Assembly: GCA_019694435.1 (NCBI GenBank) | Contig: JAIBBZ010000003.1 | Location: forward strand, 186,001 to 250,000 | DNA length: 64,000 nucleotides | Reading direction: 5' to 3' | Source of the DNA: Pirellulales bacterium | GTDB taxonomy: Bacteria; Planctomycetota; Planctomycetia; Pirellulales; JAEUIK01 | Shown here: positions 1-64,000 of the stretch, piece by piece | Position numbering within the stretch: position 1 is the first letter of the stretch | Layout: the number at the start of each line of letters is the position of its first letter | Made by a program: the position numbers and the translations under genes | Notes under the pieces: model-generated | Databases searched by the model: none | Told to the model about the DNA's origin: nothing | The model's input: only the letters and a program-made list of their open reading frames with translations

Positions 1-1007
1 GGCAGCACGTCGGCCGCCGGATTGTCCGTGACCCGGGTGATGGGGCCGGGGTCCAGTTGACCGTCGCGCTCGGCGTAGCGCATCAACCACAGGTCGTAGT
101 TCGGCCGGGCCTGCGGATCGCTGTGGTCGGCCCCCGTCCAGATGATATACGGCTTGCTCGGGTGCCAGTACGGGGCCCAATTGACGCCCACATTGTCGGT
201 CAGGGCCACCTCGTGCTGGCCGTCGACGCCGATCGCGTAGATCTGCAAGAAGCCTTCCTGCTTGCGATCGCTACGGAAGATGACCCAGCGGCCGTCGGGC
301 GAGATAAACGGACCGCCGTCGTAGCGCGGCGCGTTGGTCAATTGCTTCAGGCCCGTGCCGTCGGCATTCATGATGTAGATGTCGGGGTCGCCGTCGCGAT
401 CGCTGCAAAACGCGATTTTCTGCCCGTCGCGCGAATAGGCCCCCTCGGCGTCGTAGCCGGCCGTGTTCGTCAACTGCTTGAGCTGGCCCGGACGTTCGAG
501 ATCGAGCTCGAACAGGTCCATGTAGGGGTCGAAATCCCACTGGTAGCGGCGGCGTTTGCCGGTCCGGGCGTCTTCGGCCAATTGCTTGCGCTCGGCGTCC
601 TCGGTGGCGTCAAGCTGCGGATCCAAATGGCTCGAAGCAAACAACACGCGCCGGCCATCGGGTGAAAAGTAGCTGCACGTCGTCCGCCCACGGCCGGTGC
701 TCAACATCGTCGGTCGCGGGTGCTCGGCGGCCAGCGGCTGCGTGAAAATCTGGTAGAAGGGATAATCTCCCTGCACGGCCTGGTAGATGATCTGCGTGCC
801 GTCAGGCGAAAAATAACCTTCGCCTGCTTTGACGAAGCCGTGGGTTACCTGCCGCACGTTCTTCAAGAACTGCGCCTCGAGTGCCGACTCGTTTGCCGGC
901 TCGTCGGCTGCCACGCGACCAGACGCCGCACAGGCCAGCAAGACCGCCGCCGCAAATTGTCTGCACCGTGCGCCGCCCCCATTCAGTCGCGTGCCGCTCA
1001 ACTGCAT
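1..1007 (-). CDS. TolB-like PD40 beta-propeller exported protein (C-terminus cut by window edge)
   Basis: The reading frame is open from an ATG at 1007 to the left edge without a stop, so the C-terminus is missing. The N-terminus has a short basic stretch, a hydrophobic AAAVLLACAASG core and then AADEP, which fits a Sec signal peptide. After it come repeated propeller blades of the WD40-like/PD40 type: YFSPDG near residue 66, YFSPDG near 112, YSRDGQKIAF near 188 and ISPDGRWVIF near 235, with D-IY-MNADG-QLT strands between them. Such propellers in TolB-like proteins act in the periplasm or at the surface as binding scaffolds; no catalytic residues are visible. GGAG lies six bases before the ATG. 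It is transcribed divergently from the adenosyltransferase gene. The fold call is solid; partner and role are unknown. Confidence 0.85.
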   Translation of the reverse strand, partial: MQLSGTRLNGGGARCRQFAAAVLLACAASGRVAADEPANESALEAQFLKNVRQVTHGFVKAGEGYFSPDGTQIIYQAVQGDYPFYQIFTQPLAAEHPRPTMLSTGRGRTTCSYFSPDGRRVLFASSHLDPQLDATEDAERKQLAEDARTGKRRRYQWDFDPYMDLFELDLERPGQLKQLTNTAGYDAEGAYSRDGQKIAFCSDRDGDPDIYIMNADGTGLKQLTNAPRYDGGPFISPDGRWVIFRSDRKQEGFLQIYAIGVDGQHEVALTDNVGVNWAPYWHPSKPYIIWTGADHSDPQARPNYDLWLMRYAERDGQLDPGPITRVTDNPAADVL

Positions 1008-1075
1008 CGAAAACTCCGCTACAATGTTCTGCGATTGTCCTTGGCGGCTGGTCCCGGGGTGGGCCAACATGCCGC

Positions 1076-1104
1076 ATTATAGGTTCACGCCTGCCCTGCC
1101 ACGC
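1076..1104 (-). promoter_or_regulatory. possible sigma70-type promoter for the TolB-like gene
   Basis: A perfect TATAAT is read on the minus strand at 1081-1076, about 69 bases before the ATG at 1007. The -35 is poor: the best match is GTGGCA, only 15 bases upstream. The assignment rests mainly on the -10 box. Confidence 0.3.
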
Positions 1105-1121
1105 TAGTCCCTGGGCGCTTG

Positions 1122-1679
1122 ATGAAAATCTATACCCGCACCGGTGACCAGGGCGAAACGGGCTTGTTCGGCGGTCCCCGCGTCAGCAAAGACGCGCCGC
1201 GCATCGAGGCCTATGGCACCGTCGACGAGTTGAACGCGGTGCTGGGCCTGGTGTTGACGGCCCCGTTGCCACCGGCGATCGGCGAGATTCTCCGGCGCGT
1301 GCAGCACGAGCTTTTCGAGCTTGGCGCGCAACTGGCCACGCCCGACCCGGCCAAGCACAACCTGTCGCTCATCGGTCCGGACAAAGTGGCGGCGATCGAG
1401 GCGGAGATCGACCGTTACGAGGCAACTTTGCCACCCCTCAAGAATTTCATTCTGCCGGGCGGCAGTCCGGCCGCGGCCTGGCTGCATCTGGCGCGGACGG
1501 TGAGCCGTCGCGCCGAGCGGCGCGTGGTCACTCTGGCCCGGTCGCCCGGAGAGCACGTCTCGATCGATGCCGGTATCTACCTCAACCGGCTGAGCGACTT
1601 GCTGTTCGTCCTGGCCCGGGCCGTGAACGCCCAGGCCGGCGTCGCCGATGTACCCTGGCATCGACCAGCGGCACCATGA
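1122..1679 (+). CDS. pduO: PduO-type ATP:cob(I)alamin adenosyltransferase
   Basis: The 185-residue product starts KIYTRTGDQGETGLFGG, the nucleotide-binding N-terminal signature of the PduO/MMAB family. YGTVDELNAVLGL follows near residue 35, and SRRAERRVV near 130 is the conserved helix that contacts ATP and cobalamin. The enzyme moves adenosine from ATP to reduced cobalamin to give coenzyme B12. The length is normal for a single-domain member. A TTG codon lies directly before the ATG, but the ATG gives the usual N-terminus. No cobalamin riboswitch or other B12 gene is visible next to it; the spacer to the divergent TolB-like gene is only about 114 bases. The family call is secure, the cellular user of the cofactor is not known. 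Confidence 0.95.
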   Translation: MKIYTRTGDQGETGLFGGPRVSKDAPRIEAYGTVDELNAVLGLVLTAPLPPAIGEILRRVQHELFELGAQLATPDPAKHNLSLIGPDKVAAIEAEIDRYEATLPPLKNFILPGGSPAAAWLHLARTVSRRAERRVVTLARSPGEHVSIDAGIYLNRLSDLLFVLARAVNAQAGVADVPWHRPAAP

Positions 1680-1727
1680 AGCGCTTTGGTCGCGTGCGTC
1701 GATCGCTCGCCGGTTGAGCAATCCGGC

Positions 1728-2282
1728 TTAGCGCGTCGCCACGAAGGCCATCCAGTAGAACACCCAGCCGGTGACGGCCGTCATGAACATGGCAAACGCG
1801 GCCAGCCGCGCCCAGAACATGTGACTCGCACTATGCGCCGACGGTGCGATGGGACTGGGGAATTGTCGCAATGCCCGGACCGTCACGGCAACCCAGAGCA
1901 CGGCCGCACTCACAGCGAAGCAAAGATGCACCCACAGCGCCAGGTCCAGTGGAGACGTGCCGCTGGCGCTGGAATACGGCGACGCCTCGGCCCGGTCTCG
2001 CCAGCCATGCACGCGGATGTCGACCTCGAACATCGCGACCGCCGCCAGCAGCGCGACGGCCAAGGTCAACTGCAACACCTTGTGGATCGCGTACTGTCGG
2101 CGATATTTGACCAGCGCAATGCTGATCAGCATGACCGGCAGCACGAGCAGCATCGCGATCACCACCAGATCCAACATCAAGGAGCCGCGCGTTCCCAGGA
2201 AACCGTCGATTCCCGAAAACTTGGCGGGGGGTGCAGCAACTGCGCCCTCGGTGCCGACCGCCATGGCAAATACTTCGTGCAT
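1728..2282 (-). CDS. DUF420 family membrane protein
   Basis: The 184-residue product has four hydrophobic segments (about residues 38-60, 72-90, 110-132 and 157-182). Between them are conserved-looking polar positions such as KYRRQYAIHKVLQL, DIRVHGW, WVHLCF and ASHMFWARLAAF. This layout and the spaced histidines match the DUF420 family, which is often found near cytochrome oxidase genes and is linked in some bacteria to heme-copper oxidase maturation. No oxidase gene is nearby, so that role is inference. The ATG at 2282 gives MHEVFAMAVG; a second ATG at 2264 is also possible, and neither has a strong ribosome site. It converges on the adenosyltransferase gene with about 48 bases between the stops. 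Confidence 0.75.
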   Translation of the reverse strand: MHEVFAMAVGTEGAVAAPPAKFSGIDGFLGTRGSLMLDLVVIAMLLVLPVMLISIALVKYRRQYAIHKVLQLTLAVALLAAVAMFEVDIRVHGWRDRAEASPYSSASGTSPLDLALWVHLCFAVSAAVLWVAVTVRALRQFPSPIAPSAHSASHMFWARLAAFAMFMTAVTGWVFYWMAFVATR

Positions 2283-2721
2283 GCCTGAACGAGCTCGTGT
2301 GGGTCGCGAGTAGGTTCGCGCGCTGGGGCGCGTCGCCGCCCAATCGATTCCTCGGGCGTGCCCAAGATTGTAGCCATAACCTGTAAAGCGGCGAATGCCG
2401 GTTTGAGTGCGCCGCCGCACGGGCGGTGGCGCAGCAAACTTCCACTGCTCAAGTGTCTGAAATCGGCGGCGGAAGGGCCCCTTGCTTCGATGCTCGCACG
2501 CCGACTGCCCGGCAATCCGGTGGCCAACGCGACGGCTACTCCGGCGCGCGAGTGGCAAGCAGAAACGACGCAGCCGTCGATGAGCTGGCTCCGACCAACA
2601 CTCACGCGCAGGCGACCGTGCACTGCTCGAAGACAGCCGCCTGTTGCCACGGGGCAAATTGCTGTCTCCGCGCGGCTCGCGGTTCCCGGCACGCTGCTGA
2701 GCCTCTAGAATTAGCCGTTTC
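2283..2721. other. gene-free stretch before tRNA-Leu
   Basis: No open frame here has coding character; those present are short and rich in Arg/Ala on both strands. TAGAAT at 2706-2711, just before the tRNA, could be a -10 box, but the -35 position does not match. Confidence 0.5.
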
Positions 2722-2807
2722 GGCCGAGTGGCGGAATAGGCAGACGCAAGGGACTTAAAATCCCTTGGGGGGTAACCCCCGTGCGGGTTCGATTCCCGCC
2801 TCGGCCA
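2722..2807 (+). tRNA. tRNA-Leu (anticodon UAA)
   Basis: The acceptor stem GGCCGAG (2722-2728) pairs with CTCGGCC (2800-2806), with A2807 as discriminator and no encoded CCA. The D arm is GCGGAATAGGCAGACGC. The anticodon stem-loop AGGGA-CTTAAAA-TCCCT carries TAA. The long variable arm GGGGGGTAACCCCC is the class II feature expected of Leu, and the T arm is GCGGG-TTCGATT-CCCGC. All arms close with standard pairs. Confidence 0.97.
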
Positions 2808-3304
2808 GTGGTTTGACTGAGCTTTGTCGCTGTCCTGTTCGGACGTTCGTTTTTTTCGAGCATCCAGCAGACGGCGCATTCTTTCCGCAGCGTGCCCCGG
2901 CTGTGGGCAAGCCCTTGCGGCGCAGAACGGACGATCTTGTCCGATCTCCTTGGTCTTCCGCCGTTTGAAAGTATCAAGCTCTCGCAGCGCGCGATTAGCC
3001 GTCTCAAGCTGTTGACCGAGCTGCACGTGGGCGCGGGAATCGGCGATCTCTTGCGTGGCGGCTGTACCGTGGTGGACTCACGTCGATCTGCCGGAGCGCT
3101 GGGCCACGGAGCTGCGCGTCGGAAGCACTTCCGATGGAGCACTTCGTCAAGGCCCTGGGTATCGCAAACCGGTACGAAGAGGGAGTATCGTATGGTAGGC
3201 ATGCAACGTTGACCGCGAACTGTCGCAGGCGATTGCAACAGCCTGCTGAGGCCTTCCGACGCTTTGGGCGGTGCGTCGCTCGACGGAAGATCCGGAGCTT
3301 TCAT
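2808..3304. other. gene-free stretch between tRNA-Leu and the SGNH gene
   Basis: Apart from the possible terminator I see no feature. A minus-strand frame from about 3080 to 2815 contains a coiled-coil-like piece (LETANRALRELDTFKRR) resembling the linker before a histidine-kinase core, but no domain follows and the start is a stop codon. It could be a gene remnant or chance. Confidence 0.4.
2832..2856 (+). terminator. possible weak terminator after tRNA-Leu
   Basis: A short GTCC-TGTTC-GGAC hairpin is followed five bases later by seven T residues (2850-2856), on the same strand as and 25 bases after the tRNA. The stem is only four or five base pairs, so this is tentative. Confidence 0.3.
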
Positions 3305-4489
3305 TTGACCACGCCCCCTCGAAGCCGTGCCGAAAGTCCGCGGGATTCACGCGATGCGTCGGCGGCGGGGCCACTCACAACTCGCCCCCTGCCGCGCCGA
3401 TTTTCGATTGGGTGGAAGCTTGGCTGCCTCTGCCTAGCCCTGTGCGGCGCGATGGCGCTGTCCGAAATCGCGCTGCGCATCGCGGCGCATCTACTCGAGC
3501 GCGAGCAGGTCTTCACCGACGATCCCGTGCTCGGCTGGAAATGCTTGCCGCAGGCCCGCTATTTTGACACCAACGTCAATCCTTATCACATCGCGACCAA
3601 TGCGCGCGGGCTCCGCGACCGGGATTATGCCTATGAGAAACCCGCCGATGCGTTGCGGGTGGTGGTCTTGGGGGATTCGTTCGTGTTTGGTGCCGGGGGC
3701 GTCGAGCAGCCGGAGCTGTTTACCGAGGTTCTGGAAAGCAACTGGCCCGGCGTCGAAGTGATCAACATGGGCGTCATCGGGTACAGCCCCGATCAAGAGT
3801 TCCTGGCCTTGAAGACCGAGGGCATCCGGTACCAACCCGATGTCGTCGTGTTGTGCCTGTTCTACAACGACGACAGAGAGTTCTTTTTTTCCAACAATCA
3901 CGACGTCTTACGTCCGAAGTGCTATCCGGTGCTGGCCGACGGACAGATCTACTTTGAGCCGCCGCGCTACACCGCGTGGTATCCGGCGTCGCAACGCAGC
4001 TATTTTCTGGCGTTGCTCAACCGTGCCTCGAAGATCTGCAATCGCGCCAGCGCCGAACAGCGCGATGCCGAGCAGTTGGCAAAGCTTTCGCCCGAAACAC
4101 GCGTCGCGACATGGCGGCAGTACTTTTTCGACGTCGACGCGTATTGCCGCGAGCACGGCGCCGAGCTGGTCGTCGTGTACTTTCCGTTGCTGCACGAGTT
4201 CGCCGATCGGCACGGCTTCATTCACCGGCTCGACCCGGAGATGCGCCAAGTCGCCGATCAATTGTCACAAAACCTGATGATCCGGTTCTTGGACCTCTCG
4301 CCTCGACTTTGGCAAGCATCCGCCAGACAGGAGTACCCGGTGCGTTTTCCGAACGACTGCCACCTGACGCCCTACGGCCATTGGCTGACGGCCAATGAGT
4401 TGGCGTCGTTCCTGATGGGTCAAACGTCGCTCGGCCGTCGCTGCCGGGTGCCTCCCTCGATCCCACCTTGGCTCAAGCAAGGTGGTTGA
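3305..4489 (+). CDS. membrane-anchored SGNH/GDSL-hydrolase-like protein
   Basis: One hydrophobic segment (about residues 35-55, GCLCLALCGAMALSEIALRIAA) follows a basic N-terminus, so the protein is probably anchored with its main domain outside. The SGNH blocks are present: VVVLGDSFVFGAG with Ser125, NMGVIGYSPDQE (block II Gly), LCLFYNDDRE (block III Asn) and DCHLTPYGHWL with Asp351 and His353. Such enzymes hydrolyse or transfer ester-linked acyl or acetyl groups on sugars or lipids. The frame is open upstream to 3134, but TTG at 3305 lies after a GGAG and gives the family-like N-terminus; the start is therefore uncertain. The product is 394 residues. The next gene is about 190 bases downstream. 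Substrate unknown. Confidence 0.8.
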   Translation: MTTPPRSRAESPRDSRDASAAGPLTTRPLPRRFSIGWKLGCLCLALCGAMALSEIALRIAAHLLEREQVFTDDPVLGWKCLPQARYFDTNVNPYHIATNARGLRDRDYAYEKPADALRVVVLGDSFVFGAGGVEQPELFTEVLESNWPGVEVINMGVIGYSPDQEFLALKTEGIRYQPDVVVLCLFYNDDREFFFSNNHDVLRPKCYPVLADGQIYFEPPRYTAWYPASQRSYFLALLNRASKICNRASAEQRDAEQLAKLSPETRVATWRQYFFDVDAYCREHGAELVVVYFPLLHEFADRHGFIHRLDPEMRQVADQLSQNLMIRFLDLSPRLWQASARQEYPVRFPNDCHLTPYGHWLTANELASFLMGQTSLGRRCRVPPSIPPWLKQGG

Positions 4490-4680
4490 CGAGCGGTGCG
4501 CGTCGCAAGCGCGACTTCAGCCGCGGCGTGTTGGCGCGCCGCCGGGCGATTCGCAGTGATCGGCTGACGCATGGCCACGTGCTCGCTACACGTCATTTAC
4601 AGGCCGTGCCCGATGTTGTATCTAGAACGGCCCTGGGCTTGGTGCGACATTGGGACATTGTCATTTTCCCCAGGCGCGAT

Positions 4681-6525
4681 ATGTCTACCGAGTCGATCGC
4701 GGCGCCGGCCTTGCGCCAGCGTCTTGCGCGGCTGGCGGCTGCTGGCGTGCTGCTCGGCTGCGCCGCGGTGCTCCTCGGCTATTGGCACGAGCTGCTGAAC
4801 ATCTACCTGGAAACCGGGCGCCGGTCGTTCTTCCGGTGGCTGTTCTATAAAGAGCACAACACGTTTTGGAAGGCCACGGCCGTGGCCGCGCTGGCGGCGA
4901 CCGTCGGATCGTTGCTCGTGCGCTGGCTGGCGCGGAATCGGACTGCGAAACCCGATCGCTGGTTGTGGCTGGGGCTGTTCGTCTGGCTGGCGGCGGCCAT
5001 GGCGCTGTGGCTGTACAAGGCGTCTGCCATCTCGCAAGAGCCGACGCTCGCGGCCGGATTCGCCGCTGCCAGCACGTGGGTCATCTGGCCCTGGCTGGCC
5101 CGTTTGTCGGGGTGGAGCGTTCGGGCTCGGTGGTCCGTTTTGGCCGGACTGATCGGACTGGTCGTCCTGTTTGCCGCCGGCGTGCGGTTCGACGGCATCG
5201 ACGGCGCCTCGCAGGCGAATTTCACCTGGCGATTTCGACCTGCGCAGCGCGGTGCGGCGCGAACTGCGTTGCAACCGACGGACGCCCCCGCTGCACAAGG
5301 TTCGGCAACAACCAGCACCCCCGCACGAGCCGATGCGCCGTCGGATTATCCACGATTTCGCGGTGCCGATGGCCAAGGCACCGTGAACGGCGCGAACCTG
5401 GACCGCGATTGGACCCAGCATCCGCCGGTCGAGCGCTGGCGCCGTGCGGTTGGCCTCGGCTGGAGCGCCTTTGCCGTGGCCGGCGATCATGCCGTGACGC
5501 AAGAGCAGCGCGGCGAAGAGGAATGTGTCGTCTGTTACCAGCGCGACTCCGGGCAAGAGCTGTGGATACACAAGGACCCGGTGCACTATGTCGAGCACGC
5601 CACGGGAGACGGCCCCCGCGCCACGCCCACGATTGCCGGTCAGCGCGTGCTGACCTTGGGCGGCACGGGCGTGCTCAATTGTCTGAATCGGCAGACGGGT
5701 GAGCGGCACTGGTCGGTCGATCTGTTGGCGGACAACGATGCCCCCCTGCTCCGTTACGGCATGTGCGGTTCGCCCTTGGTCGTGGGCGACCTGGTCATCG
5801 CCTGCGCGGGAGGCGTGCACGATGCGTCGCTCGTCGCGTACCACGTCGAGTCGGGCCAGCGGGCGTGGCGTGCCGGCCAGGACGAAGCGGCCTATGCCTC
5901 GCCGGCACTCATCCGCCTGGGTAACACTGAACAGGTCGTCGCCCTCAACAAGGCCACGCTCGAATCGCGCAATCCGGCGACCGGCGAGCTCATCTGGAGC
6001 ACGCCGTGGTGGAAAGACATCGAGGCCATGAATTGCTCGCAGGTGTCGCCCTTGGGCGACCGGCGACTCTTCCTGGCCACGGGCTATGGGAAAGGAGCGA
6101 CGCTCTACGAACTCACCCCGGGCGTGCTACCCTGGCAGGTCGGCGTCGTTTGGAAATCGCGCGATCTGCAGTGCAAATTCTGCACGGCCGTGGTCCGCGA
6201 TGGCTTCGCGTATGGTCTCGACAACGGCATCCTGGCTTGCATCTCGCTCGCAGACGGCAAACGTCAATGGAAGAAGGGTCGCTACGGCCACGGACAGATC
6301 CTGCTGGTCGACGACCTGCTGCTGGTGCAGGCCGAAAACGGCCACCTGGTGCTGGTCGAAGCCACGCCGGAAAAACACAACGAGCTGGCCGACGTGGCGG
6401 TGTTGGAGGGCAAAACCTGGAACCACCCGGCCTTGGCCGACAACCAGTTGTTCTTGCGCAACGATCATGAAGCCGTGTGCCTGGAACTGCCGCGTATCGA
6501 GCGCCACACGGCGAGCGCGCCCTGA
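4681..6525 (+). CDS. membrane protein with C-terminal PQQ-like beta-propeller
   Basis: The 614-residue product has five hydrophobic segments in the first 170 residues (about 14-34, 61-82, 92-112, 122-140, 148-168). A linker of Ala/Thr/Pro follows, then a propeller from about 220 to the end with PQQ/BamB-type blades such as DSGQELWIHKD, TGERHWSVDL, SGQRAWRAG, ATGELIWSTPWW and DGKRQWKKGRYG. DYPRFRGADGQG, before the blades, is typical of planctomycete PQQ-like proteins. No Cys-Cys pair or Ca/PQQ ligands of quinoprotein dehydrogenases are evident, so a binding or scaffolding role outside the membrane is more likely than alcohol oxidation. The frame is open upstream to 4468, but the ATG at 4681 with AGGCG before it starts the natural N-terminus. 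Function unknown. Confidence 0.85.
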   Translation: MSTESIAAPALRQRLARLAAAGVLLGCAAVLLGYWHELLNIYLETGRRSFFRWLFYKEHNTFWKATAVAALAATVGSLLVRWLARNRTAKPDRWLWLGLFVWLAAAMALWLYKASAISQEPTLAAGFAAASTWVIWPWLARLSGWSVRARWSVLAGLIGLVVLFAAGVRFDGIDGASQANFTWRFRPAQRGAARTALQPTDAPAAQGSATTSTPARADAPSDYPRFRGADGQGTVNGANLDRDWTQHPPVERWRRAVGLGWSAFAVAGDHAVTQEQRGEEECVVCYQRDSGQELWIHKDPVHYVEHATGDGPRATPTIAGQRVLTLGGTGVLNCLNRQTGERHWSVDLLADNDAPLLRYGMCGSPLVVGDLVIACAGGVHDASLVAYHVESGQRAWRAGQDEAAYASPALIRLGNTEQVVALNKATLESRNPATGELIWSTPWWKDIEAMNCSQVSPLGDRRLFLATGYGKGATLYELTPGVLPWQVGVVWKSRDLQCKFCTAVVRDGFAYGLDNGILACISLADGKRQWKKGRYGHGQILLVDDLLLVQAENGHLVLVEATPEKHNELADVAVLEGKTWNHPALADNQLFLRNDHEAVCLELPRIERHTASAP

Positions 6526-7019
6526 TGGGGGCCTCGTCGAGGTCGCTGCGAACGATTTCCTAAGATTTGTTAAGGCTATGCCATCTAACCCAGACAATTC
6601 CTCCAGGCTCGGTTAATTCCCCTTAAGAGGGATGCGACTGCGTTGTCGGCGTTGCAGTCAGGGCTAAACTCGGGCCGTGGGTTTCTGATGCATCGTGTGG
6701 GGTCAGTCCATCGGTTGCCGGCCACGACTCGGCGACAATCGGTGCGTTGGTCAGGGCAAATCGTCGTCGTGCACGCGGGCCTGTTGCGCGCTGATCGCGC
6801 GCGACATCTTCGTCGCACGGACAGACCCTCTTGTATCGAAGCCGCGGCTCGGTGAGCAGCAGGGATCGGGCAGTTGTTGGATAGCTGCCTCGAGACGATG
6901 CCTGCGGATGATTCATGGAGCCCAGCCGCGCACGCACTTGTCGACAATTAACCTTGCGAGCCGTTGTGCTTTCGGGGCGCTAAGACAGAATCGAGAATTG
7001 AACAACTCGAAGCGAAGGT
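6526..7019. other. long leader region upstream of the dlt-like operon
   Basis: I see no convincing gene in these 494 bases. A 10-bp perfect palindrome, TTGTCGACAA, lies at 6938-6947, about 73 bases before the GTG of the first operon gene, and could be an operator. No clear -35/-10 pair was found. Confidence 0.4.
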
Positions 7020-8690
7020 GTGGGAACCGACGTGGCTTCGACTGATGTAGTTACGACTGCTGCTGCAGCGGCTTGCGCGCCTGCGCACAAGGTGTCGCTG
7101 CACACGACGCCCGGACGTGGTCTGGCAGCGATGTTTTTGCAGGCTGCCGCCGTGTATCCGGACCGACCTGCACTGCATGTGCAGGGTAAATGCCAGACCT
7201 ATGCGCAACTCCGTGACCGAGTGGGCCGGGTCGCGCGTGTCCTCTCCCGGCAAAACTTTCCGGTGCCGCGGCTCGGCGCCGTCTTCGGTTCGCGTACCGC
7301 GGCCGTCTACGAGGGGCTCCTAGGCACGCTCGTCGCAGGCGCCGGTTACGTACCGCTGAATCCGCGGTTTCCCGCGGCCCGTAATCGCTTCATGCTCGAA
7401 ACCTCGGGCGCGACGACGCTGGTCGCCGACCACCATTTCGTCGAGCAGCAGGACGAGATCCTGAGCGAGGTCGAGCGCCCGCTGTGCGTCGTACTGCCCG
7501 AGGTTGCCGACGCCGGTGAATACCGCCGCCGCTTTCCGCGTCACGAGTTCTTCGGCGCTTCCGACCTGGAGGCCGCGAGCCCGCTCAAAGAGGCACCCGC
7601 GGTCTGTGACGACGCCTTGGCATATATCTTGTTCACCTCGGGCAGCACCGGGGCGCCCAAAGGCGTGATGGTCACGCATCGCAACGTAATGCATTATGTC
7701 GAGTGCATGTCGCGGCGCTATTGCATCGGTCCGACCGACCGATTTTCGCAAACATTCGACCTGACGTTCGACGTTTCGGTCTCCGATATGTTCGTCTGTT
7801 GGCCCAACGGGGCGTGCCTGTGCGTGCCCACGGCCAATGACATGCTCGCGCCGGCCAAGTTCATCCGCGAGCAGCAGGTGACCGTCTGGTTCTCGGTGCC
7901 CTCGGTGGGCATCCTGATGAAGCGGATGAACCTGTTGAAGCCCGAGGCGTTTCCGAGCGTGCGGTGGAGCTTGTTTGCCGGCGAACCGCTGCCGGCCAGC
8001 ATTGCCGCGGCGTGGAAGATCGCGGCGCCCGACTCGCACGTCGAGAACCTCTACGGCCCGACGGAAGCCACGATCACCTGCACGGTGCATCGATTCGATC
8101 CGGCGGACGACGCGCGCGACGGCACGGTGCCGATCGGCCGGGCGCTGCCAGGGCTCAGCGCCGCGATCGTCGACGAGCACTTGCAACTGGTTCCCGCCGG
8201 GGAGATCGGCGAGCTGTGCATCGCTGGGGCCCAAGTCGCGGCCGGCTACTGGCAAGATCCCGAAAAAACGGCCGATAAATTCGTGGCCATGTCCTGGCAT
8301 GCCGGTCCGGACAATCGCTGGTACCGCACGGGCGACCTGGCGTGCGTGAATGAACAAGGCGACATCCTCTACCGCGGACGCGCCGACGAACAGGTGAAGA
8401 TTCGCGGTTTCCGCGTCGAGCTCATGGAAATCGAGCACGTCCTCAAGAGTGCCGCCGGCACCGAGTTCGTGGCCGTGCTCGCCTATCCGCGCAACGAGTT
8501 GGGCCCGTTGGGCACCACGGCTTTCCTGTCCGGTTCGACGGTCGATCCCGAGTCGATCCTGGCCGTGGCGCGCGAGCGTCTGCCCAACTACATGGTCCCG
8601 CAGGAATTGATCTTCCTGCCGGAAATGCCGCTCAATGCCAATGGCAAGATCGATAAGAAGTCACTCAAACAGCACCTGGAGAACGCATGA
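7020..8690 (+). CDS. DltA-like amino-acid/acid adenylating enzyme
   Basis: A stand-alone 556-residue adenylation domain of the ANL superfamily. Core motifs are in order: LFTSGSTGAPKGV near residue 205 (P-loop), YGPTEATITC near 345, YRTGDLA near 435, GRADEQVKIRGFRVE near 454 (hinge) and the catalytic Lys in NANGKIDKK near 542. It should activate a carboxylic acid as its AMP ester and load it on the carrier protein encoded next, whose gene overlaps its stop by four bases (ATGA). The gene order with an ACP, an SGNH protein and an MBOAT parallels dltA-C-D-B. Planctomycetes lack teichoic acids, so the D-Ala specificity of true DltA cannot be assumed. The start may be GTG 7020 or GTG 7032. Confidence 0.93.
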   Translation: MGTDVASTDVVTTAAAAACAPAHKVSLHTTPGRGLAAMFLQAAAVYPDRPALHVQGKCQTYAQLRDRVGRVARVLSRQNFPVPRLGAVFGSRTAAVYEGLLGTLVAGAGYVPLNPRFPAARNRFMLETSGATTLVADHHFVEQQDEILSEVERPLCVVLPEVADAGEYRRRFPRHEFFGASDLEAASPLKEAPAVCDDALAYILFTSGSTGAPKGVMVTHRNVMHYVECMSRRYCIGPTDRFSQTFDLTFDVSVSDMFVCWPNGACLCVPTANDMLAPAKFIREQQVTVWFSVPSVGILMKRMNLLKPEAFPSVRWSLFAGEPLPASIAAAWKIAAPDSHVENLYGPTEATITCTVHRFDPADDARDGTVPIGRALPGLSAAIVDEHLQLVPAGEIGELCIAGAQVAAGYWQDPEKTADKFVAMSWHAGPDNRWYRTGDLACVNEQGDILYRGRADEQVKIRGFRVELMEIEHVLKSAAGTEFVAVLAYPRNELGPLGTTAFLSGSTVDPESILAVARERLPNYMVPQELIFLPEMPLNANGKIDKKSLKQHLENA

Positions 8691-8959
8691 CCACTCCTGC
8701 GGACATCAAGCAGTTTCTCTGCCAGCACCTGCGGCGCAAGCTCGCCAAGGCCGGAATTGACGATCCGGCCGACAACCTGAGCCTGACCGAGAGCGGCCTG
8801 GTCGATTCGTTCGGCCTGCTGGAAATCGTGATGGCGGTCCAAGACAAGTTCGGTATCCAGGTCGACGTCAGCGAGGTCGACATCGAGGCGTTCACCACCG
8901 TCGGAGGTTTTTGCCGGATCGTATCGGGCTATGCAACCGCGGGCAGCGCGACGGTCTAA
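8687..8959 (+). CDS. DltC-like acyl/peptidyl carrier protein
   Basis: The 90-residue product has the carrier-protein fold pattern, with GLVDSFGLLEIV holding Ser41 as the phosphopantetheine site. The usual LTESG before it and the VDVSEVDIEAFTTVGG helix III region after it are present. Its ATG overlaps the stop of the adenylating enzyme gene, implying translational coupling and a matched pair. It would carry the activated acid as a thioester for the membrane acyltransferase encoded 1.4 kb downstream. A phosphopantetheinyl transferase is needed but is not in the window. Confidence 0.93.
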   Translation: MTTPADIKQFLCQHLRRKLAKAGIDDPADNLSLTESGLVDSFGLLEIVMAVQDKFGIQVDVSEVDIEAFTTVGGFCRIVSGYATAGSATV

Positions 8960-9082
8960 CGCCACAGCGGTCCGCCCCTGGCCGCTGGCCGGTTCTCTCG
9001 CCGAGTTGCCCTTGGCCCGTTGCCAGCCGCGACGAGCTCCTGCCGGGCAAACCACACAACACCGCGTACGTGCCCACCGATC

Positions 9083-10294
9083 ATGACCCCTGCCGGTAAG
9101 ACGGAAATTCGCCCGCTGCACGTCGCCTTGTTCGTCGGGGCGTTTGCGGTCGTGGTGCTCGGCATGGAGACCGTGACTTCGGCCTGGTTGGGCGTGCGCG
9201 GCGACGCGAAGCTCGAGCGACCCGCCTACATGGTCGACGTCGGCCGCGATGCGAAGACGATTCCGCCGGCTATCTCGGATCGCCCAACGGTGCTGTTGCT
9301 GGGCAATTCGCAGATGTACAGCCTGGCCGGGCGGCATCGCGGCGAGCCGCTGCGGAACGAAACGACCAGCACGCTGTTCGACCAATTCGTCCAGCGCGTC
9401 GACGGCTACCTGGGAAGTCACCTGGTGACCTACTACCGGCTGGCTTATCCCAACCAGTTGCCGTTCGAATATCTGACGACCTACTGCGATCTGCTCTCGC
9501 GCGGGTACCGGCCGAACGTCGTCGTCATGGCCTGGAACTGGCCGAACATTGCCCGCGAGCGCGATCTGCGGCACAGCATCCACCTGTACTACAAACGCCC
9601 CGAATACATCAGCTGGCTCGTCGGCCACCTCGAGAATCTCGATACGCCGGGCTCCAAACACGTCCTGGCTGCGGTCCAGGCCGAGATCCGCAAGGCCCGT
9701 ATCGAGATCGAAAAGCAGGACGCCATGTCGGATGCCGACAAGCTCGATCACGAGGCGGTCGACTGGCTGGCTGAACACACGACGCTCGTCGGCCAAAGCT
9801 CGGAGATTCGCAGCCGCATCTACCGTTCGGTCGTGAACGGCTTCCAGGAGCGCGTGGTGCAAAACGTCGAGGGCTATCAGCGCGGCGTGATCGAAGCCGA
9901 CCTGGAATTCAACCAGCACTGCCTCAGTGCCTTGCTTGCCCTGATGAGCCAGTACCGGGCCAAGGTGCTGATTTATGAGGAGCCGGTCCGCGGCGATATG
10001 GCGTCGTTCGTCGAGACGTCGCGGCACTACGAAGTGCTCAGTCGCCTGGTCTCGGTCGCCCGAGGCTACGGGTTCGACTTTGTCGACGCGCGTGAAGTCG
10101 TACCCAACGAGTACTGGGGTTGGGCCGGCAATTACCCCGATCGCGGCCACTTCACCGAGACGGGGCACGAGCTGCTGGCCGAGTTCCTGTTCCAAACCGG
10201 CAAACAATGCGGGCTCTGGGATCACTTGAAGACGGGCGTGTCTGTCGACGACGCGCAAGCGTTTGCCGGCGAGTTGCAGCAGACCGCAGAATAA
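9083..10294 (+). CDS. DltD/AlgX-like SGNH protein with N-terminal membrane anchor
   Basis: A 403-residue protein with one N-terminal hydrophobic segment (about residues 11-30, LHVALFVGAFAVVVLGMET) and an external SGNH-like domain. The nucleophile block is LLLGNSQMYSL, with the Ser near residue 76. The C-terminal Asp/His block is DRGHFTETGHELLAEF near 353. GNS replaces the usual GDS. Similar proteins (DltD, AlgX/AlgJ, PatB-like) hand acyl groups from an MBOAT to a polymer or trim them. The ATG at 9083 is chosen because the upstream extension from 9020 is not protein-like. It lies between the carrier protein gene (123-base gap) and the MBOAT gene (33-base gap), supporting one operon. Confidence 0.85.
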   Translation: MTPAGKTEIRPLHVALFVGAFAVVVLGMETVTSAWLGVRGDAKLERPAYMVDVGRDAKTIPPAISDRPTVLLLGNSQMYSLAGRHRGEPLRNETTSTLFDQFVQRVDGYLGSHLVTYYRLAYPNQLPFEYLTTYCDLLSRGYRPNVVVMAWNWPNIARERDLRHSIHLYYKRPEYISWLVGHLENLDTPGSKHVLAAVQAEIRKARIEIEKQDAMSDADKLDHEAVDWLAEHTTLVGQSSEIRSRIYRSVVNGFQERVVQNVEGYQRGVIEADLEFNQHCLSALLALMSQYRAKVLIYEEPVRGDMASFVETSRHYEVLSRLVSVARGYGFDFVDAREVVPNEYWGWAGNYPDRGHFTETGHELLAEFLFQTGKQCGLWDHLKTGVSVDDAQAFAGELQQTAE

Positions 10295-10327
10295 CCCGCC
10301 TCGACTCCTTCCATCGCTGCGTGATTC

Positions 10328-11785
10328 ATGCGCTTCGTTTCGCCGGTTTTTTGGATCTTCCTGCTGTCCGTCGTGATCGTTCTGGGCCTCTTGCCCCGGT
10401 CCTGGCGCAAATGGTGGCTGCTGGTCACCAGTTATCTGTTCTATGCCTCGTGGCATTGGCCCTACCTGGCGCTGCTCTGCGGCTGTGCGGTGCTCACCTG
10501 GTGGGGCGGCAATTGGATTGCCCAAGTCGAGGGCCCCCTGCGCGCTCGGCGCGGCTGGACCATCATCTTGATCAACGTCGCAGTGTTGGTGCTGTACAAG
10601 TACCTCGACTGGACCATCCTGCAGTTGCGCATCGTCAACCGGCTGCTGGGCCTCTCGTTCGAGATTCCGTATGCCGAGCTGGTCTTGCCCCTGGGCATCT
10701 CGTTTTATCTCTTCGAGTCGAGCAGCTACATCTTCGACGTCGTCAAGAAGCGCGAATCGCCGCACGGCTTCTGGGACGTGCAACTGTTCATTGCCTTCTT
10801 CCCCAAGCTGATCGCCGGGCCGATCATGCGGGCCAAGGAGTTGATGCCCCAGTTCGAGGGTGAGTTGCGGCCCACGGCTCGCGATCTGCAAGAAGGGCTG
10901 ACGCTGATCGCCACGGGGCTGTTCACCAAGGCCGTCCTGGCCGACTCGATCGGACCACAGGTCGACGACGCCTTCGCGCGCGAGGCCGTCGCGCTGGGCT
11001 CGACCGACGTGATGGTCATGTCGATGGCCTTCGCCGTGCAGTGCTATCTCGATTTCTCCGCCTACTCGCGGATCGCCCTGGGGGCAGCGCAGATGTGCGG
11101 GATCCGCCTGGTCGAAAACTTCAACTTCCCGTTGAGCGCAACGTCGCCGCCCGACTTCTGGAACCGCTGGCACATGTCGCTGTCGCGGTGGATTCGCGAC
11201 TATGTCTACTATCCGCTCGTCGGTGGCCGCGTGACGCTGGGCAACATGTGCCGCGCCACGATCCTTGCCATGACCATCTGCGGCGTCTGGCACGGCGCGG
11301 GCTGGAAGTTTGCCGTCTACGGGCTGTACCACGGCTGCCTGATCGCCGCTTATCACGTGTTCCGCTATGTCACGCGGAAGTACCAGCCCTTGGCCGAGGA
11401 CGACACCTGGGCCGGACGGATCGTGGCGGGCCTATCGGTCGTCGCGCTGAACGTCGCGCTCTGGCCTGCCTGGGCGATGTTCCGTGCGGACGATTTCCGG
11501 CATGCCCTGCAATTGTTGGCCATCATGTTCATGCCCTGGCAACACTCGGTCCGGTCGCTGTCCGGCACGTTCTATCTGCACGTCGCCACGCTCATGGCCT
11601 TGGTGTGGATGGCACCCTACCTGGTACCTGCCCTGAAACAGCTCGGCGCCGAGATCGGCGCCAAGGTTTCACAGCGTCGCCAGGGCTGGCTCTCGGCCAC
11701 CGGGGGAGCCGTGACCGGCCTGTTGTTCGCGCTGTGCCTGGTCTATTTGCGCGGCAAGCTGACGTTTATCTATTTCCAGTTCTGA
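10328..11785 (+). CDS. MBOAT family membrane O-acyltransferase (DltB/AlgI type)
   Basis: The 485-residue protein has many membrane segments spread over its length and the MBOAT signatures. LPLGISFYLFESSSYIFD is near residue 120, FFPKLIAGPIMRAKELMPQF near 157 and DFWNRWHMSLSRWIRDYVYYPL near 276. The invariant histidine is His322 in CGVWHGAGWKF. Members move an acyl or aminoacyl group across the membrane onto a hydroxyl of an extracytoplasmic polymer or lipid. As the last gene of the four-gene dlt-like set it is the likely transferase, taking its substrate from the carrier protein. Alginate-type acetylation (AlgI) is the other well-known role, but AlgI systems lack a dedicated adenylating enzyme and carrier protein. 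Confidence 0.95.
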   Translation: MRFVSPVFWIFLLSVVIVLGLLPRSWRKWWLLVTSYLFYASWHWPYLALLCGCAVLTWWGGNWIAQVEGPLRARRGWTIILINVAVLVLYKYLDWTILQLRIVNRLLGLSFEIPYAELVLPLGISFYLFESSSYIFDVVKKRESPHGFWDVQLFIAFFPKLIAGPIMRAKELMPQFEGELRPTARDLQEGLTLIATGLFTKAVLADSIGPQVDDAFAREAVALGSTDVMVMSMAFAVQCYLDFSAYSRIALGAAQMCGIRLVENFNFPLSATSPPDFWNRWHMSLSRWIRDYVYYPLVGGRVTLGNMCRATILAMTICGVWHGAGWKFAVYGLYHGCLIAAYHVFRYVTRKYQPLAEDDTWAGRIVAGLSVVALNVALWPAWAMFRADDFRHALQLLAIMFMPWQHSVRSLSGTFYLHVATLMALVWMAPYLVPALKQLGAEIGAKVSQRRQGWLSATGGAVTGLLFALCLVYLRGKLTFIYFQF

Positions 11786-12297
11786 AGCGGGCCCCCCGAT
11801 TGGTCTGCGACCCGATCGTGACCGAGCCTCTTGGGGGGCAAACGTCGCGCGGCGGCGGCTCGCAGGGGCAGTCTTCGGCGCCGGCAAAAAACAGGACCGC
11901 GGTTCTGGAATAAACTTGCCACTCGATGGGCGTCGTATAGTCTATGCCTTGGCGTCGGGCGGAAGCAAAGTTCGGCGGCGAATCAGAGCTGTTTCGAACC
12001 AGCTTCGTCGTTGCGTGAGTGTCAGTAGCCGCCTTGCAGCGAGGCGTTGACCGGCACAGGGTCTCGGCCGTGATGGGCAAGGGCCCGCCGCTTGCGCGTT
12101 CGATGCGGCGCGAATAGCAGTTAGTTTCGGTTCGATCCTAGTGGGGGGATCGACCGGAAGTCACGCTAAGGAATGCGGACTTCGCGTGGCCGCCAACTGG
12201 ATCGCGGAGTGCCCTTGCCCGGGCATGTGCCGCGCTTTGGTTTGTTGCCGCGCATTCCCCGGGCCGGTTCGGGTCCAATTCAAGTTAGGACATCCTG
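11786..12297. other. gene-free leader of the giant exported protein gene
   Basis: No gene is supported in these 512 bases. A TATAGT near 11935 could be a -10 box, but its best -35 (TTGCCA) is only 14 bases away. AGGA lies seven bases before the ATG at 12298 and sets the start of the next gene. Confidence 0.4.
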
Positions 12298-15200
12298 ATG
12301 GGGACCTACGCGCGAGGGGCCGTGCGTCGCAAGGGCCTGCTGCGTCGCCGCTGGGGAAGTCTCGGCGTCCAGCCACTGGAAGATCGCGTCCTGCTGAATG
12401 GCGAATCGGTGGCTCGGCAGTGGGACGAGCTGCTGCTCGCGGCGATTCGCCGCGACACGCCGCGGCCGCCGGTGCATGCCCGCAACTTGTTTCACACTTC
12501 GGCCGCTATGTACGACGCCTGGGCGGCGTACGACGCAAACGCGACGGGCTACCTGAATTTCGAGAAATACACTTCGCCGGACGTCGCAGGCGCTCGGGAA
12601 GAAGCCATTAGCTACGCGGCCTACCGCGTCTTGAAAAACCGGTATACCAACGCCAATGGCGGCGCCACGTCCGTCGCCTCGTTCGACGCGAAAATGGTCG
12701 AACTCGGCTACGACCCGGCCTACACCTCGACGCTGGGCACGTCGCCGGCCGCGCTCGGAAACCGCATTGCGCAAACGATCATCGAATTCGGCATGAACGA
12801 CGGTTCGCTGCAGGCGAACAACTATGCCGATCCGACGTACACGCCCGTCAACCCGGCGCTCGGCGTGCTGGTGTCGGGCACGGAGGTCGTCGACCCGAAT
12901 CGCTGGCAGCCGCTGGCGTTCGAGGAGCTGGTTCTGCAAAACGGCATCGTCGTCGGAGCCTCGACGCAGAAGTTCGTCGGCTCGCAATGGAAGGACGTGA
13001 TTCCTTTCTCATTCGAGCGCGGACAGTTCATCGATCCGGGCCCGCCGCCTCAGTTGAACACGCCGTCCGCGGCGCAATACAAGGCCGAGGCCCTCGACGT
13101 CATCCGCGCCGCAAGCATTCTCGATCCGTCGTTCTCGACGACGATCGATATCTCCCCCGGCGTCTTTCACAACAACACCCTGGGCACCAACGACGGTACG
13201 GGCTACGGGCTCAACCCGGTCACGGGTCAGCCGTATGCGCCGAACGTGGTCAAGCTGGGCGACTACGGGCGCGTCCTGGCCGAATTTTGGGCCGACGGCC
13301 CCCAGTCGGAGACTCCACCCGGGCATTGGAACGTCATCGCCAACGACGTTACCGACACGCTCGCTCCGGCCGACAAGCGGATCGGCGGCGTCGGCGCCCC
13401 GGTCGACGATCTCGAATGGGACGTGAAGCTGTATTTCAGCCTCAACGCCGGGATGCACGATGCCGCAGTCAGCGCCTGGGGGCTCAAGCGCGTCTACGAC
13501 AGTACCCGACCGATCACGATGATTCGCTACCTGGCCGGGCTGGGCCAGTCGAGCGATCCGCAGCAGCCCTCGTACAACCCCGACGGCATCCCCCTGGAAC
13601 CGGGACTGGTCGAGGTGATCACCTCGGACACGACGCAGCCCGGTGAACGGCATGCCCAGCTCGCGGGACACGAAGGCGAGATCGCAATCCACACCTATCA
13701 AGGTCCGCCCGACGACCCCGATGCCCCTCCGGCCGGCGTCGGCTGGATCCTCGCCGCCGATTGGCTCCCCTATCAGCGGCCAACTTTCGTGACGCCGCCG
13801 TTTGCAGGCTACGTGTCGGGCCACAGCACGTACAGTCGCAGCGGCGCCGAAATCATGACCGACTTTACCGGCAGCCCGTATTTCCCGGGCGGGCTGTTCG
13901 AGTATCACATGAACACGGACTTCTTGTCATTCGAGACGGGCCCTTCGCAACCGGTGACGTTGCAGTGGGCGTCGTACTACGATGCCTCGGACGAAGCGGG
14001 CATCTCGCGCATCTACGGTGGCATCCATATCCCGGCCGACGATTTCACGGGCCGCATCATCGGGTCGCAGGTCGGCAATTCGGTCTATGCGCTGGCCACG
14101 CAGTATTTCAGCGGCGCGCACGCCGCCGCGCCGGTCGCATTTCCCGAGGTCGACGGCACAACGCTGGCGGTGCAATCGGCGGCCAGCTCCTTGGTGGTTG
14201 CCGCGACCTTGACCCAAGGCACCAGCACGCCGCTCGAAGCGCAAGGCGGCGCGTCTGGCCAGACCGCATTGTCCGGCTCGGTCGTGGCCGACCTGTCGAA
14301 CAGCTCCGTCGAACTCCTGGCCGGCAGCATCAGCGTCGCTGGACAGGCCGGGGCCTTCAGCCCGCTCGGCACGCCCGCGAACTATGCCTGGCAACTGCCC
14401 GTGGGGTTGCCGGTCAGTTTCACCGCGGCCGCGCGGGGCCTGCAGTTTCAACTGCTCGGTAACGTCGCGCTCGACGCCGAAGGCAACGCCTCGGCGGCCG
14501 GCTTCGATCTGCAGTTTGCCGCCGGCAGCGTGCTCGACTACGACCTTGACGGCCAGGCCGGCTCGATCGATCTGGCGGCCCTGCCACCCGTGTCGAATGC
14601 CTCGGCTGGCGATGCGTCGCTGCGCCTGATCAATGGCCAGTGGGTCGTGACCGTCCCTGTCGACACGACGATCGTGTTGGCCGGGCTGGCCGGCGGCGCC
14701 GATCTCGAACTACATCTGACCGGCGACGTCGTCGTCGTGTCGCCTCAACTGTTCACCAACATCAGCGCGGGCAGCGGCCTCGATACGCCGCAGCGCAGCG
14801 AGCCGGCCACGGTTACGGCACCGTACCTGCAAGCGGCGCACACCGGTGGCGTCGCGACGGGCGATTACGATGGCGACGGTCTGCCGGACCTCCTGCTGAC
14901 GCGCGCCGACGGTCCGGCCGTGCTGTATCGAAACCTGGGCAATAGCACCTTTGCCGACGTCACCTCGGCAACCGGCCTGGCGGCGCTGTTGCCGGCATCG
15001 TCCAATGGCGCTGCGTTTGGCGATATCGACAACGACGGCGACCTCGACCTGTATGTGACCGGGATCGGCAACGCTCGGTTCCACCTGTTCGTCCAGAACC
15101 ATGGCACGTTCACCGAAGAGGCCCTGACGCGCGGCGCGGCCCTCGACGGCGCGACCGTTTACGGGCAAAGCGCGGCCTGGGGCGATTACGACCGCGACGG

Positions 15201-18200
15201 CTACCTCGACCTCTACGTTACCGAGTGGCGCATCGACGATGCCGTGCAGAATCCGGGCCAGGTGCCGACGCGCTCGCGACTGCTGCGCAATCTGGGCGTC
15301 ATGCAGCCCGGCCACTTTGTCGACGTCACCTCGGCCGCGGGAGTCGCCCTGGACGGCGTGACCGGTACGGCCGAACCGGGTGAGTTCGCGCGTAGCGCGC
15401 GCTTCAGCGATCTCGATCACGATGGCTGGCAGGACCTGTTGGTGATCGGCGACTACGGCGAGTCGAAGCTGTTCTGGAACAATCACGACGGCACCTTCGC
15501 CGACGGTACTGTCGCGGCCGGGCTGAGCAGCGTGGCCCGCGCCGCCGGCTCGGCGATCGCCGATTTCAATGGCGACGGCTGGCTGGACGTGTTCATCACA
15601 GCCGCGTATTCGCCGGCCGACGGTTGGGACGGCAACCGCCTGCTGCTCAACGCCGGCAATCGGCTGTTTACCGACGCGACCAGCGCGGCGGGCGTCCGCA
15701 ACGCGGGCCGCGCCTGGGCCGCAGACGCTTGGGACTACGACAACGACGGCGATCCCGATTTGATCATCACCGCCGGCGATCACGCCGAGGGCGCGGGAGC
15801 GTTCGCCGGTGATGCCGTCCGCCTCTTCCGCAACAACGGGGGCGCATCGTTCACCGAAGTTTCCGCGGCGCTGGGGCTACCGACCGGAACGCTGTCCAAA
15901 GGCCTGGCCACGCTGGACTTCGACCGCGACGGCGACCGTGACCTGGTGTTCGTCAATTACGGAGGGCTGCCGACACTCGTGCGCAACGACGGCGGCAACC
16001 GCGTGGGCAGTTGGCTGCGGCTCAACTTGCAAGCCACGGCCTCGGACACGCTGGGCCTGGGGGCCCGGGTCACCGTGACCCCGGTGGCCGGCGGCCCCAG
16101 CTTTGTCACGGTGTTGTCCGGCGGTAGCAACTATCTGTCGACCAGCGAGCCTTCGTTGCTGCTCGGACTCGGGCCCGGCACGGCGCCGCTCGCGTCGGTC
16201 ACGGTCGCCTGGCCCAGCGGCGCAGTCCAAACGCTGACCAACGTGGCCCGCAATACGACCTTGAAGGTCCAGGAATATCTGGGGCCGACCTTTACGAACG
16301 TCACGCAAGCCGCGGGCTTGAACCTCGCGCAGCTTCCGCCGCCCTATGATGCGTTTTCGTCGATCATCAACATGTCTGCCTCGGGAGCAGCGGGCGACTA
16401 CGACGGCGATGGTTGGGTCGATTTGTTCGTCACGCGCCCGTACTACGGCGACAAGCTGTACCGCAACCTGGGCGATGGAACCTTTGCCGATGTGACGGAC
16501 CAGGCGTTTCCCACGACCTCGGCCACGCAAGACTCTTCGGCCAGTTGGCTCGACGTCGACAACGATGGCGACCTCGACCTTGTGATCCTCACGTTCTTCT
16601 CCCTGCAGTTCAAACTCTACATCAACGACGGCACGGGCCATTTCGCCGAAGAAGGCGTGCCGCGCGGAGTCAACGTGCCGGGGCCGCTCGCGCGCTTCGG
16701 CATCAGCGTCGCCGTCGGCGATTACGACCTCGACGGCTACCTCGACATCTTCGTCGTCAGCCTGCAGGTGGCCGCCGGCCCGCTGTACACGCGCCTGTTG
16801 CACAATCGCGGGGCAGCCCAACCAGGCTATTTCGAAGACGTGACCGTGGCGTCCGGGATCGACATCGACACCCGGTCGCCCGATTTGCCCTTCTGGGATC
16901 CCGACCATCCCTTCCTGCCGTACACGGCGCGATTTGCCGACCTCGACGGCGACCGCTATCCGGACTTGTTCGTCACCATCGACACGGGGCTCAGCCGGTT
17001 GTTCTGGAACAACGGCGACGGCACCTTCACCGACGGCACCGACGCGAGCGGGACCGGCCGGGGCGATTCGGACATGGGCCTGGCGATCGGCGACTACAAC
17101 AACGATGGCCGCTTCGACCTGTTTGTCTCCGGCGTATACCCCCGCACCGGAAACGTCGCCATTCTCGTCACGGGCAATCGCCTGTTCGAAAACCTCGGTA
17201 AACGCCAATTCCTCGACGTGACCGCCTCGCAGCACCTGGCCGACGCGGGCTGGGCCTGGGGGACGACGTTCCTCGATTACGACAACGACGGCGAACTCGA
17301 CGTGGCGGTGACCAACGGTTCGCAAGCCGCGGTCAATCTCGGGAGCGACCAGACGGTATTGTACCAGCGCAACCACAACACCTATTTCGACGTCAGCACC
17401 CGGGCCGGCATCGTCGACTCGGACGCCGGGCGCGGCGTGATCGCGTTCGACTACGACAACGACGGCGACGAAGACATGTTCATTGTCAACTCGTTTACGG
17501 CACCCGTGCTCTATCGCAACGACGGCGGCAACGCCAAGAGCTGGCTAAGCCTGGAATTGAACGGCGTGACGTCGAACCGGCAAGGCATTGGCGCTCGCGT
17601 CGCCGTCACGCCCCAGCTGGGCGGCCCCACCTATTACCGCGAGATGAGCGCCAGCAGCAACTTCGCCTCGCAGAATCCCGACCAGGTGCACTTCGGACTT
17701 GGCGAGGGTACCGGCACCATCGACAAGGTCGAGATCATCTGGCCCAGCGGACTGGTCCAGGTGTTGACCCATGTCGCGCGCAACCAGCGTCTGCAAGTGA
17801 CCGAACCGCAACCGCCAGAGATCGCCGTCCCCCCGCTCTACACGACGTCCGAAGGCACTGCCGTCACGCTCGTGGCGACGCTGGGGGGATTGGTCGATAC
17901 GGTCACCTGGGACTTCGACAACGATGGCCAGTACGACGACGCGGCAGGCGCGTCGGTCAGTTATCTGCCGACCGATCAGGGCGACTTCCTGATCCGAGCC
18001 AAGGCCAGCGGTCCCGACGGCGAAGCCTTGGCCCAAACCCTGGTCCATGCCACGAGCGTCGCGCCGACGGCCGCGATCGCCGCGGCGATTGCGGCACAAT
18101 TCCGCGGCGAAACCGTCGTCTACACGCTGTCGGCCAGCGATCCTGCGCCGGCCGATCAGGCAGCCGGATTCACCTGGGAAATCGACTGGGACAGCAACGG

Positions 18201-19053
18201 CGTGTGGGACCAGACCGTCAGTGGCGCCAGCGGCACGACCGTGTCCCATTCCTACCCGACGGACGGCCCCCGAACAATTATGGTCCGTGCGACCGATGAC
18301 GACGGCAGCACCGGCGCCGTGGCCAGCACCGGCGTGACGGTCGAAAAATTCGTCACCCGGTTCAACGGGTCGAACACCGATCTGCTGTGGGGCGGCACAT
18401 CAGGCTTCGACGGCGTGTACTTCATCGGATCCGGTACGAGCGTGACGGTGTTTACCCAGTTTGAAAACTCCGTGCTCGACTACGCGACTGAAACCGTGAC
18501 CGGCGTGAACGGTCGCATCAAGGCCTACGGCTACGGCAGTCTGGACGTGCTCGATGCCGAGTTCGTCACCTCGCGCACTGTCGAGCTGTATGGCGGAGCT
18601 GGCGACGACGCGCTTTACGGCGGCAGCCGAGGCGACTCGCTCTACGGCGGCTTGGGCAACGACCTGATCGTCGGTGGCACGCAGGGCAGCGACCTGGGCG
18701 ACCGCCTGTTTGGCGAAGAAGGAACCGACGTGCTGTTCGGCTACCGCGGCGCCGACACCCTCGACGGCGGCTCGGGGCAGGACCTGCTAGTCGCCGATCG
18801 ATTCAATTTCGGCGACGATCTCTTCGGTTACCTTGGTGGCGCCCAGGGCGTTTGGTCCGATGGCAGCGACTACCAGGATCGAATCGCGGCCTTGCTCTAC
18901 GACACGCTGCTACCGGCGGAAACCGTGTTCGCCGACGGTGCCGTCGATCGGCTTGTCGGAGGCAGCGATTTGGATTGGCTGTTCTACACCTTCGGACAGG
19001 ACGTGGTATCGGACGCCGCGCCCGGCGAAGAGCACACCGACGCCGCGCCCTAG
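12298..19053 (+). CDS. giant exported vanadium-haloperoxidase/PAP2 protein with two FG-GAP+ASPIC/UnbV modules, PKD and Ca-binding repeats
   Basis: This 2251-residue protein starts with a basic segment and VQPLEDRVLLNG (residues 24-35), the N-terminal motif of many planctomycete exported proteins. Residues about 40-620 form a vanadium-dependent haloperoxidase-like domain. All three active-site blocks are present: Lys397-x6-Arg404-Pro405, Ser507-Gly508-His509 and Ser570-Arg571-x5-His577-x3-Asp581. Residues about 820-1235 carry FG-GAP/VCBS repeats (GDYDGDGLPDL, GDIDNDGDLDLY and so on), followed by an ASPIC/UnbV domain (about 1237-1325). A second such module spans about 1330-1835. PKD-like domains lie at 1842-2014, and RTX-like Ca repeats (GGAGDDALYGG, GGLGNDLIVGG) near 2098-2160. 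The family chemistry is halide oxidation by peroxide or phosphate transfer; which applies here is unknown. Confidence 0.93.
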   Translation: MGTYARGAVRRKGLLRRRWGSLGVQPLEDRVLLNGESVARQWDELLLAAIRRDTPRPPVHARNLFHTSAAMYDAWAAYDANATGYLNFEKYTSPDVAGAREEAISYAAYRVLKNRYTNANGGATSVASFDAKMVELGYDPAYTSTLGTSPAALGNRIAQTIIEFGMNDGSLQANNYADPTYTPVNPALGVLVSGTEVVDPNRWQPLAFEELVLQNGIVVGASTQKFVGSQWKDVIPFSFERGQFIDPGPPPQLNTPSAAQYKAEALDVIRAASILDPSFSTTIDISPGVFHNNTLGTNDGTGYGLNPVTGQPYAPNVVKLGDYGRVLAEFWADGPQSETPPGHWNVIANDVTDTLAPADKRIGGVGAPVDDLEWDVKLYFSLNAGMHDAAVSAWGLKRVYDSTRPITMIRYLAGLGQSSDPQQPSYNPDGIPLEPGLVEVITSDTTQPGERHAQLAGHEGEIAIHTYQGPPDDPDAPPAGVGWILAADWLPYQRPTFVTPPFAGYVSGHSTYSRSGAEIMTDFTGSPYFPGGLFEYHMNTDFLSFETGPSQPVTLQWASYYDASDEAGISRIYGGIHIPADDFTGRIIGSQVGNSVYALATQYFSGAHAAAPVAFPEVDGTTLAVQSAASSLVVAATLTQGTSTPLEAQGGASGQTALSGSVVADLSNSSVELLAGSISVAGQAGAFSPLGTPANYAWQLPVGLPVSFTAAARGLQFQLLGNVALDAEGNASAAGFDLQFAAGSVLDYDLDGQAGSIDLAALPPVSNASAGDASLRLINGQWVVTVPVDTTIVLAGLAGGADLELHLTGDVVVVSPQLFTNISAGSGLDTPQRSEPATVTAPYLQAAHTGGVATGDYDGDGLPDLLLTRADGPAVLYRNLGNSTFADVTSATGLAALLPASSNGAAFGDIDNDGDLDLYVTGIGNARFHLFVQNHGTFTEEALTRGAALDGATVYGQSAAWGDYDRDGYLDLYVTEWRIDDAVQNPGQVPTRSRLLRNLGVMQPGHFVDVTSAAGVALDGVTGTAEPGEFARSARFSDLDHDGWQDLLVIGDYGESKLFWNNHDGTFADGTVAAGLSSVARAAGSAIADFNGDGWLDVFITAAYSPADGWDGNRLLLNAGNRLFTDATSAAGVRNAGRAWAADAWDYDNDGDPDLIITAGDHAEGAGAFAGDAVRLFRNNGGASFTEVSAALGLPTGTLSKGLATLDFDRDGDRDLVFVNYGGLPTLVRNDGGNRVGSWLRLNLQATASDTLGLGARVTVTPVAGGPSFVTVLSGGSNYLSTSEPSLLLGLGPGTAPLASVTVAWPSGAVQTLTNVARNTTLKVQEYLGPTFTNVTQAAGLNLAQLPPPYDAFSSIINMSASGAAGDYDGDGWVDLFVTRPYYGDKLYRNLGDGTFADVTDQAFPTTSATQDSSASWLDVDNDGDLDLVILTFFSLQFKLYINDGTGHFAEEGVPRGVNVPGPLARFGISVAVGDYDLDGYLDIFVVSLQVAAGPLYTRLLHNRGAAQPGYFEDVTVASGIDIDTRSPDLPFWDPDHPFLPYTARFADLDGDRYPDLFVTIDTGLSRLFWNNGDGTFTDGTDASGTGRGDSDMGLAIGDYNNDGRFDLFVSGVYPRTGNVAILVTGNRLFENLGKRQFLDVTASQHLADAGWAWGTTFLDYDNDGELDVAVTNGSQAAVNLGSDQTVLYQRNHNTYFDVSTRAGIVDSDAGRGVIAFDYDNDGDEDMFIVNSFTAPVLYRNDGGNAKSWLSLELNGVTSNRQGIGARVAVTPQLGGPTYYREMSASSNFASQNPDQVHFGLGEGTGTIDKVEIIWPSGLVQVLTHVARNQRLQVTEPQPPEIAVPPLYTTSEGTAVTLVATLGGLVDTVTWDFDNDGQYDDAAGASVSYLPTDQGDFLIRAKASGPDGEALAQTLVHATSVAPTAAIAAAIAAQFRGETVVYTLSASDPAPADQAAGFTWEIDWDSNGVWDQTVSGASGTTVSHSYPTDGPRTIMVRATDDDGSTGAVASTGVTVEKFVTRFNGSNTDLLWGGTSGFDGVYFIGSGTSVTVFTQFENSVLDYATETVTGVNGRIKAYGYGSLDVLDAEFVTSRTVELYGGAGDDALYGGSRGDSLYGGLGNDLIVGGTQGSDLGDRLFGEEGTDVLFGYRGADTLDGGSGQDLLVADRFNFGDDLFGYLGGAQGVWSDGSDYQDRIAALLYDTLLPAETVFADGAVDRLVGGSDLDWLFYTFGQDVVSDAAPGEEHTDAAP

Positions 19054-19112
19054 AAAATCGGGTGGGGCAAACCCTCGGCGCCTCCCGCGGTGCGAATTCG
19101 ATCGGCGGCCGT

Positions 19113-20555
19113 TCAATCGCCGCCCGAACCGGAAGTCTCGGGACGACCGCCCGTGCGCACCAGCTCGCTGGCCGGCTGCCCTTCGATGGGTGACCAGGAA
19201 CCAAACGCCCGGCGGTCGAACATCGTCAAGGCATGCAAGGCGTGGCCGAGCGGTCCGATCGCCCAGCTCTTGGTCGGCTGCTCCTCGAGAGTCCTCACCA
19301 AGAACTCGACGGTCTGCAGCGTCCGCGGTTCGCGAATCTGGGCCTCGTCGATCGCCAGGACATACCATTCGAAGATGTGGCCCGTCGTCTGCAGCTTGCG
19401 TTCGACGTCGGGCCGGTCGCCGCGCCGCGCGAACCATTCGGTGCTGAAGCTGCCGTCGGGATTTTGCAGGCTGCGGGCGTAGCGGATGTAGTCGCTGATG
19501 TATTGGCGGGCACGCTCGTATTGCCCGTCGATCGGGCGGCCTTCGCGCTGGCGTTTTTGATAGGCGTAGGTAATGCCGGTCAGCCGGTGCGTGCCGCCGC
19601 AAGGCGCGCCGCGGATGGGCGCGGCAATCTCCTCGCGAAGCAGCTTGGGCACCGACCAGTCTTCGCCGATATCGCTCTTCCAAGTCGTGTCGGTGTCGCA
19701 GTAGTGCGAGATGGCGATCAGCTTGAACGTCAGTTCGGTGTGCGTTCGGCAGCCCAGTTTTTCCGTCTCGAGCAGGTCGCTCAACTGGAAGGTCTGCTGG
19801 TTGACTTGCAGCGGATAGCTCAGCGGCACGCGCGACTGCGCCAAGATCGCCAGAAACTGGCCGAAATGCCCCTGCACGCGCGGCCCCTGCCGGGCATCGA
19901 CGCGCCCGTTGTTGATGTACAGCAGCCGGTCGCCCGCGCAGTCGCCGTTCCAGCAGGCATAGGCGATGGCGTTGACTCGGCCGTCGGTGCCGTGGGCGAT
20001 CAATTGCGAGTCGCAGCCGAAGGCGATGATGCCGTGCATCACTTCCCAGGGATTGTGCAACCGGCTATCGAGCGGCCTGCCGTAATAGTGCTTCAGTACG
20101 CGACGCAGCCGGTCGCGCAGCGGCGCCAAGGGCTCGGTCGGCTTCGGAGTCTCGACCTCGTCGGCCAGCGACGGCGGATCGACGACCCGCTGTTGCTCTG
20201 CGCCGGGCGTCTCGGGCGCGGTCTCGTCGGCCGCGTCTCGGGCCGGTTCCTCGATCGAGCCGTCCTCGTCGATCGCCGGCAACGGCACCAGCGGCTCTTC
20301 GGCAGGCGTGAACTCGTCGGCGACCACGTCGTCCCAGTCGCTATCGCGAGTCGTCACTTCGAAATCGGGCAACTTCTCGACGGCAAGGGGATCGACCGGC
20401 GGCAGATGGTCAATCTGCGGCGCATGAAAGGTCAATTTCGGCAGCGCAAGCGCGCTCGTTTCGCCCGCTCGCACTCGGCGTGCGGCGCAAGGGCACATTG
20501 CACATGACAACAGGGCACTCAACACCAAGATCTTGGTGCAACGCATGCCAGGCAC
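19113..20555 (-). CDS. secreted planctomycete protein with alpha/alpha-toroid-like domain
   Basis: The 480-residue product has a signal-like N-terminus (KILVLSALLSCAMCPCAARR), an acidic, Pro/Glu-rich linker (about residues 50-150) and a helical domain to the end. Within it, RYARSLQNPDGSFSTEWF near 372 resembles the QW-type repeat of terpene-cyclase/prenyltransferase toroids. Surrounding pieces such as HYYGRPLDSRLHNPWEVMHG and TGHIFEWYVLAIDE also look helical. Proteins of this kind are common in planctomycetes and have no assigned reaction. The catalytic DxDD of squalene-hopene cyclase is not seen, so a cyclase role is not supported. It converges on the giant gene (59 bases between stops). Family placement is moderate and function unknown. 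Confidence 0.75.
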   Translation of the reverse strand: MPGMRCTKILVLSALLSCAMCPCAARRVRAGETSALALPKLTFHAPQIDHLPPVDPLAVEKLPDFEVTTRDSDWDDVVADEFTPAEEPLVPLPAIDEDGSIEEPARDAADETAPETPGAEQQRVVDPPSLADEVETPKPTEPLAPLRDRLRRVLKHYYGRPLDSRLHNPWEVMHGIIAFGCDSQLIAHGTDGRVNAIAYACWNGDCAGDRLLYINNGRVDARQGPRVQGHFGQFLAILAQSRVPLSYPLQVNQQTFQLSDLLETEKLGCRTHTELTFKLIAISHYCDTDTTWKSDIGEDWSVPKLLREEIAAPIRGAPCGGTHRLTGITYAYQKRQREGRPIDGQYERARQYISDYIRYARSLQNPDGSFSTEWFARRGDRPDVERKLQTTGHIFEWYVLAIDEAQIREPRTLQTVEFLVRTLEEQPTKSWAIGPLGHALHALTMFDRRAFGSWSPIEGQPASELVRTGGRPETSGSGGD

Positions 20556-20889
20556 CTACAACGCAAAAGTGCTTGGCCCCAGGAGCCGCGATTGCCCACG
20601 CGGCTCCTCGAGCAACTTTGGGGGGAGGTCAGGGGTGCGCCGATTGGGTGGGGGGGTGTGCTGGCCTACCGACGCCTCCGGCGCGCGTTGACGTCGTAGC
20701 ACTGATATCGGTCAGCCCTGCGCGTCAAATCCAAAGACTTCATCGCCGCGCGAACCGTATTTCTCGCGGCCGGTTTGGCTACCCGGCAGTATTAGCGCCG
20801 CTTGCCAGAAATAATGGCTTGCCAAGGGGTGGCTATTGGCAATTCCTGCGGCCTGGCCGGGTTTTCCGGCGCAAGAAGGACGCGGACGC
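20556..20889. other. gene-free stretch with a 10-bp inverted repeat
   Basis: No gene is supported. AGGAGCCGCG (20581-20590) and CGCGGCTCCT (20599-20608) form a perfect 10-bp stem with an 8-base loop. It sits between two minus-strand genes, 26 bases before the ATG at 20555. No T-run follows on the minus strand, so it may be a leader structure rather than an intrinsic terminator. Confidence 0.5.
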
Positions 20890-21567
20890 CTAGAAGATCG
20901 AGCGCAGGCGCTCGGCGATGGTGGGTTGCGGCTCGGCCGGGTTGCCCCCTTGGACAAACTCGCGCCACGCTCCGACGTCGTTGCCGAAATCGCGATGGGT
21001 CACCGCACGCAGCGATTCCATCGCCCGATGCTGCAGCGCCGGATCGCCGTCTTGCAGGGCCACTCCCAGGCCTTGTACGGACTGAGGATCGTCGATGCGA
21101 CCGAGGGCCCGTGCGGCGGCCAACCGGACGTGGCTCTCGCTGTCGGTCGAGATAATCTCTGAGAGCGCCGCCGCGGCTTCAGCGTCGCGGCGGCGGCCTA
21201 GCGATTCGCACACGCGGGCGCGGACATACTTGTCGGTGTCGCCCATGGCGTGCTTGAGCGCCGCGAGCGAGCCCGGCGATTTCATCGCGCCAAGGGTCCG
21301 CACGATCGCGTCGCGCATCACCGGGTTTGCTTCGTTCGAAAGTTCTTGCTGCAGCTCGGCCGCGATCCGATCCTGCTCGGCCGACGTCAGCTTTCCAGCC
21401 TGGTCTGCCAGTTGCGCAAGCTCCTCTTGGCGACTGGCGTAGACGTCGGCCCGCGACTTGACGTCTTGCTTGGCCGATTTGGTCCAGGGCGCGCGTAGCT
21501 TGGCACAGCCCACCAGGCTCATCACCAGTACCAGGCAAACCAACGTTCGGCATGCCGTAGTCGTCAT
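20890..21567 (-). CDS. HEAT-repeat lipoprotein
   Basis: The 225-residue product has a lipoprotein signal ending SLVGC (Cys21), so it should be lipid-anchored. A charged, coiled-coil-like segment (about residues 32-75) precedes HEAT-type helical repeats. NPVMRDAIVRTLGAMKSPGSL, KYVRARVCESLGRRRD, SHVRLAAARALGRIDD and ALQHRAMESLRAVTHRD repeat at about 30-residue spacing. HEAT repeats make a curved protein-binding scaffold. No enzyme signature is present. The gene is transcribed away from the ABC permease gene, with about 176 bases between them. Partner unknown. Confidence 0.85.
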   Translation of the reverse strand: MTTTACRTLVCLVLVMSLVGCAKLRAPWTKSAKQDVKSRADVYASRQEELAQLADQAGKLTSAEQDRIAAELQQELSNEANPVMRDAIVRTLGAMKSPGSLAALKHAMGDTDKYVRARVCESLGRRRDAEAAAALSEIISTDSESHVRLAAARALGRIDDPQSVQGLGVALQDGDPALQHRAMESLRAVTHRDFGNDVGAWREFVQGGNPAEPQPTIAERLRSIF

Positions 21568-21743
21568 GCAGAGACCCGCTGAGAGAAGACGGCGATCCTT
21601 GGCGCGCGAAGGGGGCGCCGGGAAAAGGAGGCCGATGTTAGCCGTCGCGGCCCCGCTGCGAAAGGCCGTTTTCGTTGCATCCGGCCAAGTGCCTGACCGC
21701 GGCTGCTATCACGAGGCTGGTAGCGGTACGTAAACTGCCCTGT

Positions 21744-23312
21744 ATGCTGTTGCGTACCCCTGCAAAACTTGTCGGCGCCTGGCTGTTGGCCGGCCTCTGT
21801 GCCGGGCTGGCCGTGATGCTCGATCGGCAGGCCACCGGCCTGCTGGCCCAGTCTTTCTTGCTCGCGGCGCTGGTCGTCCTCGTGGCGTTGCCGATCGGCA
21901 CGAGCCTGGCCGTACTCCTGGCGCGAACCCGGCTGCCCGGTCGGTCGCTGTTGGCCGGCGTCCTGGTCGCGCCGGTGCTCGTGCCCCTGGTGGTGCAGGC
22001 GGCCGCCTGGCAGTCGGGTTTCGGCCCCTGGGGTTGGTATTCGTTGGGCAGCGGTCGGGCGCCGTTGCTCGCCGGTTGGCACGGCGCAGTGCTTGTCCAT
22101 GCGATGGCCGCGGTCCCCTGGGTCGTCCTGATCGTCGGGGCGGCGCTGCGGCTGTCGGAGCCGGAGTTGGAAGAACAGGCACTGCTCGACGCCACCGCGG
22201 GGCAGACGTTGTGGCGCGTGACGCTGCGCCGCACCTGGACCGCGGCCTTGCTGGCCGGCTTGACCGTCGCGGTGCAGGTCCTGGCCGAGATGACGGTGAC
22301 CGATTTCTTCCAGATCCGCACTTTCGCCGAGGTCGTCTACGTTGAATTGAACGTCGAGCCCAGCGCCGTGCCCTTGCGCGCGCTCAACGGTGCCTTGATC
22401 GTCGGCTGCTTCATTCTCGTCGCGGCACTCTGGGCGGTGAGCAGCACGGCGGCCGCGCTACAGCCACCGCAGCAGCGGCTCGCCGCCTTGCCGCTCGGCG
22501 TACCGCCCGGGCTGTTGACCTTGCTCGTGGCCGCGGGCGCAGGCCTGGTCATTGGCGTGCCGCTCTTGAGCCTGTGCATCAAGGCGGGCGTGGTGATCGA
22601 CCGCAGCGCCACCGGCATCGAGCGCCATTGGTCGCTCGCCAAGTGCCTGGCGATCGTCGCCACGAGCCCCTGGCGCTATCGCCGCGAACTCGGCGATACG
22701 CTGCGCATCGCGCTGGTTGCGACCTTGTGCACTCTACCCGTCGCGATCCTGCTGGCCGACGCGGCCCGGCGCCGCCCGTGGGCACGGCTGTTCGCCGCGC
22801 TGTTGATCGCGCTGTTGATCGGGCTGCCGGGGCCCGTCGTGGGGCTGGTCGTGATGCATGTCTGCAATCGGCCCGAGCTGCCCTGGATCACCTGGTGCTA
22901 CGACCACACCGTCCTGGCGCCGGTCGTGGTGCAGTTTGCCCGCACGTTGCCGCTGGCCCTGGCGCTCGGCTGGCACGCGCTGGGGAGCTTGCCGCGCGCG
23001 CCGTTGGAAAGCGCCGCGGCCGACGGTGCAAGCAACTGGCGGACGCTGTGGACCGTGGCTGTGGGCCAGCGCCGTGGGCTGTTCGCGGCGATCGGGCTGG
23101 TCGTGTTTGCGCTGGCCGCCGGAGAATTGCCTGCGACCATTCTCGTCGCGCCGCCGGGCGTCGCCACCTTGCCAGTGCGCATCTTCGGCCTGCTGCATGC
23201 GGGGAACGAAGACGAGGTGGCCGGGATTTGCCTGGCCATCATCGTCGGCTGCGCCGGGTTGGCGCTGCTCATCGGGCGACTCGTGGCGCGCTGGTTGCGC
23301 CAGGCGGCCTGA
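21744..23312 (+). CDS. two-domain ABC transporter permease (Fe3+/thiamine type)
   Basis: The 522-residue membrane protein has two homologous permease halves, each with an EAA loop that contacts the ATPase: EEQALLDATAGQTLWRVTL near residue 150 and LESAAADGASNWRTLWTVAV near 425. This arrangement is that of FbpB/SfuB/ThiP importers for ferric iron or thiamine. No ATPase or periplasmic binding protein gene lies next to it, so it is an orphan here and its substrate is open. The ATG at 21744 is chosen because the upstream frame (to 21675) lacks a membrane segment and overlaps the divergent promoter region. The next gene begins 83 bases downstream on the same strand but seems unrelated. Confidence 0.88.
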   Translation: MLLRTPAKLVGAWLLAGLCAGLAVMLDRQATGLLAQSFLLAALVVLVALPIGTSLAVLLARTRLPGRSLLAGVLVAPVLVPLVVQAAAWQSGFGPWGWYSLGSGRAPLLAGWHGAVLVHAMAAVPWVVLIVGAALRLSEPELEEQALLDATAGQTLWRVTLRRTWTAALLAGLTVAVQVLAEMTVTDFFQIRTFAEVVYVELNVEPSAVPLRALNGALIVGCFILVAALWAVSSTAAALQPPQQRLAALPLGVPPGLLTLLVAAGAGLVIGVPLLSLCIKAGVVIDRSATGIERHWSLAKCLAIVATSPWRYRRELGDTLRIALVATLCTLPVAILLADAARRRPWARLFAALLIALLIGLPGPVVGLVVMHVCNRPELPWITWCYDHTVLAPVVVQFARTLPLALALGWHALGSLPRAPLESAAADGASNWRTLWTVAVGQRRGLFAAIGLVVFALAAGELPATILVAPPGVATLPVRIFGLLHAGNEDEVAGICLAIIVGCAGLALLIGRLVARWLRQAA

Positions 23313-23395
23313 TTCGTATCGCTCTCTCCGGCGGCTCGTGCTACGGTTGAAAGATCGCCGTTCGATCGAGTTCTGCCGAGGATGCCGCCCTGGAC

Positions 23396-24532
23396 ATGAA
23401 GCGCGCGCTTTGCATCGCCTCGTTGCTCCTGCTCGCTGCGCAAAGCGCCGCGGCGCTCGACTACGTGCACTTTCGCTTTCATGGCGACGAGGTGCATCTG
23501 GTCGGCCGAGTGCTGACCACCGCGGCCGACGGCGAAACACTGCTACAAACCGCCGACGGTGTACTGTGGGCCATTTCCAAGGACGACCTGATCGACCAGC
23601 GCAGCGATGAAGAGGCGTTCAAACCGCTGACGCCCGAGGTCCAGGGCGAGCGCGTCCTGGCCGAGTTGCCTCCCGGTTTCGAGGTGCATCGCACGGCTCA
23701 TTACGTCGTCTGCCACGACACGTCGGCGCCGTATGCCAACTGGTGCGGAAGCCTGCTCGAGCGATTGTACCTGGCCTTCACCAACTACTGGTCGCGCCAA
23801 GGGTTCAAGCTGAACGAGCCCGAGTTTCCGCTCGTGGCGATCGTGTTCCGAGACCGCCAGGCGTACGAGCAGTTTGCAAAACCTGAGCTGGGCGATGCGG
23901 CGGGCAAGATCATCGGTTACTACAGCTTGCGGACCAACCGTGTGACGATGTGCGACTTGACCGGCGTGGCCGGACTGCCGCCGGCGCAGGCGCGCCGCGC
24001 GGGGCTGTCCGCCATTAACGCGGCATTGCGCCGCGGTGAGGCTCAATGGACCGTGGCAACCGTGATCCACGAAGCGACGCACCAGATCGCCTTCAACACG
24101 GGGCTGCAGACCCGATATGCCGACGTGCCCCTGTGGGCCAGCGAAGGGCTGGCCGTTTACTTCGAGTCGCCCGACCTGGAAAGCAGCTCGGGCTGGCGCA
24201 CGATGGGCGAGGTGAATCGACCCCGGCTCGACCAGTTCCGCCGGTTCCTGCCGCAGCGCGCCGCCGACAGCCTGCGCACGCTCATCCAGGACGACACGAG
24301 GTTGCGCGACACGGGCACGGCGGCCGATGCGTATGCCGAGGCCTGGGCCCTGACGTACTTTCTCATGCGCCAGCGCCGCGAGGCGTACCAGGGCTACCTG
24401 CGCAAACTGGCGGCCAAGGCTCAACTGGTCCGCGACGCCCCGGAGACTCGCGTGGCCGATTTCGTCGAGGCGTTCGGCGATTTGAGCACGCTCGAGGCCG
24501 ATTTCCTGCGGCAGATGCGCAAGGTGAAATGA
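23396..24532 (+). CDS. DUF1570 secreted metallopeptidase-like protein
   Basis: The 378-residue product has a clear signal peptide (KRALCIASLLLLAAQSAAA). A small N-terminal beta domain (about residues 22-80, with GRVLTTAADGETLLQTADG) is followed by the DUF1570 region. VIHEATHQIAFNTGL holds the zinc motif His225-Glu226-x2-His229, and WASEGLAVYFESPD near 246 supplies a plausible third ligand (gluzincin pattern). YAEAWALTYFLM near 315 is also typical. DUF1570 proteins are abundant in planctomycetes and resemble peptidases, but substrates are unknown. A second protein with a HEFAHA motif is at the right edge of the window. Confidence 0.88.
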   Translation: MKRALCIASLLLLAAQSAAALDYVHFRFHGDEVHLVGRVLTTAADGETLLQTADGVLWAISKDDLIDQRSDEEAFKPLTPEVQGERVLAELPPGFEVHRTAHYVVCHDTSAPYANWCGSLLERLYLAFTNYWSRQGFKLNEPEFPLVAIVFRDRQAYEQFAKPELGDAAGKIIGYYSLRTNRVTMCDLTGVAGLPPAQARRAGLSAINAALRRGEAQWTVATVIHEATHQIAFNTGLQTRYADVPLWASEGLAVYFESPDLESSSGWRTMGEVNRPRLDQFRRFLPQRAADSLRTLIQDDTRLRDTGTAADAYAEAWALTYFLMRQRREAYQGYLRKLAAKAQLVRDAPETRVADFVEAFGDLSTLEADFLRQMRKVK

Positions 24533-24650
24533 GCTCTCCCCGGGGGGCGGTCGGCCGCGGCGGGGCAGTTTTGCGCGGCTTCTGCTATGCTAAGGGCCCG
24601 ACGGTTTCCGTCCCCCCCCGCCACGCCTTTCGATCCTCTGGGAGAGCACC

Positions 24651-25946
<1,296 letters not shown>

Positions 25947-25954
25947 TCGGGAAC

Positions 25955-27376
25955 TTACGGTTGCGCGTCCGTCGGCTGGGCCGGAACGAACCGTAGCGTC
26001 GTGGGAATGTCGAGCATCCTGTTGCTTGCGTCTCCCTGCGCGCTACCGCCATCGTCGCGGCCGTTTTCGCCGACGCTATAAACGGTCCATTCTTCGTCGG
26101 TCGCCTTGAGCCGTAGCGGCGCGCCGGTGTACGGGTCGCTCGGCACCTCCGACAGGTACTCCGGAGCGAGTTCCTCGAGCGATTCGGGCATAGCGCCGCC
26201 GTGCTCGTTCATCCACTCGCAAGCGGCCAGGACGACGAACAAGCCGTCGCGTTCGGCCGTCGCACGAGCAAAGGCAGTCGTGTAAATGGCCATCTGGGGC
26301 GCCAGATAGCAGTGCATATGCGACATCCTGGTGATCGCCGGCATCTTGTCGTGCCGCACGTCGAATACCTCGACGAGTTGTTCGACGGCCAGCAATCGCC
26401 GCGGCCAGGGATGTTTCTCCGCTTGCAGGACTTGCTCGAAATGCTCGGCGAGGCAAAGTTTCCCGGGCAATGACAGCCGTTCGAACAAGTACGCTCTCGG
26501 GCCGCCGACACTGCGCAGCACACTCGAATCGAGACTTAGCCCCATTTCTCCCCGGATGGCGCAGGCCAGGGCGTCGTCGAAATCGATATCGGCATACGCC
26601 CGGGTAAGCTCCCGTAGCTGGGGTGATGACAGCGAGTGGTTTGCCAGAAGCGCGAGCGTCGAGTGCCGCGCTTGCGCGACGATCGCATGGCGAACGAACT
26701 GAGCCACGACGGTCCTCTCCTGCTGCAGGGTGCTCGACAGTTGCAACGTGGCCAGGACCGCCGCAATCGCGCCGTCGATGTTTCCGGCATCTGCCTGCAG
26801 GCCCGCTTCCGCCAGCAAGACGGGGGCCAGGCGCCGCAAGGACTGAATGAAGGACAACGTGGTGCTGATGCCTTGCCGATAGTCTCTCGGGTAGCGCACG
26901 GCGGTCCCCTGCGCCTGCGCGGCACGCACGGCATTGAGCACCGGCTGCATCGCAGATCGCAAATCGGCCATGTTCAACGGCGGATCGCCTGTCGGGCTCG
27001 CCTCCTCGACGGCTGGCTTCTCCTGCGGGAAGGCGAGCTCACTGAGCAATTGTTCCTGCGCGGGTGTAAAGCCGGCCGCTCGCCAGGCGTCGATCGCCGC
27101 CAGCCAGGCCGCCGTGGCCTCAGGATCGACCGGCCTTTGAGCGTCGAATGCGTTGAGCTCCGCGCCATTAGTCGGCACACCGGCCGTGCGCAGCCGCGCC
27201 AAGGCCGCCTGGTACCGGGCGTCGATCCTCCGCAGTTGGACCCAGAAAACGAGCATCAGGCCCGCGATCAACACGAGCGGCGCGAACCACCACGCGTGCC
27301 GGGCAAGCCAACGCCGCAGCGGTCGCCTCTGCGGCGCCTGCGGTACAGGTGTTGTGGCCGTCGATTGTGCTTCCAT
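25955..27376 (-). CDS. membrane-anchored protein, tandem paralogue A (473 residues)
   Basis: I do not recognise a named family. The N-terminus is Pro/Arg-rich (TTPVPQAPQRRPLRRWLARH), followed by one membrane segment (about residues 31-50, WWFAPLVLIAGLMLVFWVQL). The rest is a mostly helical extracytoplasmic domain with conserved pieces GVPTNGAELNAF, RYPRDYRQGI, EELAPEYLSEVPSDPYTGAPL and YSVGENGRDDGG. The last two match the ending of planctomycete secreted proteins in which DPFTGxPL and SVGxNxxDDGG close the chain, like a degraded pilin-type C-terminus. It is 473 residues, exactly the length of its tandem neighbour (27492-28913), which is about half identical by eye. The ATG at 27376 is supported by alignment to that paralogue. 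Confidence 0.8.
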   Translation of the reverse strand: MEAQSTATTPVPQAPQRRPLRRWLARHAWWFAPLVLIAGLMLVFWVQLRRIDARYQAALARLRTAGVPTNGAELNAFDAQRPVDPEATAAWLAAIDAWRAAGFTPAQEQLLSELAFPQEKPAVEEASPTGDPPLNMADLRSAMQPVLNAVRAAQAQGTAVRYPRDYRQGISTTLSFIQSLRRLAPVLLAEAGLQADAGNIDGAIAAVLATLQLSSTLQQERTVVAQFVRHAIVAQARHSTLALLANHSLSSPQLRELTRAYADIDFDDALACAIRGEMGLSLDSSVLRSVGGPRAYLFERLSLPGKLCLAEHFEQVLQAEKHPWPRRLLAVEQLVEVFDVRHDKMPAITRMSHMHCYLAPQMAIYTTAFARATAERDGLFVVLAACEWMNEHGGAMPESLEELAPEYLSEVPSDPYTGAPLRLKATDEEWTVYSVGENGRDDGGSAQGDASNRMLDIPTTLRFVPAQPTDAQP

Positions 27377-27491
27377 CGATTTGCCCGCCGAATCGATGGG
27401 CGGCCCGCCACCACGGGTCCAGGCCAGCCCCGACAATGCATTTCATCCCACATCGTCCATGATATCCGCCCGCACGACCGCTGCGCCGGGT

Positions 27492-28913
27492 CTATGGCGC
27501 CGGCGCAAGCTTCAATACAGTCGGAATGTCGCGCGGCAACAATTCCCCGTTCAACCGCTCCGCACGACCTCCGTCGTCACGGCCATCGGCGCTGATGCTA
27601 TAGACGATCCATTCCGCGTCGGTCACCTTCAGCCGCAGCGGCGTACCGGTGAACGGATCGACCGGCACCTCGGCCAGGAACGCCGGCACCAACTGTTCGA
27701 GCGATTCCGGCGGCGTGCCGTGCTCGTCGATCCACTGCCGTGCAGCGATTGCCGCAAGCAAACCTTCGGTTCGGGCAAAGCCCTGCGCCATTCGGGCGGC
27801 ATGGTTCGAAAAAACCCAGACCCCGGACACACAGGGCTCGTGAACAATCCTGGCGGGCGGAAACATCCGGTCGTGGCGACGCTCGAACTCTTCGTCGACC
27901 GCCTTGCCGCAAGCGAGCAGCTCGGGCCAAGGACGTTGGGCCACATGAATGGTCCGCTCCAGGTAGGTTGCCATGCACAGCCGATAGATGGGAGCCAAAG
28001 GCCGCGCCAGCTCGAACTCTTGACCCGCGAACGGTGCCACATCGATCGAATCAAGCATGTAGGCGACCTCGCCTTGCCAACCATGAACGAGACTCTCGTT
28101 CCAGGCGGCGTCACCAAACTTATCAGCAAGCCGATTCAGCGCGTCGGTTGACAGCGGGTGATGATTGATCAAGCGCAAAGCGGTCGCTTGCACCATCGAA
28201 GCCATCCCAACGTGCACAAGTTGCCCGATCTCGGTCGCCTCATGTCGAAAAGTCTGGGAAAGGGCCCAGCCACACGCAATGGCACGAATCGCGCCGTCCA
28301 GGTCACCGGCATCGGCCTGCAAATTCGCGTCAGCGTTCAACATCCGCTCCAAGTCTCGAGCAGAAATGAACGTGAGTGTCTGTTGCGACATTGAATTGAA
28401 CGCTTCCCGATAGTCCACCGGATAGCGGACCTGTGTCCCGTGGTCTTGGGCCGCATAGGCCGCATCGAGCGCGGGTTGCAGGATAGCGCGCAGGTCGGCC
28501 TCGGTCACCGGCGGCTCGCCCAGAGCATCGGCCGGCGGTGGGTCCGGCGGGGAGTCAGGATCCGCCGTCTGCGCCAACAACCGCTGCAAAGCGGGACTCA
28601 AGCTACGGTCGGCCGTTTTCGCCGCCCCCAATGCCGCCAGCCAGGCCTGTGTTGCGTCTTGCTCGGCGGGCGGCCGGCGATAGAAATCGTTCAACTCGGC
28701 GCCATTCGTTGGCATGCCGGCGGCATGCAACCGTACCAAGACGGCCCGGTATTGCGCATCGATGCGGAGCAATTGAATCCATAAGACGAGCACCATCGCG
28801 GCCAGCAACACGAGCGGGGCGAACCACCACGCGTGCCTGGCAAGCCAGCGCCGTGGCCGCCGCCGCTGCGACGACTGCGGTACAGGTGTTGTGACTGTCG
28901 ATTGTGCGTCCAT
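27492..28913 (-). CDS. membrane-anchored protein, tandem paralogue B (473 residues)
   Basis: This is the upstream member of the tandem pair, on the same strand and 115 bases from paralogue A. It has the same plan: TTPVPQSSQRRRPRRWLARH, one membrane segment (about residues 31-50, WWFAPLVLLAAMVLVLWIQL), and a helical extracytoplasmic domain. GMPTNGAELNDF, RYPVDYREAF and LVPAFLAEVPVDPFTGTPL mark it, and it ends with YSISADGRDDGG. The DNA around the two start codons is also nearly identical, including the bases before the ATG, so the duplication is fairly recent or under conversion. No catalytic motif is visible. A surface or envelope role is inferred only from the anchor. Confidence 0.8.
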   Translation of the reverse strand: MDAQSTVTTPVPQSSQRRRPRRWLARHAWWFAPLVLLAAMVLVLWIQLLRIDAQYRAVLVRLHAAGMPTNGAELNDFYRRPPAEQDATQAWLAALGAAKTADRSLSPALQRLLAQTADPDSPPDPPPADALGEPPVTEADLRAILQPALDAAYAAQDHGTQVRYPVDYREAFNSMSQQTLTFISARDLERMLNADANLQADAGDLDGAIRAIACGWALSQTFRHEATEIGQLVHVGMASMVQATALRLINHHPLSTDALNRLADKFGDAAWNESLVHGWQGEVAYMLDSIDVAPFAGQEFELARPLAPIYRLCMATYLERTIHVAQRPWPELLACGKAVDEEFERRHDRMFPPARIVHEPCVSGVWVFSNHAARMAQGFARTEGLLAAIAARQWIDEHGTPPESLEQLVPAFLAEVPVDPFTGTPLRLKVTDAEWIVYSISADGRDDGGRAERLNGELLPRDIPTVLKLAPAP

Positions 28914-28977
28914 CGATTGCCCCGCGATGGATTTGGCCAGCGGGCACTCGGTGCCGACGTGCGCGCCGGTCCGCCCT

Positions 28978-29469
28978 TTAGAACAAGGGCGGCTTGCCCA
29001 ACTTGCGGCGGATGATGGCCCATTGGCCGGCGTGCATCACCCAGTGCGTGCCCTGCATCGCGAACAGCGCCCCGATCGACGACAAGAAGCTGCGAAACGC
29101 CTCGGGCGCCGGCTTGTCGAAGTCGGCATCGCTGGTTGCAGCCAACGCCTTGAGTGTGCCGGCCCGCTGGGCCTGCATCAGGCTCAGATACTCGCTCTTC
29201 TTGCAGAATTTCTGCGCGTCGTCGGAGCCGGCCGTCTCTTTGCTGTGCTGTTCGACGAACCCTGGGGGCAGCTTGGGCATCGAGCCCGGGTAGGCCCCGT
29301 CGACCATCATGTTTTCGGCGACGATCAAATGGCCCAACTGCCAGGCGATGTGGTTCGTGCCCGGCGCGGCGCGGACCAAGAGGTCGGCATCGGTCAAATC
29401 GCCCAAGTACCCCTGGACAATGAATTCGCCCTGATCAATCGCGGTGCGCAGCGCCGCCTTGGTATCCAT
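28978..29469 (-). CDS. DinB-family putative metal-dependent protein
   Basis: The 163-residue product has the DinB/YfiT four-helix plan with the three histidines expected for metal binding: NHIAWQLGHLIVAE (two, near residues 38-46) and HWVMHAGQWAIIRR near the C-terminus. Members include DNA-damage-inducible proteins and thiol-dependent transferases; many have no known reaction. The ATG at 29469 starts MDTKAALRTA; a longer frame to 29502 adds 11 residues without a family match. It lies between the paralogue pair and dnaA on the same strand. Confidence 0.85.
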   Translation of the reverse strand: MDTKAALRTAIDQGEFIVQGYLGDLTDADLLVRAAPGTNHIAWQLGHLIVAENMMVDGAYPGSMPKLPPGFVEQHSKETAGSDDAQKFCKKSEYLSLMQAQRAGTLKALAATSDADFDKPAPEAFRSFLSSIGALFAMQGTHWVMHAGQWAIIRRKLGKPPLF

Positions 29470-29560
29470 CGCATGGCTCCTGAGTGTCTCGGCTCGATGC
29501 AATCAATCGACGATCGAAATACGCCGATGCGCAGACGGTCCCGCGCGCGGCGACCGCATT

Positions 29561-30982
29561 CTAGCCGGCCCGGAGCCGCGCTTCGACCCTGCGCACGAGT
29601 TCATCGACTGGCAGCGAGGCGCCGCCGAGCCGTACGATTTCGTTGGTCTCGCGCCACAGCGCCACCTTGTTGGTCGCCGAGATCACGGTGGTGTGTTTGC
29701 GCTGGCCAAAATAGGCCCCAATCTCGCTGAAAGCGGCCGTCGTGAGCTTGCGAGCCAGGTACATGGCCAGCATTCTTGGATAAGTGGCCTCTTTCGCGCG
29801 GCTGCTCGACTGCAAGTCGGCCGGACGCACGCCGCACACCTCGCAAATCGCCTGCTCGATCTCGGGGAGTTGCACCGGGCGCTGCGCGGCCACGAACAAT
29901 TCGGCCAGCGTCGTACGGGCCATCTCGACGTCGATCGCGCGGCCCGTGGCCTCGACTTCGACCCGCAGCCGGTGGATCGCGCCGATCAGCTCGCGGCCAT
30001 CGCCGCGCAGCCGGGCTGCGATAAAGGCCTCGACTTCGTCGCCCAACTCGAGCCCCTGCCGATCGGCCACCCGCCGCATGATGGCTCGACGCGTGGCTTC
30101 GTCCGCCGGATCGATCCGGCAGACCATGCTGCCCTGCAGCCGGCTCGCCAGCTCGGGTCCCAGGCACGTCAACTCGCTCGGCGAGCGGTCCGCCGCCAGC
30201 ACCACTTGTCCGCCGCTGTCTTGAAGCTGGTCGATCGTGTAGAGCAACTCGTCGAGCGTGGCCCGCTTGTTGCTGAAGAACTGCAGGTCGTCGAGGATCA
30301 ACAACTGGGCGTGCCGATATTTGCGGCGAAACGCCGGCATGCCCGAACCGCGCAAGGCCTCGACAAACTGGCTGGTGAACTGCTCAGCCCGCTGGTAGAT
30401 CAAGTGCGCCTGCGGGCGGCTGATCCGCAATTCCGACCAGAGCGCCTCGAGCAGATGTGTCTTGCCGGTGCCCGGTGGGCCGTACAACACCAAGGGCGTA
30501 ACACGCCCGGGTTCGCGGGCCACGATCTGCGCCGCGGTGTAGCCCACGCGGTTCGACTCGCCGACGACGAACGTGGCGAACTGGGCAAAGCGGCGACGTC
30601 CCGAGTTCGCTTCGGCGCGCGCCTTCGGTGGTTCGAGCACGGCCGTGCCCGAGGCGCTTTCGTCGGCGTCTGCCGGCGGTGTCACGACGGTGAGCGGCTG
30701 GGCGCACTCTTCGGCTGCCGGCGGCTTCACAACTTCGCAAAGCGCGAACTGCACCGCTACGTCTGCCAACCCGATCTGCTGACAAATCTCGGCGATCAAT
30801 TCGCGATAGTTGGTCCGCAGCCAATCGACGTAGAACGCGTCCGGCGTGAGCACTTTGAGGGCGCTACCGTCAAATTGGAATTCGACGTTGCGTCCGAACC
30901 AGGCGGTGTACCGCTGGGCGCCCAGATGAGCCGACAATGCGGCCACAAGCGCCGAGACGATATCCTTATCGTTGAAACTCAC
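29561..30982 (-). CDS. dnaA: chromosomal replication initiator DnaA
   Basis: The 473-residue product has DnaA architecture. Domain I (about residues 1-80) is followed by a variable linker (85-130). The AAA+ domain has Walker A YGPPGTGKTHLL (about 165-176) and Walker B LLILDDLQFF. The C-terminal helix-turn-helix region has YPRMLAMYLARKLTTAAFSEIGAYFGQRKHTTVISA. It opens the replication origin in its ATP form. The usual Asp of the 'RDHTTV' DNA-binding signature is Lys429 here, which is unusual (see findings). GTG at 30982 begins the domain I sequence (SFNDKDIVSALVAAL); a GTG at 31057 would add 25 atypical residues. dnaN, recF and gyrB are not adjacent. A promoter lies 179 bases upstream. Confidence 0.93.
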   Translation of the reverse strand: MSFNDKDIVSALVAALSAHLGAQRYTAWFGRNVEFQFDGSALKVLTPDAFYVDWLRTNYRELIAEICQQIGLADVAVQFALCEVVKPPAAEECAQPLTVVTPPADADESASGTAVLEPPKARAEANSGRRRFAQFATFVVGESNRVGYTAAQIVAREPGRVTPLVLYGPPGTGKTHLLEALWSELRISRPQAHLIYQRAEQFTSQFVEALRGSGMPAFRRKYRHAQLLILDDLQFFSNKRATLDELLYTIDQLQDSGGQVVLAADRSPSELTCLGPELASRLQGSMVCRIDPADEATRRAIMRRVADRQGLELGDEVEAFIAARLRGDGRELIGAIHRLRVEVEATGRAIDVEMARTTLAELFVAAQRPVQLPEIEQAICEVCGVRPADLQSSSRAKEATYPRMLAMYLARKLTTAAFSEIGAYFGQRKHTTVISATNKVALWRETNEIVRLGGASLPVDELVRRVEARLRAG

Positions 30983-31468
30983 GTCCTGTCTGCTCCAGCG
31001 CGCAGCGCGAGCGCCCGAAAACCCTACTGATTCGACGGCGAACGCGTAGCCGCCCACAGCGCAAGGCCGCGGGGGCGGACCATCCTAGAAAGACCCGGCA
31101 CCACAGCCGCGACCCGATGGCCCCCAGCGGCGATGCGATTGACTGTCACCCGGAGCGGCGATTGTAGACCTGCTAGCTACCTTGTCAAAAGACGTCTGAC
31201 CACCCTCGAGCAACGCCGCGCTTGGACGTGCCCGAACCGAGGCAATTCCAGGGCGATACGATGAGGATCGTGTTCGGAATCGGCGATCCTCGACACCGAC
31301 TCGCCGCGTGGAAAACGTGTCGTCCAAATCCAGCACGAACCTGCAGCCCGGTTGGAAGACCGAAACTAAACCTATTGAGAACAACAACTAGCGACGATTC
31401 GTCGGGAACGGCGTCGCACCGCCGCCCCGGGCAAAAGATTTTCGAGCGGCGGCAAAAATCGGACTGGT
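30983..31468. other. dnaA leader and spacer to the GNAT gene
   Basis: It holds the dnaA promoter at 31161-31188. I looked for DnaA boxes (TTATCCACA and close variants) and saw no cluster, so this is not obviously an origin. The part from 31200 to 31450 is less G+C-rich than its surroundings and has no gene. Confidence 0.45.
31161..31188 (-). promoter_or_regulatory. sigma70-type promoter for dnaA
   Basis: Read on the minus strand: -35 TTGACA (31188-31183, perfect), a 16-base spacer, then -10 TACAAT (31166-31161, five of six). Transcription would start near 31153, about 170 bases before the GTG at 30982. It is the best promoter match I found in the window. Confidence 0.6.
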
Positions 31469-32401
31469 TCATTCAGGAAAGATGCGCAAGTAAGTACTGC
31501 GCCGATCCCAAACCGTGAAGCCAGCCTCGCCATACACCCTGGTCGCCGGGAGATTGGCCGTATCGACGGCAACGAGCACCTGTCGGCGCGAAGCCTCACG
31601 GGCCAGCCACAGGCAATGCTCCACCACCTGCTTCCCCCAGCCGCGGCCACGGGCCTCGGGCACCAATCCCATGTAGACCAGCTCCAGGGCCTGTTGCGAG
31701 GGATGATCGGCACAGAGCAGGCAACCGACGTCCTGGCTGCCCTCGCGCACGAGCAGCCACCATTTTGGCGTGAACTGGCCCGTGGCCCGGTAGCCAGCCA
31801 AGACATCGCTCAGATCGCGCACGCCGTTCAACTGTGGACAGTCGAGTGTGTCTTCGTACGTGCGCTCGATGAGCCGTGCCAGCCGCGCATGATTCGTGGC
31901 CGAATAGGGCTCGAACACGAGCGTCGAGGTAGGCGGCCACAGGGGCAACCCAGACTCCCCAACCATCATGTACAGCAAGTCGGCCAGCCACTGGTAACCC
32001 GCACGGCGGAGAAACAAATCGTCCTCGCCGGGCTCGGCGTCGAGCTGCGCCTGTGCAATTCGGCAGCGTCCCTGGGCCATGAACGCCGTCGCCACACGGA
32101 GCAGGTCGTCGCGGATCTGGGTGTCGAGCTGCGCTTCGAGGCCCGGTTCGGCGCGCGGCGGCCAGAGCACGGCCGTCCTGCCGGGCTGCAACATGGCCAA
32201 GACAACGCCTTGCGTGGCGCCGTCCTGCCGGGCCTCGAACAAGCCAGCCAGGCTTCCCCGCCCGGCGGCGACATAATCCAGGATGGCCTGGACCTGCGCG
32301 GAACGTGCGGCCGAATTCAGCCCGTCGAACAGCCGGCCGAGGGCGTCCAGTTGCCTCGAGGGCGGAACGCGGTCGATCGCCAGCGTGTCGTCGAATCGCA
32401 G
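31469..32401 (-). CDS. GNAT-family N-acetyltransferase
   Basis: The 310-residue protein ends in a GNAT domain. LVYMGLVPEARGRGWGKQVVEH near residue 235 contains the acetyl-CoA-binding motif A (RGRGWG), and ANLPATRVYGEAGF near 285 is the usual motif B segment. The first 150 residues look like a second, diverged acetyltransferase-like half (LFEARQDGATQGVVLAMLQ). The acceptor is not known. The ATG at 32401 begins LRFDDTLAIDR. The gene is divergent from the PDZ gene with about 116 bases between. Confidence 0.88.
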   Translation of the reverse strand: MRFDDTLAIDRVPPSRQLDALGRLFDGLNSAARSAQVQAILDYVAAGRGSLAGLFEARQDGATQGVVLAMLQPGRTAVLWPPRAEPGLEAQLDTQIRDDLLRVATAFMAQGRCRIAQAQLDAEPGEDDLFLRRAGYQWLADLLYMMVGESGLPLWPPTSTLVFEPYSATNHARLARLIERTYEDTLDCPQLNGVRDLSDVLAGYRATGQFTPKWWLLVREGSQDVGCLLCADHPSQQALELVYMGLVPEARGRGWGKQVVEHCLWLAREASRRQVLVAVDTANLPATRVYGEAGFTVWDRRSTYLRIFPE

Positions 32402-32472
32402 CATGATAGGCGTCAACATACTGCAAAATGCCATGCCGGGTCTGCGCGCGACATGCCGCGTGCCAGCACGCG

Positions 32473-32478
32473 TATAAT
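32473..32478 (+). promoter_or_regulatory. possible -10 box for the PDZ gene
   Basis: A perfect TATAAT lies 40 bases before the ATG at 32518, giving a short leader of about 33 bases. No good -35 was found at 16-18 bases upstream, so the promoter may be of another type. Confidence 0.35.
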
Positions 32479-32517
32479 GGAGCCGGCCTTGTCCCTGTGC
32501 CGATGGAGTACCGCGCC

Positions 32518-33453
32518 ATGCATCCGCGTCTGCTCGGTCGTCTTTGCCTCGTCGTTTACCTGACCGCGCCAGCCGGCCCGTTGCTGGCGCAGGCCCCCGC
32601 CGCCAACGCCGAGCCCGGCTACCTGGGCCTGATCGCCGACGATCGGAACGAACAAGGCCAAGGCGTCCGGGTGCTCGAAATTGTCCCCTCGGGGCCCGCT
32701 GCGCTGGCCGGCATCGCCGTCAAAGACTTGATCACGGCGATGGGGGGCCAGACCGTTCGCGACATGACCGACCTGGCAAAAATCATCGGCGCATCGAGCG
32801 CCGGTCAGAAGCTCGAGGTCGCGCTGGTGCGCGGCAACGAAAAACTCATCAAGATGCTCACGCTCGGCAAGCGCCCGCCGCCCGGCGAACGCCGCTTCGA
32901 ACAGTTCGGGCAGATCCCCGATGAGCAGGCGGGCACCGCGCCCAGTACCGCGCGGCGGCCGTGGCTGGGCATCCGCGCCAAACCGCTTTCGCCCGAGGCC
33001 CGAGATGCTCTGCGGGCACCTGTCGAAGCCGGCGCGCACGTGACCGAAGTCGTCGCCGATTCGCCCGCCGCGCGCGCGGGCATTCGCGTCGACTCGGTGA
33101 TCGTCGCGCTGGGCGGCCAGGTGGTCGATGGCCCGGCCACGCTGAGCGCGCTGGTTCAAGCCGCCGATCTCAGCAAGCCCCAAACGATCGAGTATTACTA
33201 CGACGGCGCCATGCAGCGCTCGCAGATCCAGCTCGTCGAGATCGAGCGCCCGGCAGCAAGCGCGCCGGCCGGAGCGATGCAAGAAACCCTGCCCGAGCCA
33301 TCGATGCCGGAACAAGCTCCGGCTGATATGGCGGCGCTGCAACGCCGGGTGACCGAGCTCGAAGCCCGGCTAGCGCGGATTGAAGAGATGCTGCGCTCAC
33401 TTTCGCCGCAGCAGCGGGAGACCGACCCCAGCGGCGGTCCCGCGCTGCCGTAA
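32518..33453 (+). CDS. secreted protein with two PDZ domains and a C-terminal coiled coil
   Basis: The 311-residue product has a signal peptide (RLLGRLCLVVYLTAPAGPLLAQA). PDZ domain 1 (about residues 35-115) shows GYLGLIADD and SGPAALAGIAVKDLITAMGG. PDZ domain 2 (about 150-235) shows RPWLGIRAKP and SPAARAGIRVDSVIVALGG. The end is a short coiled coil (AALQRRVTELEARLARIEEML). There is no protease domain, so it is not an HtrA/DegP enzyme; it probably binds peptide C-termini as an adaptor in the periplasm. GGAG stands nine bases before the ATG. Its stop is six bases from the convergent nnrE stop. Confidence 0.9.
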   Translation: MHPRLLGRLCLVVYLTAPAGPLLAQAPAANAEPGYLGLIADDRNEQGQGVRVLEIVPSGPAALAGIAVKDLITAMGGQTVRDMTDLAKIIGASSAGQKLEVALVRGNEKLIKMLTLGKRPPPGERRFEQFGQIPDEQAGTAPSTARRPWLGIRAKPLSPEARDALRAPVEAGAHVTEVVADSPAARAGIRVDSVIVALGGQVVDGPATLSALVQAADLSKPQTIEYYYDGAMQRSQIQLVEIERPAASAPAGAMQETLPEPSMPEQAPADMAALQRRVTELEARLARIEEMLRSLSPQQRETDPSGGPALP

Positions 33454-33459
33454 ACACGG

Positions 33460-34176
33460 CTAGCGCTGCGGTGCGCCCGCTTGCGCCGCTGCTTCGGCCT
33501 CGGCGAAGATTGTTTCGAGCAACCGTCGGGGCGCGCCGATATCGAGCACGGCAATCTCGCCGGTGAAATCCGCGGCACCGGGCGCAACGAGCGCCGGCTT
33601 CAGCGCCACGAACGTGCACGTCAGTTGCGCGCGGATCGTCCGCGGCGAGACGAAGCCGGCGTCGCAATCCAGTCCACTGGGCAGATCGACCGCCACGACG
33701 GGCCGGCCAGCCGCATTTATCGCGGCAATGGCCTCCCCCGCCGGCGCACGCGGTTCGCCACGCGCGCCGGTGCCCAGCAAAGAATCGACAATCCAGCTCG
33801 CCCGGGCCAGACGTTCGGCCACCCCGGACATTTCGAACCCCTTCCCGAGCACGGCCGCCTGGATGCCGGCACGCTGGACGATCGCCCAATTGGCCGCCGC
33901 GTCGGGCGATAGCTGCGCTGGCTCGGCAAACAAGAGCACTTCGACCGGCCAGCCTCGCAGATCGAGGTGCCGGGCGATCACCAGCCCGTCGCCGCCGTTG
34001 TTGCCGCGGCCGCAACAAACCACCACGGGCTCCGCCGGCTGGGAGAGCAGTCGCGGCTCGAGCCGGTCGACCACGCCGCGTCCGGCGTTCTCCATGAGCA
34101 CGAGCCCGGAAACGCCGAATTCGGCCACCGCGCGGCGGTCGATCTCGCCCGACCAATGCCGATTGAGCACTTGCAT
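33460..34176 (-). CDS. nnrE: NAD(P)H-hydrate epimerase
   Basis: The 238-residue product is the N-terminal YjeF domain alone, without the fused ADP-dependent dehydratase found in E. coli Nnr. GLVLMENAGRGVVD near residue 25, VCCGRGNNGGDGLVIARHL near 55 and VDLPSGLDCDAG near 165 are the family signatures (Asn and Asp of NNGGDG bind metal and substrate). It converts the R form of damaged NAD(P)H hydrate to the S form, for repair by a dehydratase that is not in this window. AAGGA lies upstream of the ATG at 34176. Confidence 0.95.
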   Translation of the reverse strand: MQVLNRHWSGEIDRRAVAEFGVSGLVLMENAGRGVVDRLEPRLLSQPAEPVVVCCGRGNNGGDGLVIARHLDLRGWPVEVLLFAEPAQLSPDAAANWAIVQRAGIQAAVLGKGFEMSGVAERLARASWIVDSLLGTGARGEPRAPAGEAIAAINAAGRPVVAVDLPSGLDCDAGFVSPRTIRAQLTCTFVALKPALVAPGAADFTGEIAVLDIGAPRRLLETIFAEAEAAAQAGAPQR

Positions 34177-34339
34177 GACGGCGATATTCCTTTGCTACGG
34201 AACCGTTTAACGACGATTGCTAGAATACCGCCGGGCGGGGCCGCGCAGGAGCCGCCGGCGGCGGGGCAAGAATCGGGGCTGGCAGACGAATAGGTCTGCT
34301 GAGTCGAGTCTCCAGGCCGGGCCAACGAAGGAGCGATCG

Positions 34340-35656
34340 ATGTGCCGTACCAAGCACCATGCCTGTTCGCGAAGCCGCCGGCACGGCGGTGGCCTGTTTC
34401 GCCTGCTCCTGTTCGTCGGACTCGCCGTGTGGGTCGTCAAGGGCTGCGCCCTGCGGCCCTTCCATAACGAGCGCTACGATACCATCGAGCTTTCGGCCAG
34501 CGGGCTGACCAACCTGGAGGTCAAGAGCCTGCACGGCGAGATTCGCATCGAGGGCGATACGGCGCCCCATGCGGCCGTCCGTGTGATGGCCACGGTCCAT
34601 GCGCAAGCATCTTCGCAAGAGGCCGTCCAGGAAGCCCTCGACGCGGTCGAGGTGATTACGCCCATCTCGGACGACGGTCGCATGCTGCGTCTTGATTGGC
34701 GCTGGCGCGACGGCCATCAACGCTCGGTGAGCGTGTGGGTCGATTACCACGTCGAGCTGCCGGCACTGGTGGCCGTGCATCTGCAAACCGTCAACGGGCA
34801 GCTCGAAGTGAACGACATGCTGGCCCCGGCCAAGCTGTCTTCGCAGAACGGCGAGATCAATGTGCGCGGCGTCCGCCAGCGACTCGACGCCTCGACGCAA
34901 AACGGCCAGATTAACGTCGTTACCGCGGCGCCCGACGTCCATATCGAAAGCCAAAACGGCACGCTCGATGTGGTCCTTTTGGCCCCAGGGCCCGTGCAGG
35001 GAGAAATCAACACCCACAACGGGGCGGTTGAAGTCGGATTCGGGCCGCAGACCGCTTGCGACGTACAGTGCCAGACTCATAACGGCGCCATCGACGACGA
35101 CCTCGAACTCGAAGGCAAGAAGCGCAAGAACCGATCGCTGACGGGTCGCGTCCATGGCGGCGGCAGCGAGCTATCGATCACCACGCACAACGGCTCGATC
35201 ACGCTCGACGAATCGGACAAGGAGCTGGACGAGCCCGCGATCGACGATGCCTTGCCGAAACCAGCGACCGGCCAAGGCGCATCGGTTCCGGACGTGCAGA
35301 GCGTTGAAGACACGGTCGAAGCGGTCGTCGAACGTGTCGCCGAGCAAGTCGAACGCGCGGCCGACGCGGTCGAGGCCCGGGTCGAAGAGATCGAGCGCCA
35401 CCTCGAGACTTCGATCGATACGATACAGCCAATCACACCGGCGCCGCCCGCAGCACCGTCTCCGCCGGCCAGTCCGACGGCCCCTGCCGAGCCTGCGGCG
35501 CCCACGCCGCCTGCGCCTCCACAAACGCCCGTTGCGCCGATGCCGCCCCAGGCACCCGAAGCGCCGCCAACGAGCGAACAAACCCAGCCGCCGTCGAGCT
35601 TCGAGGCATTTTGGCGGGCGGCGGGCCGACTTTTCGCTCGCGAGAAAGCGAACTAA
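34340..35656 (+). CDS. DUF4097-type beta-helix-like protein with Pro-rich tail
   Basis: The 438-residue product has an N-terminal hydrophobic segment (GGLFRLLLFVGLAVWVVKGC) and then a DUF4097-like domain (about residues 45-300) of short beta repeats. They read LKVKSLHGEI-like, VHLQTVNGQLEVND, LSSQNGEINVRG, ASTQNGQINVV, IESQNGTLDVV, INTHNGAVEVGF and ITTHNGSITLDE. The repeated NG turn marks a right-handed beta solenoid. A possible coiled coil (VEAVVERVAEQVERAADAV) and a Pro/Ala-rich tail (about 365-420) follow. Such proteins are thought to be envelope or adhesion-like; no enzymatic role is known. GAAGGAG before the ATG at 34340 fixes the start. Confidence 0.82.
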   Translation: MCRTKHHACSRSRRHGGGLFRLLLFVGLAVWVVKGCALRPFHNERYDTIELSASGLTNLEVKSLHGEIRIEGDTAPHAAVRVMATVHAQASSQEAVQEALDAVEVITPISDDGRMLRLDWRWRDGHQRSVSVWVDYHVELPALVAVHLQTVNGQLEVNDMLAPAKLSSQNGEINVRGVRQRLDASTQNGQINVVTAAPDVHIESQNGTLDVVLLAPGPVQGEINTHNGAVEVGFGPQTACDVQCQTHNGAIDDDLELEGKKRKNRSLTGRVHGGGSELSITTHNGSITLDESDKELDEPAIDDALPKPATGQGASVPDVQSVEDTVEAVVERVAEQVERAADAVEARVEEIERHLETSIDTIQPITPAPPAAPSPPASPTAPAEPAAPTPPAPPQTPVAPMPPQAPEAPPTSEQTQPPSSFEAFWRAAGRLFAREKAN

Positions 35657-35722
35657 AATAGCGCATCGTCATCCTGGCAGCGCCGCCGAGTGCCGCTGCC
35701 GTTCGGCTCAAGGGACGTTGCG

Positions 35723-35965
35723 ATGCCGCTCTACGAATACGTCTGTCAGGACTGCCACAACGCCTGCGAACTCCTGGTGCGCGGCTCCGAACGGCCTCTC
35801 TGCCCGAATTGCCAGAGCCAGCGGCTCGAAAAGCTGTTGAGCGTCACCGCGGCGCCCGTGACGGGCAGCGCCTCGTTGCCGGTCTGCGGCACCTCGGGCG
35901 CCCCGCGCCCGGCCGGCGGCTGCGGCGCGCCGTGGTGTGGAACCGGCGGCTGCGGCGGAATGTAG
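35723..35965 (+). CDS. FmdB-type zinc-ribbon protein
   Basis: The 80-residue product starts MPLYEYVCQDC, the FmdB-family N-terminus. Cys8-x2-Cys11 and Cys27-x2-Cys30 would hold one zinc. The tail is Gly/Cys-rich (GGCGAPWCGTGGCGGM). FmdB proteins are putative regulators named for the formamidase/formate operons of methylotrophs, but the role is not established. AGGGA lies seven bases before the ATG at 35723. It follows the DUF4097 gene by 66 bases on the same strand. Confidence 0.9.
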   Translation: MPLYEYVCQDCHNACELLVRGSERPLCPNCQSQRLEKLLSVTAAPVTGSASLPVCGTSGAPRPAGGCGAPWCGTGGCGGM

Positions 35966-36357
35966 CCTTGGTCGCGCGCCGCCCGGAGCCTGGCTGACAT
36001 CGCCTGGTCGGCCGCCGCGATCACGGGGCTTTCGATCCCTTCCGCAGTAACGGCACGCGTTAGTGCAACTGGGCCTACGGCGCGCGAGATCTCAGCAACG
36101 CCGCGCAAACCAGCGATTGCGGGCCAGTTCAATCCCAACGAGCGCCGATGGCGGTTGGCAAGTCGTTTGCTATCGAGGTCGAGCCAAGTTCAGTCGCCAA
36201 AGCGCAAGCCACATGGGCGCCAGATTTCGTTGCGCGGGCGACTGCTTCGCGAGTTGGAGCAACCGCCGGCACATTAAAAAAAGCCCCGGGGTGAGAACAC
36301 CTCCGGGGCTTGGATCGTTACGCTCGTTGCTCGTCGCCCGGGGTGGGGCGGCGGCGA
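35966..36357. other. gene-free stretch with a terminator
   Basis: No gene is supported in the 392 bases. The only feature is the intrinsic terminator at 36276-36311 serving the minus-strand gene to its right. Confidence 0.5.
36276..36311 (-). terminator. intrinsic terminator of the Cys/Pro-rich secreted protein gene
   Basis: On the minus strand AAGCCCCGG (36311-36303) pairs with CCGGGGCTT (36289-36281) around a short loop and is followed by seven T residues (36282-36276, shared with the stem end). It is 47 bases past the stop at 36358. Confidence 0.8.
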
Positions 36358-37500
36358 TCAGGGGATCAAGAACACCAGGCCCGTGGCCGTGGCACCCTCG
36401 ACCAGCGCTCCTCGCAGGCTGAGCGGGAACGGATAGAGCAGGTGCGGCGCACAACTGCCCGGGCGGTAGTAGCCCAACGGGTAGATGCACTCGCAAGGCG
36501 TCTCGATGCCCATCTTGTAGGGCAGGATCGGCAGCGTACCGAAGAAGTGCGCACCCGAGATGAACGGCTGCAAGCACGGGTGGCAACTGTGGCCATAGCG
36601 CTCCAGCGCGACTTCCTCGAAGTACAGCGGCTTGTGGCACAGGCCCGAAGCCTTCCACGTATAGGTCGTCATCGACCAGCACCGGGGGATGAACGTCTCG
36701 TTGCCCAACGTGCATTCCGGCGGAAAGCGGTCGCCTTCAGCCGCGATGCTATTGGTGATCTGCGAGATCGGCTTCAAATCGCGCGGGCTGGGGCATTCGC
36801 CGTCGTTGGCTTGCGGCGCGCGGGCCAATTCACGGTCGAGGTCTTCGTCCTGGCCGCTCGGTTCGGGCAGCTCCGGCTCCAGCGGCGAAGGTTCGACCGG
36901 CGTGAAGCCGGGCTCCGGCACGTCGGTCGGGTTCTCCTCGGGCATCGCCGGCTCTTCGGTCGGTGTCTCTTCGAGCGGCGGCAGATCGGGCATCGCTTCC
37001 TCTTCCGGAAGATCGAGCGTCGATTCGCCCGGCAACTCGGCCGGCGGCTCGTCGTTCAACGTCGGCTGCTGGCGTGCCGCGGTCGTGGCTTGTGGGTCTT
37101 GCAAGGCCTGGGCGCGGATCACGCGCGAGACCGACTTCTTCTTGACCGAGACAGGTTCTTCGAAGGCCACGGGCACAATCTCGGCCTCGTGCTTCGCGGC
37201 GGCTTGCTTGGCGATGCTGGGCCGCTTCCAGCGCAGTGTCGATTTGCCGGACGACTTCTTCGCATGGCCGGCAGAATTCTGCCCGGAAGATTTCACGGCG
37301 GCGGCCGTCGGGCGATTGCCCGACCAGCCGGCCTCTCCGGCCCGAGCCGAGCTGCCGGCGAACCAGCAGGTGTGGGCGAAGATCAGTGTCCAAGCGACCG
37401 CGACGAGCGCCCCTGGGCGGCCACCCGAGGCGTTAGCCTCCGTCGCCGCTGGCGAACTCCATCGTGTAGTTGGGCGCTTCCTGCGTGATCGCAATGTCAT
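36358..37500 (-). CDS. secreted planctomycete protein with Cys-rich C-terminal domain
   Basis: The 380-residue product has an N-terminal hydrophobic stretch (about residues 30-50, [20 protein letters not shown]) after a basic segment. A low-complexity Lys/Pro/Glu-rich region (60-240) and a Cys/aromatic domain (250-380) follow. The domain reads [52 protein letters not shown] and YYRPGSCAP. This pattern recurs in planctomycete genomes without a known function. Its first 68 bases overlap the 3' end of guaB in another frame. No ATG, GTG or TTG occurs between there and the hydrophobic stretch, so a coupled start inside guaB is likely. An intrinsic terminator follows the stop. Confidence 0.8.
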
Positions 37501-38920
37501 GAGGGTGACTCTCCCGCATGCTGGCCGGTGAAACCTGGATGAACTGGGTCTTGGTCCGGAGCTCTTCGATGTTGCGACAGCCGCAATAGCCCATCCCGGC
37601 CCGCATCCCGCCCACCAGTTGATAGGCGAACGGTCCCAGCGGTCCTTTGAAGGGCACGCGGCCTTCGACCCCTTCGGGCACGAGCTTTCCGTTCCCCTGC
37701 GTCGTCTGTCGGTAGCGTTCGCTGGAGCCTTTGACCATGGCGCCGAGCGAACCCATGCCGCGATAGCGTTTGAACGTTCGTCCCTGGTAGAGGATCATCT
37801 CGCCGGGGCTTTCGGCCAGTCCGGCGAACAACCCTCCGATCATGACCGCGTGCGCCCCGGCGGCGATGGCCTTCGTCAGGTCGCCCGAGTAGCGGATCCC
37901 GCCATCGGCGATGATCGGCGTGTCGGTTGGCCCGGCGGCTTTCGCGGCCTGGAAGATCGCGGTAATCTGCGGAACGCCTACTCCTGAAATGACTCGGGTC
38001 GTACAGATCGACCCCGGCCCGATGCCTACTTTGACAGCATCGGCCCCGGCTTCGATCAGGTCTTTGCAGCCTTCGTAAGTCGCCACGTTGCCCGCGACGA
38101 CGTCAATATCCCAGCGTTGCTTGATGGTGCGGACGGTCTCGATGACGTTGGCCGAGTGCCCGTGAGCACTGTCGACCACCAGCACGTCGACATCCTTGCT
38201 GATCAGGCTCTCCACGCGTTCGTAATCGTGCACACCGACGGCGGCTCCGACGCGCAGCCGTCCTTGCCGGTCTTTGCAGGCCAGCGGGTAGCGGCGCATC
38301 TTGTCGATGTCTTTGATCGTGATCAGTCCGATCAGTCTGTATTTTTCGTCCACCAGTAGCAGTTTCTCGACCTTATTTGCCATCAGAATCTTTTCAGCTT
38401 CCTCAAGCGTTACAGTCCCCGTTGCTGTCACGAGCTGCTGGCGCGTCATGACTTCACCGACGCGCAGGTCGTTGGTCTCGAGAAACCTCAGGTCGCGCCG
38501 CGTGAGAATGCCTTCGAGCCGCCCGTCGGCCGCAGTGATGGGAATGCCCGAGACGTTCTTCTGGTCCATCACTTCGCGGGCCTTACCAACGGTCGCGTCG
38601 GGCGGCAGCGAGACCGGATCGAAGATGATGCCGTTGGCGCTGCGTTTGACCTTGTCGACCTCGCCCGTCTGCTCGGCGATCGACATGTTCTTGTGGATCA
38701 CGCCGAGACCTCCCTCTTGGGCCAAGGCGATGGCCATCTCGGCCTCGGTGACGGTGTCCATTGGCGAGCTCACCAAGGGAATGTTGAGCGTGATCCGCCG
38801 GGTGAACCGTGTGGCGACGTCGACCTCGGCCGGGACGACCGTGCTGTAGCGCGGCTGCAACAGCACGTCGTCGAACGTGATCGCGGAGCCTAGAAACTTT
38901 TCGCCGAGATGATCGTCCAT
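37433..38920 (-). CDS. guaB: IMP dehydrogenase
   Basis: The 495-residue product oxidises IMP to XMP with NAD, the first step toward GTP. It has the (beta/alpha)8 fold interrupted by two CBS domains (about residues 95-220). The motifs are complete: [11 protein letters not shown] at the start, VVDSAHGHS near 247, [12 protein letters not shown] with the catalytic Cys306 near 300, [11 protein letters not shown] near 345 and MGSLGAM near 395. The length is normal. A sigma70-type promoter lies just upstream. The next gene overlaps its 3' end and is probably translated from the same transcript. Confidence 0.98.
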
Positions 38921-38962
38921 GGTGGCAGCCTCGCTTTCCGGCCGGGGTGGCGATAATCCCGT

Positions 38963-38992
38963 ATTATGCCGGCTTGGCGCGCAGGCTGTAAA
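38963..38992 (-). promoter_or_regulatory. sigma70-type promoter for guaB
   Basis: On the minus strand: -35 TTTACA (38992-38987, five of six), an 18-base spacer and -10 CATAAT (38968-38963, five of six). Transcription would start near 38955, about 35 bases before the ATG at 38920. Confidence 0.5.
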
Positions 38993-39075
38993 TGACCGCG
39001 ACGCAGGCGGCCTAAGCTCCGTCTGCGAGGGGCGTTAGCGGCTTTGCATCAAGTGCCGTGCGACACGGCCCGGCG

Positions 39076-39396
39076 TCAACCGCGGTCTTCCCAGTCCATC
39101 ACGGTCACGCCGTCGATGCCGCCGTCAAGCAGCTCGATGATGGCGGCTTTGGCCACTTCATGCGCCGGGTGCGGGAGATAGCGATCGCGCGCCGCGAGGT
39201 CGGCAAACGTGATCACGAAGGCATGCGTGTGGCCGCGCTCGAGGCCCTCGACGCTGCAGCCGGCGCCGCCGGAAAAATCCTCGATGCCAGGAATCTGGGC
39301 CTGGAGCCCGCGCAACACGGCGAACATCTGCTCGATCTTGGCCGGCGGCGTATCCGACTTGAGCCGCATGAACACGGCATGTTTGATCCGCGGCAT
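39076..39396 (-). CDS. Dabb (stress-responsive alpha/beta barrel) protein
   Basis: The 106-residue product starts MPRIKHAVFMRLK, typical of the Dabb fold, and contains HTHAFVITFADLAARDRYLPHPAHEV, the conserved central strand and the YLPHPAH segment. Dabb proteins are small dimeric barrels; some act as cyclases or heme-binding proteins in other lineages, but most are unassigned. It lies 96 bases beyond selA on the same strand and may be transcribed with the sel operon, although a link to selenium is not implied by its sequence. Confidence 0.9.
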   Translation of the reverse strand: MPRIKHAVFMRLKSDTPPAKIEQMFAVLRGLQAQIPGIEDFSGGAGCSVEGLERGHTHAFVITFADLAARDRYLPHPAHEVAKAAIIELLDGGIDGVTVMDWEDRG

Positions 39397-39492
39397 GGGG
39401 AATTCCTGCAACGAGAGAATTGGAATGCGACGATGCTAGCCGGAATTCGAGCAACTCTCAATCGACTTCGAGCGGCACGACCGACCACGCGC

Positions 39493-40941
39493 TTAGGGCC
39501 GGTCGCGTTCGGCGCCGTTCGACGTCGCCGGAGCCAGGCCGCTGGCGACCGCCGCGGCCAGGGCCTCGTCTTGCGGCGGGAAGACCGTGCGAAGGTCGAG
39601 CAGCAATCGGCCCTGGTTGATGCGCCCCACGACGGCCGGAGTGCCCGTGCGCAGACGTTGGGCCAACGCATCGACGTGCCCGTCGCGCGGCACCACGGCC
39701 ACGCAACAAGTAGGGACCTGCTGGCCCGGAATCGAACCCCCGCCGAGGTAGGTCGCCTCGTCCACCGTCGTGACTTCGCGGGCCAGGTCAGCTCGGCGCA
39801 GCGTGTCGGCAATCTGGGCGGCGCGGCAGCGGAGTTGATCCAGGGGCTCGCCGAGGAGCTGGAACAGCGGGATCTCGCTCAGGGCCCGCGCCGGATTGCG
39901 GTACAGCCGCAGGGTGGCTTCCAACGCGGCCAGCGTCAGCTTGTCGACGCGCACCGCTCGCGCCATTGGATGCCGCGCGATACGGGCGATCAGTTCGCCG
40001 CGTCCGGCGAGAACGCCGCTTTGCGGCCCGCCGAGCAGTTTGTCGCCGCTGAACAACACCAAATCGGCGCCTTCGCGCAGACTGCGCGTGACAAGCGGTT
40101 CGTCGTGCAGGCCAAATCGGGCAAAGTCGATCAGGGCCCCGGAACCGAGATCGTGCAGCAGCGGTAGCCGGCGCTCGCGCGCCAGCGCGGCCAGCTCGCG
40201 CAGCGGCACGCTCTCGGTGAAACCCACCACCGAATAGTTGCTCGTATGCACCGCCAACAACGCGGCAGTGCACTCGCCAATTGCGTCGCGATAGTCGGCC
40301 AGTCGCGTCTTGTTGGTGGTGCCAACCTCGCGCAGCACCGCGCCGCTCGCGGCCATCACGTCGGGCAGCCGGTAACTGCCCCCGATCTCGATCAACTCGC
40401 CGCGCGAGACGATCACCTCGCGCCCCGCGGCCAGGGCAGCCAGTGCGAGCATCGTGGCCGCGGCGTTGTTGTTGACGACCAGCGCCGCTTCGGCCCCCGT
40501 CAGCTCGGCCAGCAGCCCCGCGACGGCCGCGACGCGCTGCGAACGCTCGCCGCTGAACAGATCGAGCTCGACGCTGGAGTAGTCGCGGGCCGCCTGCACG
40601 AGCGCTTCCGCGGCAACTTCAGCCAAGGGCGCGCGTCCCAGGCCAGTATGCAGCAAAATGCCGGTCGCATTGATCACCGGCCGCAACCGGGGCAACTCGG
40701 CGTCCGCCAGTCGTGCGGCGACGAGCTGCGGCACGGCCGCCGGATCGAGGGTGCCGCCGGGCGCCGTAAGGATCGATCGGCGCAGTTCCTCGAGTACGCC
40801 CCGCGCGGCGGCGACCACGGCCGGATGCCCGAGCCGTGCAACGAGCGGCTGCAGCGCAGCGTTGGCCAGCAGTTCGCCGACGCTCGGTAGCGCCCGCAAC
40901 TTTTCGGCACGACGCGGATCGAGTTCATGCTCGCGCTGCAT
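39493..40941 (-). CDS. selA: L-seryl-tRNA(Sec) selenium transferase
   Basis: The 482-residue PLP enzyme converts Ser-tRNA(Sec) to Sec-tRNA(Sec) with selenophosphate. Family markers are LRALPSVGELL near residue 15, INATGILLHTGLGRAPLAE near 90, VVNNNAAATML near 153, REVGTTNKTRLADY near 203 and SGDKLLGGPQSG with the PLP lysine near 301. Length matches the family. It is the last gene of selD-selB-selA (24 bases after selB). The tRNA it acts on, selC, is at 50620-50717. The ATG at 40941 fits the usual N-terminus. Confidence 0.98.
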   Translation of the reverse strand: MQREHELDPRRAEKLRALPSVGELLANAALQPLVARLGHPAVVAAARGVLEELRRSILTAPGGTLDPAAVPQLVAARLADAELPRLRPVINATGILLHTGLGRAPLAEVAAEALVQAARDYSSVELDLFSGERSQRVAAVAGLLAELTGAEAALVVNNNAAATMLALAALAAGREVIVSRGELIEIGGSYRLPDVMAASGAVLREVGTTNKTRLADYRDAIGECTAALLAVHTSNYSVVGFTESVPLRELAALARERRLPLLHDLGSGALIDFARFGLHDEPLVTRSLREGADLVLFSGDKLLGGPQSGVLAGRGELIARIARHPMARAVRVDKLTLAALEATLRLYRNPARALSEIPLFQLLGEPLDQLRCRAAQIADTLRRADLAREVTTVDEATYLGGGSIPGQQVPTCCVAVVPRDGHVDALAQRLRTGTPAVVGRINQGRLLLDLRTVFPPQDEALAAAVASGLAPATSNGAERDRP

Positions 40942-40965
40942 GGCCAGTTCCGATTCGAGGCAGCA

Positions 40966-42894
40966 TCACACGGCCGCGGGAGTCGCGGCCAGCCGCCGCA
41001 GGTCACCCTCGCGCCGCGTGAATCCCACGCGGTCGAAGTACTCACACAAGGGTACCGCATGCTTGCGGCTGATGCCCAAGCGATCCTTGATCTGGCTGAC
41101 CGTCAACCCGGCGCCGGCCAGATCCGGCAGGAGCAGTTCGCGCGCCCGGGCCTCGTGTTCGGCATGCACGAACAGCTCTCCCCCCAGATCGACCAGGTGC
41201 CCCTGCCCTGCGGCCAATTGCAGCAGTTGCGGTACGGCGTCGCGATTGCGCTTGGCGCCAGCCTGCAGCTCGGCGACCGTCGGCGGTTGCAGTCCGGCCT
41301 GGCGTATCGCTGCGACCAACTCGGCGAGCAGCTTCTGCTCGTTGCTCGTCAACCGCGGACCATGCGAGGCCAGCGCAATCCCCTTGGGAAGCACACGGAC
41401 ACGATGTCGCGCGACGAGCAGGTCGACCAGCGCCTCGACGATCGCGCGATCGCCCAAGCCGGCAAACCGCGCCACCAGCCGGCTGCGCTCGACCGCCACG
41501 GCCAACGGCTCGGCGGCATGCAGGTGCATCAGCGCCCCCTCGATGCGCTGCAAATACGTCTCGACCACCTCGCGATGCACGCGCAGATTGCGCGTTGGCG
41601 ACAGGGCGAGTATGAGCACCTCGCCCGACTCGATCAGGCGCGCGACGATTTCGCCGGGCCGCGCAATCCCGACCAGGCGGATCAGGTCCGCGTCGGCCCA
41701 GCAGCGCAAACCGCGAAAATAAATCGCCGCCGCCGCGCGTTTCAGGGGATCGCTGTCGCCCAGCGCGGCGAGCTGCGCACAAACCGCGGGGACATTACGC
41801 GGAATTCGCTCGGCCCCGGGGTCGAGCACGTGACCACCGCCGAGCGTCTCGGCCGGGCTTTCGCGCCGCAGCACCAGCGGCTGCCGCCAGGTCGCCACGA
41901 CCGGTTCGGCAAGCAGCAGTTGGATCAACCCTCGCTCGCCTGGGGCCAACACACTGACCTGGGGCAAACTCACCGTGGCCGACACCTCGGCGGTTCCCAC
42001 GTGCACCCGCAAACGTTCGCGATGTTGCAGCCCGCGTGCGGCGTGCCGCAACACTTGCGCCTCGACGCTCAGCAGCCGGCTGGGCACCAGGTGTCCCGGT
42101 GTGGCGAGCTCCTGCCCGCGCCGGATCTGATCGTGATGAACGCCAGCCAGGTTGACGGCGGCCCGCTGGCCGCGATGGACTTCGGCCACCGGCCGGTCGT
42201 GATTCTGCAAGCCGCGCACGCGCACGGCGACGCCGCCCGGTTCGATCACCAGCTCGTCGCCCAAACGGCAGACGCCGCTGGCTACGCTCCCGGTGACCAC
42301 CGTGCCGTGTCCGGCCACGGTAAACGCGCGATCGATCGCCATCCGGAAGGGAGCGGTCGCGTCCGGCACAACGCTGCGCGCCGCCGACGCGGCTGCCTCG
42401 GCCAGCGCGATGCGCAGAGCATCGAGGCCCGCGCCGGTCGCGCTGCTAACGCGGACGATGGGAGCTGCGCGCAGGAAACTATTGGCGACCAACGCGCGCA
42501 CCTCGGCTTCGACCAGCTCGATCCAAGCGGGCTCAACCAGATCGCACTTAGTCAGCGCGATCACCCCGGCCCGCGTGTCGAGCAGGCGCAGGATGTCGAC
42601 ATGCTCGCGCGTTTGTGCCTTGACCGATTCGTCGGCGCCGACGACCAACAGGGCCAGATCGATGCCCGTCGCGCCGGTGAGCATGTTGCGGATGAACCGC
42701 TCATGGCCCGGCACATCGACAACTCCCAGACAATACTCGCCGAGCTCGAGCCGCGCGAAACCGAGTTCGATCGTGATGCCGCGCCGCTTCTCTTCCGGCA
42801 GGCGATCGGTGTCGACGCCGGTCAACGCCCGGATGAGCGCCGTTTTGCCGTGATCGACGTGTCCGGCCGTGCCAAGAATGAGATCGATGCCCAT
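40966..42894 (-). CDS. selB: selenocysteine-specific elongation factor SelB
   Basis: The 642-residue GTPase delivers Sec-tRNA(Sec) to UGA codons that carry a SECIS hairpin. G1 GTAGHVDHGKTAL (residues 8-20), G2 KRRGITIELGFA, G3 DVPGHERFIRNML near 59 and G4 ALTKCDLVEP near 113 are intact. Translation-factor beta domains follow. The C-terminus (about 390-642) is made of winged-helix repeats that bind SECIS RNA (for example LSQIKDRLGISRKHAVPLCEYFDRVG-type). It lies nine bases after the selD fusion gene and 24 before selA, so the three form an operon. Confidence 0.98.
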   Translation of the reverse strand: MGIDLILGTAGHVDHGKTALIRALTGVDTDRLPEEKRRGITIELGFARLELGEYCLGVVDVPGHERFIRNMLTGATGIDLALLVVGADESVKAQTREHVDILRLLDTRAGVIALTKCDLVEPAWIELVEAEVRALVANSFLRAAPIVRVSSATGAGLDALRIALAEAAASAARSVVPDATAPFRMAIDRAFTVAGHGTVVTGSVASGVCRLGDELVIEPGGVAVRVRGLQNHDRPVAEVHRGQRAAVNLAGVHHDQIRRGQELATPGHLVPSRLLSVEAQVLRHAARGLQHRERLRVHVGTAEVSATVSLPQVSVLAPGERGLIQLLLAEPVVATWRQPLVLRRESPAETLGGGHVLDPGAERIPRNVPAVCAQLAALGDSDPLKRAAAAIYFRGLRCWADADLIRLVGIARPGEIVARLIESGEVLILALSPTRNLRVHREVVETYLQRIEGALMHLHAAEPLAVAVERSRLVARFAGLGDRAIVEALVDLLVARHRVRVLPKGIALASHGPRLTSNEQKLLAELVAAIRQAGLQPPTVAELQAGAKRNRDAVPQLLQLAAGQGHLVDLGGELFVHAEHEARARELLLPDLAGAGLTVSQIKDRLGISRKHAVPLCEYFDRVGFTRREGDLRRLAATPAAV

Positions 42895-42903
42895 GCCTCG
42901 ATT

Positions 42904-45120
42904 CTACTGGACGGTCAGCAGCGGCGTGGACGAGGGGGCGTCCCCGGCCCGGGAAACGACGCGTCCGATCTCCGCGGCCCGCATGCCCGTCTGCGCGGTG
43001 AACGCGCGGACGACCTCGTCGACCCGAGTCTCGGGCACCCCCAGCAGCAATCCACCTGAGGTTTGTGGGTCGAATAATAAGGCATAGCGCGGCAGGGCAA
43101 GCCGGTCCGGGGAGACCTGCATTTCGGCCTCGACCGCACGGTTGGCAGGCAACAGCGTGCTGGCCACTCCGGCGGCCGAGAGCTCTTCTGCGCCCGGAAG
43201 CACGGGCACTTCGTCCAGGTAGATCTCGGCCGCCAGCCGACTGGACCGCAGCATCTCGAGCAAGTGCCCCGCGAGGCCGAACCCCGTTACATCGGTCATC
43301 CCGGCGACATCGCAGCGTTCGAAGATTCCGCTGGGGGGTTGGTTGCTGGCGACCAGCATCTCGACCAGCGCCGCATACCAGGCGGCCCGGCAGCGGGCCT
43401 GCATGTGCGCCGCGAGCAAGACGCCGGTCCCCAACGGTTTGGTCAACACCAGCCGATCACCGGCACGCAGGTGACCTTTCAACCGCGGATGGGACGCGGC
43501 GCGAGCGAGCACCGTAAAGCCGAGCGTGGTCTGCGGACCCTCGATGGTGTGTCCGCCGACAAGCGTGGCCCCCATGCCGCGCAGCTCAGCCAGCCCTCCG
43601 GCCAGCAGTTCGTAGAGCAATTGTTCCTGACGTGCTTCGGGGCCGGGCGGAATCGTGGCCAGCGCCAATGCTGCCAGCGGCTGTCCGCCCGAGGCGAACA
43701 CGTCGCTGGCCGCATGTTGTGCCGCCACGCGGCCGACCAGGTAAGGATCGTCGACAAACGCGGCAAAGAAATCCGCCGTGACGAGCAACGGGCCCGGCTC
43801 GACCTGCAAGACGGCCGCATCGTCGGGGCGGTCCAGCCCCACCAAGACGTCGGGACGCACCGGTACTTCGAGCCGCGCAAGCGTGCGCGCCAGTACACGA
43901 CCGGCAACCTTGCCCCCGCAACCGGTGCAACGTGGTTGCGCGCCGCGCGCGACCAAGGCTTCGTCTTGCATCGAGGGCGACTGGTAGTCCTGATGCATCG
44001 ACATGAAGCGGCGATCGATCCGGTCCTTGAGCCGCCAACACCAGCGGCCCTCGGCCGACCAACCGCGGTAGTCGAGAATCGCCTCGCCGTCGCCGGTCGA
44101 GACCAGCTTCAGAAACCCGCGCTGCGGGCGATACGCCGCCAGGGGCAAGCCGCCGGACAGACGGCCCAGATTCTCCCACAGCACGGGACCTTGCCGCACG
44201 GCGTAAACCCCGGCCTTCGGCGCTGGCCCCGCGGCCAACGTGCCGCAATCGCCGACGGCGAAGATGGGGGCTTCGGCCACGGTTTGCAACGTAGGCCGTG
44301 TCAGCAAGAAACCGCGTTCGTCGGTCGGCAGGCTCAAACACTTCAACAATGGCGGAGCGGCCGCACTCGTGGCCCAGAGCACCACATCGGCCGGCACGCG
44401 CGTGCCGTCGTCGAGCCGCAGCGCGTCGGGATCGATCGCTACGACCTGGCGACCGAGGATTATTTGCGCCCCGCTGCGCTGCAGCCGGCGCGCGAGGCGG
44501 GCAGCGGCACCCGGCGAAAGATCGCGAACCGGTGCCGCGTGCCGGTCGATCACCGTCAACGTCGATTCGCGGCCGGCGAAGTGCCGCCGCAGGTAGGCGG
44601 GCATCCCCATTGCGATCTCGGCGCCCGCCACGCCGGCGCCAACCACGACGATCTTCACGGTTTGCCCCGGCAACGCCACGTCGTTGAGACGCGCGTGCAG
44701 CCGAGGCAGAAACGTCTGCATTGGCTTGATCGGCACGACCGCGGCCGGCGGTTCGTCGAACAGGCCCTCGGCGCGCGGAACCGAGCCGATGCCGATCGAC
44801 AGCACGTCGAACGGCACATCGGGCCGATTGGCCAGTTGCAACCTCTGCCCCGCTACGTCGAGCCCGGTAACCTCGGCGCAAAGCAGCCGCGCACCGACCG
44901 AGGCGCACAGCCGAACCAGGTCGATCTCCATCGCTTCCGGCTCGTACAGGCCGGCGAGCGTGCCCGGCAGCATCCCCGAATAGGTGGCCGTTGGAAAACG
45001 GCTGATACAGGTCAGCCGGGCGTCGGCGAGCGGCGACATCCGCCAGCGGCGCAACACATGCGTGTGGGTGTGGCCGGCTCCCAGCAGGACGATCTCGCGT
45101 TGCGGCAGCCGCGCTTGCAT
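42904..45120 (-). CDS. selD: selenophosphate synthetase fused to an N-terminal NDH-like flavoprotein
   Basis: The 738-residue fusion has two parts. Residues 1-385 are a pyridine-nucleotide-disulfide/NADH-dehydrogenase-like FAD protein of the kind known as an N-terminal partner to SelD: IVLLGAGHTHTHVLRRW at the start, VVVGAGVAGAEIAMG near 155 and FAVGDCGTLA near 300. Residues about 390-738 are SelD, which makes selenophosphate from selenide and ATP. Its N-terminal active site is CTGCGGKV with Cys398, Cys401 and Lys404, so Cys rather than Sec is used. TADFFAAFVDDPYLVGRVAAQH, FDPQTSGGLLLGV and other AIRS-fold motifs follow. It is the first gene of the sel operon. The electron acceptor and purpose of the flavoprotein half are unknown. 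Confidence 0.95.
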   Translation of the reverse strand: MQARLPQREIVLLGAGHTHTHVLRRWRMSPLADARLTCISRFPTATYSGMLPGTLAGLYEPEAMEIDLVRLCASVGARLLCAEVTGLDVAGQRLQLANRPDVPFDVLSIGIGSVPRAEGLFDEPPAAVVPIKPMQTFLPRLHARLNDVALPGQTVKIVVVGAGVAGAEIAMGMPAYLRRHFAGRESTLTVIDRHAAPVRDLSPGAAARLARRLQRSGAQIILGRQVVAIDPDALRLDDGTRVPADVVLWATSAAAPPLLKCLSLPTDERGFLLTRPTLQTVAEAPIFAVGDCGTLAAGPAPKAGVYAVRQGPVLWENLGRLSGGLPLAAYRPQRGFLKLVSTGDGEAILDYRGWSAEGRWCWRLKDRIDRRFMSMHQDYQSPSMQDEALVARGAQPRCTGCGGKVAGRVLARTLARLEVPVRPDVLVGLDRPDDAAVLQVEPGPLLVTADFFAAFVDDPYLVGRVAAQHAASDVFASGGQPLAALALATIPPGPEARQEQLLYELLAGGLAELRGMGATLVGGHTIEGPQTTLGFTVLARAASHPRLKGHLRAGDRLVLTKPLGTGVLLAAHMQARCRAAWYAALVEMLVASNQPPSGIFERCDVAGMTDVTGFGLAGHLLEMLRSSRLAAEIYLDEVPVLPGAEELSAAGVASTLLPANRAVEAEMQVSPDRLALPRYALLFDPQTSGGLLLGVPETRVDEVVRAFTAQTGMRAAEIGRVVSRAGDAPSSTPLLTVQ

Positions 45121-45228
45121 TCAGTCGGCGACAATGAGGGGACAGCGGGGGCTTTTCCCATCATAGAAGCGCGCCGTGCACGTCGCCAAGAATGCCGTGA
45201 ACCGAGCCGTGTCGTGCGGAACGCCGCG

Positions 45229-45717
45229 CTAGAACGTCTCGTCGCCGGGGCGCGGCTGGCCGATCCAATCCTTGAGGGTTTGCGGCTGCTGCGGCTCCGG
45301 TTCTTCTTGACCGAACATCGAGGAGAACCACGACCCCTGCGATTCCTGCTTCGACGACTTATGCGCTTTCTTGGTCGTCTTCTTCGTGTGGGTCTCGGGT
45401 GTCCAGCGAGGATACCGGCTCGTCGAAGTCTCCTTCTTCGAGAACGACAAGGCATTGCCGGTGCGAGTAAAGAAATTGCGCGTGCTCGTGCCCATCCGTG
45501 CAAACAGCGAGGGCTGCTTTTTCGCGGCCGGTCGCTTTGGCGCAGGCGTCTTGGGCGCCGACTCGGGCGCAGCATCGGGAATGTCGTCGCCGCTCGTGTC
45601 AGGGACTTCTTCCTCGGTAGCGCCGAATGGCCACCATCCGCCCCCTTCTGCGCGTGCCGGTTCGACGAACTGTCCCAACAGCAAAACGCCGAGCAGCAAT
45701 AGGACCGTAGCCTTCAC
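45229..45717 (-). CDS. small secreted Lys/Pro-rich protein
   Basis: The 162-residue product starts at GTG 45717, chosen because a strong GGAGG (45728-45724 on the minus strand) stands seven bases before it and a signal peptide (ATVLLLLGVLLLGQFVEPARA) follows at once. The mature part is short: WWPFGATEEE, a Pro/Ala/Lys-rich linker, FARMGTSTRNFFTRTGNALSF, and a Lys/Ser/Gln-rich end. Proteins with this WWPF and FxxxGxxxxNFFxxT pattern occur in planctomycetes without a role. It lies upstream of the sel operon on the same strand, with about 108 bases between. Confidence 0.75.
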   Translation of the reverse strand: MKATVLLLLGVLLLGQFVEPARAEGGGWWPFGATEEEVPDTSGDDIPDAAPESAPKTPAPKRPAAKKQPSLFARMGTSTRNFFTRTGNALSFSKKETSTSRYPRWTPETHTKKTTKKAHKSSKQESQGSWFSSMFGQEEPEPQQPQTLKDWIGQPRPGDETF

Positions 45718-45899
45718 GGGTACGACCTCCGAAAGGTTCATGGGCGAATGCCCGGGGCCGAAAGGCTGCACGCGGCGGCCCACGCCGCCGATGCAGGCCG
45801 GAGAGAATGCCGAACCGCAGGCGGCCTGTCCAGAGCGGTTCGCGAGGCGCACCGCGCGCGAGCATGCAGCTAGCACGCAACGGGAATGCACCTGGACCG

Positions 45900-45933
45900 A
45901 AAAAAATAGCGCCGGGAAGAAATCCTGGCGCCT
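45900..45933 (-). terminator. intrinsic terminator of the 79-residue protein gene
   Basis: On the minus strand AGGCGCCAGGA (45933-45923) pairs with TCCCGGCGCT (45917-45908), one base mismatched, around a short loop, and is followed by A then seven T residues (45906-45900). It lies 59 bases past the stop at 45992. Confidence 0.75.
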
Positions 45934-45991
45934 GATCACATGTTCGGAGAATCCGCCTTCGCGAAGGCGGCTTGCGAAACAGCAGCAGCCG

Positions 45992-46231
45992 CTATTGGGC
46001 GGCTGCGACCTTGCGCGAACGCTTCGGCTTGGCCGGCTTCTCGGCGTCGCCATTCTTGGCGGCGAAGATCCGGCGGATCTCATCCAGCTCGGTGCTCAAG
46101 CGATGACGCAACGGGCTCTCGGCCCGCAGTTCCTCGAGCAAGGCCTCGGCCCTTTCGAACTTCTCGAGTGACGCCGCACCACCTTGAAACAACTTATGCC
46201 AGCTACGCGAGACCTCTTGTTCGGTTAGCAC
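45992..46231 (-). CDS. small conserved-looking protein of unknown function
   Basis: The 79-residue product starts at GTG 46231 with AAGGTG a few bases upstream. It has a helical, acidic-basic sequence (QEVSRSWHKLFQGGAASL, ERAEALLEELRAESPLRHRL, ELDEIRRIF) and ends in a Lys/Arg-rich tail (AEKPAKPKRSRKVAAAQ). No signal peptide, so cytoplasmic. The clean intrinsic terminator behind it and good ribosome site argue that it is real. I do not recognise the family; the basic tail could bind nucleic acid, which is only a guess. Confidence 0.65.
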   Translation of the reverse strand: MLTEQEVSRSWHKLFQGGAASLEKFERAEALLEELRAESPLRHRLSTELDEIRRIFAAKNGDAEKPAKPKRSRKVAAAQ

Positions 46232-46431
46232 AATTCACCTTCTTGCCCGCGGCCCGTGAAACTCTCGCAACTCGCTCCACTTCAATTCTAAATTGTAGCG
46301 CGCGGCACGCAAGAGCGAAACGTCGCACTTCGGCGCCACTTGGCAGGCGAATGACCGTCGAAGCGCGCAAAAATCCGCCAAGGTTCGCCCAGTTTACCTG
46401 TGGGGTCATCGAACGACGGCAACGCTCTGTG

Positions 46432-49400
46432 CTAGTTGCGCGACGCCTCGGCCGCCCGCAGATGCGACAAATTGGGCGCCGAGATCTCGGATTCAGGAGC
46501 CGTTTCGCCATCGCCGGTCAACCGCGCCAGCTCTTCCGCCACGGCCGCCACGGTCGCGCGAATCTGATGCTCGCGATGCAAGCTGGTGAGAAAGAACCGC
46601 AAACGCGCCGCGCTTTCTTCCACGGCCGGATAGACGATCGGCTGCACGTTGATCCCGCGTCCGCGCAACGCATGCGACAGGCGCAAGGCCAGCACCGAGT
46701 TGCCGACGATCACCGGTACGATCGGGGTCCCGTCGCTGAGGCCGGTGTTCAAGCCACGGGCCCGGGCCAGCTCCAGGAACAAGCGCGCGTTGTCGCGCAA
46801 TGTCGCCACGCGCTGGGGTTCGCGCGCCAGAATTCGCAACGACTCCAACGCCGCCGCCGCATTGGGCGGGGTCATGCCGACGCTGAACACAAAGCCCGGC
46901 GCCGTGTACTTCAAGTACTCGACCACCGCGCGGCTGCCGGCGATGTAGCCGCCGCAACTGCCGTAGGACTTGCTCAGCGTGCCCATCCAGAAGTCGACGT
47001 TGCCGGGATCGACGCCGAAATGCTCGCCGGCGCCACGGCCCGTGGCGCCGAGCGTGCCGGCCGAATGCGCCTCGTCGACCAGCAGGTAGGCCTTGTGCCG
47101 GCGCTTCACCTCGACGAACTCAGGCAGCGGGGCGATGTCGCCGTCCATGCTGTAAGCACCTTCGATCGCCACCAGCACCCGGCGATACTCGCCGCGCACG
47201 TCGGCCAGCAGCTTGTCCAGGGCCCGCCAGTCGTTATGCGGGAAGCTGCGCCGCTTGGCGCCCGACAACTTGCAACCTTGCACGATGCTGTTGTGGGCCA
47301 AGGCGTCGTGCACGACCAGATCCGGCGCGCCGAACAGGTGGCCGATCACGGTTTCGTTCGTCGCGTGGCCGCCGACCAGCACGATCGCATCCTCGACGCC
47401 CACGAACTCGGCGATCGCCTGCTCGAGCTGGCGATGCAACGGCTTCTCGCCCGATACCAGCCGGCTGGCCGAGACCGAGGTGCCATAGCGGTCGATCGCC
47501 GCCTTGGCCGCCTGGGCCACGCGCGGGTCGCCCGACATGCCCAGGTAGTTGTAGCTGGAGAAATTGATCAACTCGCGGCCGCCAACCACGGTCGTGTCGT
47601 TCGTCACGCGCTCGTGTGGGTTGAAATAGGGATTCCCCATGCCGAGCGAATCGAGCAGACCCAGGTCCTCGCGCAGCGCCTGGTACTCGGGCGACAGCTC
47701 GAAGCGGTAGCAACTCTCCGGCAAATCGGCGACGCTCCGCGCAGCGCGGGCCGGCTGGGAGAGGAGGTGCTCGTGAACCGCGGTGATCACTTCGGACACG
47801 GTCTCGAGTTGCCCGGCGATATCCTCGGGAAACCGCCGCTCGAACCGCTCCTCGACCTTGGCCAGGAGCTGCACCCGCTCCAACGAATCGATACCCAGAT
47901 CGGCCAATTGCATGCCGAGCGTCAGCTCGCGCGCGCGATCGCCGAGTAGCTCGCGCAAGACCACGAACACACGGTCGGAGATCTCTTCGTCGCTGGTGCC
48001 GGCCTTGGCCGCGTGAACTTCGCCGTTGAGTGCGTGACCGTTGGCGTGCGGTTTGTGCGCGTGGCCGTTGGTCGCGCGGCCATGGGCCGCATGTTGCGTC
48101 GTTTCTCCAGCTGCGCTCGGCGTCGCGGCCGCCTGCATAGGTTCGACCTGCGGACGCTTGATCGGCTCCGCGGCGCCGGCCTGTGCTTTGCGGGCCGCTG
48201 CCGCGCGTTCGGGCGTGGCGAGGGGCGATTCTTCCTCGTCGAGGCGTGACCACTGGTAAAACGCATCGAGCTCGCCCGCCAGGTAGGCCGCGCGGCATGC
48301 ATGGCGCTGAATCTTGCCGCTCGAGGTCTTGGGAATGCTCCCCGGCTTGAGCAAGACGATCGCATCGAGCATCAACTCGTGCTCGCGCGCCACGGCATGA
48401 CGCACCGCGTCAGCCGCGGCGGGGGCGTCCTGGCGCCGCGTGCGCTCGACCTCGATCGCCAGCACGAGCCGTTGCGAGCCGTTTTCCGGCACGTCGAACG
48501 CGGCGGCCGCACCCTGCCGCAGAGCCGCGTGGGCCAGCTCGGCCGATTGCTCGATGTCCTGCGGATAGTGATTCAAACCGCGAACGATGATCAAGTCCTT
48601 GAGACGCCCGGTGACGAACAATTCGCCCTGAGCGAAGAACCCCAGGTCGCCGGTCCGCAGGTAGGGCCCGGTGCCGTCGGCCAAGTAGTTGCCAAACGTG
48701 CGCCCCTGTTCGTCCGGGCGCTGCCAGTAGCCTTGGGCGATGCTTGGCCCGGCGGCCCAAATCTCGCCGATGTGGCCTTCGGCGACGGGCGTGAGCGTCT
48801 CCGGATCGACGATCAACACTGTCTGGTCAGGAATCGCTTCGCCCGAGCTAACGAGCTCGCGAATCGAGGCCGATTCCTCGTCGGCCAGTTGAGTCCGGCG
48901 GTGTTCGAGCGCGGCCGCGTCGAAACCGAGCACCAGCGGTCGGCGCTGCACGTATCCACCAGTCACGATCAGCGTGCCTTCGGCGAGGCCGTAACAAGGA
49001 TAGAACGCCTCGGGCCGGAACCCGCAAGGCGCGAAGCGTTCGGCAAAGGCCCGCAAGGTTTCGGCGCGCACTGGTTCGGCGCCGTTGAACGCCACGCGCC
49101 AACTGCTCAGATCGAGCTCGCGCAGCTCTTCGTCCGTGGTCTTGCGCAGGCACAACTCGTAAGCAAAATTCGGCGCGCCGCTCGTAGTACCGCGATAGCG
49201 CGAGATCGCTTGCAGCCAGCGCACCGGCTTTTGCAAGAATGCCATCGGCGACATGAACACGTTCGGACGCCCGGCATACAGCGGCTGCAGGATGCCGCCG
49301 ATCAGGCCCATGTCGTGATACGACGGCAACCAGTACACGCCCGAACCGCTGCGCGTGTGCTCGAACAGATGATGGATGGCCGCCGAGTTGTGCAGCAAAT

Positions 49401-49980
49401 TGCCGTGCGTCAACACGACACCCTTGGGCCGCGCGGTCGATCCCGAGGTGTATTGCAGGAACGCTACCGTGTCGGTGTGAACCGTGGGCACATGCCACCC
49501 GGTCGCCAGATCCGGCGAAAGCTGATCGGTCAAATGCCAGCGCAGCCGCTTGAGCTGGGGCAATTCGTCGAGCATGGGACCAATGCGCTCGTAGATGGCC
49601 GTCGTCGTCAGTGCTGCCTGGGCCTCGCTGTCGGCCGCGATGGCCTGAATCCGCTCGAGCGATCGATTGCGTCGCGGAGGGAATGCGGTCACGGCGATCG
49701 TGGCCGCGTACAAGCAACCGAAAAAGCCCGCGATGAACTCCAGCCCGGGCGGATACAGGAGCAGCGCCCGTTCGCCGGCCATGCGCTCGGCCGCCAACAA
49801 GGCCCCGATGGCCCGGGCCTGGCGATCGAGCTCGCCCGCGGCCAGGTGTTGCTCCTGCGATTCGCCGTCGACCAGATAGGTGAAAACGCGCAAATCGGGC
49901 TGGTGGATGGCTCGATGGCGGACCAATTCGACAAAGGTCGCCGGTCCGAAAAACGAACCCGGCATACGATCGCGTTCCAC
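46432..49980 (-). CDS. three-domain protein: fatty-acyl-AMP ligase, acyl carrier protein, alpha-oxoamine synthase
   Basis: The 1182-residue product has three parts. Residues 1-570 are a fatty-acyl-AMP ligase: LQYTSGSTARPKGVVLTH, WLPSYHDMGLIGG and YLRTGDLGFF. Residues about 660-745 are an acyl carrier protein with Ser699 in LGIDSLERVQLL. Residues about 775-1160 are a PLP-dependent alpha-oxoamine synthase (BioF/KBL/SPT type) with NFSSYNYLG, GTSVSASRLVSG, DEAHSAGTLGATGRG and the PLP lysine Lys1004 in GTLSKSYGSCGGY. It would activate a fatty acid, load it on its own carrier and condense it with an amino acid with loss of CO2 to a 2-amino-3-ketone, like a sphingoid base. GAGGA before GTG 49980 sets the start; ATG 49965 is an alternative. 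Product unknown. Confidence 0.93.
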   Translation of the reverse strand: MERDRMPGSFFGPATFVELVRHRAIHQPDLRVFTYLVDGESQEQHLAAGELDRQARAIGALLAAERMAGERALLLYPPGLEFIAGFFGCLYAATIAVTAFPPRRNRSLERIQAIAADSEAQAALTTTAIYERIGPMLDELPQLKRLRWHLTDQLSPDLATGWHVPTVHTDTVAFLQYTSGSTARPKGVVLTHGNLLHNSAAIHHLFEHTRSGSGVYWLPSYHDMGLIGGILQPLYAGRPNVFMSPMAFLQKPVRWLQAISRYRGTTSGAPNFAYELCLRKTTDEELRELDLSSWRVAFNGAEPVRAETLRAFAERFAPCGFRPEAFYPCYGLAEGTLIVTGGYVQRRPLVLGFDAAALEHRRTQLADEESASIRELVSSGEAIPDQTVLIVDPETLTPVAEGHIGEIWAAGPSIAQGYWQRPDEQGRTFGNYLADGTGPYLRTGDLGFFAQGELFVTGRLKDLIIVRGLNHYPQDIEQSAELAHAALRQGAAAAFDVPENGSQRLVLAIEVERTRRQDAPAAADAVRHAVAREHELMLDAIVLLKPGSIPKTSSGKIQRHACRAAYLAGELDAFYQWSRLDEEESPLATPERAAAARKAQAGAAEPIKRPQVEPMQAAATPSAAGETTQHAAHGRATNGHAHKPHANGHALNGEVHAAKAGTSDEEISDRVFVVLRELLGDRARELTLGMQLADLGIDSLERVQLLAKVEERFERRFPEDIAGQLETVSEVITAVHEHLLSQPARAARSVADLPESCYRFELSPEYQALREDLGLLDSLGMGNPYFNPHERVTNDTTVVGGRELINFSSYNYLGMSGDPRVAQAAKAAIDRYGTSVSASRLVSGEKPLHRQLEQAIAEFVGVEDAIVLVGGHATNETVIGHLFGAPDLVVHDALAHNSIVQGCKLSGAKRRSFPHNDWRALDKLLADVRGEYRRVLVAIEGAYSMDGDIAPLPEFVEVKRRHKAYLLVDEAHSAGTLGATGRGAGEHFGVDPGNVDFWMGTLSKSYGSCGGYIAGSRAVVEYLKYTAPGFVFSVGMTPPNAAAALESLRILAREPQRVATLRDNARLFLELARARGLNTGLSDGTPIVPVIVGNSVLALRLSHALRGRGINVQPIVYPAVEESAARLRFFLTSLHREHQIRATVAAVAEELARLTGDGETAPESEISAPNLSHLRAAEASRN

Positions 49981-50619
49981 GAGTCTTGCTTCCTCTACTT
50001 GGTGCAGTCGCCGCGCCTCCGGCGGACTCGTCGCGACGGCCCAAGCCCGTCGTCCGAGCAACCGCTGAGGGCTCTCGTCAAATGTCCAAGGACTGTTAGC
50101 CTTCCTGGCGGGATCGTCGTTTGAGCCTCGGGGGCGGGCTCACCGAATCGAGACCGGCAGCACCGATCACAGTCGGCAAGACCTGATTGCTCAAACGGCA
50201 ACTTTTCGGTCGGGTAGGAGGACCGCAGGCTAGGTCATCGACGCTGTGTTCCGATTCGGGCCCCCGTGCAATGCAGGGGTGCCGGTCGGACCACGACGCA
50301 CCGTCGACCTAGAAGAGATTCGGCAACCTCCCAAACTCCCAAGAACGCCTAACGTCGAGAACGGCAAGATTTACCCAGCCTGTCACACCCAACGGGCCTG
50401 CTAGCCCAGCAGGCTTACCCAGGCATTTTAGGCGACAGAATCGGCAAGCAAGAAGTCACTATCAAGGTGGGCAAGTCAATAAACCAACCAGTCATGCCGC
50501 CTCGCGGCGGTCCCATGCGAGCCCACCCTCTTGGGCCAATTGAGTTGCGCGCGTCGCGGTCTCCATAATCGGGGTTCGCCTGGGCCTCGCGCTGCGCACG
50601 ATCGCACGCGGCCCGGCTT
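49981..50619. other. leader region between the FAAL-ACP-AONS gene and selC
   Basis: No gene is supported in 639 bases, and the middle part (50100-50470) is less G+C-rich than its neighbours. GCCTGCT (50396-50402) and AGCAGGC (50408-50414) make a 7-bp hairpin of unknown meaning. The selC promoter candidate is at 50540-50569. Confidence 0.45.
50540..50569 (+). promoter_or_regulatory. possible promoter for selC
   Basis: TTGAGT (50540-50545, four of six), an 18-base spacer and CATAAT (50564-50569, five of six). Transcription would start near 50576, about 44 bases before tRNA-Sec. Confidence 0.38.
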
Positions 50620-50717
50620 GGAAGTGCCAGCTTGCCTGGTGGCGGCCACGGTCTTCAAAACCGCTGTGCGTAGCGTTCAAACGCGGCGCAGGTGGGTTCG
50701 ATTCCCATGCACTTCCG
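50620..50717 (+). tRNA. selC: tRNA-Sec (anticodon UCA)
   Basis: The acceptor stem GGAAGTGC (50620-50627) pairs with GCACTTCC (50709-50716), eight base pairs as in bacterial tRNA-Sec, with G50717 as discriminator and no encoded CCA. The anticodon loop CTTCAAA carries TCA. The long variable arm (TGCGTAGCGTTCAAACGCGGCGCA region) and the T arm GTGGG-TTCGATT-CCCAT are as expected. The extended D arm (GCTTGCCTGGTGGCGGC) resembles that of E. coli selC. The sel operon is 5.5 kb to the left. Confidence 0.95.
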
Positions 50718-50913
50718 TCTGCTGCCGTCATCAGGCAGTCCACCTCTGCCGGAATCGGCGCGCGCGGGGCACGATCCCCTCTCGATTGGGCGACAAGAAG
50801 GCGGACTGATCGAAGCCCGGGGTCTCGTGAAGCATCGTCAAGCACTCGGGGCCGAACGCCACACCACGGGCGTGGGGTGCTTCCGTCGAGTGACAGGGGC
50901 CCTTAAAGAAGAC

Positions 50914-50948
50914 AACACAACACCCCGTCGCATGCGAGGTGTTGTGTT
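50914..50948. repeat. perfect 11-bp inverted repeat past an exported-protein gene
   Basis: AACACAACACC (50914-50924) and GGTGTTGTGTT (50938-50948) are exact inverted copies around a 13-base loop containing GCATGC. It is 50 bases past the stop (50998) of the minus-strand gene. On that strand a loose TGTCTTCTTT follows, so a weak terminator is possible. Confidence 0.5.
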
Positions 50949-50997
50949 GAGCACGAAAGCGCGAGCCGACCTGCCCCGGCCCGCACCGCGCGAGGTC

Positions 50998-51942
50998 TCA
51001 GGCCACGGTCTCGAAGCCAGCTTGCACGACGTGATTCAACGTATTGGTCGGCGCGTCGAACAACGAGTCGTCCCCGCGCCCGCCGGCCACAAAGAGCCAG
51101 TTGATCACGTTGTTGCCGCCCGAACCGTCGAGCACGTCGTCGCCATCGCCCAATTGAGCGAAGACGAAATCGAACCGCGTGTTCGACGCCGTTACGGTGT
51201 CGTTGCCGCCGTCGGTCGCCAGCGAGGCGATGCGCGCCGTCACCGAGTTGGTCCGGATCAAGTCGTCGCCGGCGCCGGTAAACAGCGACAAGAACCCGCC
51301 GATTTCGACGTCGAAGCCGCTGGCATCATCGACCAGCGCCGACGCCGATGGCCCGCCGAACAGCCCCAACGACAGCCGATCAGCGCCGGAACCCGCCTGC
51401 ACGAGCAGGTCGCGGCGAATCTGCGTGCCGGTGACCGACAAGACGTTGGCCCCCTCGCCCAGCGCCAGCGACAGCGAGCCGAGCTGCACGTTTTCGGGGA
51501 TCGCGGCCGCGCCGGTCGGCGATACCAGGGGGTTCGTGCCGATCGCGAGCGTGTCGTTGTCGGCGCCTGCGTTGATCGAGACGAAGCCGTCGATCGCCGA
51601 TTGTGCGATCGACGCACTGTCGTCGCCTTTGCCCAAGCTGGCATTGAGATTGCCACGGAAGGCCAGCCCTTGCACTTCCAGTCGATCGGCACCTTCGCCC
51701 AATCGCACGTTGATCGATGCGATCCGCGCGGTGGTCGTAAATGCGGCCAGATCGCCGTTGATCGTCGTATCGCCCAGACCCTGTACCGACAGCGCGCCTT
51801 CGGCGGTGTTGCTCAGGATGATCTGGTTGTCGGCCTTGTCGCCTTCGATCACGAGCGCGCCGTGAATGACCTGCGCCGTGACATCACCGGCCATCAAGGC
51901 ACGTCGTTCCAACGACTCCAACCCAAGGGGTTTGCGTAACAC
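50998..51942 (-). CDS. exported repeat protein with planctomycete N-terminal motif
   Basis: The 314-residue product starts at GTG 51942; AGGAG lies eight bases before it. LGLESLERRALMAGDV (residues 7-22) is the planctomycete exported-protein motif. The rest is made of short beta repeats of about 25-30 residues with GxGxD/GADxL turns: RLGEGADRLEVQG, SLGKGDDSASIAQ, NAGADNDTLAIG, ALGEGANVLSVTG, QAGSGADRLSLG, FTGAGDDLIRTNS, DGGNDTVTASN, LGDGDDVLDGSG and GGRGDDSLFDA. These resemble hemolysin-type Ca-binding repeats forming a solenoid. A surface role is inferred. No enzymatic domain is present. Confidence 0.85.
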   Translation of the reverse strand: MLRKPLGLESLERRALMAGDVTAQVIHGALVIEGDKADNQIILSNTAEGALSVQGLGDTTINGDLAAFTTTARIASINVRLGEGADRLEVQGLAFRGNLNASLGKGDDSASIAQSAIDGFVSINAGADNDTLAIGTNPLVSPTGAAAIPENVQLGSLSLALGEGANVLSVTGTQIRRDLLVQAGSGADRLSLGLFGGPSASALVDDASGFDVEIGGFLSLFTGAGDDLIRTNSVTARIASLATDGGNDTVTASNTRFDFVFAQLGDGDDVLDGSGGNNVINWLFVAGGRGDDSLFDAPTNTLNHVVQAGFETVA

Positions 51943-52284
51943 GTGAGACTCTCCTCTTGCTCAACGTTGCCGTAGAGATACGCCGCCTGGCCGCGGCGCC
52001 GGCAAAGAATGCTCCCTTGCGCGGATGGTAACGCAGTTTGCCGAGGCCAACAAGCGAATCTTGCTCGCGAACTGGTGAGCTATCGGCGACATGCCACTCG
52101 AGACGGAGATAGCGTGCGTGTCCGCTCTCGGCTCTCGCGGCACTCTGGCAGCGCCGCAGAGAGGGGGCAACAAGCCCCCCTGGCGCAGCGAACAGACATC
52201 GACGTGCCGCACACCTCCCCGTCGGGGTGTGCCTGCTGCGAAGCATGGCGAGTGGCGCACATGCTCCTCTTACCGCCGCTAACG
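51943..52284. other. gene-free stretch with two hairpins after the kinase gene
   Basis: GGGGGC (52163-52168) and GCCCCC (52174-52179) form a hairpin with a five-base loop. CACACCTCCCC (52210-52220) pairs loosely with GGGGTGTG (52224-52231). Both lie just past the 3' end of the minus-strand kinase gene, but no T-run follows. No gene is supported. Confidence 0.45.
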
Positions 52285-55200
52285 CTACGGCGCTTCGTGC
52301 GATCCCGCGGGACGCTCCGCCCCAAACGTCCAAACCTGGCTCCACCCGATCTCCTGGTCTCGCGCGAGGTGCAACGAGTGTCCGTCGGAAGTAAACGCCA
52401 GCGACGCAGCCTTGCGCGCGTCGAGTGTGACGAGCACCTGCCCCGTCAATCGATCCCAGAGCTTAAGGGTGCCAGCGATATCGAGACTTGCAACGTTACG
52501 TCTGTTTGGATGCACGGCCAGGTGCATGACTTGCACATCATGTCCAGCCCACGCTGGCAGCGACGCGCCGTCGGGAAGCCGCCAGCGATAGATGGCACGG
52601 TCTGAGGCCGCTACAAGCAACTCATTTTGTCCATTGACCAGTGCGGCGCTGTGAAAATCGATGCCTGGCTTCGCGTAGTTAAGGAGCCGCCGGCCGGTAT
52701 CGGCTTCAAACACGTCTACTTCATAGCCCACGACACACACAGCATAGCCGTCGTCCGCCAGCAGGTCGCTACAGTAGTTGGCCGCGGGGATCTGCACCTC
52801 CCAAAGTCCCTCTCCGGTCGACAGCCGCCAGGCCCTTAGTTCGCCGCGCCCGGCCGCAAGGAGTAGATCGTTGTGGACGGAGAGAGCTACTTCATGCACC
52901 GGCGAGTTGAGTGCGCCAAATCGCCGCCATGCGCGCTCGCTCGATCGGTCGCAAACAAGCACCTCGTGCGCTGACGATCGCGCCACCCAGCGGCCATTGG
53001 CTGATACATCGCAGCTGACCGTTTCCGAATGGTCGGCGGCGGTCCAGTGGTCGACTGCATTCCAACCGGCGGATTCCCAACGATACAAACGCAGGTCGAG
53101 GGGATCGGCGGCGCGGCCGCGTTTCTCCAACAGCCAGTCGCCGGCGACGGCAAAACGGTACCAGCCCGAGTGCTCGCTTTCGATCGTGATCTTGTAGTCC
53201 AAGCCGACGCTGCGTGTCGGCCAGATGCGAATGGCGCCGTCCTCCCCGGCCGTGGCGATTCGTTGGCCGTCAGGCGTGGAAGAGACGGAGTAAAGCCGCC
53301 CCCGATGGCCGGCCACGGCCCGCATGCCACGGTTTCCCCGGCGCCACTCGACGATCCGCAGCGACGAGTCGCGATCGGTGGCTGCGATGTAATGGCCCCC
53401 TCCGAAAAAGCGCACACAGCTAAGCTGTTCATCGCCATTGCCGATGCCGGCCTCGCGTTTGAGATTCCCCTGGCGGTAGATTTCCAGCTTGCCCCGAGCC
53501 ACCGCGAGAAGATTGTCCTCCGCCGACACGTCCAGGTCGGCCACCGCGTCGGCCGGATCGGCGATCAATTCCTGTGGTGCCGCCGAGGGATCGTCCAGAT
53601 TCCAGCTCAACAGTCGTCCGTCCTTGCCTCCGCTGAATAGCCGCCGCCCATCGGATTGAAACGCCAGTGCGAATACCGGCCCGGCGTGCGCTGCGAACTC
53701 TCGCGCGGCCGTGTCGCCGCGCAGCGCGAACAGGCGCACCATGCCATCCGCACCAGCCACGGCCAGCACATCGCCCGCTGGAGAGAACTTCACAGCGTAC
53801 AACTCGTCGACGCTCACTGACCAGCGGCGGTCGACCTGGGGCTCACCGTCGACGTCCCAGACGATTACTTCCCCCTTGTCGCAACAAGTGGCTAGCCACC
53901 GCCCATCGGGCGACAAGGCCAAGGCGTTGACCTCCGCGGTATGCCCGCGCAACTCATGCACGATTGCTTGACTCTCGAGGTCCCACAGCCGCACGACGCC
54001 ATCATCGCCCGCCGACCAGACGTGCCGGCCGTCGGGGGCAAATTGCAGCGCATACACGGCACCGGGATGACTGCGCAGCTCGTACGCTGCCTGGTGAGTT
54101 TGTTTCCAAAGGTATCCCCAGGCGAATTCTCGAAGGTCGGGGTCGGTCTTCCCGGGCTGCTGCCGGCGCAAGAGTTCAATGCATTGGGCGAGCCGGTGCG
54201 TGAGCCAGGCGTCTTGCGCAGAACGAAGATCACTTGCGTAGAGGTGCAGCCGCATGGTTTGGCGGCTCTGCTCCGATGCGCTCAGCGCCCCGCGGAGTTT
54301 GACGGTGTAAATGCTGATGGTCGAGAAGAGCACCGTCAGCGACACGCATACCACGACAATGAGGGCAGCAATCCAGGGGCGGCGCCGGGCCCACTTGATC
54401 GTTCGCTCCATGGTCGACGCGGGACGCGCGAGAGTCGGCTCGCCACGTAGATAACGCCTGATATCGGCCGCCAATTCAGCGGCCGACGGGTATCGTCGCG
54501 CCGGCTCCTTTTCCAGGCAGCATTGACAGATCGCCTCCAGATCGGGGGGCACGTCGTGCCGCAATTTCCGTGGCAAGACCGGCTCATCGTGAATCACCTT
54601 GCGCAGCGTATCGACCGGAGACACGCCACGAAACGGCGCTTCCCCCGTCAGCAGCTCGTACAGGATCGCCCCCAGCCCGTACACGTCCGAGGACGGGCCG
54701 ACCGCCGCAGTGTTGCCAGTGGCCTGTTCTGGCGGCATGTAGGCCGGCGTCCCCAGCGGGATGCCCGTCACCGTCTGATGGGCGTCGGCTTCGAGCACCT
54801 TGGCCAGCCCGAAGTCGGTCAACTTGGGAGTAAACGGTGCGCCACCCGCAATTCTTGCCGGCTCCAGCAGAACGTTGCTGGGCTTCAGATCGCGATGCAA
54901 GACCCCATGCGCATGGGCATGGGCGATGCCATCGGCCAGGCCGGCGACCAGTTCGGCAGCGATGCGCGGCGCGACCAGACCGTGTTGGTCATGCAACCAC
55001 TCGGCCAGCGTCGGCCCGCTGCAGAATGCCTGGGCCAAATAGCAGATTGGGCCGATCTCGCCTGCTTCATAGACCGTCAGTACGTTCTCGTGAGCGAGGG
55101 CTGCGGCCGCCCGCCCCTCGCGCAGAAACCGCTGCCGCAGGTCGAGAGTCGCCAGCCCCTCGGGGCGCGGCACCTTTAACGCTACGCTACGGCGCAGGAA

Positions 55201-55572
55201 CGGATCGCGAGCCAGATAGACAATCCCGTGACCGCCACGGCCCAACTCGCGCAACAACTCGAAGCGGCCGATCGTCGAATGCTCCTCCGTACCATCGATC
55301 GCCGCATCCTGCAATTCCGGCTGCGACACCGGTACCTCGAATTGTGCTCGCCGGCGGACTCGTTCCAACCAGGCCACACAACGTTGAGCGCGCTCGATCA
55401 GCGCGACCTCGTCCGGAGGGAGTTCGGGTGGCGTGGTGGCAACTGCCTCTCCTAGCGATTCACCGGCCAAATGCTCGTCGTACGACTCGACCAAGAGCGC
55501 CAGCCGCTCTTCTGCGTCAGCCGCGCCGTCGCGAAAATTCCTGCCGTCGGGCGGGAGATTCGACGGCTGCAT
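52285..55572 (-). CDS. membrane Ser/Thr protein kinase with WD40 repeats
   Basis: The 1095-residue product has a short N-terminal region, a eukaryote-like kinase domain (about residues 100-375), one membrane segment (about 394-420, WIAALIVVVCVSLTVLFSTIS) and a long WD40 propeller region to the end. The kinase is complete: LGRGGHGIVYLA glycine loop, Lys133 in VALKVP, HRDLKPSN with Asp228, LTDFGLAK and GTPAYMPPEQ. WD40 blades include FAPDGRHVWSAGDDGVVRLWD and SSTPDGQRIATAGEDGAIRIW. The propeller is likely outside the membrane as sensor, the kinase inside. It overlaps the stop of the sigma factor gene by 56 bases and is probably co-translated with it. Confidence 0.95.
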   Translation of the reverse strand: MQPSNLPPDGRNFRDGAADAEERLALLVESYDEHLAGESLGEAVATTPPELPPDEVALIERAQRCVAWLERVRRRAQFEVPVSQPELQDAAIDGTEEHSTIGRFELLRELGRGGHGIVYLARDPFLRRSVALKVPRPEGLATLDLRQRFLREGRAAAALAHENVLTVYEAGEIGPICYLAQAFCSGPTLAEWLHDQHGLVAPRIAAELVAGLADGIAHAHAHGVLHRDLKPSNVLLEPARIAGGAPFTPKLTDFGLAKVLEADAHQTVTGIPLGTPAYMPPEQATGNTAAVGPSSDVYGLGAILYELLTGEAPFRGVSPVDTLRKVIHDEPVLPRKLRHDVPPDLEAICQCCLEKEPARRYPSAAELAADIRRYLRGEPTLARPASTMERTIKWARRRPWIAALIVVVCVSLTVLFSTISIYTVKLRGALSASEQSRQTMRLHLYASDLRSAQDAWLTHRLAQCIELLRRQQPGKTDPDLREFAWGYLWKQTHQAAYELRSHPGAVYALQFAPDGRHVWSAGDDGVVRLWDLESQAIVHELRGHTAEVNALALSPDGRWLATCCDKGEVIVWDVDGEPQVDRRWSVSVDELYAVKFSPAGDVLAVAGADGMVRLFALRGDTAAREFAAHAGPVFALAFQSDGRRLFSGGKDGRLLSWNLDDPSAAPQELIADPADAVADLDVSAEDNLLAVARGKLEIYRQGNLKREAGIGNGDEQLSCVRFFGGGHYIAATDRDSSLRIVEWRRGNRGMRAVAGHRGRLYSVSSTPDGQRIATAGEDGAIRIWPTRSVGLDYKITIESEHSGWYRFAVAGDWLLEKRGRAADPLDLRLYRWESAGWNAVDHWTAADHSETVSCDVSANGRWVARSSAHEVLVCDRSSERAWRRFGALNSPVHEVALSVHNDLLLAAGRGELRAWRLSTGEGLWEVQIPAANYCSDLLADDGYAVCVVGYEVDVFEADTGRRLLNYAKPGIDFHSAALVNGQNELLVAASDRAIYRWRLPDGASLPAWAGHDVQVMHLAVHPNRRNVASLDIAGTLKLWDRLTGQVLVTLDARKAASLAFTSDGHSLHLARDQEIGWSQVWTFGAERPAGSHEAP

Positions 55573-56257
55573 CAATCGTCTCCCTTGCTTCTGTCTCGTC
55601 GTCCACTGCTTGTGCCTTGGGCAGGCGCCGCTCCAACTCGGTCAAGGCCCTCAGCCAGAGTTTGCGGGCAGCGCTGGCCGAGCGCCCCAGCTCCTGCCCG
55701 ATTTCCGTGAATCCGCGTCGCTCCCAGTTTCGCAGCAGAATGACCCGGCGATGTTCTTCGGACAGGGCATCAACAGCCGCGGCCAGAAGGCGAGTCTCTT
55801 CGTCGCGCTGCGCGCGCAAGCTGATCGGGGTATCGTCCGCTTCGACGGCGACTAGACGCGCGTCGGACGGATCCAGGATTAATTGCAGTTCGCGGCGCAC
55901 ATCGCGCTTGTTCGTCCCAAAGTAACGGCGGTTCGCCATGCCCGCCGCATTTTCGAGAATCTTGCAGAGCCAGGCCAAGAACTCCGATTCGTTCGTCCCG
56001 GAAAAACGTTCGAAGTGCGCGGACGCCGCCGCAAAAGTCTCCTGGACCAGGTCGCTGGCCGCAAGCTTGCCGTTGAGTTCGGGGCGCATCTTGTCGCCCG
56101 CGACCACCAACAGATAGCCCCGGCAATTCTGCAGCAATTCCCCCAAGGCGCCCGACGAGCCAATCCGTGCCGCTTCGAGCAAGCGTCGAAATGGCGTATC
56201 GCCCGCGGCGGGATCGCCGCCTTGGTGCCTCGATTCGTCGGGATGGGTTGCCGTCAC
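55517..56257 (-). CDS. ECF-type RNA polymerase sigma factor
   Basis: The 246-residue product has sigma region 2 (about residues 40-110) with SDLVQETFAAASAHFERFSG and EFLAWLCKILENAA. Region 4 (about 165-220) has LSEEHRRVILLRNWERRGFTEIGQELGRSASAARKLWLRAL, seen in pieces, with the helix-turn-helix. The C-terminus has extra acidic residues beyond the usual ECF length. Its last 56 bases overlap the start of a Ser/Thr kinase gene. In planctomycetes such sigma-kinase pairs are common, and the kinase is thought to control the sigma factor in place of an anti-sigma factor. A promoter candidate lies upstream. Confidence 0.92.
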   Translation of the reverse strand: MTATHPDESRHQGGDPAAGDTPFRRLLEAARIGSSGALGELLQNCRGYLLVVAGDKMRPELNGKLAASDLVQETFAAASAHFERFSGTNESEFLAWLCKILENAAGMANRRYFGTNKRDVRRELQLILDPSDARLVAVEADDTPISLRAQRDEETRLLAAAVDALSEEHRRVILLRNWERRGFTEIGQELGRSASAARKLWLRALTELERRLPKAQAVDDETEARETIDAAVESPARRQEFSRRRG

Positions 56258-56622
56258 TACGCAATCCCTTGGAATGCGTTTCAGGCCGGAATCGGCCGCA
56301 GCCCCCGGAGACTAATATGCTTAACCGCTGGGCGGATATCAACCTTACCACAAGTGCCAGGAGGACTTGGGGCTTGCCTGCGCGGCCCGTCAAATTCTTT
56401 TTCCTGGGCTGAGGCCGATTTTCGCATAGACCGCATTTGTGGGGGGGGGCGGCCGCGCTCACGCGTTCGGCCGGCCCATCCTGCGGCCGGACGTTTCGAG
56501 CGAATGGCAGATCGCCCGGGCACGCGATCCTTTCGCCGGCGAGCAGGGTCGATCGGGGTGACTGGCCGACGGTACTCGCGTCACGACCATGACCGATCCC
56601 AAAACTTCCTGGAGGAACGCTC
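56258..56622. other. divergent spacer between the sigma factor and PEP-CTERM genes
   Basis: It holds the sigma factor promoter candidate and a run of nine G residues at 56441-56449. GGAGG at 56611-56615 is the ribosome site of the gene on the right. No gene is supported. Confidence 0.45.
56314..56342 (-). promoter_or_regulatory. possible promoter for the sigma factor-kinase operon
   Basis: On the minus strand: -35 TTGATA (56342-56337, five of six), a 17-base spacer and -10 CATATT (56319-56314, four of six), about 57 bases before the ATG at 56257. Confidence 0.38.
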
Positions 56623-57465
56623 GTGATTCAAAAGAGCCATTGGTTGGTAGTCGCATCGTTGCTGGTGGTCAACTGGATGGCGACGCCCGTACATGCCGTG
56701 CCGATCACTACCACCTTGACGTTGGACAGCAGTCAATCGTTTCTTACCCTGCACATATCGGCAGCCAATGGATTGATTACAGCGGCGCCAACCACATCTG
56801 TTTCTGGTGTGCAAGACGTGACGACTGAGGGACGGGTGTTTGGAACACATCAGGATTTTGACAGTCTCGATCTTGCTTTATCGGGTGGCGATTGGGCACT
56901 TGAAGATACCGAGACATTCATCGACTTCGGTAGTTTTTTGGGCGGGGTTGTTGTCGGAAATCTTGGCATCTCCATGCACGGCCTGACGACTTCCGGGTTT
57001 CTGGAGACGGACCCAGATGCGGTTGATTTTGGTCTGGGCTATTTCGCCGATTATTATCCCACCGACGTGGTAACGCCGTCTTCCTACGTCGACAGCGGAC
57101 TTATGACTTACACGGGCACGGGTGCGATTGGTGGCCTAATAGGATCCGGCACGCTTGATTTTTCAGGGAGCCCATTCGATCTCCCACTGCTACCCGCCCA
57201 CCACAGATACTCCGGCGTCGGCTTTTTCGGAGATCGTGTCAGTCAATCCGGCCAAAATCGAACGTACGCAGTTACCCTGGCATTGCCGGTCTCATTTGCG
57301 CCCGTGATGCTGATGACATCGCCCATTGATGTTTCAGCCACGCTTCAAGGCTACATCGTGGCAACGGGCCTGCTGATCTACAACGTACCAGAACCTTCGA
57401 CGATTGTTCTGTTGGCGATTGCCCTGTGCGGATTGATCCCGTTATGGAGACGCCTCGGGAGGTAA
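56623..57465 (+). CDS. PEP-CTERM-anchored secreted protein
   Basis: The 280-residue product starts at GTG 56623, fixed by GGAGG seven bases upstream. The signal peptide is SHWLVVASLLVVNWMATPVHA. The C-terminus VPEPSTIVLLAIALCGLIPLWRRLGR, seen as VPEPST, a hydrophobic helix and a basic tail, is a PEP-CTERM sorting signal. It would be cleaved by an exosortase that is not in the window. The middle is Thr/Ser/Gly-rich beta-type sequence without a named domain (TTTLTLDSSQSFLTL, LSGGDWALEDTE). The gene is clearly less G+C-rich than its neighbours, with more A/T at third positions. Probably an extracellular matrix or surface protein. Confidence 0.88.
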   Translation: MIQKSHWLVVASLLVVNWMATPVHAVPITTTLTLDSSQSFLTLHISAANGLITAAPTTSVSGVQDVTTEGRVFGTHQDFDSLDLALSGGDWALEDTETFIDFGSFLGGVVVGNLGISMHGLTTSGFLETDPDAVDFGLGYFADYYPTDVVTPSSYVDSGLMTYTGTGAIGGLIGSGTLDFSGSPFDLPLLPAHHRYSGVGFFGDRVSQSGQNRTYAVTLALPVSFAPVMLMTSPIDVSATLQGYIVATGLLIYNVPEPSTIVLLAIALCGLIPLWRRLGR

Positions 57466-58058
57466 CGTCCTCGAAGGACGCGCCACCATGCACGATAGAT
57501 GCTTGCCCAGCGGCGTATCAGCGGGTCGACAATCGTGATGTAGGTCATCGTCTCGCGCGTCTCGGGTTCGCGTTCGAAGTCTTTCGCGTGGCGGTCCCGC
57601 AATCGGCGAGGACGCACCGGCCTGAAGCATCGCTGGCGGGGACAACGACCTCTGCCGTCACGTCCGGGGGCCACCATTTCTTCAGGCGTATCGTGATCAG
57701 CAAGGCTGTCCAGAATACAGATCCATGCGGCGACGATAGTCGCGAAAGGGAGCTTCTTCGGTTCGACAGAATCCGCAGGAGGCGGCGTTGTGTCACTCGC
57801 TCCGGCCGGTTGGGGGCACCGGCTGGAGCGAAGTGGCACTGGCGATGGCGCTGAACCGACTTCCTCCGAGAGACCGGAGCCGGCATCATGCTGCTGATGC
57901 CGTAGCACGCACCGGAATCATGGCGTAGGCATGCTTCCCTGCGCGATCCGGCCTACTTGTCTCCAGCGAACCATGCGCTGCGACAGCCCTGTGCCGGGAG
58001 AGTTGGCCCATGACGAGCAGGTGGCCCCAGCCGACCTTGGCCGCGTGCCGGCAAGCGA
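57466..58058. other. gene-poor stretch between the PEP-CTERM and porin genes
   Basis: A 176-codon minus-strand frame (57908-57378) runs through here and partly antisense to the PEP-CTERM gene, but its sequence changes character along its length and matches no family I know. It may be a decayed gene. I see no tRNA, IS end or clear terminator. Confidence 0.4.
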
Positions 58059-59327
58059 TCAGTCGCGAGACCAGTGATCGGCCACGCCGATCGGCTCGCT
58101 GGCACCGCGGCCAAAGCGCCAGGTCATACCCAAGCCCACCCAGTAGCTCTCGACCCGGGCGATCGTCGCGGCGAATTGGTCCGTGTTTTCGAACATCCCG
58201 CCGGCAAAGAAGTCCATGTCCAGGCCCGGCAGCGCGTCGCGCATGCCGAAGCCCGCCGTGAAGCGATGCTGACAGATGGCCGCAAACTGGCCCTGGATGT
58301 AGCGCAGCGCGGGCACGCCGTCGGGCAACGGGACGCCGCCGATCGAAGTGATCTGCGCGTCGGCCATGGGGTTTTCGTTGTAGGCGTAGCCGGTCCGCAA
58401 TCGCAGGCGTTTCGTGGCGGAGTATTGCATCCCGAATTGATAGACCCATTGGTTGTCGTACAGCCGATCGAGGAAGTCGGCCTCGCCATAGAGCTTGTAC
58501 AGCACGTCGACGGCCAGCAGCAGTCGCCCGCTGGCCAGGCTGTTGTTGGCCAGGCCCAGGCCGAAATTCTCGGGATGCTCGAACTCGACGTCGAAGGTCC
58601 GATTGAACGGCGCTCCTACCGACGCCGCGTCGTCGAACGTGAAGTGCTTGTCGGTCTGCCAATAGGCACCGGCCGTGGTGAACTCGCTGACGGCGTAATT
58701 TGCGCCCAGCGTTCCGCGCAAGCCATAGGCCGGCACCATGCCTCCGGTGTCGGTGAAGGGACCGTCGAGGAACGAATTGCCCAAGGTCAGTCCAGCGCCG
58801 AGCGAGAGCCGCTGGGTCACGTCGATGCCCATGCCCGTCACGACGTCGAGCGCCAGGTACTGGGCCGACGTGCCGTTCGACGCCGGCACTCCGCGAAAAT
58901 CGACGCCGGCACCGGCGCTGGTCATCAGGCCCATGCCGAACGTCGCCGGCAGGCCCAAGGCCGACAAATCCTGCGTGACGCCGATGTTGGGGACCGTGCC
59001 GCCCGGTGTGCCCGAGCGATCGGAGTAAGGCGATACTCCAACCAGCGGCAAGGGCGCCAGTTGGGTGATGTTGTAGGTGGGCTCGGCCCACGCGCCGCCC
59101 ATTCCGAACTGCGTGCCGCGGAACTGCGTCAGCGTGGCCGGGTTGCCGTTGATCGCCGATTGCACGTCCTGGGGACGCGAGAGGCTCGCGCCCGCCATCC
59201 CGCCCGAGGCCGGCATGAGCGTGTTATGCAACTCGATGCCGAACGACTGCGCCCGGGCCTGGCGAGAAGCTGCCAGCGCGAGCCACGCCACGAGCACCAG
59301 CAACCCGAGCCGCCGTATCGCGTCCAT
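58059..59327 (-). CDS. outer-membrane porin of the OmpP1/FadL/TodX family
   Basis: The 422-residue product has a signal peptide (RRLGLLVLVAWLALAASRQARA). It is followed by SFGIELHNTLMPASGGMAGASLSRPQDV-type sequence, in which GGMAGAS and INGNPATLTQ match the FadL N-terminal hatch region. Many amphipathic beta strands run to FWVGLGMTWRFG-like C-terminal strands ending near residue 410. Such porins let hydrophobic molecules, including fatty acids and aromatics, cross the outer membrane; their presence shows a Gram-negative type envelope. The ATG at 59327 is chosen because the upstream frame lacks a signal. Confidence 0.88.
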   Translation of the reverse strand: MDAIRRLGLLVLVAWLALAASRQARAQSFGIELHNTLMPASGGMAGASLSRPQDVQSAINGNPATLTQFRGTQFGMGGAWAEPTYNITQLAPLPLVGVSPYSDRSGTPGGTVPNIGVTQDLSALGLPATFGMGLMTSAGAGVDFRGVPASNGTSAQYLALDVVTGMGIDVTQRLSLGAGLTLGNSFLDGPFTDTGGMVPAYGLRGTLGANYAVSEFTTAGAYWQTDKHFTFDDAASVGAPFNRTFDVEFEHPENFGLGLANNSLASGRLLLAVDVLYKLYGEADFLDRLYDNQWVYQFGMQYSATKRLRLRTGYAYNENPMADAQITSIGGVPLPDGVPALRYIQGQFAAICQHRFTAGFGMRDALPGLDMDFFAGGMFENTDQFAATIARVESYWVGLGMTWRFGRGASEPIGVADHWSRD

Positions 59328-59480
59328 GCGACTGTCTCCGCCTGGGATTGCGCAGCTTCCTGCTGCGCCAGTCGATTGGATCGGTCGGCCAACGAGCATT
59401 CCTGCGCGGGGGGCATCAAAGTTCCGGTTGTACCGGAGCGATCGCAGACCATGCAGGCTGCTGTCGTCCCTGCGCCAGCA

Positions 59481-60488
59481 CTATTTTGCGGTCGCGCCCG
59501 CCCGCTCGTCGAACCGCTGCATGATCTCTTTCCAGTTCGTGAAGACGATGCCCTCGGTCTTCAGGAACTCCTGCACGCGCGGGTCGGAGAACATCTGATA
59601 CTCCCAGATGCGCTGCTGCCAGGAGCCGGTGATGTGCTTGAGGCCCTCGGACGGGGCACTGGGGTGAAAGATCAGTTCGGTGATGCCGGGCCGCAGGCTG
59701 CGCACCTCGGCAAAAAAGTTGCTCAGCTTCTCGTCGTACGTCTTACCCTCGTCGACCGCGTCGAAATCGTCGAGCTTGGGCAGCTTGTAGGCGTCGATCA
59801 ATTTGCGGAGCTGATCGGTGATCGGGTAGCCCTGCCGCTTGAATTTCGCCATCACCTCGGGCGTGTTCTCGATCACCATCGCCGGGATGCGAAACTCCTC
59901 GGCCACTTTCATGTAGACCGCCGTGTAGTCGGGCCGGGCGTAGAGCGTGCCCATGTGCGTGTCGATATGGCTCGGCTTGATGCCCAGCTCCAAGGCGCGG
60001 GCGAGCTGCGCGCGGATCTCGCGCTCGATTTCGGCCGGCGAGGCATTCATCGCCACCGGCAGCACGTCGGGCCAGAGATAGCGCTGCTGGGCCTTCTTGT
60101 CGAGCAGTCCGGGAACTTCGCTCGCCGGCGCGACGGGCCCCCAGCGATAGTACTTCCACTCGCTGGTGAGCGCCAGGTGCAGGCCCATGTCAAAATCGGG
60201 ATGCTCGAGATACCAGGCAGCGATTTCCGGAAACCAGGGACACGGCACCATCATCGCGGCCGATTGAATGACCCCGGCGGGGAGCAGTTCCTTGGCCGCC
60301 TGGTTGGCCTCGTAGCACATGCCGATGTCGTCGGCGTGCAGGATGAGCACCTTTTTGCCGGCCGGGTAGCCGAGCTTCTCGCCCCAGGTCTCGGCCGCGG
60401 CAGGCACGCTCGCACAGGCCAAGACAACGGCAACCAACGGCAGGAAGATCGAGGCAGGCCACCTGGTCACAGCAATTTCTCCAAGCAT
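59481..60488 (-). CDS. secreted ChbG/HpnK (YdjC)-family deacetylase
   Basis: The 335-residue product begins with a signal peptide (ASIFLPLVAVVLACASVPAAAE). The metal-binding motifs of the YdjC family follow: LILHADDIGMCYEAN near residue 50 (Asp-Asp), MGLHLALTSEW near 105, IKPSHIDTHMGTLYA near 165 (two His) and ITELIFHPSAPSEG near 275. Family members deacetylate chitooligosaccharides or hopanoid-linked sugars; the secreted location points to polysaccharide turnover. The ATG at 60488 is chosen over an upstream extension because it starts the signal. The gene is between the porin and bioA on the same strand. Confidence 0.9.
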   Translation of the reverse strand: MLGEIAVTRWPASIFLPLVAVVLACASVPAAAETWGEKLGYPAGKKVLILHADDIGMCYEANQAAKELLPAGVIQSAAMMVPCPWFPEIAAWYLEHPDFDMGLHLALTSEWKYYRWGPVAPASEVPGLLDKKAQQRYLWPDVLPVAMNASPAEIEREIRAQLARALELGIKPSHIDTHMGTLYARPDYTAVYMKVAEEFRIPAMVIENTPEVMAKFKRQGYPITDQLRKLIDAYKLPKLDDFDAVDEGKTYDEKLSNFFAEVRSLRPGITELIFHPSAPSEGLKHITGSWQQRIWEYQMFSDPRVQEFLKTEGIVFTNWKEIMQRFDERAGATAK

Positions 60489-60690
60489 CGTGTATCGAAC
60501 AACCCTGCGAGCAAAGCACGCTTCGTCACGGCCGGACCCGGCAATCGCAGATCCCCCGCAGTGCTCGCTCGGCACTACTTTAGACACAGCAAGAGCACGG
60601 GGAAAGGCGACGGTCCGCGCCGCGGCCGGACTCAAGGCCTCACGCGCCGAACGCAGCCTGCCGCCGGTTGCCGACGGCCTTAACGGCGGC

Positions 60691-62046
60691 TCAGTCGCGC
60701 GTCGCGGCGTCGATACCGGCCTCGGCGGCGGCCACGATCGCGTCGAGCTCGTTCAACTCGATGCTCAACGGCGGCATGATCACCACGACGTTGCCCAGTG
60801 GCCGCAACAACACGCCCTGCGACCGGGCCACGTCGCAAACCCGGTAGCCGCGCTTCTCAGGCCACGGAAACGGCTCGGCCGTCGCGCGATCGCGCACCAA
60901 CTCGATGCCGGCGATCAGGCCCACCTGCCGGACGTCGCCCACGTGCGGGTGCCGCGCGATCCGCTCCAGATGCCGGGCAAGCCGTTCGATCTTGGCCGGC
61001 AGACGGGCGAGCGTGCGTTCTTCAGCGAACACGTCGAGATTCGCCAAGGCCACGGCGGCGCCCAGCGGGTTGCCGCCGTAGGTGTGCCCGTGATAAAAGG
61101 TCTTCGAGTCGGCAAACGTGCCGAGAAACGCCTGAAAGATTTCGTCGGTCGCCAGCGTGGCCGCGAGCGGCAGATAGCCCCCGGTCAGGCCCTTGGCCAG
61201 GCAGAGCAAGTCGGGCGCTACGCCTTCGTGCTCGCAGGCGAACATCCGCCCGGTGCGGCCGAAGCCGACGGCCACTTCATCGGCGATCAACAACACGTCG
61301 TGGCGCCGCGTGAGCCTGTGCACCCCGGCGAGAAAGCCCGGCGGGTGGACGATCATGCCGGCCGCGCACTGGACCAGGGGCTCGAGCACTACCGCGGCGA
61401 TCCGCGCCGCGTCGCGCTCGAGCACTGCCTCTAATTGCCCCAGGAAATACGCGCAGGCCGTCTGGCGGCTGACGCCCTCGGGCAGCCGATACAGCCGCGG
61501 CGTGGGCAGGCGCAGCGTCTCGAACAACAGCGGCGCGAACAACGCGTGAAACCGCTCGACGCCGCCGACGCTCACGCTGCCGATCGTGTCGCCGTGATAG
61601 CCGTCGCCCAGCGTGACGTACAAGCTTTTCTCCGGGCGGGGATCGGGGCGCTGGCGCCAATACTGAAACGCCATCTTCAGCGCCACCTCAACCGCCGTGG
61701 CCCCGTCGTCGGAGTAGAACACGTGCTCGAGCCCCGGCGGCGCCAACTCGACGAGCCGCTGCGCCAGCCGAATCGCCGGCACGTTCGACGAGCCCAAGAG
61801 CGTGACGTGAGCCACGCGATCGAGTTGCTCGCGCAAGGCCGCGTCCAAGCGCGGATGGCGATGGCCGTGCACGTTGCACCACAAGCTGCTGACGCCGTCG
61901 AGGAATTCGCGGCCGTCGAGGTCGACCAGCGTGTGCCGCCGCGCCTCGCGAATCACCAGCGGCTCGTACTCGGCCATCTGCGTAAACGCGTGCCAGACGT
62001 AGCGCCGGTCCCAATCGAGAAGTTGTTCGCGGGTCGGTTCGGACAT
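60691..62046 (-). CDS. bioA: adenosylmethionine-8-amino-7-oxononanoate aminotransferase
   Basis: The 451-residue PLP aminotransferase makes 7,8-diaminopelargonate from KAPA with S-adenosylmethionine as amino donor, in biotin synthesis. YVWHAFTQMAEYEPL near residue 16 and GVSSLWCNVHGHRHP near 51 are BioA-specific. SDDGATAVEVALKMAFQYW near 111, DEVAVGFGRTGRMFACE near 255, LAKGLTGGYLPLAAT with Lys285 and FYHGHTYGGNPLG near 316 complete the class III core. No other bio gene is present in the window; the oxoamine synthase domain at 46432-49980 is a BioF relative but in a different context. It lies 49 bases after the adenosyltransferase-like gene. Confidence 0.96.
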   Translation of the reverse strand: MSEPTREQLLDWDRRYVWHAFTQMAEYEPLVIREARRHTLVDLDGREFLDGVSSLWCNVHGHRHPRLDAALREQLDRVAHVTLLGSSNVPAIRLAQRLVELAPPGLEHVFYSDDGATAVEVALKMAFQYWRQRPDPRPEKSLYVTLGDGYHGDTIGSVSVGGVERFHALFAPLLFETLRLPTPRLYRLPEGVSRQTACAYFLGQLEAVLERDAARIAAVVLEPLVQCAAGMIVHPPGFLAGVHRLTRRHDVLLIADEVAVGFGRTGRMFACEHEGVAPDLLCLAKGLTGGYLPLAATLATDEIFQAFLGTFADSKTFYHGHTYGGNPLGAAVALANLDVFAEERTLARLPAKIERLARHLERIARHPHVGDVRQVGLIAGIELVRDRATAEPFPWPEKRGYRVCDVARSQGVLLRPLGNVVVIMPPLSIELNELDAIVAAAEAGIDAATRD

Positions 62047-62095
62047 GCCAGGCTCGAGAGGCGGAGACGGAAACGGCCCGCGAAGCGATCGACCT

Positions 62096-62884
62096 TTACC
62101 AGGTCAACAAGACGGGCGCACCCACGCCCAAAGAATAGCGCCGCGCCGCGTTGCCGTCGACGACCGCCATTTCGAGGCAGCCGCTCGAACCGATCAGCGC
62201 GACGACGTGGCCCGCCGGACGCTCGCCGTAGGTGCGCTGCAGGCCCACGGCCGTCACGGGGCCACAGCGAATCCGCAGCTCGGGCTCGGCCGCGATCGCC
62301 GCGAGGTGCTCGTGCTCGATATTGGTCACCAGGTTGCCGAACGAGTCGACCAACTGCACTTCGCCGCTCAGTGCTCGATCCCCCGGGATTGGCTCGGGCC
62401 AGGACAATTCAACGAGGCGTTCGGCCTCGGGGCCCAGCGCGGCCGGATCGAGCCCCCGGCTCAGATGCGCGGCCGCCGGCGCCAGAATATCGCGTCCGTG
62501 AAACGTGTGTGACTGTTCGGGCAGCCAGTGCTCGCGGTTGCGCAGATAGCGCAGCATGGTCGGCCGCGCGCGGCGCGTCAGCGCGCTGAGCAGCCCATTG
62601 TCCGGCGCGAGGTAGGCACGGCCTTCGATTTCGGCATAGATCAGTTCGCGCGCGGTGCCCACGCCCGGGTCGACCACGGCCACGTGCAGCGACCCGGCCG
62701 GGAACCAGGGACAAGCCATGGCCAGGACCAGCGCGCCTTGCCGCACGTCTTGCGGCCCAATGGCATGCGTCAGGTCGATCAACCGGGCATCGTTGTGAAT
62801 CGACAAGATCACGCCCTTCAGCGCCGCGACGTAGGCGCTCTGCGGCCCGAAATCGGTGGTCAGCGTGATGATATGGCGAGACAT
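62096..62884 (-). CDS. SAM-hydroxide adenosyltransferase family protein (DUF62)
   Basis: The 262-residue product has the DUF62 family motifs: ITLTTDFGPQSAYVAALKGV at the start with the SAM-binding Asp, IDLTHAIGPQDVRQGA near 35, VAVVDPGVGTARE near 68, YLAPDNGLLSAL near 92 and VDSFGNLVTNI near 178. The characterised archaeal and bacterial members split S-adenosylmethionine with hydroxide to adenosine and methionine; related fluorinase and chlorinase use halide. Absence of the long fluorinase loop favours the hydroxide type. ATG 62884 follows the stop of the upstream gene by 34 bases, so they may be co-transcribed with bioA. Confidence 0.92.
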   Translation of the reverse strand: MSRHIITLTTDFGPQSAYVAALKGVILSIHNDARLIDLTHAIGPQDVRQGALVLAMACPWFPAGSLHVAVVDPGVGTARELIYAEIEGRAYLAPDNGLLSALTRRARPTMLRYLRNREHWLPEQSHTFHGRDILAPAAAHLSRGLDPAALGPEAERLVELSWPEPIPGDRALSGEVQLVDSFGNLVTNIEHEHLAAIAAEPELRIRCGPVTAVGLQRTYGERPAGHVVALIGSSGCLEMAVVDGNAARRYSLGVGAPVLLTW

Positions 62885-62918
62885 GCAGGCGCGACGCGCA
62901 ACGAGTGCCGGACAACGA

Positions 62919-64000
62919 CTATTTGCGGCGGGTGTCGTCGGGAGCCGATGCGACGCGAATCCCGGCTGCGCCGAGATCGAGCGTGGCCCACGACGTGATC
63001 CGCCGACCGTCGTCATCATACCCGACCACGTTCACCGCGAGAGGCCCTCGCGGTGCTCGCGCCAAATCGCCGGGGACACCGGTCAGCACTTCGCCTGGCG
63101 CCAAGGTCGTCGTCCCGAAGCATTGCGCCAGGGCCGCACGATGCAGACAGGTCGTCTGCGGCCCGGGCTGAGCGTTGACCGTGCCGGACAAGGGCTCCCA
63201 GGCCACTCGATCGACGCGCAGCCGATGGCCGCCGTTTTCGCGCAGCTCGAGCTGGCACTCGCCGTCCGGCGTCATGCGCGCGGCCAGCGACAGCCGCGGC
63301 AAGGGGTCCCGCAAGCGGACCACGGAAACCTGCAGCGACGCCCCGCGCTCGGCGGTGATTCGCAGCCGGCGCACCCCTTTTTCCGGCGCCGTCACTACGA
63401 AGTATTTGCTGCCCGTTCCCGTCACCTGGGCGGCGCGGTGCAACGATTCCCCGGCCGCCAGATCCCAGAATTCGAACCGCGGGCCCGCCAGGCCGCGCGT
63501 GCCCAGTTCGCCACCCAAATCGACCCGCGGCAGCACGCCGGTGGCTTGCTTGCCGTCTGCAGTCAGCGCCTGCAGAAACAGGTCGGCCGCGTAACGACGG
63601 TACAGTTCGGAGAACGGTTCGCCGGTGGCCGCCTCGAGATTGGCGACGCCACTGCGGCCCGAGTAGATCAGCTTGGGTAACAGCCCCGGCCCATACTGTT
63701 CGACGCACCACCGCAGGAACAAATAGGTGCTGCCGCGCGGGGCCGCGGCCCGAAACAAGCCGGCCGCCTGATAGTCGGGCACGACCAGCGGCGTCGACTC
63801 GGGCTGGGCCAGGAATTGCGACACGCGGTGGTCGAGATTCGACCAGTTGTCACTGTGCAGATTCTCGACGACGTGGGCAATCGCCTCGTTCAGCCACGAC
63901 TCTTCGTGCCGGGACGAAAACAACAGCGACTGATGCTCGAGCCGCCCGCTGCCGCAGACGGCATGGGCGAATTCGTGCGCCAGCACCGTCTGCAGGTGCG
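62919..64000 (-). CDS. secreted gluzincin-type metallopeptidase-like protein (N-terminus cut by window edge)
   Basis: The frame is open to the right edge, so the N-terminus is missing; at least 359 codons are present. HLQTVLAHEFAHAV at the edge holds a zinc HEFAH motif, and WLNEAIAHVVENLHSDNW about 30 residues on supplies the usual third ligand Glu. STYLFLRWCVEQYGPGLLPKL and a beta-rich C-terminal region follow. It resembles M30-like or DUF1570-type peptidases. The first ATG/GTG codons inside the window are not the true start. It precedes the DUF62 gene by 34 bases on the same strand. Substrate unknown. Confidence 0.85.
   Translation of the reverse strand, partial: HLQTVLAHEFAHAVCGSGRLEHQSLLFSSRHEESWLNEAIAHVVENLHSDNWSNLDHRVSQFLAQPESTPLVVPDYQAAGLFRAAAPRGSTYLFLRWCVEQYGPGLLPKLIYSGRSGVANLEAATGEPFSELYRRYAADLFLQALTADGKQATGVLPRVDLGGELGTRGLAGPRFEFWDLAAGESLHRAAQVTGTGSKYFVVTAPEKGVRRLRITAERGASLQVSVVRLRDPLPRLSLAARMTPDGECQLELRENGGHRLRVDRVAWEPLSGTVNAQPGPQTTCLHRAALAQCFGTTTLAPGEVLTGVPGDLARAPRGPLAVNVVGYDDDGRRITSWATLDLGAAGIRVASAPDDTRRK

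Follow-up and report, generated by a model that had tools for sequence, protein, structure and literature searches.

A single-chain FAAL-ACP-oxoamine synthase of the Pirellulales, probably a self-contained synthase of long-chain aminoketones

In Caulobacter crescentus and E. coli BL21, AasR, AcpR and serine palmitoyltransferase (SPT) act in sequence, with a ligase that loads a dedicated acyl carrier protein (ACP), without CoA acylation, and an alpha-oxoamine synthase (AOS) that condenses the acyl group with an amino acid (PMC9386255). These are three separate proteins with an epimerase adjoining, and their AOS belongs to the SPT clade. A second type is represented by RkpG and the type I PKS-associated AOSs of capsule (rkp/wcb-like) and cyanobacterial loci, where the acyl chain comes from a PKS with KS, AT and ACP (the complete PKSs examined also have DH, ER and KR) and not from a fatty acyl-AMP ligase (FAAL); an SDR (RkpH) and genes for capsule export are often adjacent. 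A FAAL that loads an in-cis ACP is present in the Synechococcus olefin synthase, although there it is followed by a PKS module and not by an AOS. Finally, SulA/Cfat, a stand-alone enzyme, uses PLP to condense acyl-ACP with an amino acid under decarboxylation (PMC9304779), and in BioWF a carboxylate-activating ligase is naturally fused to an AOS, although BioW is a pimeloyl-CoA synthetase and the system is without an ACP (PMC9544090). An open-access literature search found no fused FAAL-ACP-AOS form, which is weak evidence, and no pairing of FAAL with oxoamine synthase and ACP, with SPT, or with 8-amino-7-oxononanoate synthase.

Within the window (the whole stretch of DNA analysed, 64,000 nucleotides from a member of the Pirellulales) a single gene encodes a FAAL, an ACP and an AOS in one chain. 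It occupies 46432–49980 on the minus strand, as do all features described below, and its frame is free of internal stops and encodes 1182 aa from a GTG start to a TAG stop (translation, Pfam and codons agree); a Shine-Dalgarno-like AGAGGAAG, read from the sequence at 49989–49996, ends 8 nt upstream of the GTG. The domain search and structure prediction that the sequence-only reading had proposed as checks both bear out the fusion that it described. Pfam places AMP-binding at residues 22–419 (E 2e-59), AMP-dom_DIP2-like at 462–573, PP-binding (PF00550) at 673–734 and Aminotran_1_2 at 803–1140 (E 2.5e-48), all above cut-off, and the AlphaFold model (run on 24 family members; mean pLDDT 75.8) contains folded FAAL, ACP and AOS units, with disorder at 583–661 and 768–793. 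The same reading spoke of three catalytic parts, but only two are catalytic domains, the ACP serving as a carrier. All three come from known families, and their division of labour has a precedent in the separate AasR, AcpR and SPT; the new points are the distribution of the protein across the order and the identity of its AOS, which is RkpG-type and not SPT.

The FAAL domain spans residues 14–577 (48250–49941), as judged by Pfam, motifs and alignment to 7r7e/7r7f, the Synechococcus olefin synthase FAAL, to which it aligns end to end with 52% identity. Foldseek likewise matches the first unit of the model to 7r7f with a TM-score of 0.94. The motifs TSGSTxxPKG (A3) and RTGD and the C-terminal Lys556 are all intact, and among 77 aligned full-length homologues, the set used for all residue counts here, the adenylation motifs are near invariant and Lys556 is present in every one. 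The best matches of the domain are to FAAL models and structures, aligned at full length with no large gap, and its score lies below the cut-offs for named FAAL subfamilies. From these sequence comparisons the ligase is predicted to be of the FAAL type rather than an acyl-CoA ligase, and because of the end-to-end alignment with a solved FAAL and the whole-length model match, the FAAL-specific insertion appears to be kept. Crystals of the nearest solved FAAL contained stearoyl- and palmitoyl-adenylate. Family knowledge leads us to infer that the route would be independent of CoA; loading of the ACP by the FAAL, followed by condensation by the AOS, had been proposed in the sequence-only reading and is supported by the domains found.

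A flexible linker (residues 578–664; 47989–48249; pLDDT < 50 at 583–661) separates the FAAL from the ACP, which comprises residues about 665–740 (47761–47988) and has helices at 664–683, 699–713 and 728–740 in the AlphaFold model. The phosphopantetheine attachment site is Ser699 in GIDSLE (47884–47886, codon TCG), and this serine of the DSL motif is invariant (77/77). There are three PPTase-family genes in the genome. Since homologues have FAAL-ACP linkers of anywhere from 27 to 178 residues but keep the spacing between ACP and AOS to 54–65, the FAAL seems to be loosely tethered and the ACP-AOS portion to act as one unit.

The AOS domain, of RkpG/PKS-associated type, covers residues about 795–1150 (46531–47598), as defined by Aminotran_1_2, family models and trees. 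The PLP Schiff-base lysine is Lys1004 in TLSKSYGSCGG (46969–46971, codon AAG; 75/77), and both it and Ser699 are intact where the sequence-only reading had put them. His896 (47293–47295; 76/77) aligns to the His of SPT, KBL and BioF and is the counterpart of the PLP-stacking His in AOS enzymes, and Asp969, His972, Arg1126 and Arg1128 are each present in 77/77; the conserved Lys, stacking His, Asp and carboxylate Arg of a fold-type I PLP enzyme are thus all in place. Foldseek matches the last unit of the model to the AOS/SPT structures 7poc and 8guh (TM 0.89). In two homologues Lys1004 is replaced, by Tyr in L097 and His in L101, and these two form a separate deep branch in the tree. This lineage may have lost condensation, and because it is without the PLP lysine it appears that the FAAL-ACP-AOS architecture can lose that step.

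What kind of AOS is this? The domain matches bioF, Kbl, SPT, ALAS and autoinducer models, each below its curated cut-off, with bioF the best-scoring (350 bits). In two trees it falls with 100/100 support into one RkpG/PKS-associated clade, separate from BioF/KBL and from the SPT/cysteate transferases; the branching order within this clade carries no resolution. The clade includes RkpG of Sinorhizobium pSymB, AOSs adjoining type I PKSs on plasmids of Shinella, Caballeronia and Pseudomonas, and the domains at the C-termini of PKSs from Planktothrix, Streptomyces and other Pirellulales. The name RkpG is given from what is known of the rkp-1 region and from the position of the gene on pSymB, where a large gene of PKS type and an SDR lie beside it. 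The nearest AOS sequences found outside the phylum are RkpG and the PKS-associated AOSs, at 53–60% identity. Genes wcbR and rkpA are PKS genes of capsule clusters (PMC3908369). A role in anchoring surface polysaccharide is suspected for the rkp/wcb loci.

The partners of these AOSs vary. Other Pirellulales have an ACP-AOS fused to KS-AT-DH-ER-KR in a 2567-aa protein, in some of them in addition to the three-domain protein, and a cyanobacterial PKS of 2532 aa also carries the ACP-AOS unit. Other members of the order have FAAL-less ACP-AOS proteins of about 520–560 aa, and in a planctomycete of the same class but outside the order a PKS, an RkpG-like AOS and an RkpH-like SDR (39% identity) stand in a row. 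From this we infer that the ACP-AOS is a movable unit that can be supplied by either a PKS or a FAAL. The window AOS has no type I PKS fused to it, and Pfam finds a FAAL in that place; because an RkpG-type AOS otherwise sits with a type I PKS, the FAAL most likely substitutes for the PKS as acyl supplier. No capsule genes were found among the neighbours examined.

The alternative that survives best, though we regard it as unlikely, is that the protein is a functional SPT, a fused AasR-AcpR-SPT that provides 3-ketosphinganine for ordinary ceramides. In Caulobacter and E. coli B each of these three activities has a gene of its own (PMC9386255), and on the E. coli plasmid examined (L111) the SPT is 37% identical to the window AOS, AasR 36% to the FAAL, and AcpR 28% to the ACP over 46 residues. 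Planctomycetota are listed among the phyla with Spt-like proteins (PMC11334938). The YNYLGM and SKS motifs and the position of Tyr810 are also like those of Sphingomonas SPT, and because the stretch Tyr810-Asn811-Tyr812 resembles that enzyme, serine remains a candidate substrate. Against this, the AOS lies in a different clade, and joining the three-domain AOSs with SPTs gives a best tree that is 118.7 lnL worse (p-AU 1e-59); the matches to SPT models, at 231–305 bits, are under their cut-offs of 500–670; and Val1034 (46879–46881) occupies a column where SPTs have Ala. SPT identity by sequence was rejected by the tree, the model cut-offs and the AU test, as was membership of the SPT clade by the last of these.

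The rest of the genome bears on the same question. It encodes two other, stand-alone AOSs that branch beside the SPT/cysteate clade, and one of these (contig C5) adjoins a GNAT and a divergent NAD-epimerase with 28% identity to CerR of E. coli (E 5e-24). This looks like an ordinary ceramide-type cluster, which makes the window protein less likely to be the cell's SPT. A search for a further partner of the ceramide path with PF04339, taken as a stand-in for the ceramide N-acyltransferase, gave a sole match, below cut-off, which is weak evidence.

The three-domain protein is conserved across the order. Searching GTDB species genomes with it gave at least 80 loci, nearly all full length and at 45–60% identity, and all of those listed are from planctomycete records; because the architecture is conserved in so many loci, a chance origin of the fusion is excluded. 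In an even sample of the phylum there are strong matches in 23 of 392 genomes, among them all 15 sampled genomes of the same order besides the window's own (one, G327, by a FAAL only), and the matches outside the order are to single parts, mostly FAAL; the sampling covered Planctomycetota and does not imply that the fusion is restricted to that phylum. Within the order the ACP-AOS part is present in 129 of 148 genomes (119 of the 136 good ones), and among the matches listed it lies in an open frame of 1121–1329 aa, a size taken as a three-domain match, in at least 119 genomes. At the search threshold 19 genomes of the order have no match, including a 99% complete member of the same family, and the gene is therefore near-universal yet dispensable.

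Clustering of all ORFs around 80 homologues revealed no enzyme near the gene that is common to the order and no conserved neighbour that points to the product. A downstream BBP7 porin-like protein recurs at 20 of the 80 loci, an uncharacterised upstream protein at 15, and LeuA-like and KS/ACP genes upstream at a handful of related loci, mostly of gut planctomycetes. A ketoreductase is not among the conserved neighbours at the homologue loci, in keeping with the earlier remark that no ketoreductase or other tailoring enzyme sits next door, and for this reason any finishing steps are presumably encoded elsewhere.

It could also be supposed that the product is no structural lipid but a diffusible signal or secondary metabolite, for example a precursor of a pyrazine or of a CqsA-like hydroxyketone. 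Natural-product clusters often contain FAALs and PKS-borne AOSs, and the window FAAL shares 50% identity with the one in an NRPS of the same genome (FAAL-ACP-C-A-PCP-TE, contig C28; a further FAAL adjoins a radical SAM gene on C5). The gene is, however, found across the whole order, no biosynthetic cluster is conserved around it, and the autoinducer synthase model is matched weakly, with 157 bits against 428; we give this possibility only a slim chance.

A sulfonolipid starter enzyme that uses cysteate is highly improbable. SulA/Cfat likewise takes acyl-ACP (PMC9304779), and on a Legionella plasmid (L104) a FAAL-ACP is joined to a sulfolactate synthase and adjoins a Cfat-like AOS, but the window AOS is of a different clade, only 28–32% identical to Cfats (32% to SulA/Cfat), and has Val1034 at the position of the SulA-specific active-site Lys281. 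SulA requires this lysine, and SPTs carry Ala there (PMC9304779). The column is Val in 60 of the 77 homologues, with Lys not among the residues listed, and in the alignment it is Thr in BioF and ThAOS and Asn in KBL. Val1034 would thus speak against cysteate and be compatible with Gly, Ala, Ser and others. Cysteate specificity was rejected on the absent Lys281 equivalent; of the products suggested by the sequence-only reading the sulfonolipid-like one is disfavoured and the long-chain aminoketone is kept. A biotin-pathway fusion of BioW-BioF type that activates pimelate is scarcely credible, since, although bioF is the top AOS model and a ligase is known to be fused to an AOS in BioWF (PMC9544090), the score lies below the bioF cut-off of 426 bits, which another protein of the genome passes with 450, the ligase belongs to the FAALs for long chains, and the tree places the AOS apart from BioF; BioF identity was rejected on the cut-off and the separate BioF in the genome.

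We return to the reading under which this one chain makes a long-chain alpha-aminoketone by itself, which is probably correct. The architecture, with its catalytic residues intact, and the conservation across the order are demonstrated here. In the proposed scheme, the order of which follows family knowledge (FAAL biochemistry, and AOS biochemistry from PMC9304779 and PMC9386255), the FAAL would use ATP to convert a free long-chain fatty acid to its acyl-adenylate and hand the acyl chain on to the phosphopantetheine carried by Ser699 in the in-cis ACP, swung across the long flexible linker. In the AOS, PLP on Lys1004 would form the external aldimine of the amino acid; Claisen-type attack on the acyl-ACP, with loss of CO2, would release the long-chain aminoketone. 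As for the amino acid, we would guess at Ser, Ala, Gly or another that is small and neutral. The end product could be a reduced, acylated or glycosylated lipid of the membrane or surface. The use of free fatty acids suggests that a separate acyl pool may be drawn on, as proposed for AasR/AcpR by Padilla-Gomez et al. (PMC9386255). We found no demonstrated activity in the open-access literature for any member of the RkpG/PKS-associated clade, and it counts against the scheme that a cyanobacterial AOS outside the SPT clade gave no 3-ketosphinganine in E. coli (PMC8895605), as do the missing PLP lysine of L097 and L101 and the lack of a conserved neighbour that hints at the product.

If the scheme holds, a protein of ~130 kDa together with a fatty acid, an amino acid and ATP would be a complete route to long-chain aminoketones, of use in biocatalysis and as a clean system for the study of ACP-dependent AOSs. 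Fused enzymes of this type could also pass for SPTs in surveys of sphingolipid producers. More tentatively, the whole order Pirellulales may make an undescribed core lipid, a sphingoid-like aminoketone or derivative that is perhaps an anchor for surface polysaccharide, assembled from free fatty acids by a single self-contained enzyme whose FAAL takes the place of the PKS, beside ordinary sphingolipid genes. Little is known of the lipids of this order, and the near-universal conservation of the gene within it would predict a missing lipid class that could be sought by lipidomics.

The gene encoding the FAAL-ACP-α-oxoamine synthase (AOS) protein is enclosed by a selenocysteine locus that occupies positions 39493–50717 of the window. 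This locus comprises selA (39493–40941), selB (40966–42894) and a fusion of an FAD-oxidoreductase to an AIRS (SelD-like) domain (42904–45120), all on the minus strand, together with a tRNA-Sec gene on the plus strand (50620–50717). No selenocysteine genes were recognized among the conserved neighbors of FAAL-ACP-AOS homologues.

The genome containing the window encodes further AOS and FAAL proteins on other contigs (locus coordinates here and below count within each locus). First, locus L130 on contig C5 (7390–11524) contains an SPT-like AOS gene with an adjoining GNAT gene and a divergent NAD-epimerase gene, and is a candidate for an ordinary ceramide cluster within this genome. Second, a 2060-residue FAAL-ACP-C-A-PCP-TE protein is encoded on contig C28 (L117:6487–12669), and its product is probably an N-acyl amino acid or a small lipopeptide. 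Third, contig C6 has an open frame of about 900 codons (L119:3182–5839) in which BioF occupies the C-terminal end.

Two deep three-domain homologues (L097:5309–8809 and L101:260–3961) have lost the PLP lysine, with Tyr or His at that position, and retain the FAAL motifs and the ACP serine. In these proteins a new role for the AOS domain is possible. Elsewhere in the Pirellulales, a member of family f98 encodes an AOS of the same clade as that of the window protein but lacking a FAAL, together with a family 2 glycosyltransferase, a fatty-acyl/thioester-reductase-like protein and an MMPL transporter (L127:16–9261), a possible locus for glycolipid assembly and export. Finally, a Legionella lytica plasmid (L104:6004–10875) carries a cysteate-transferase-like AOS gene, followed by one encoding FAAL, ACP and phosphosulfolactate synthase (ComA) in a single protein, and then a 2-phosphosulfolactate phosphatase gene. 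These genes have the appearance of a compact sulfonolipid starter operon, here in a host outside the Bacteroidota.
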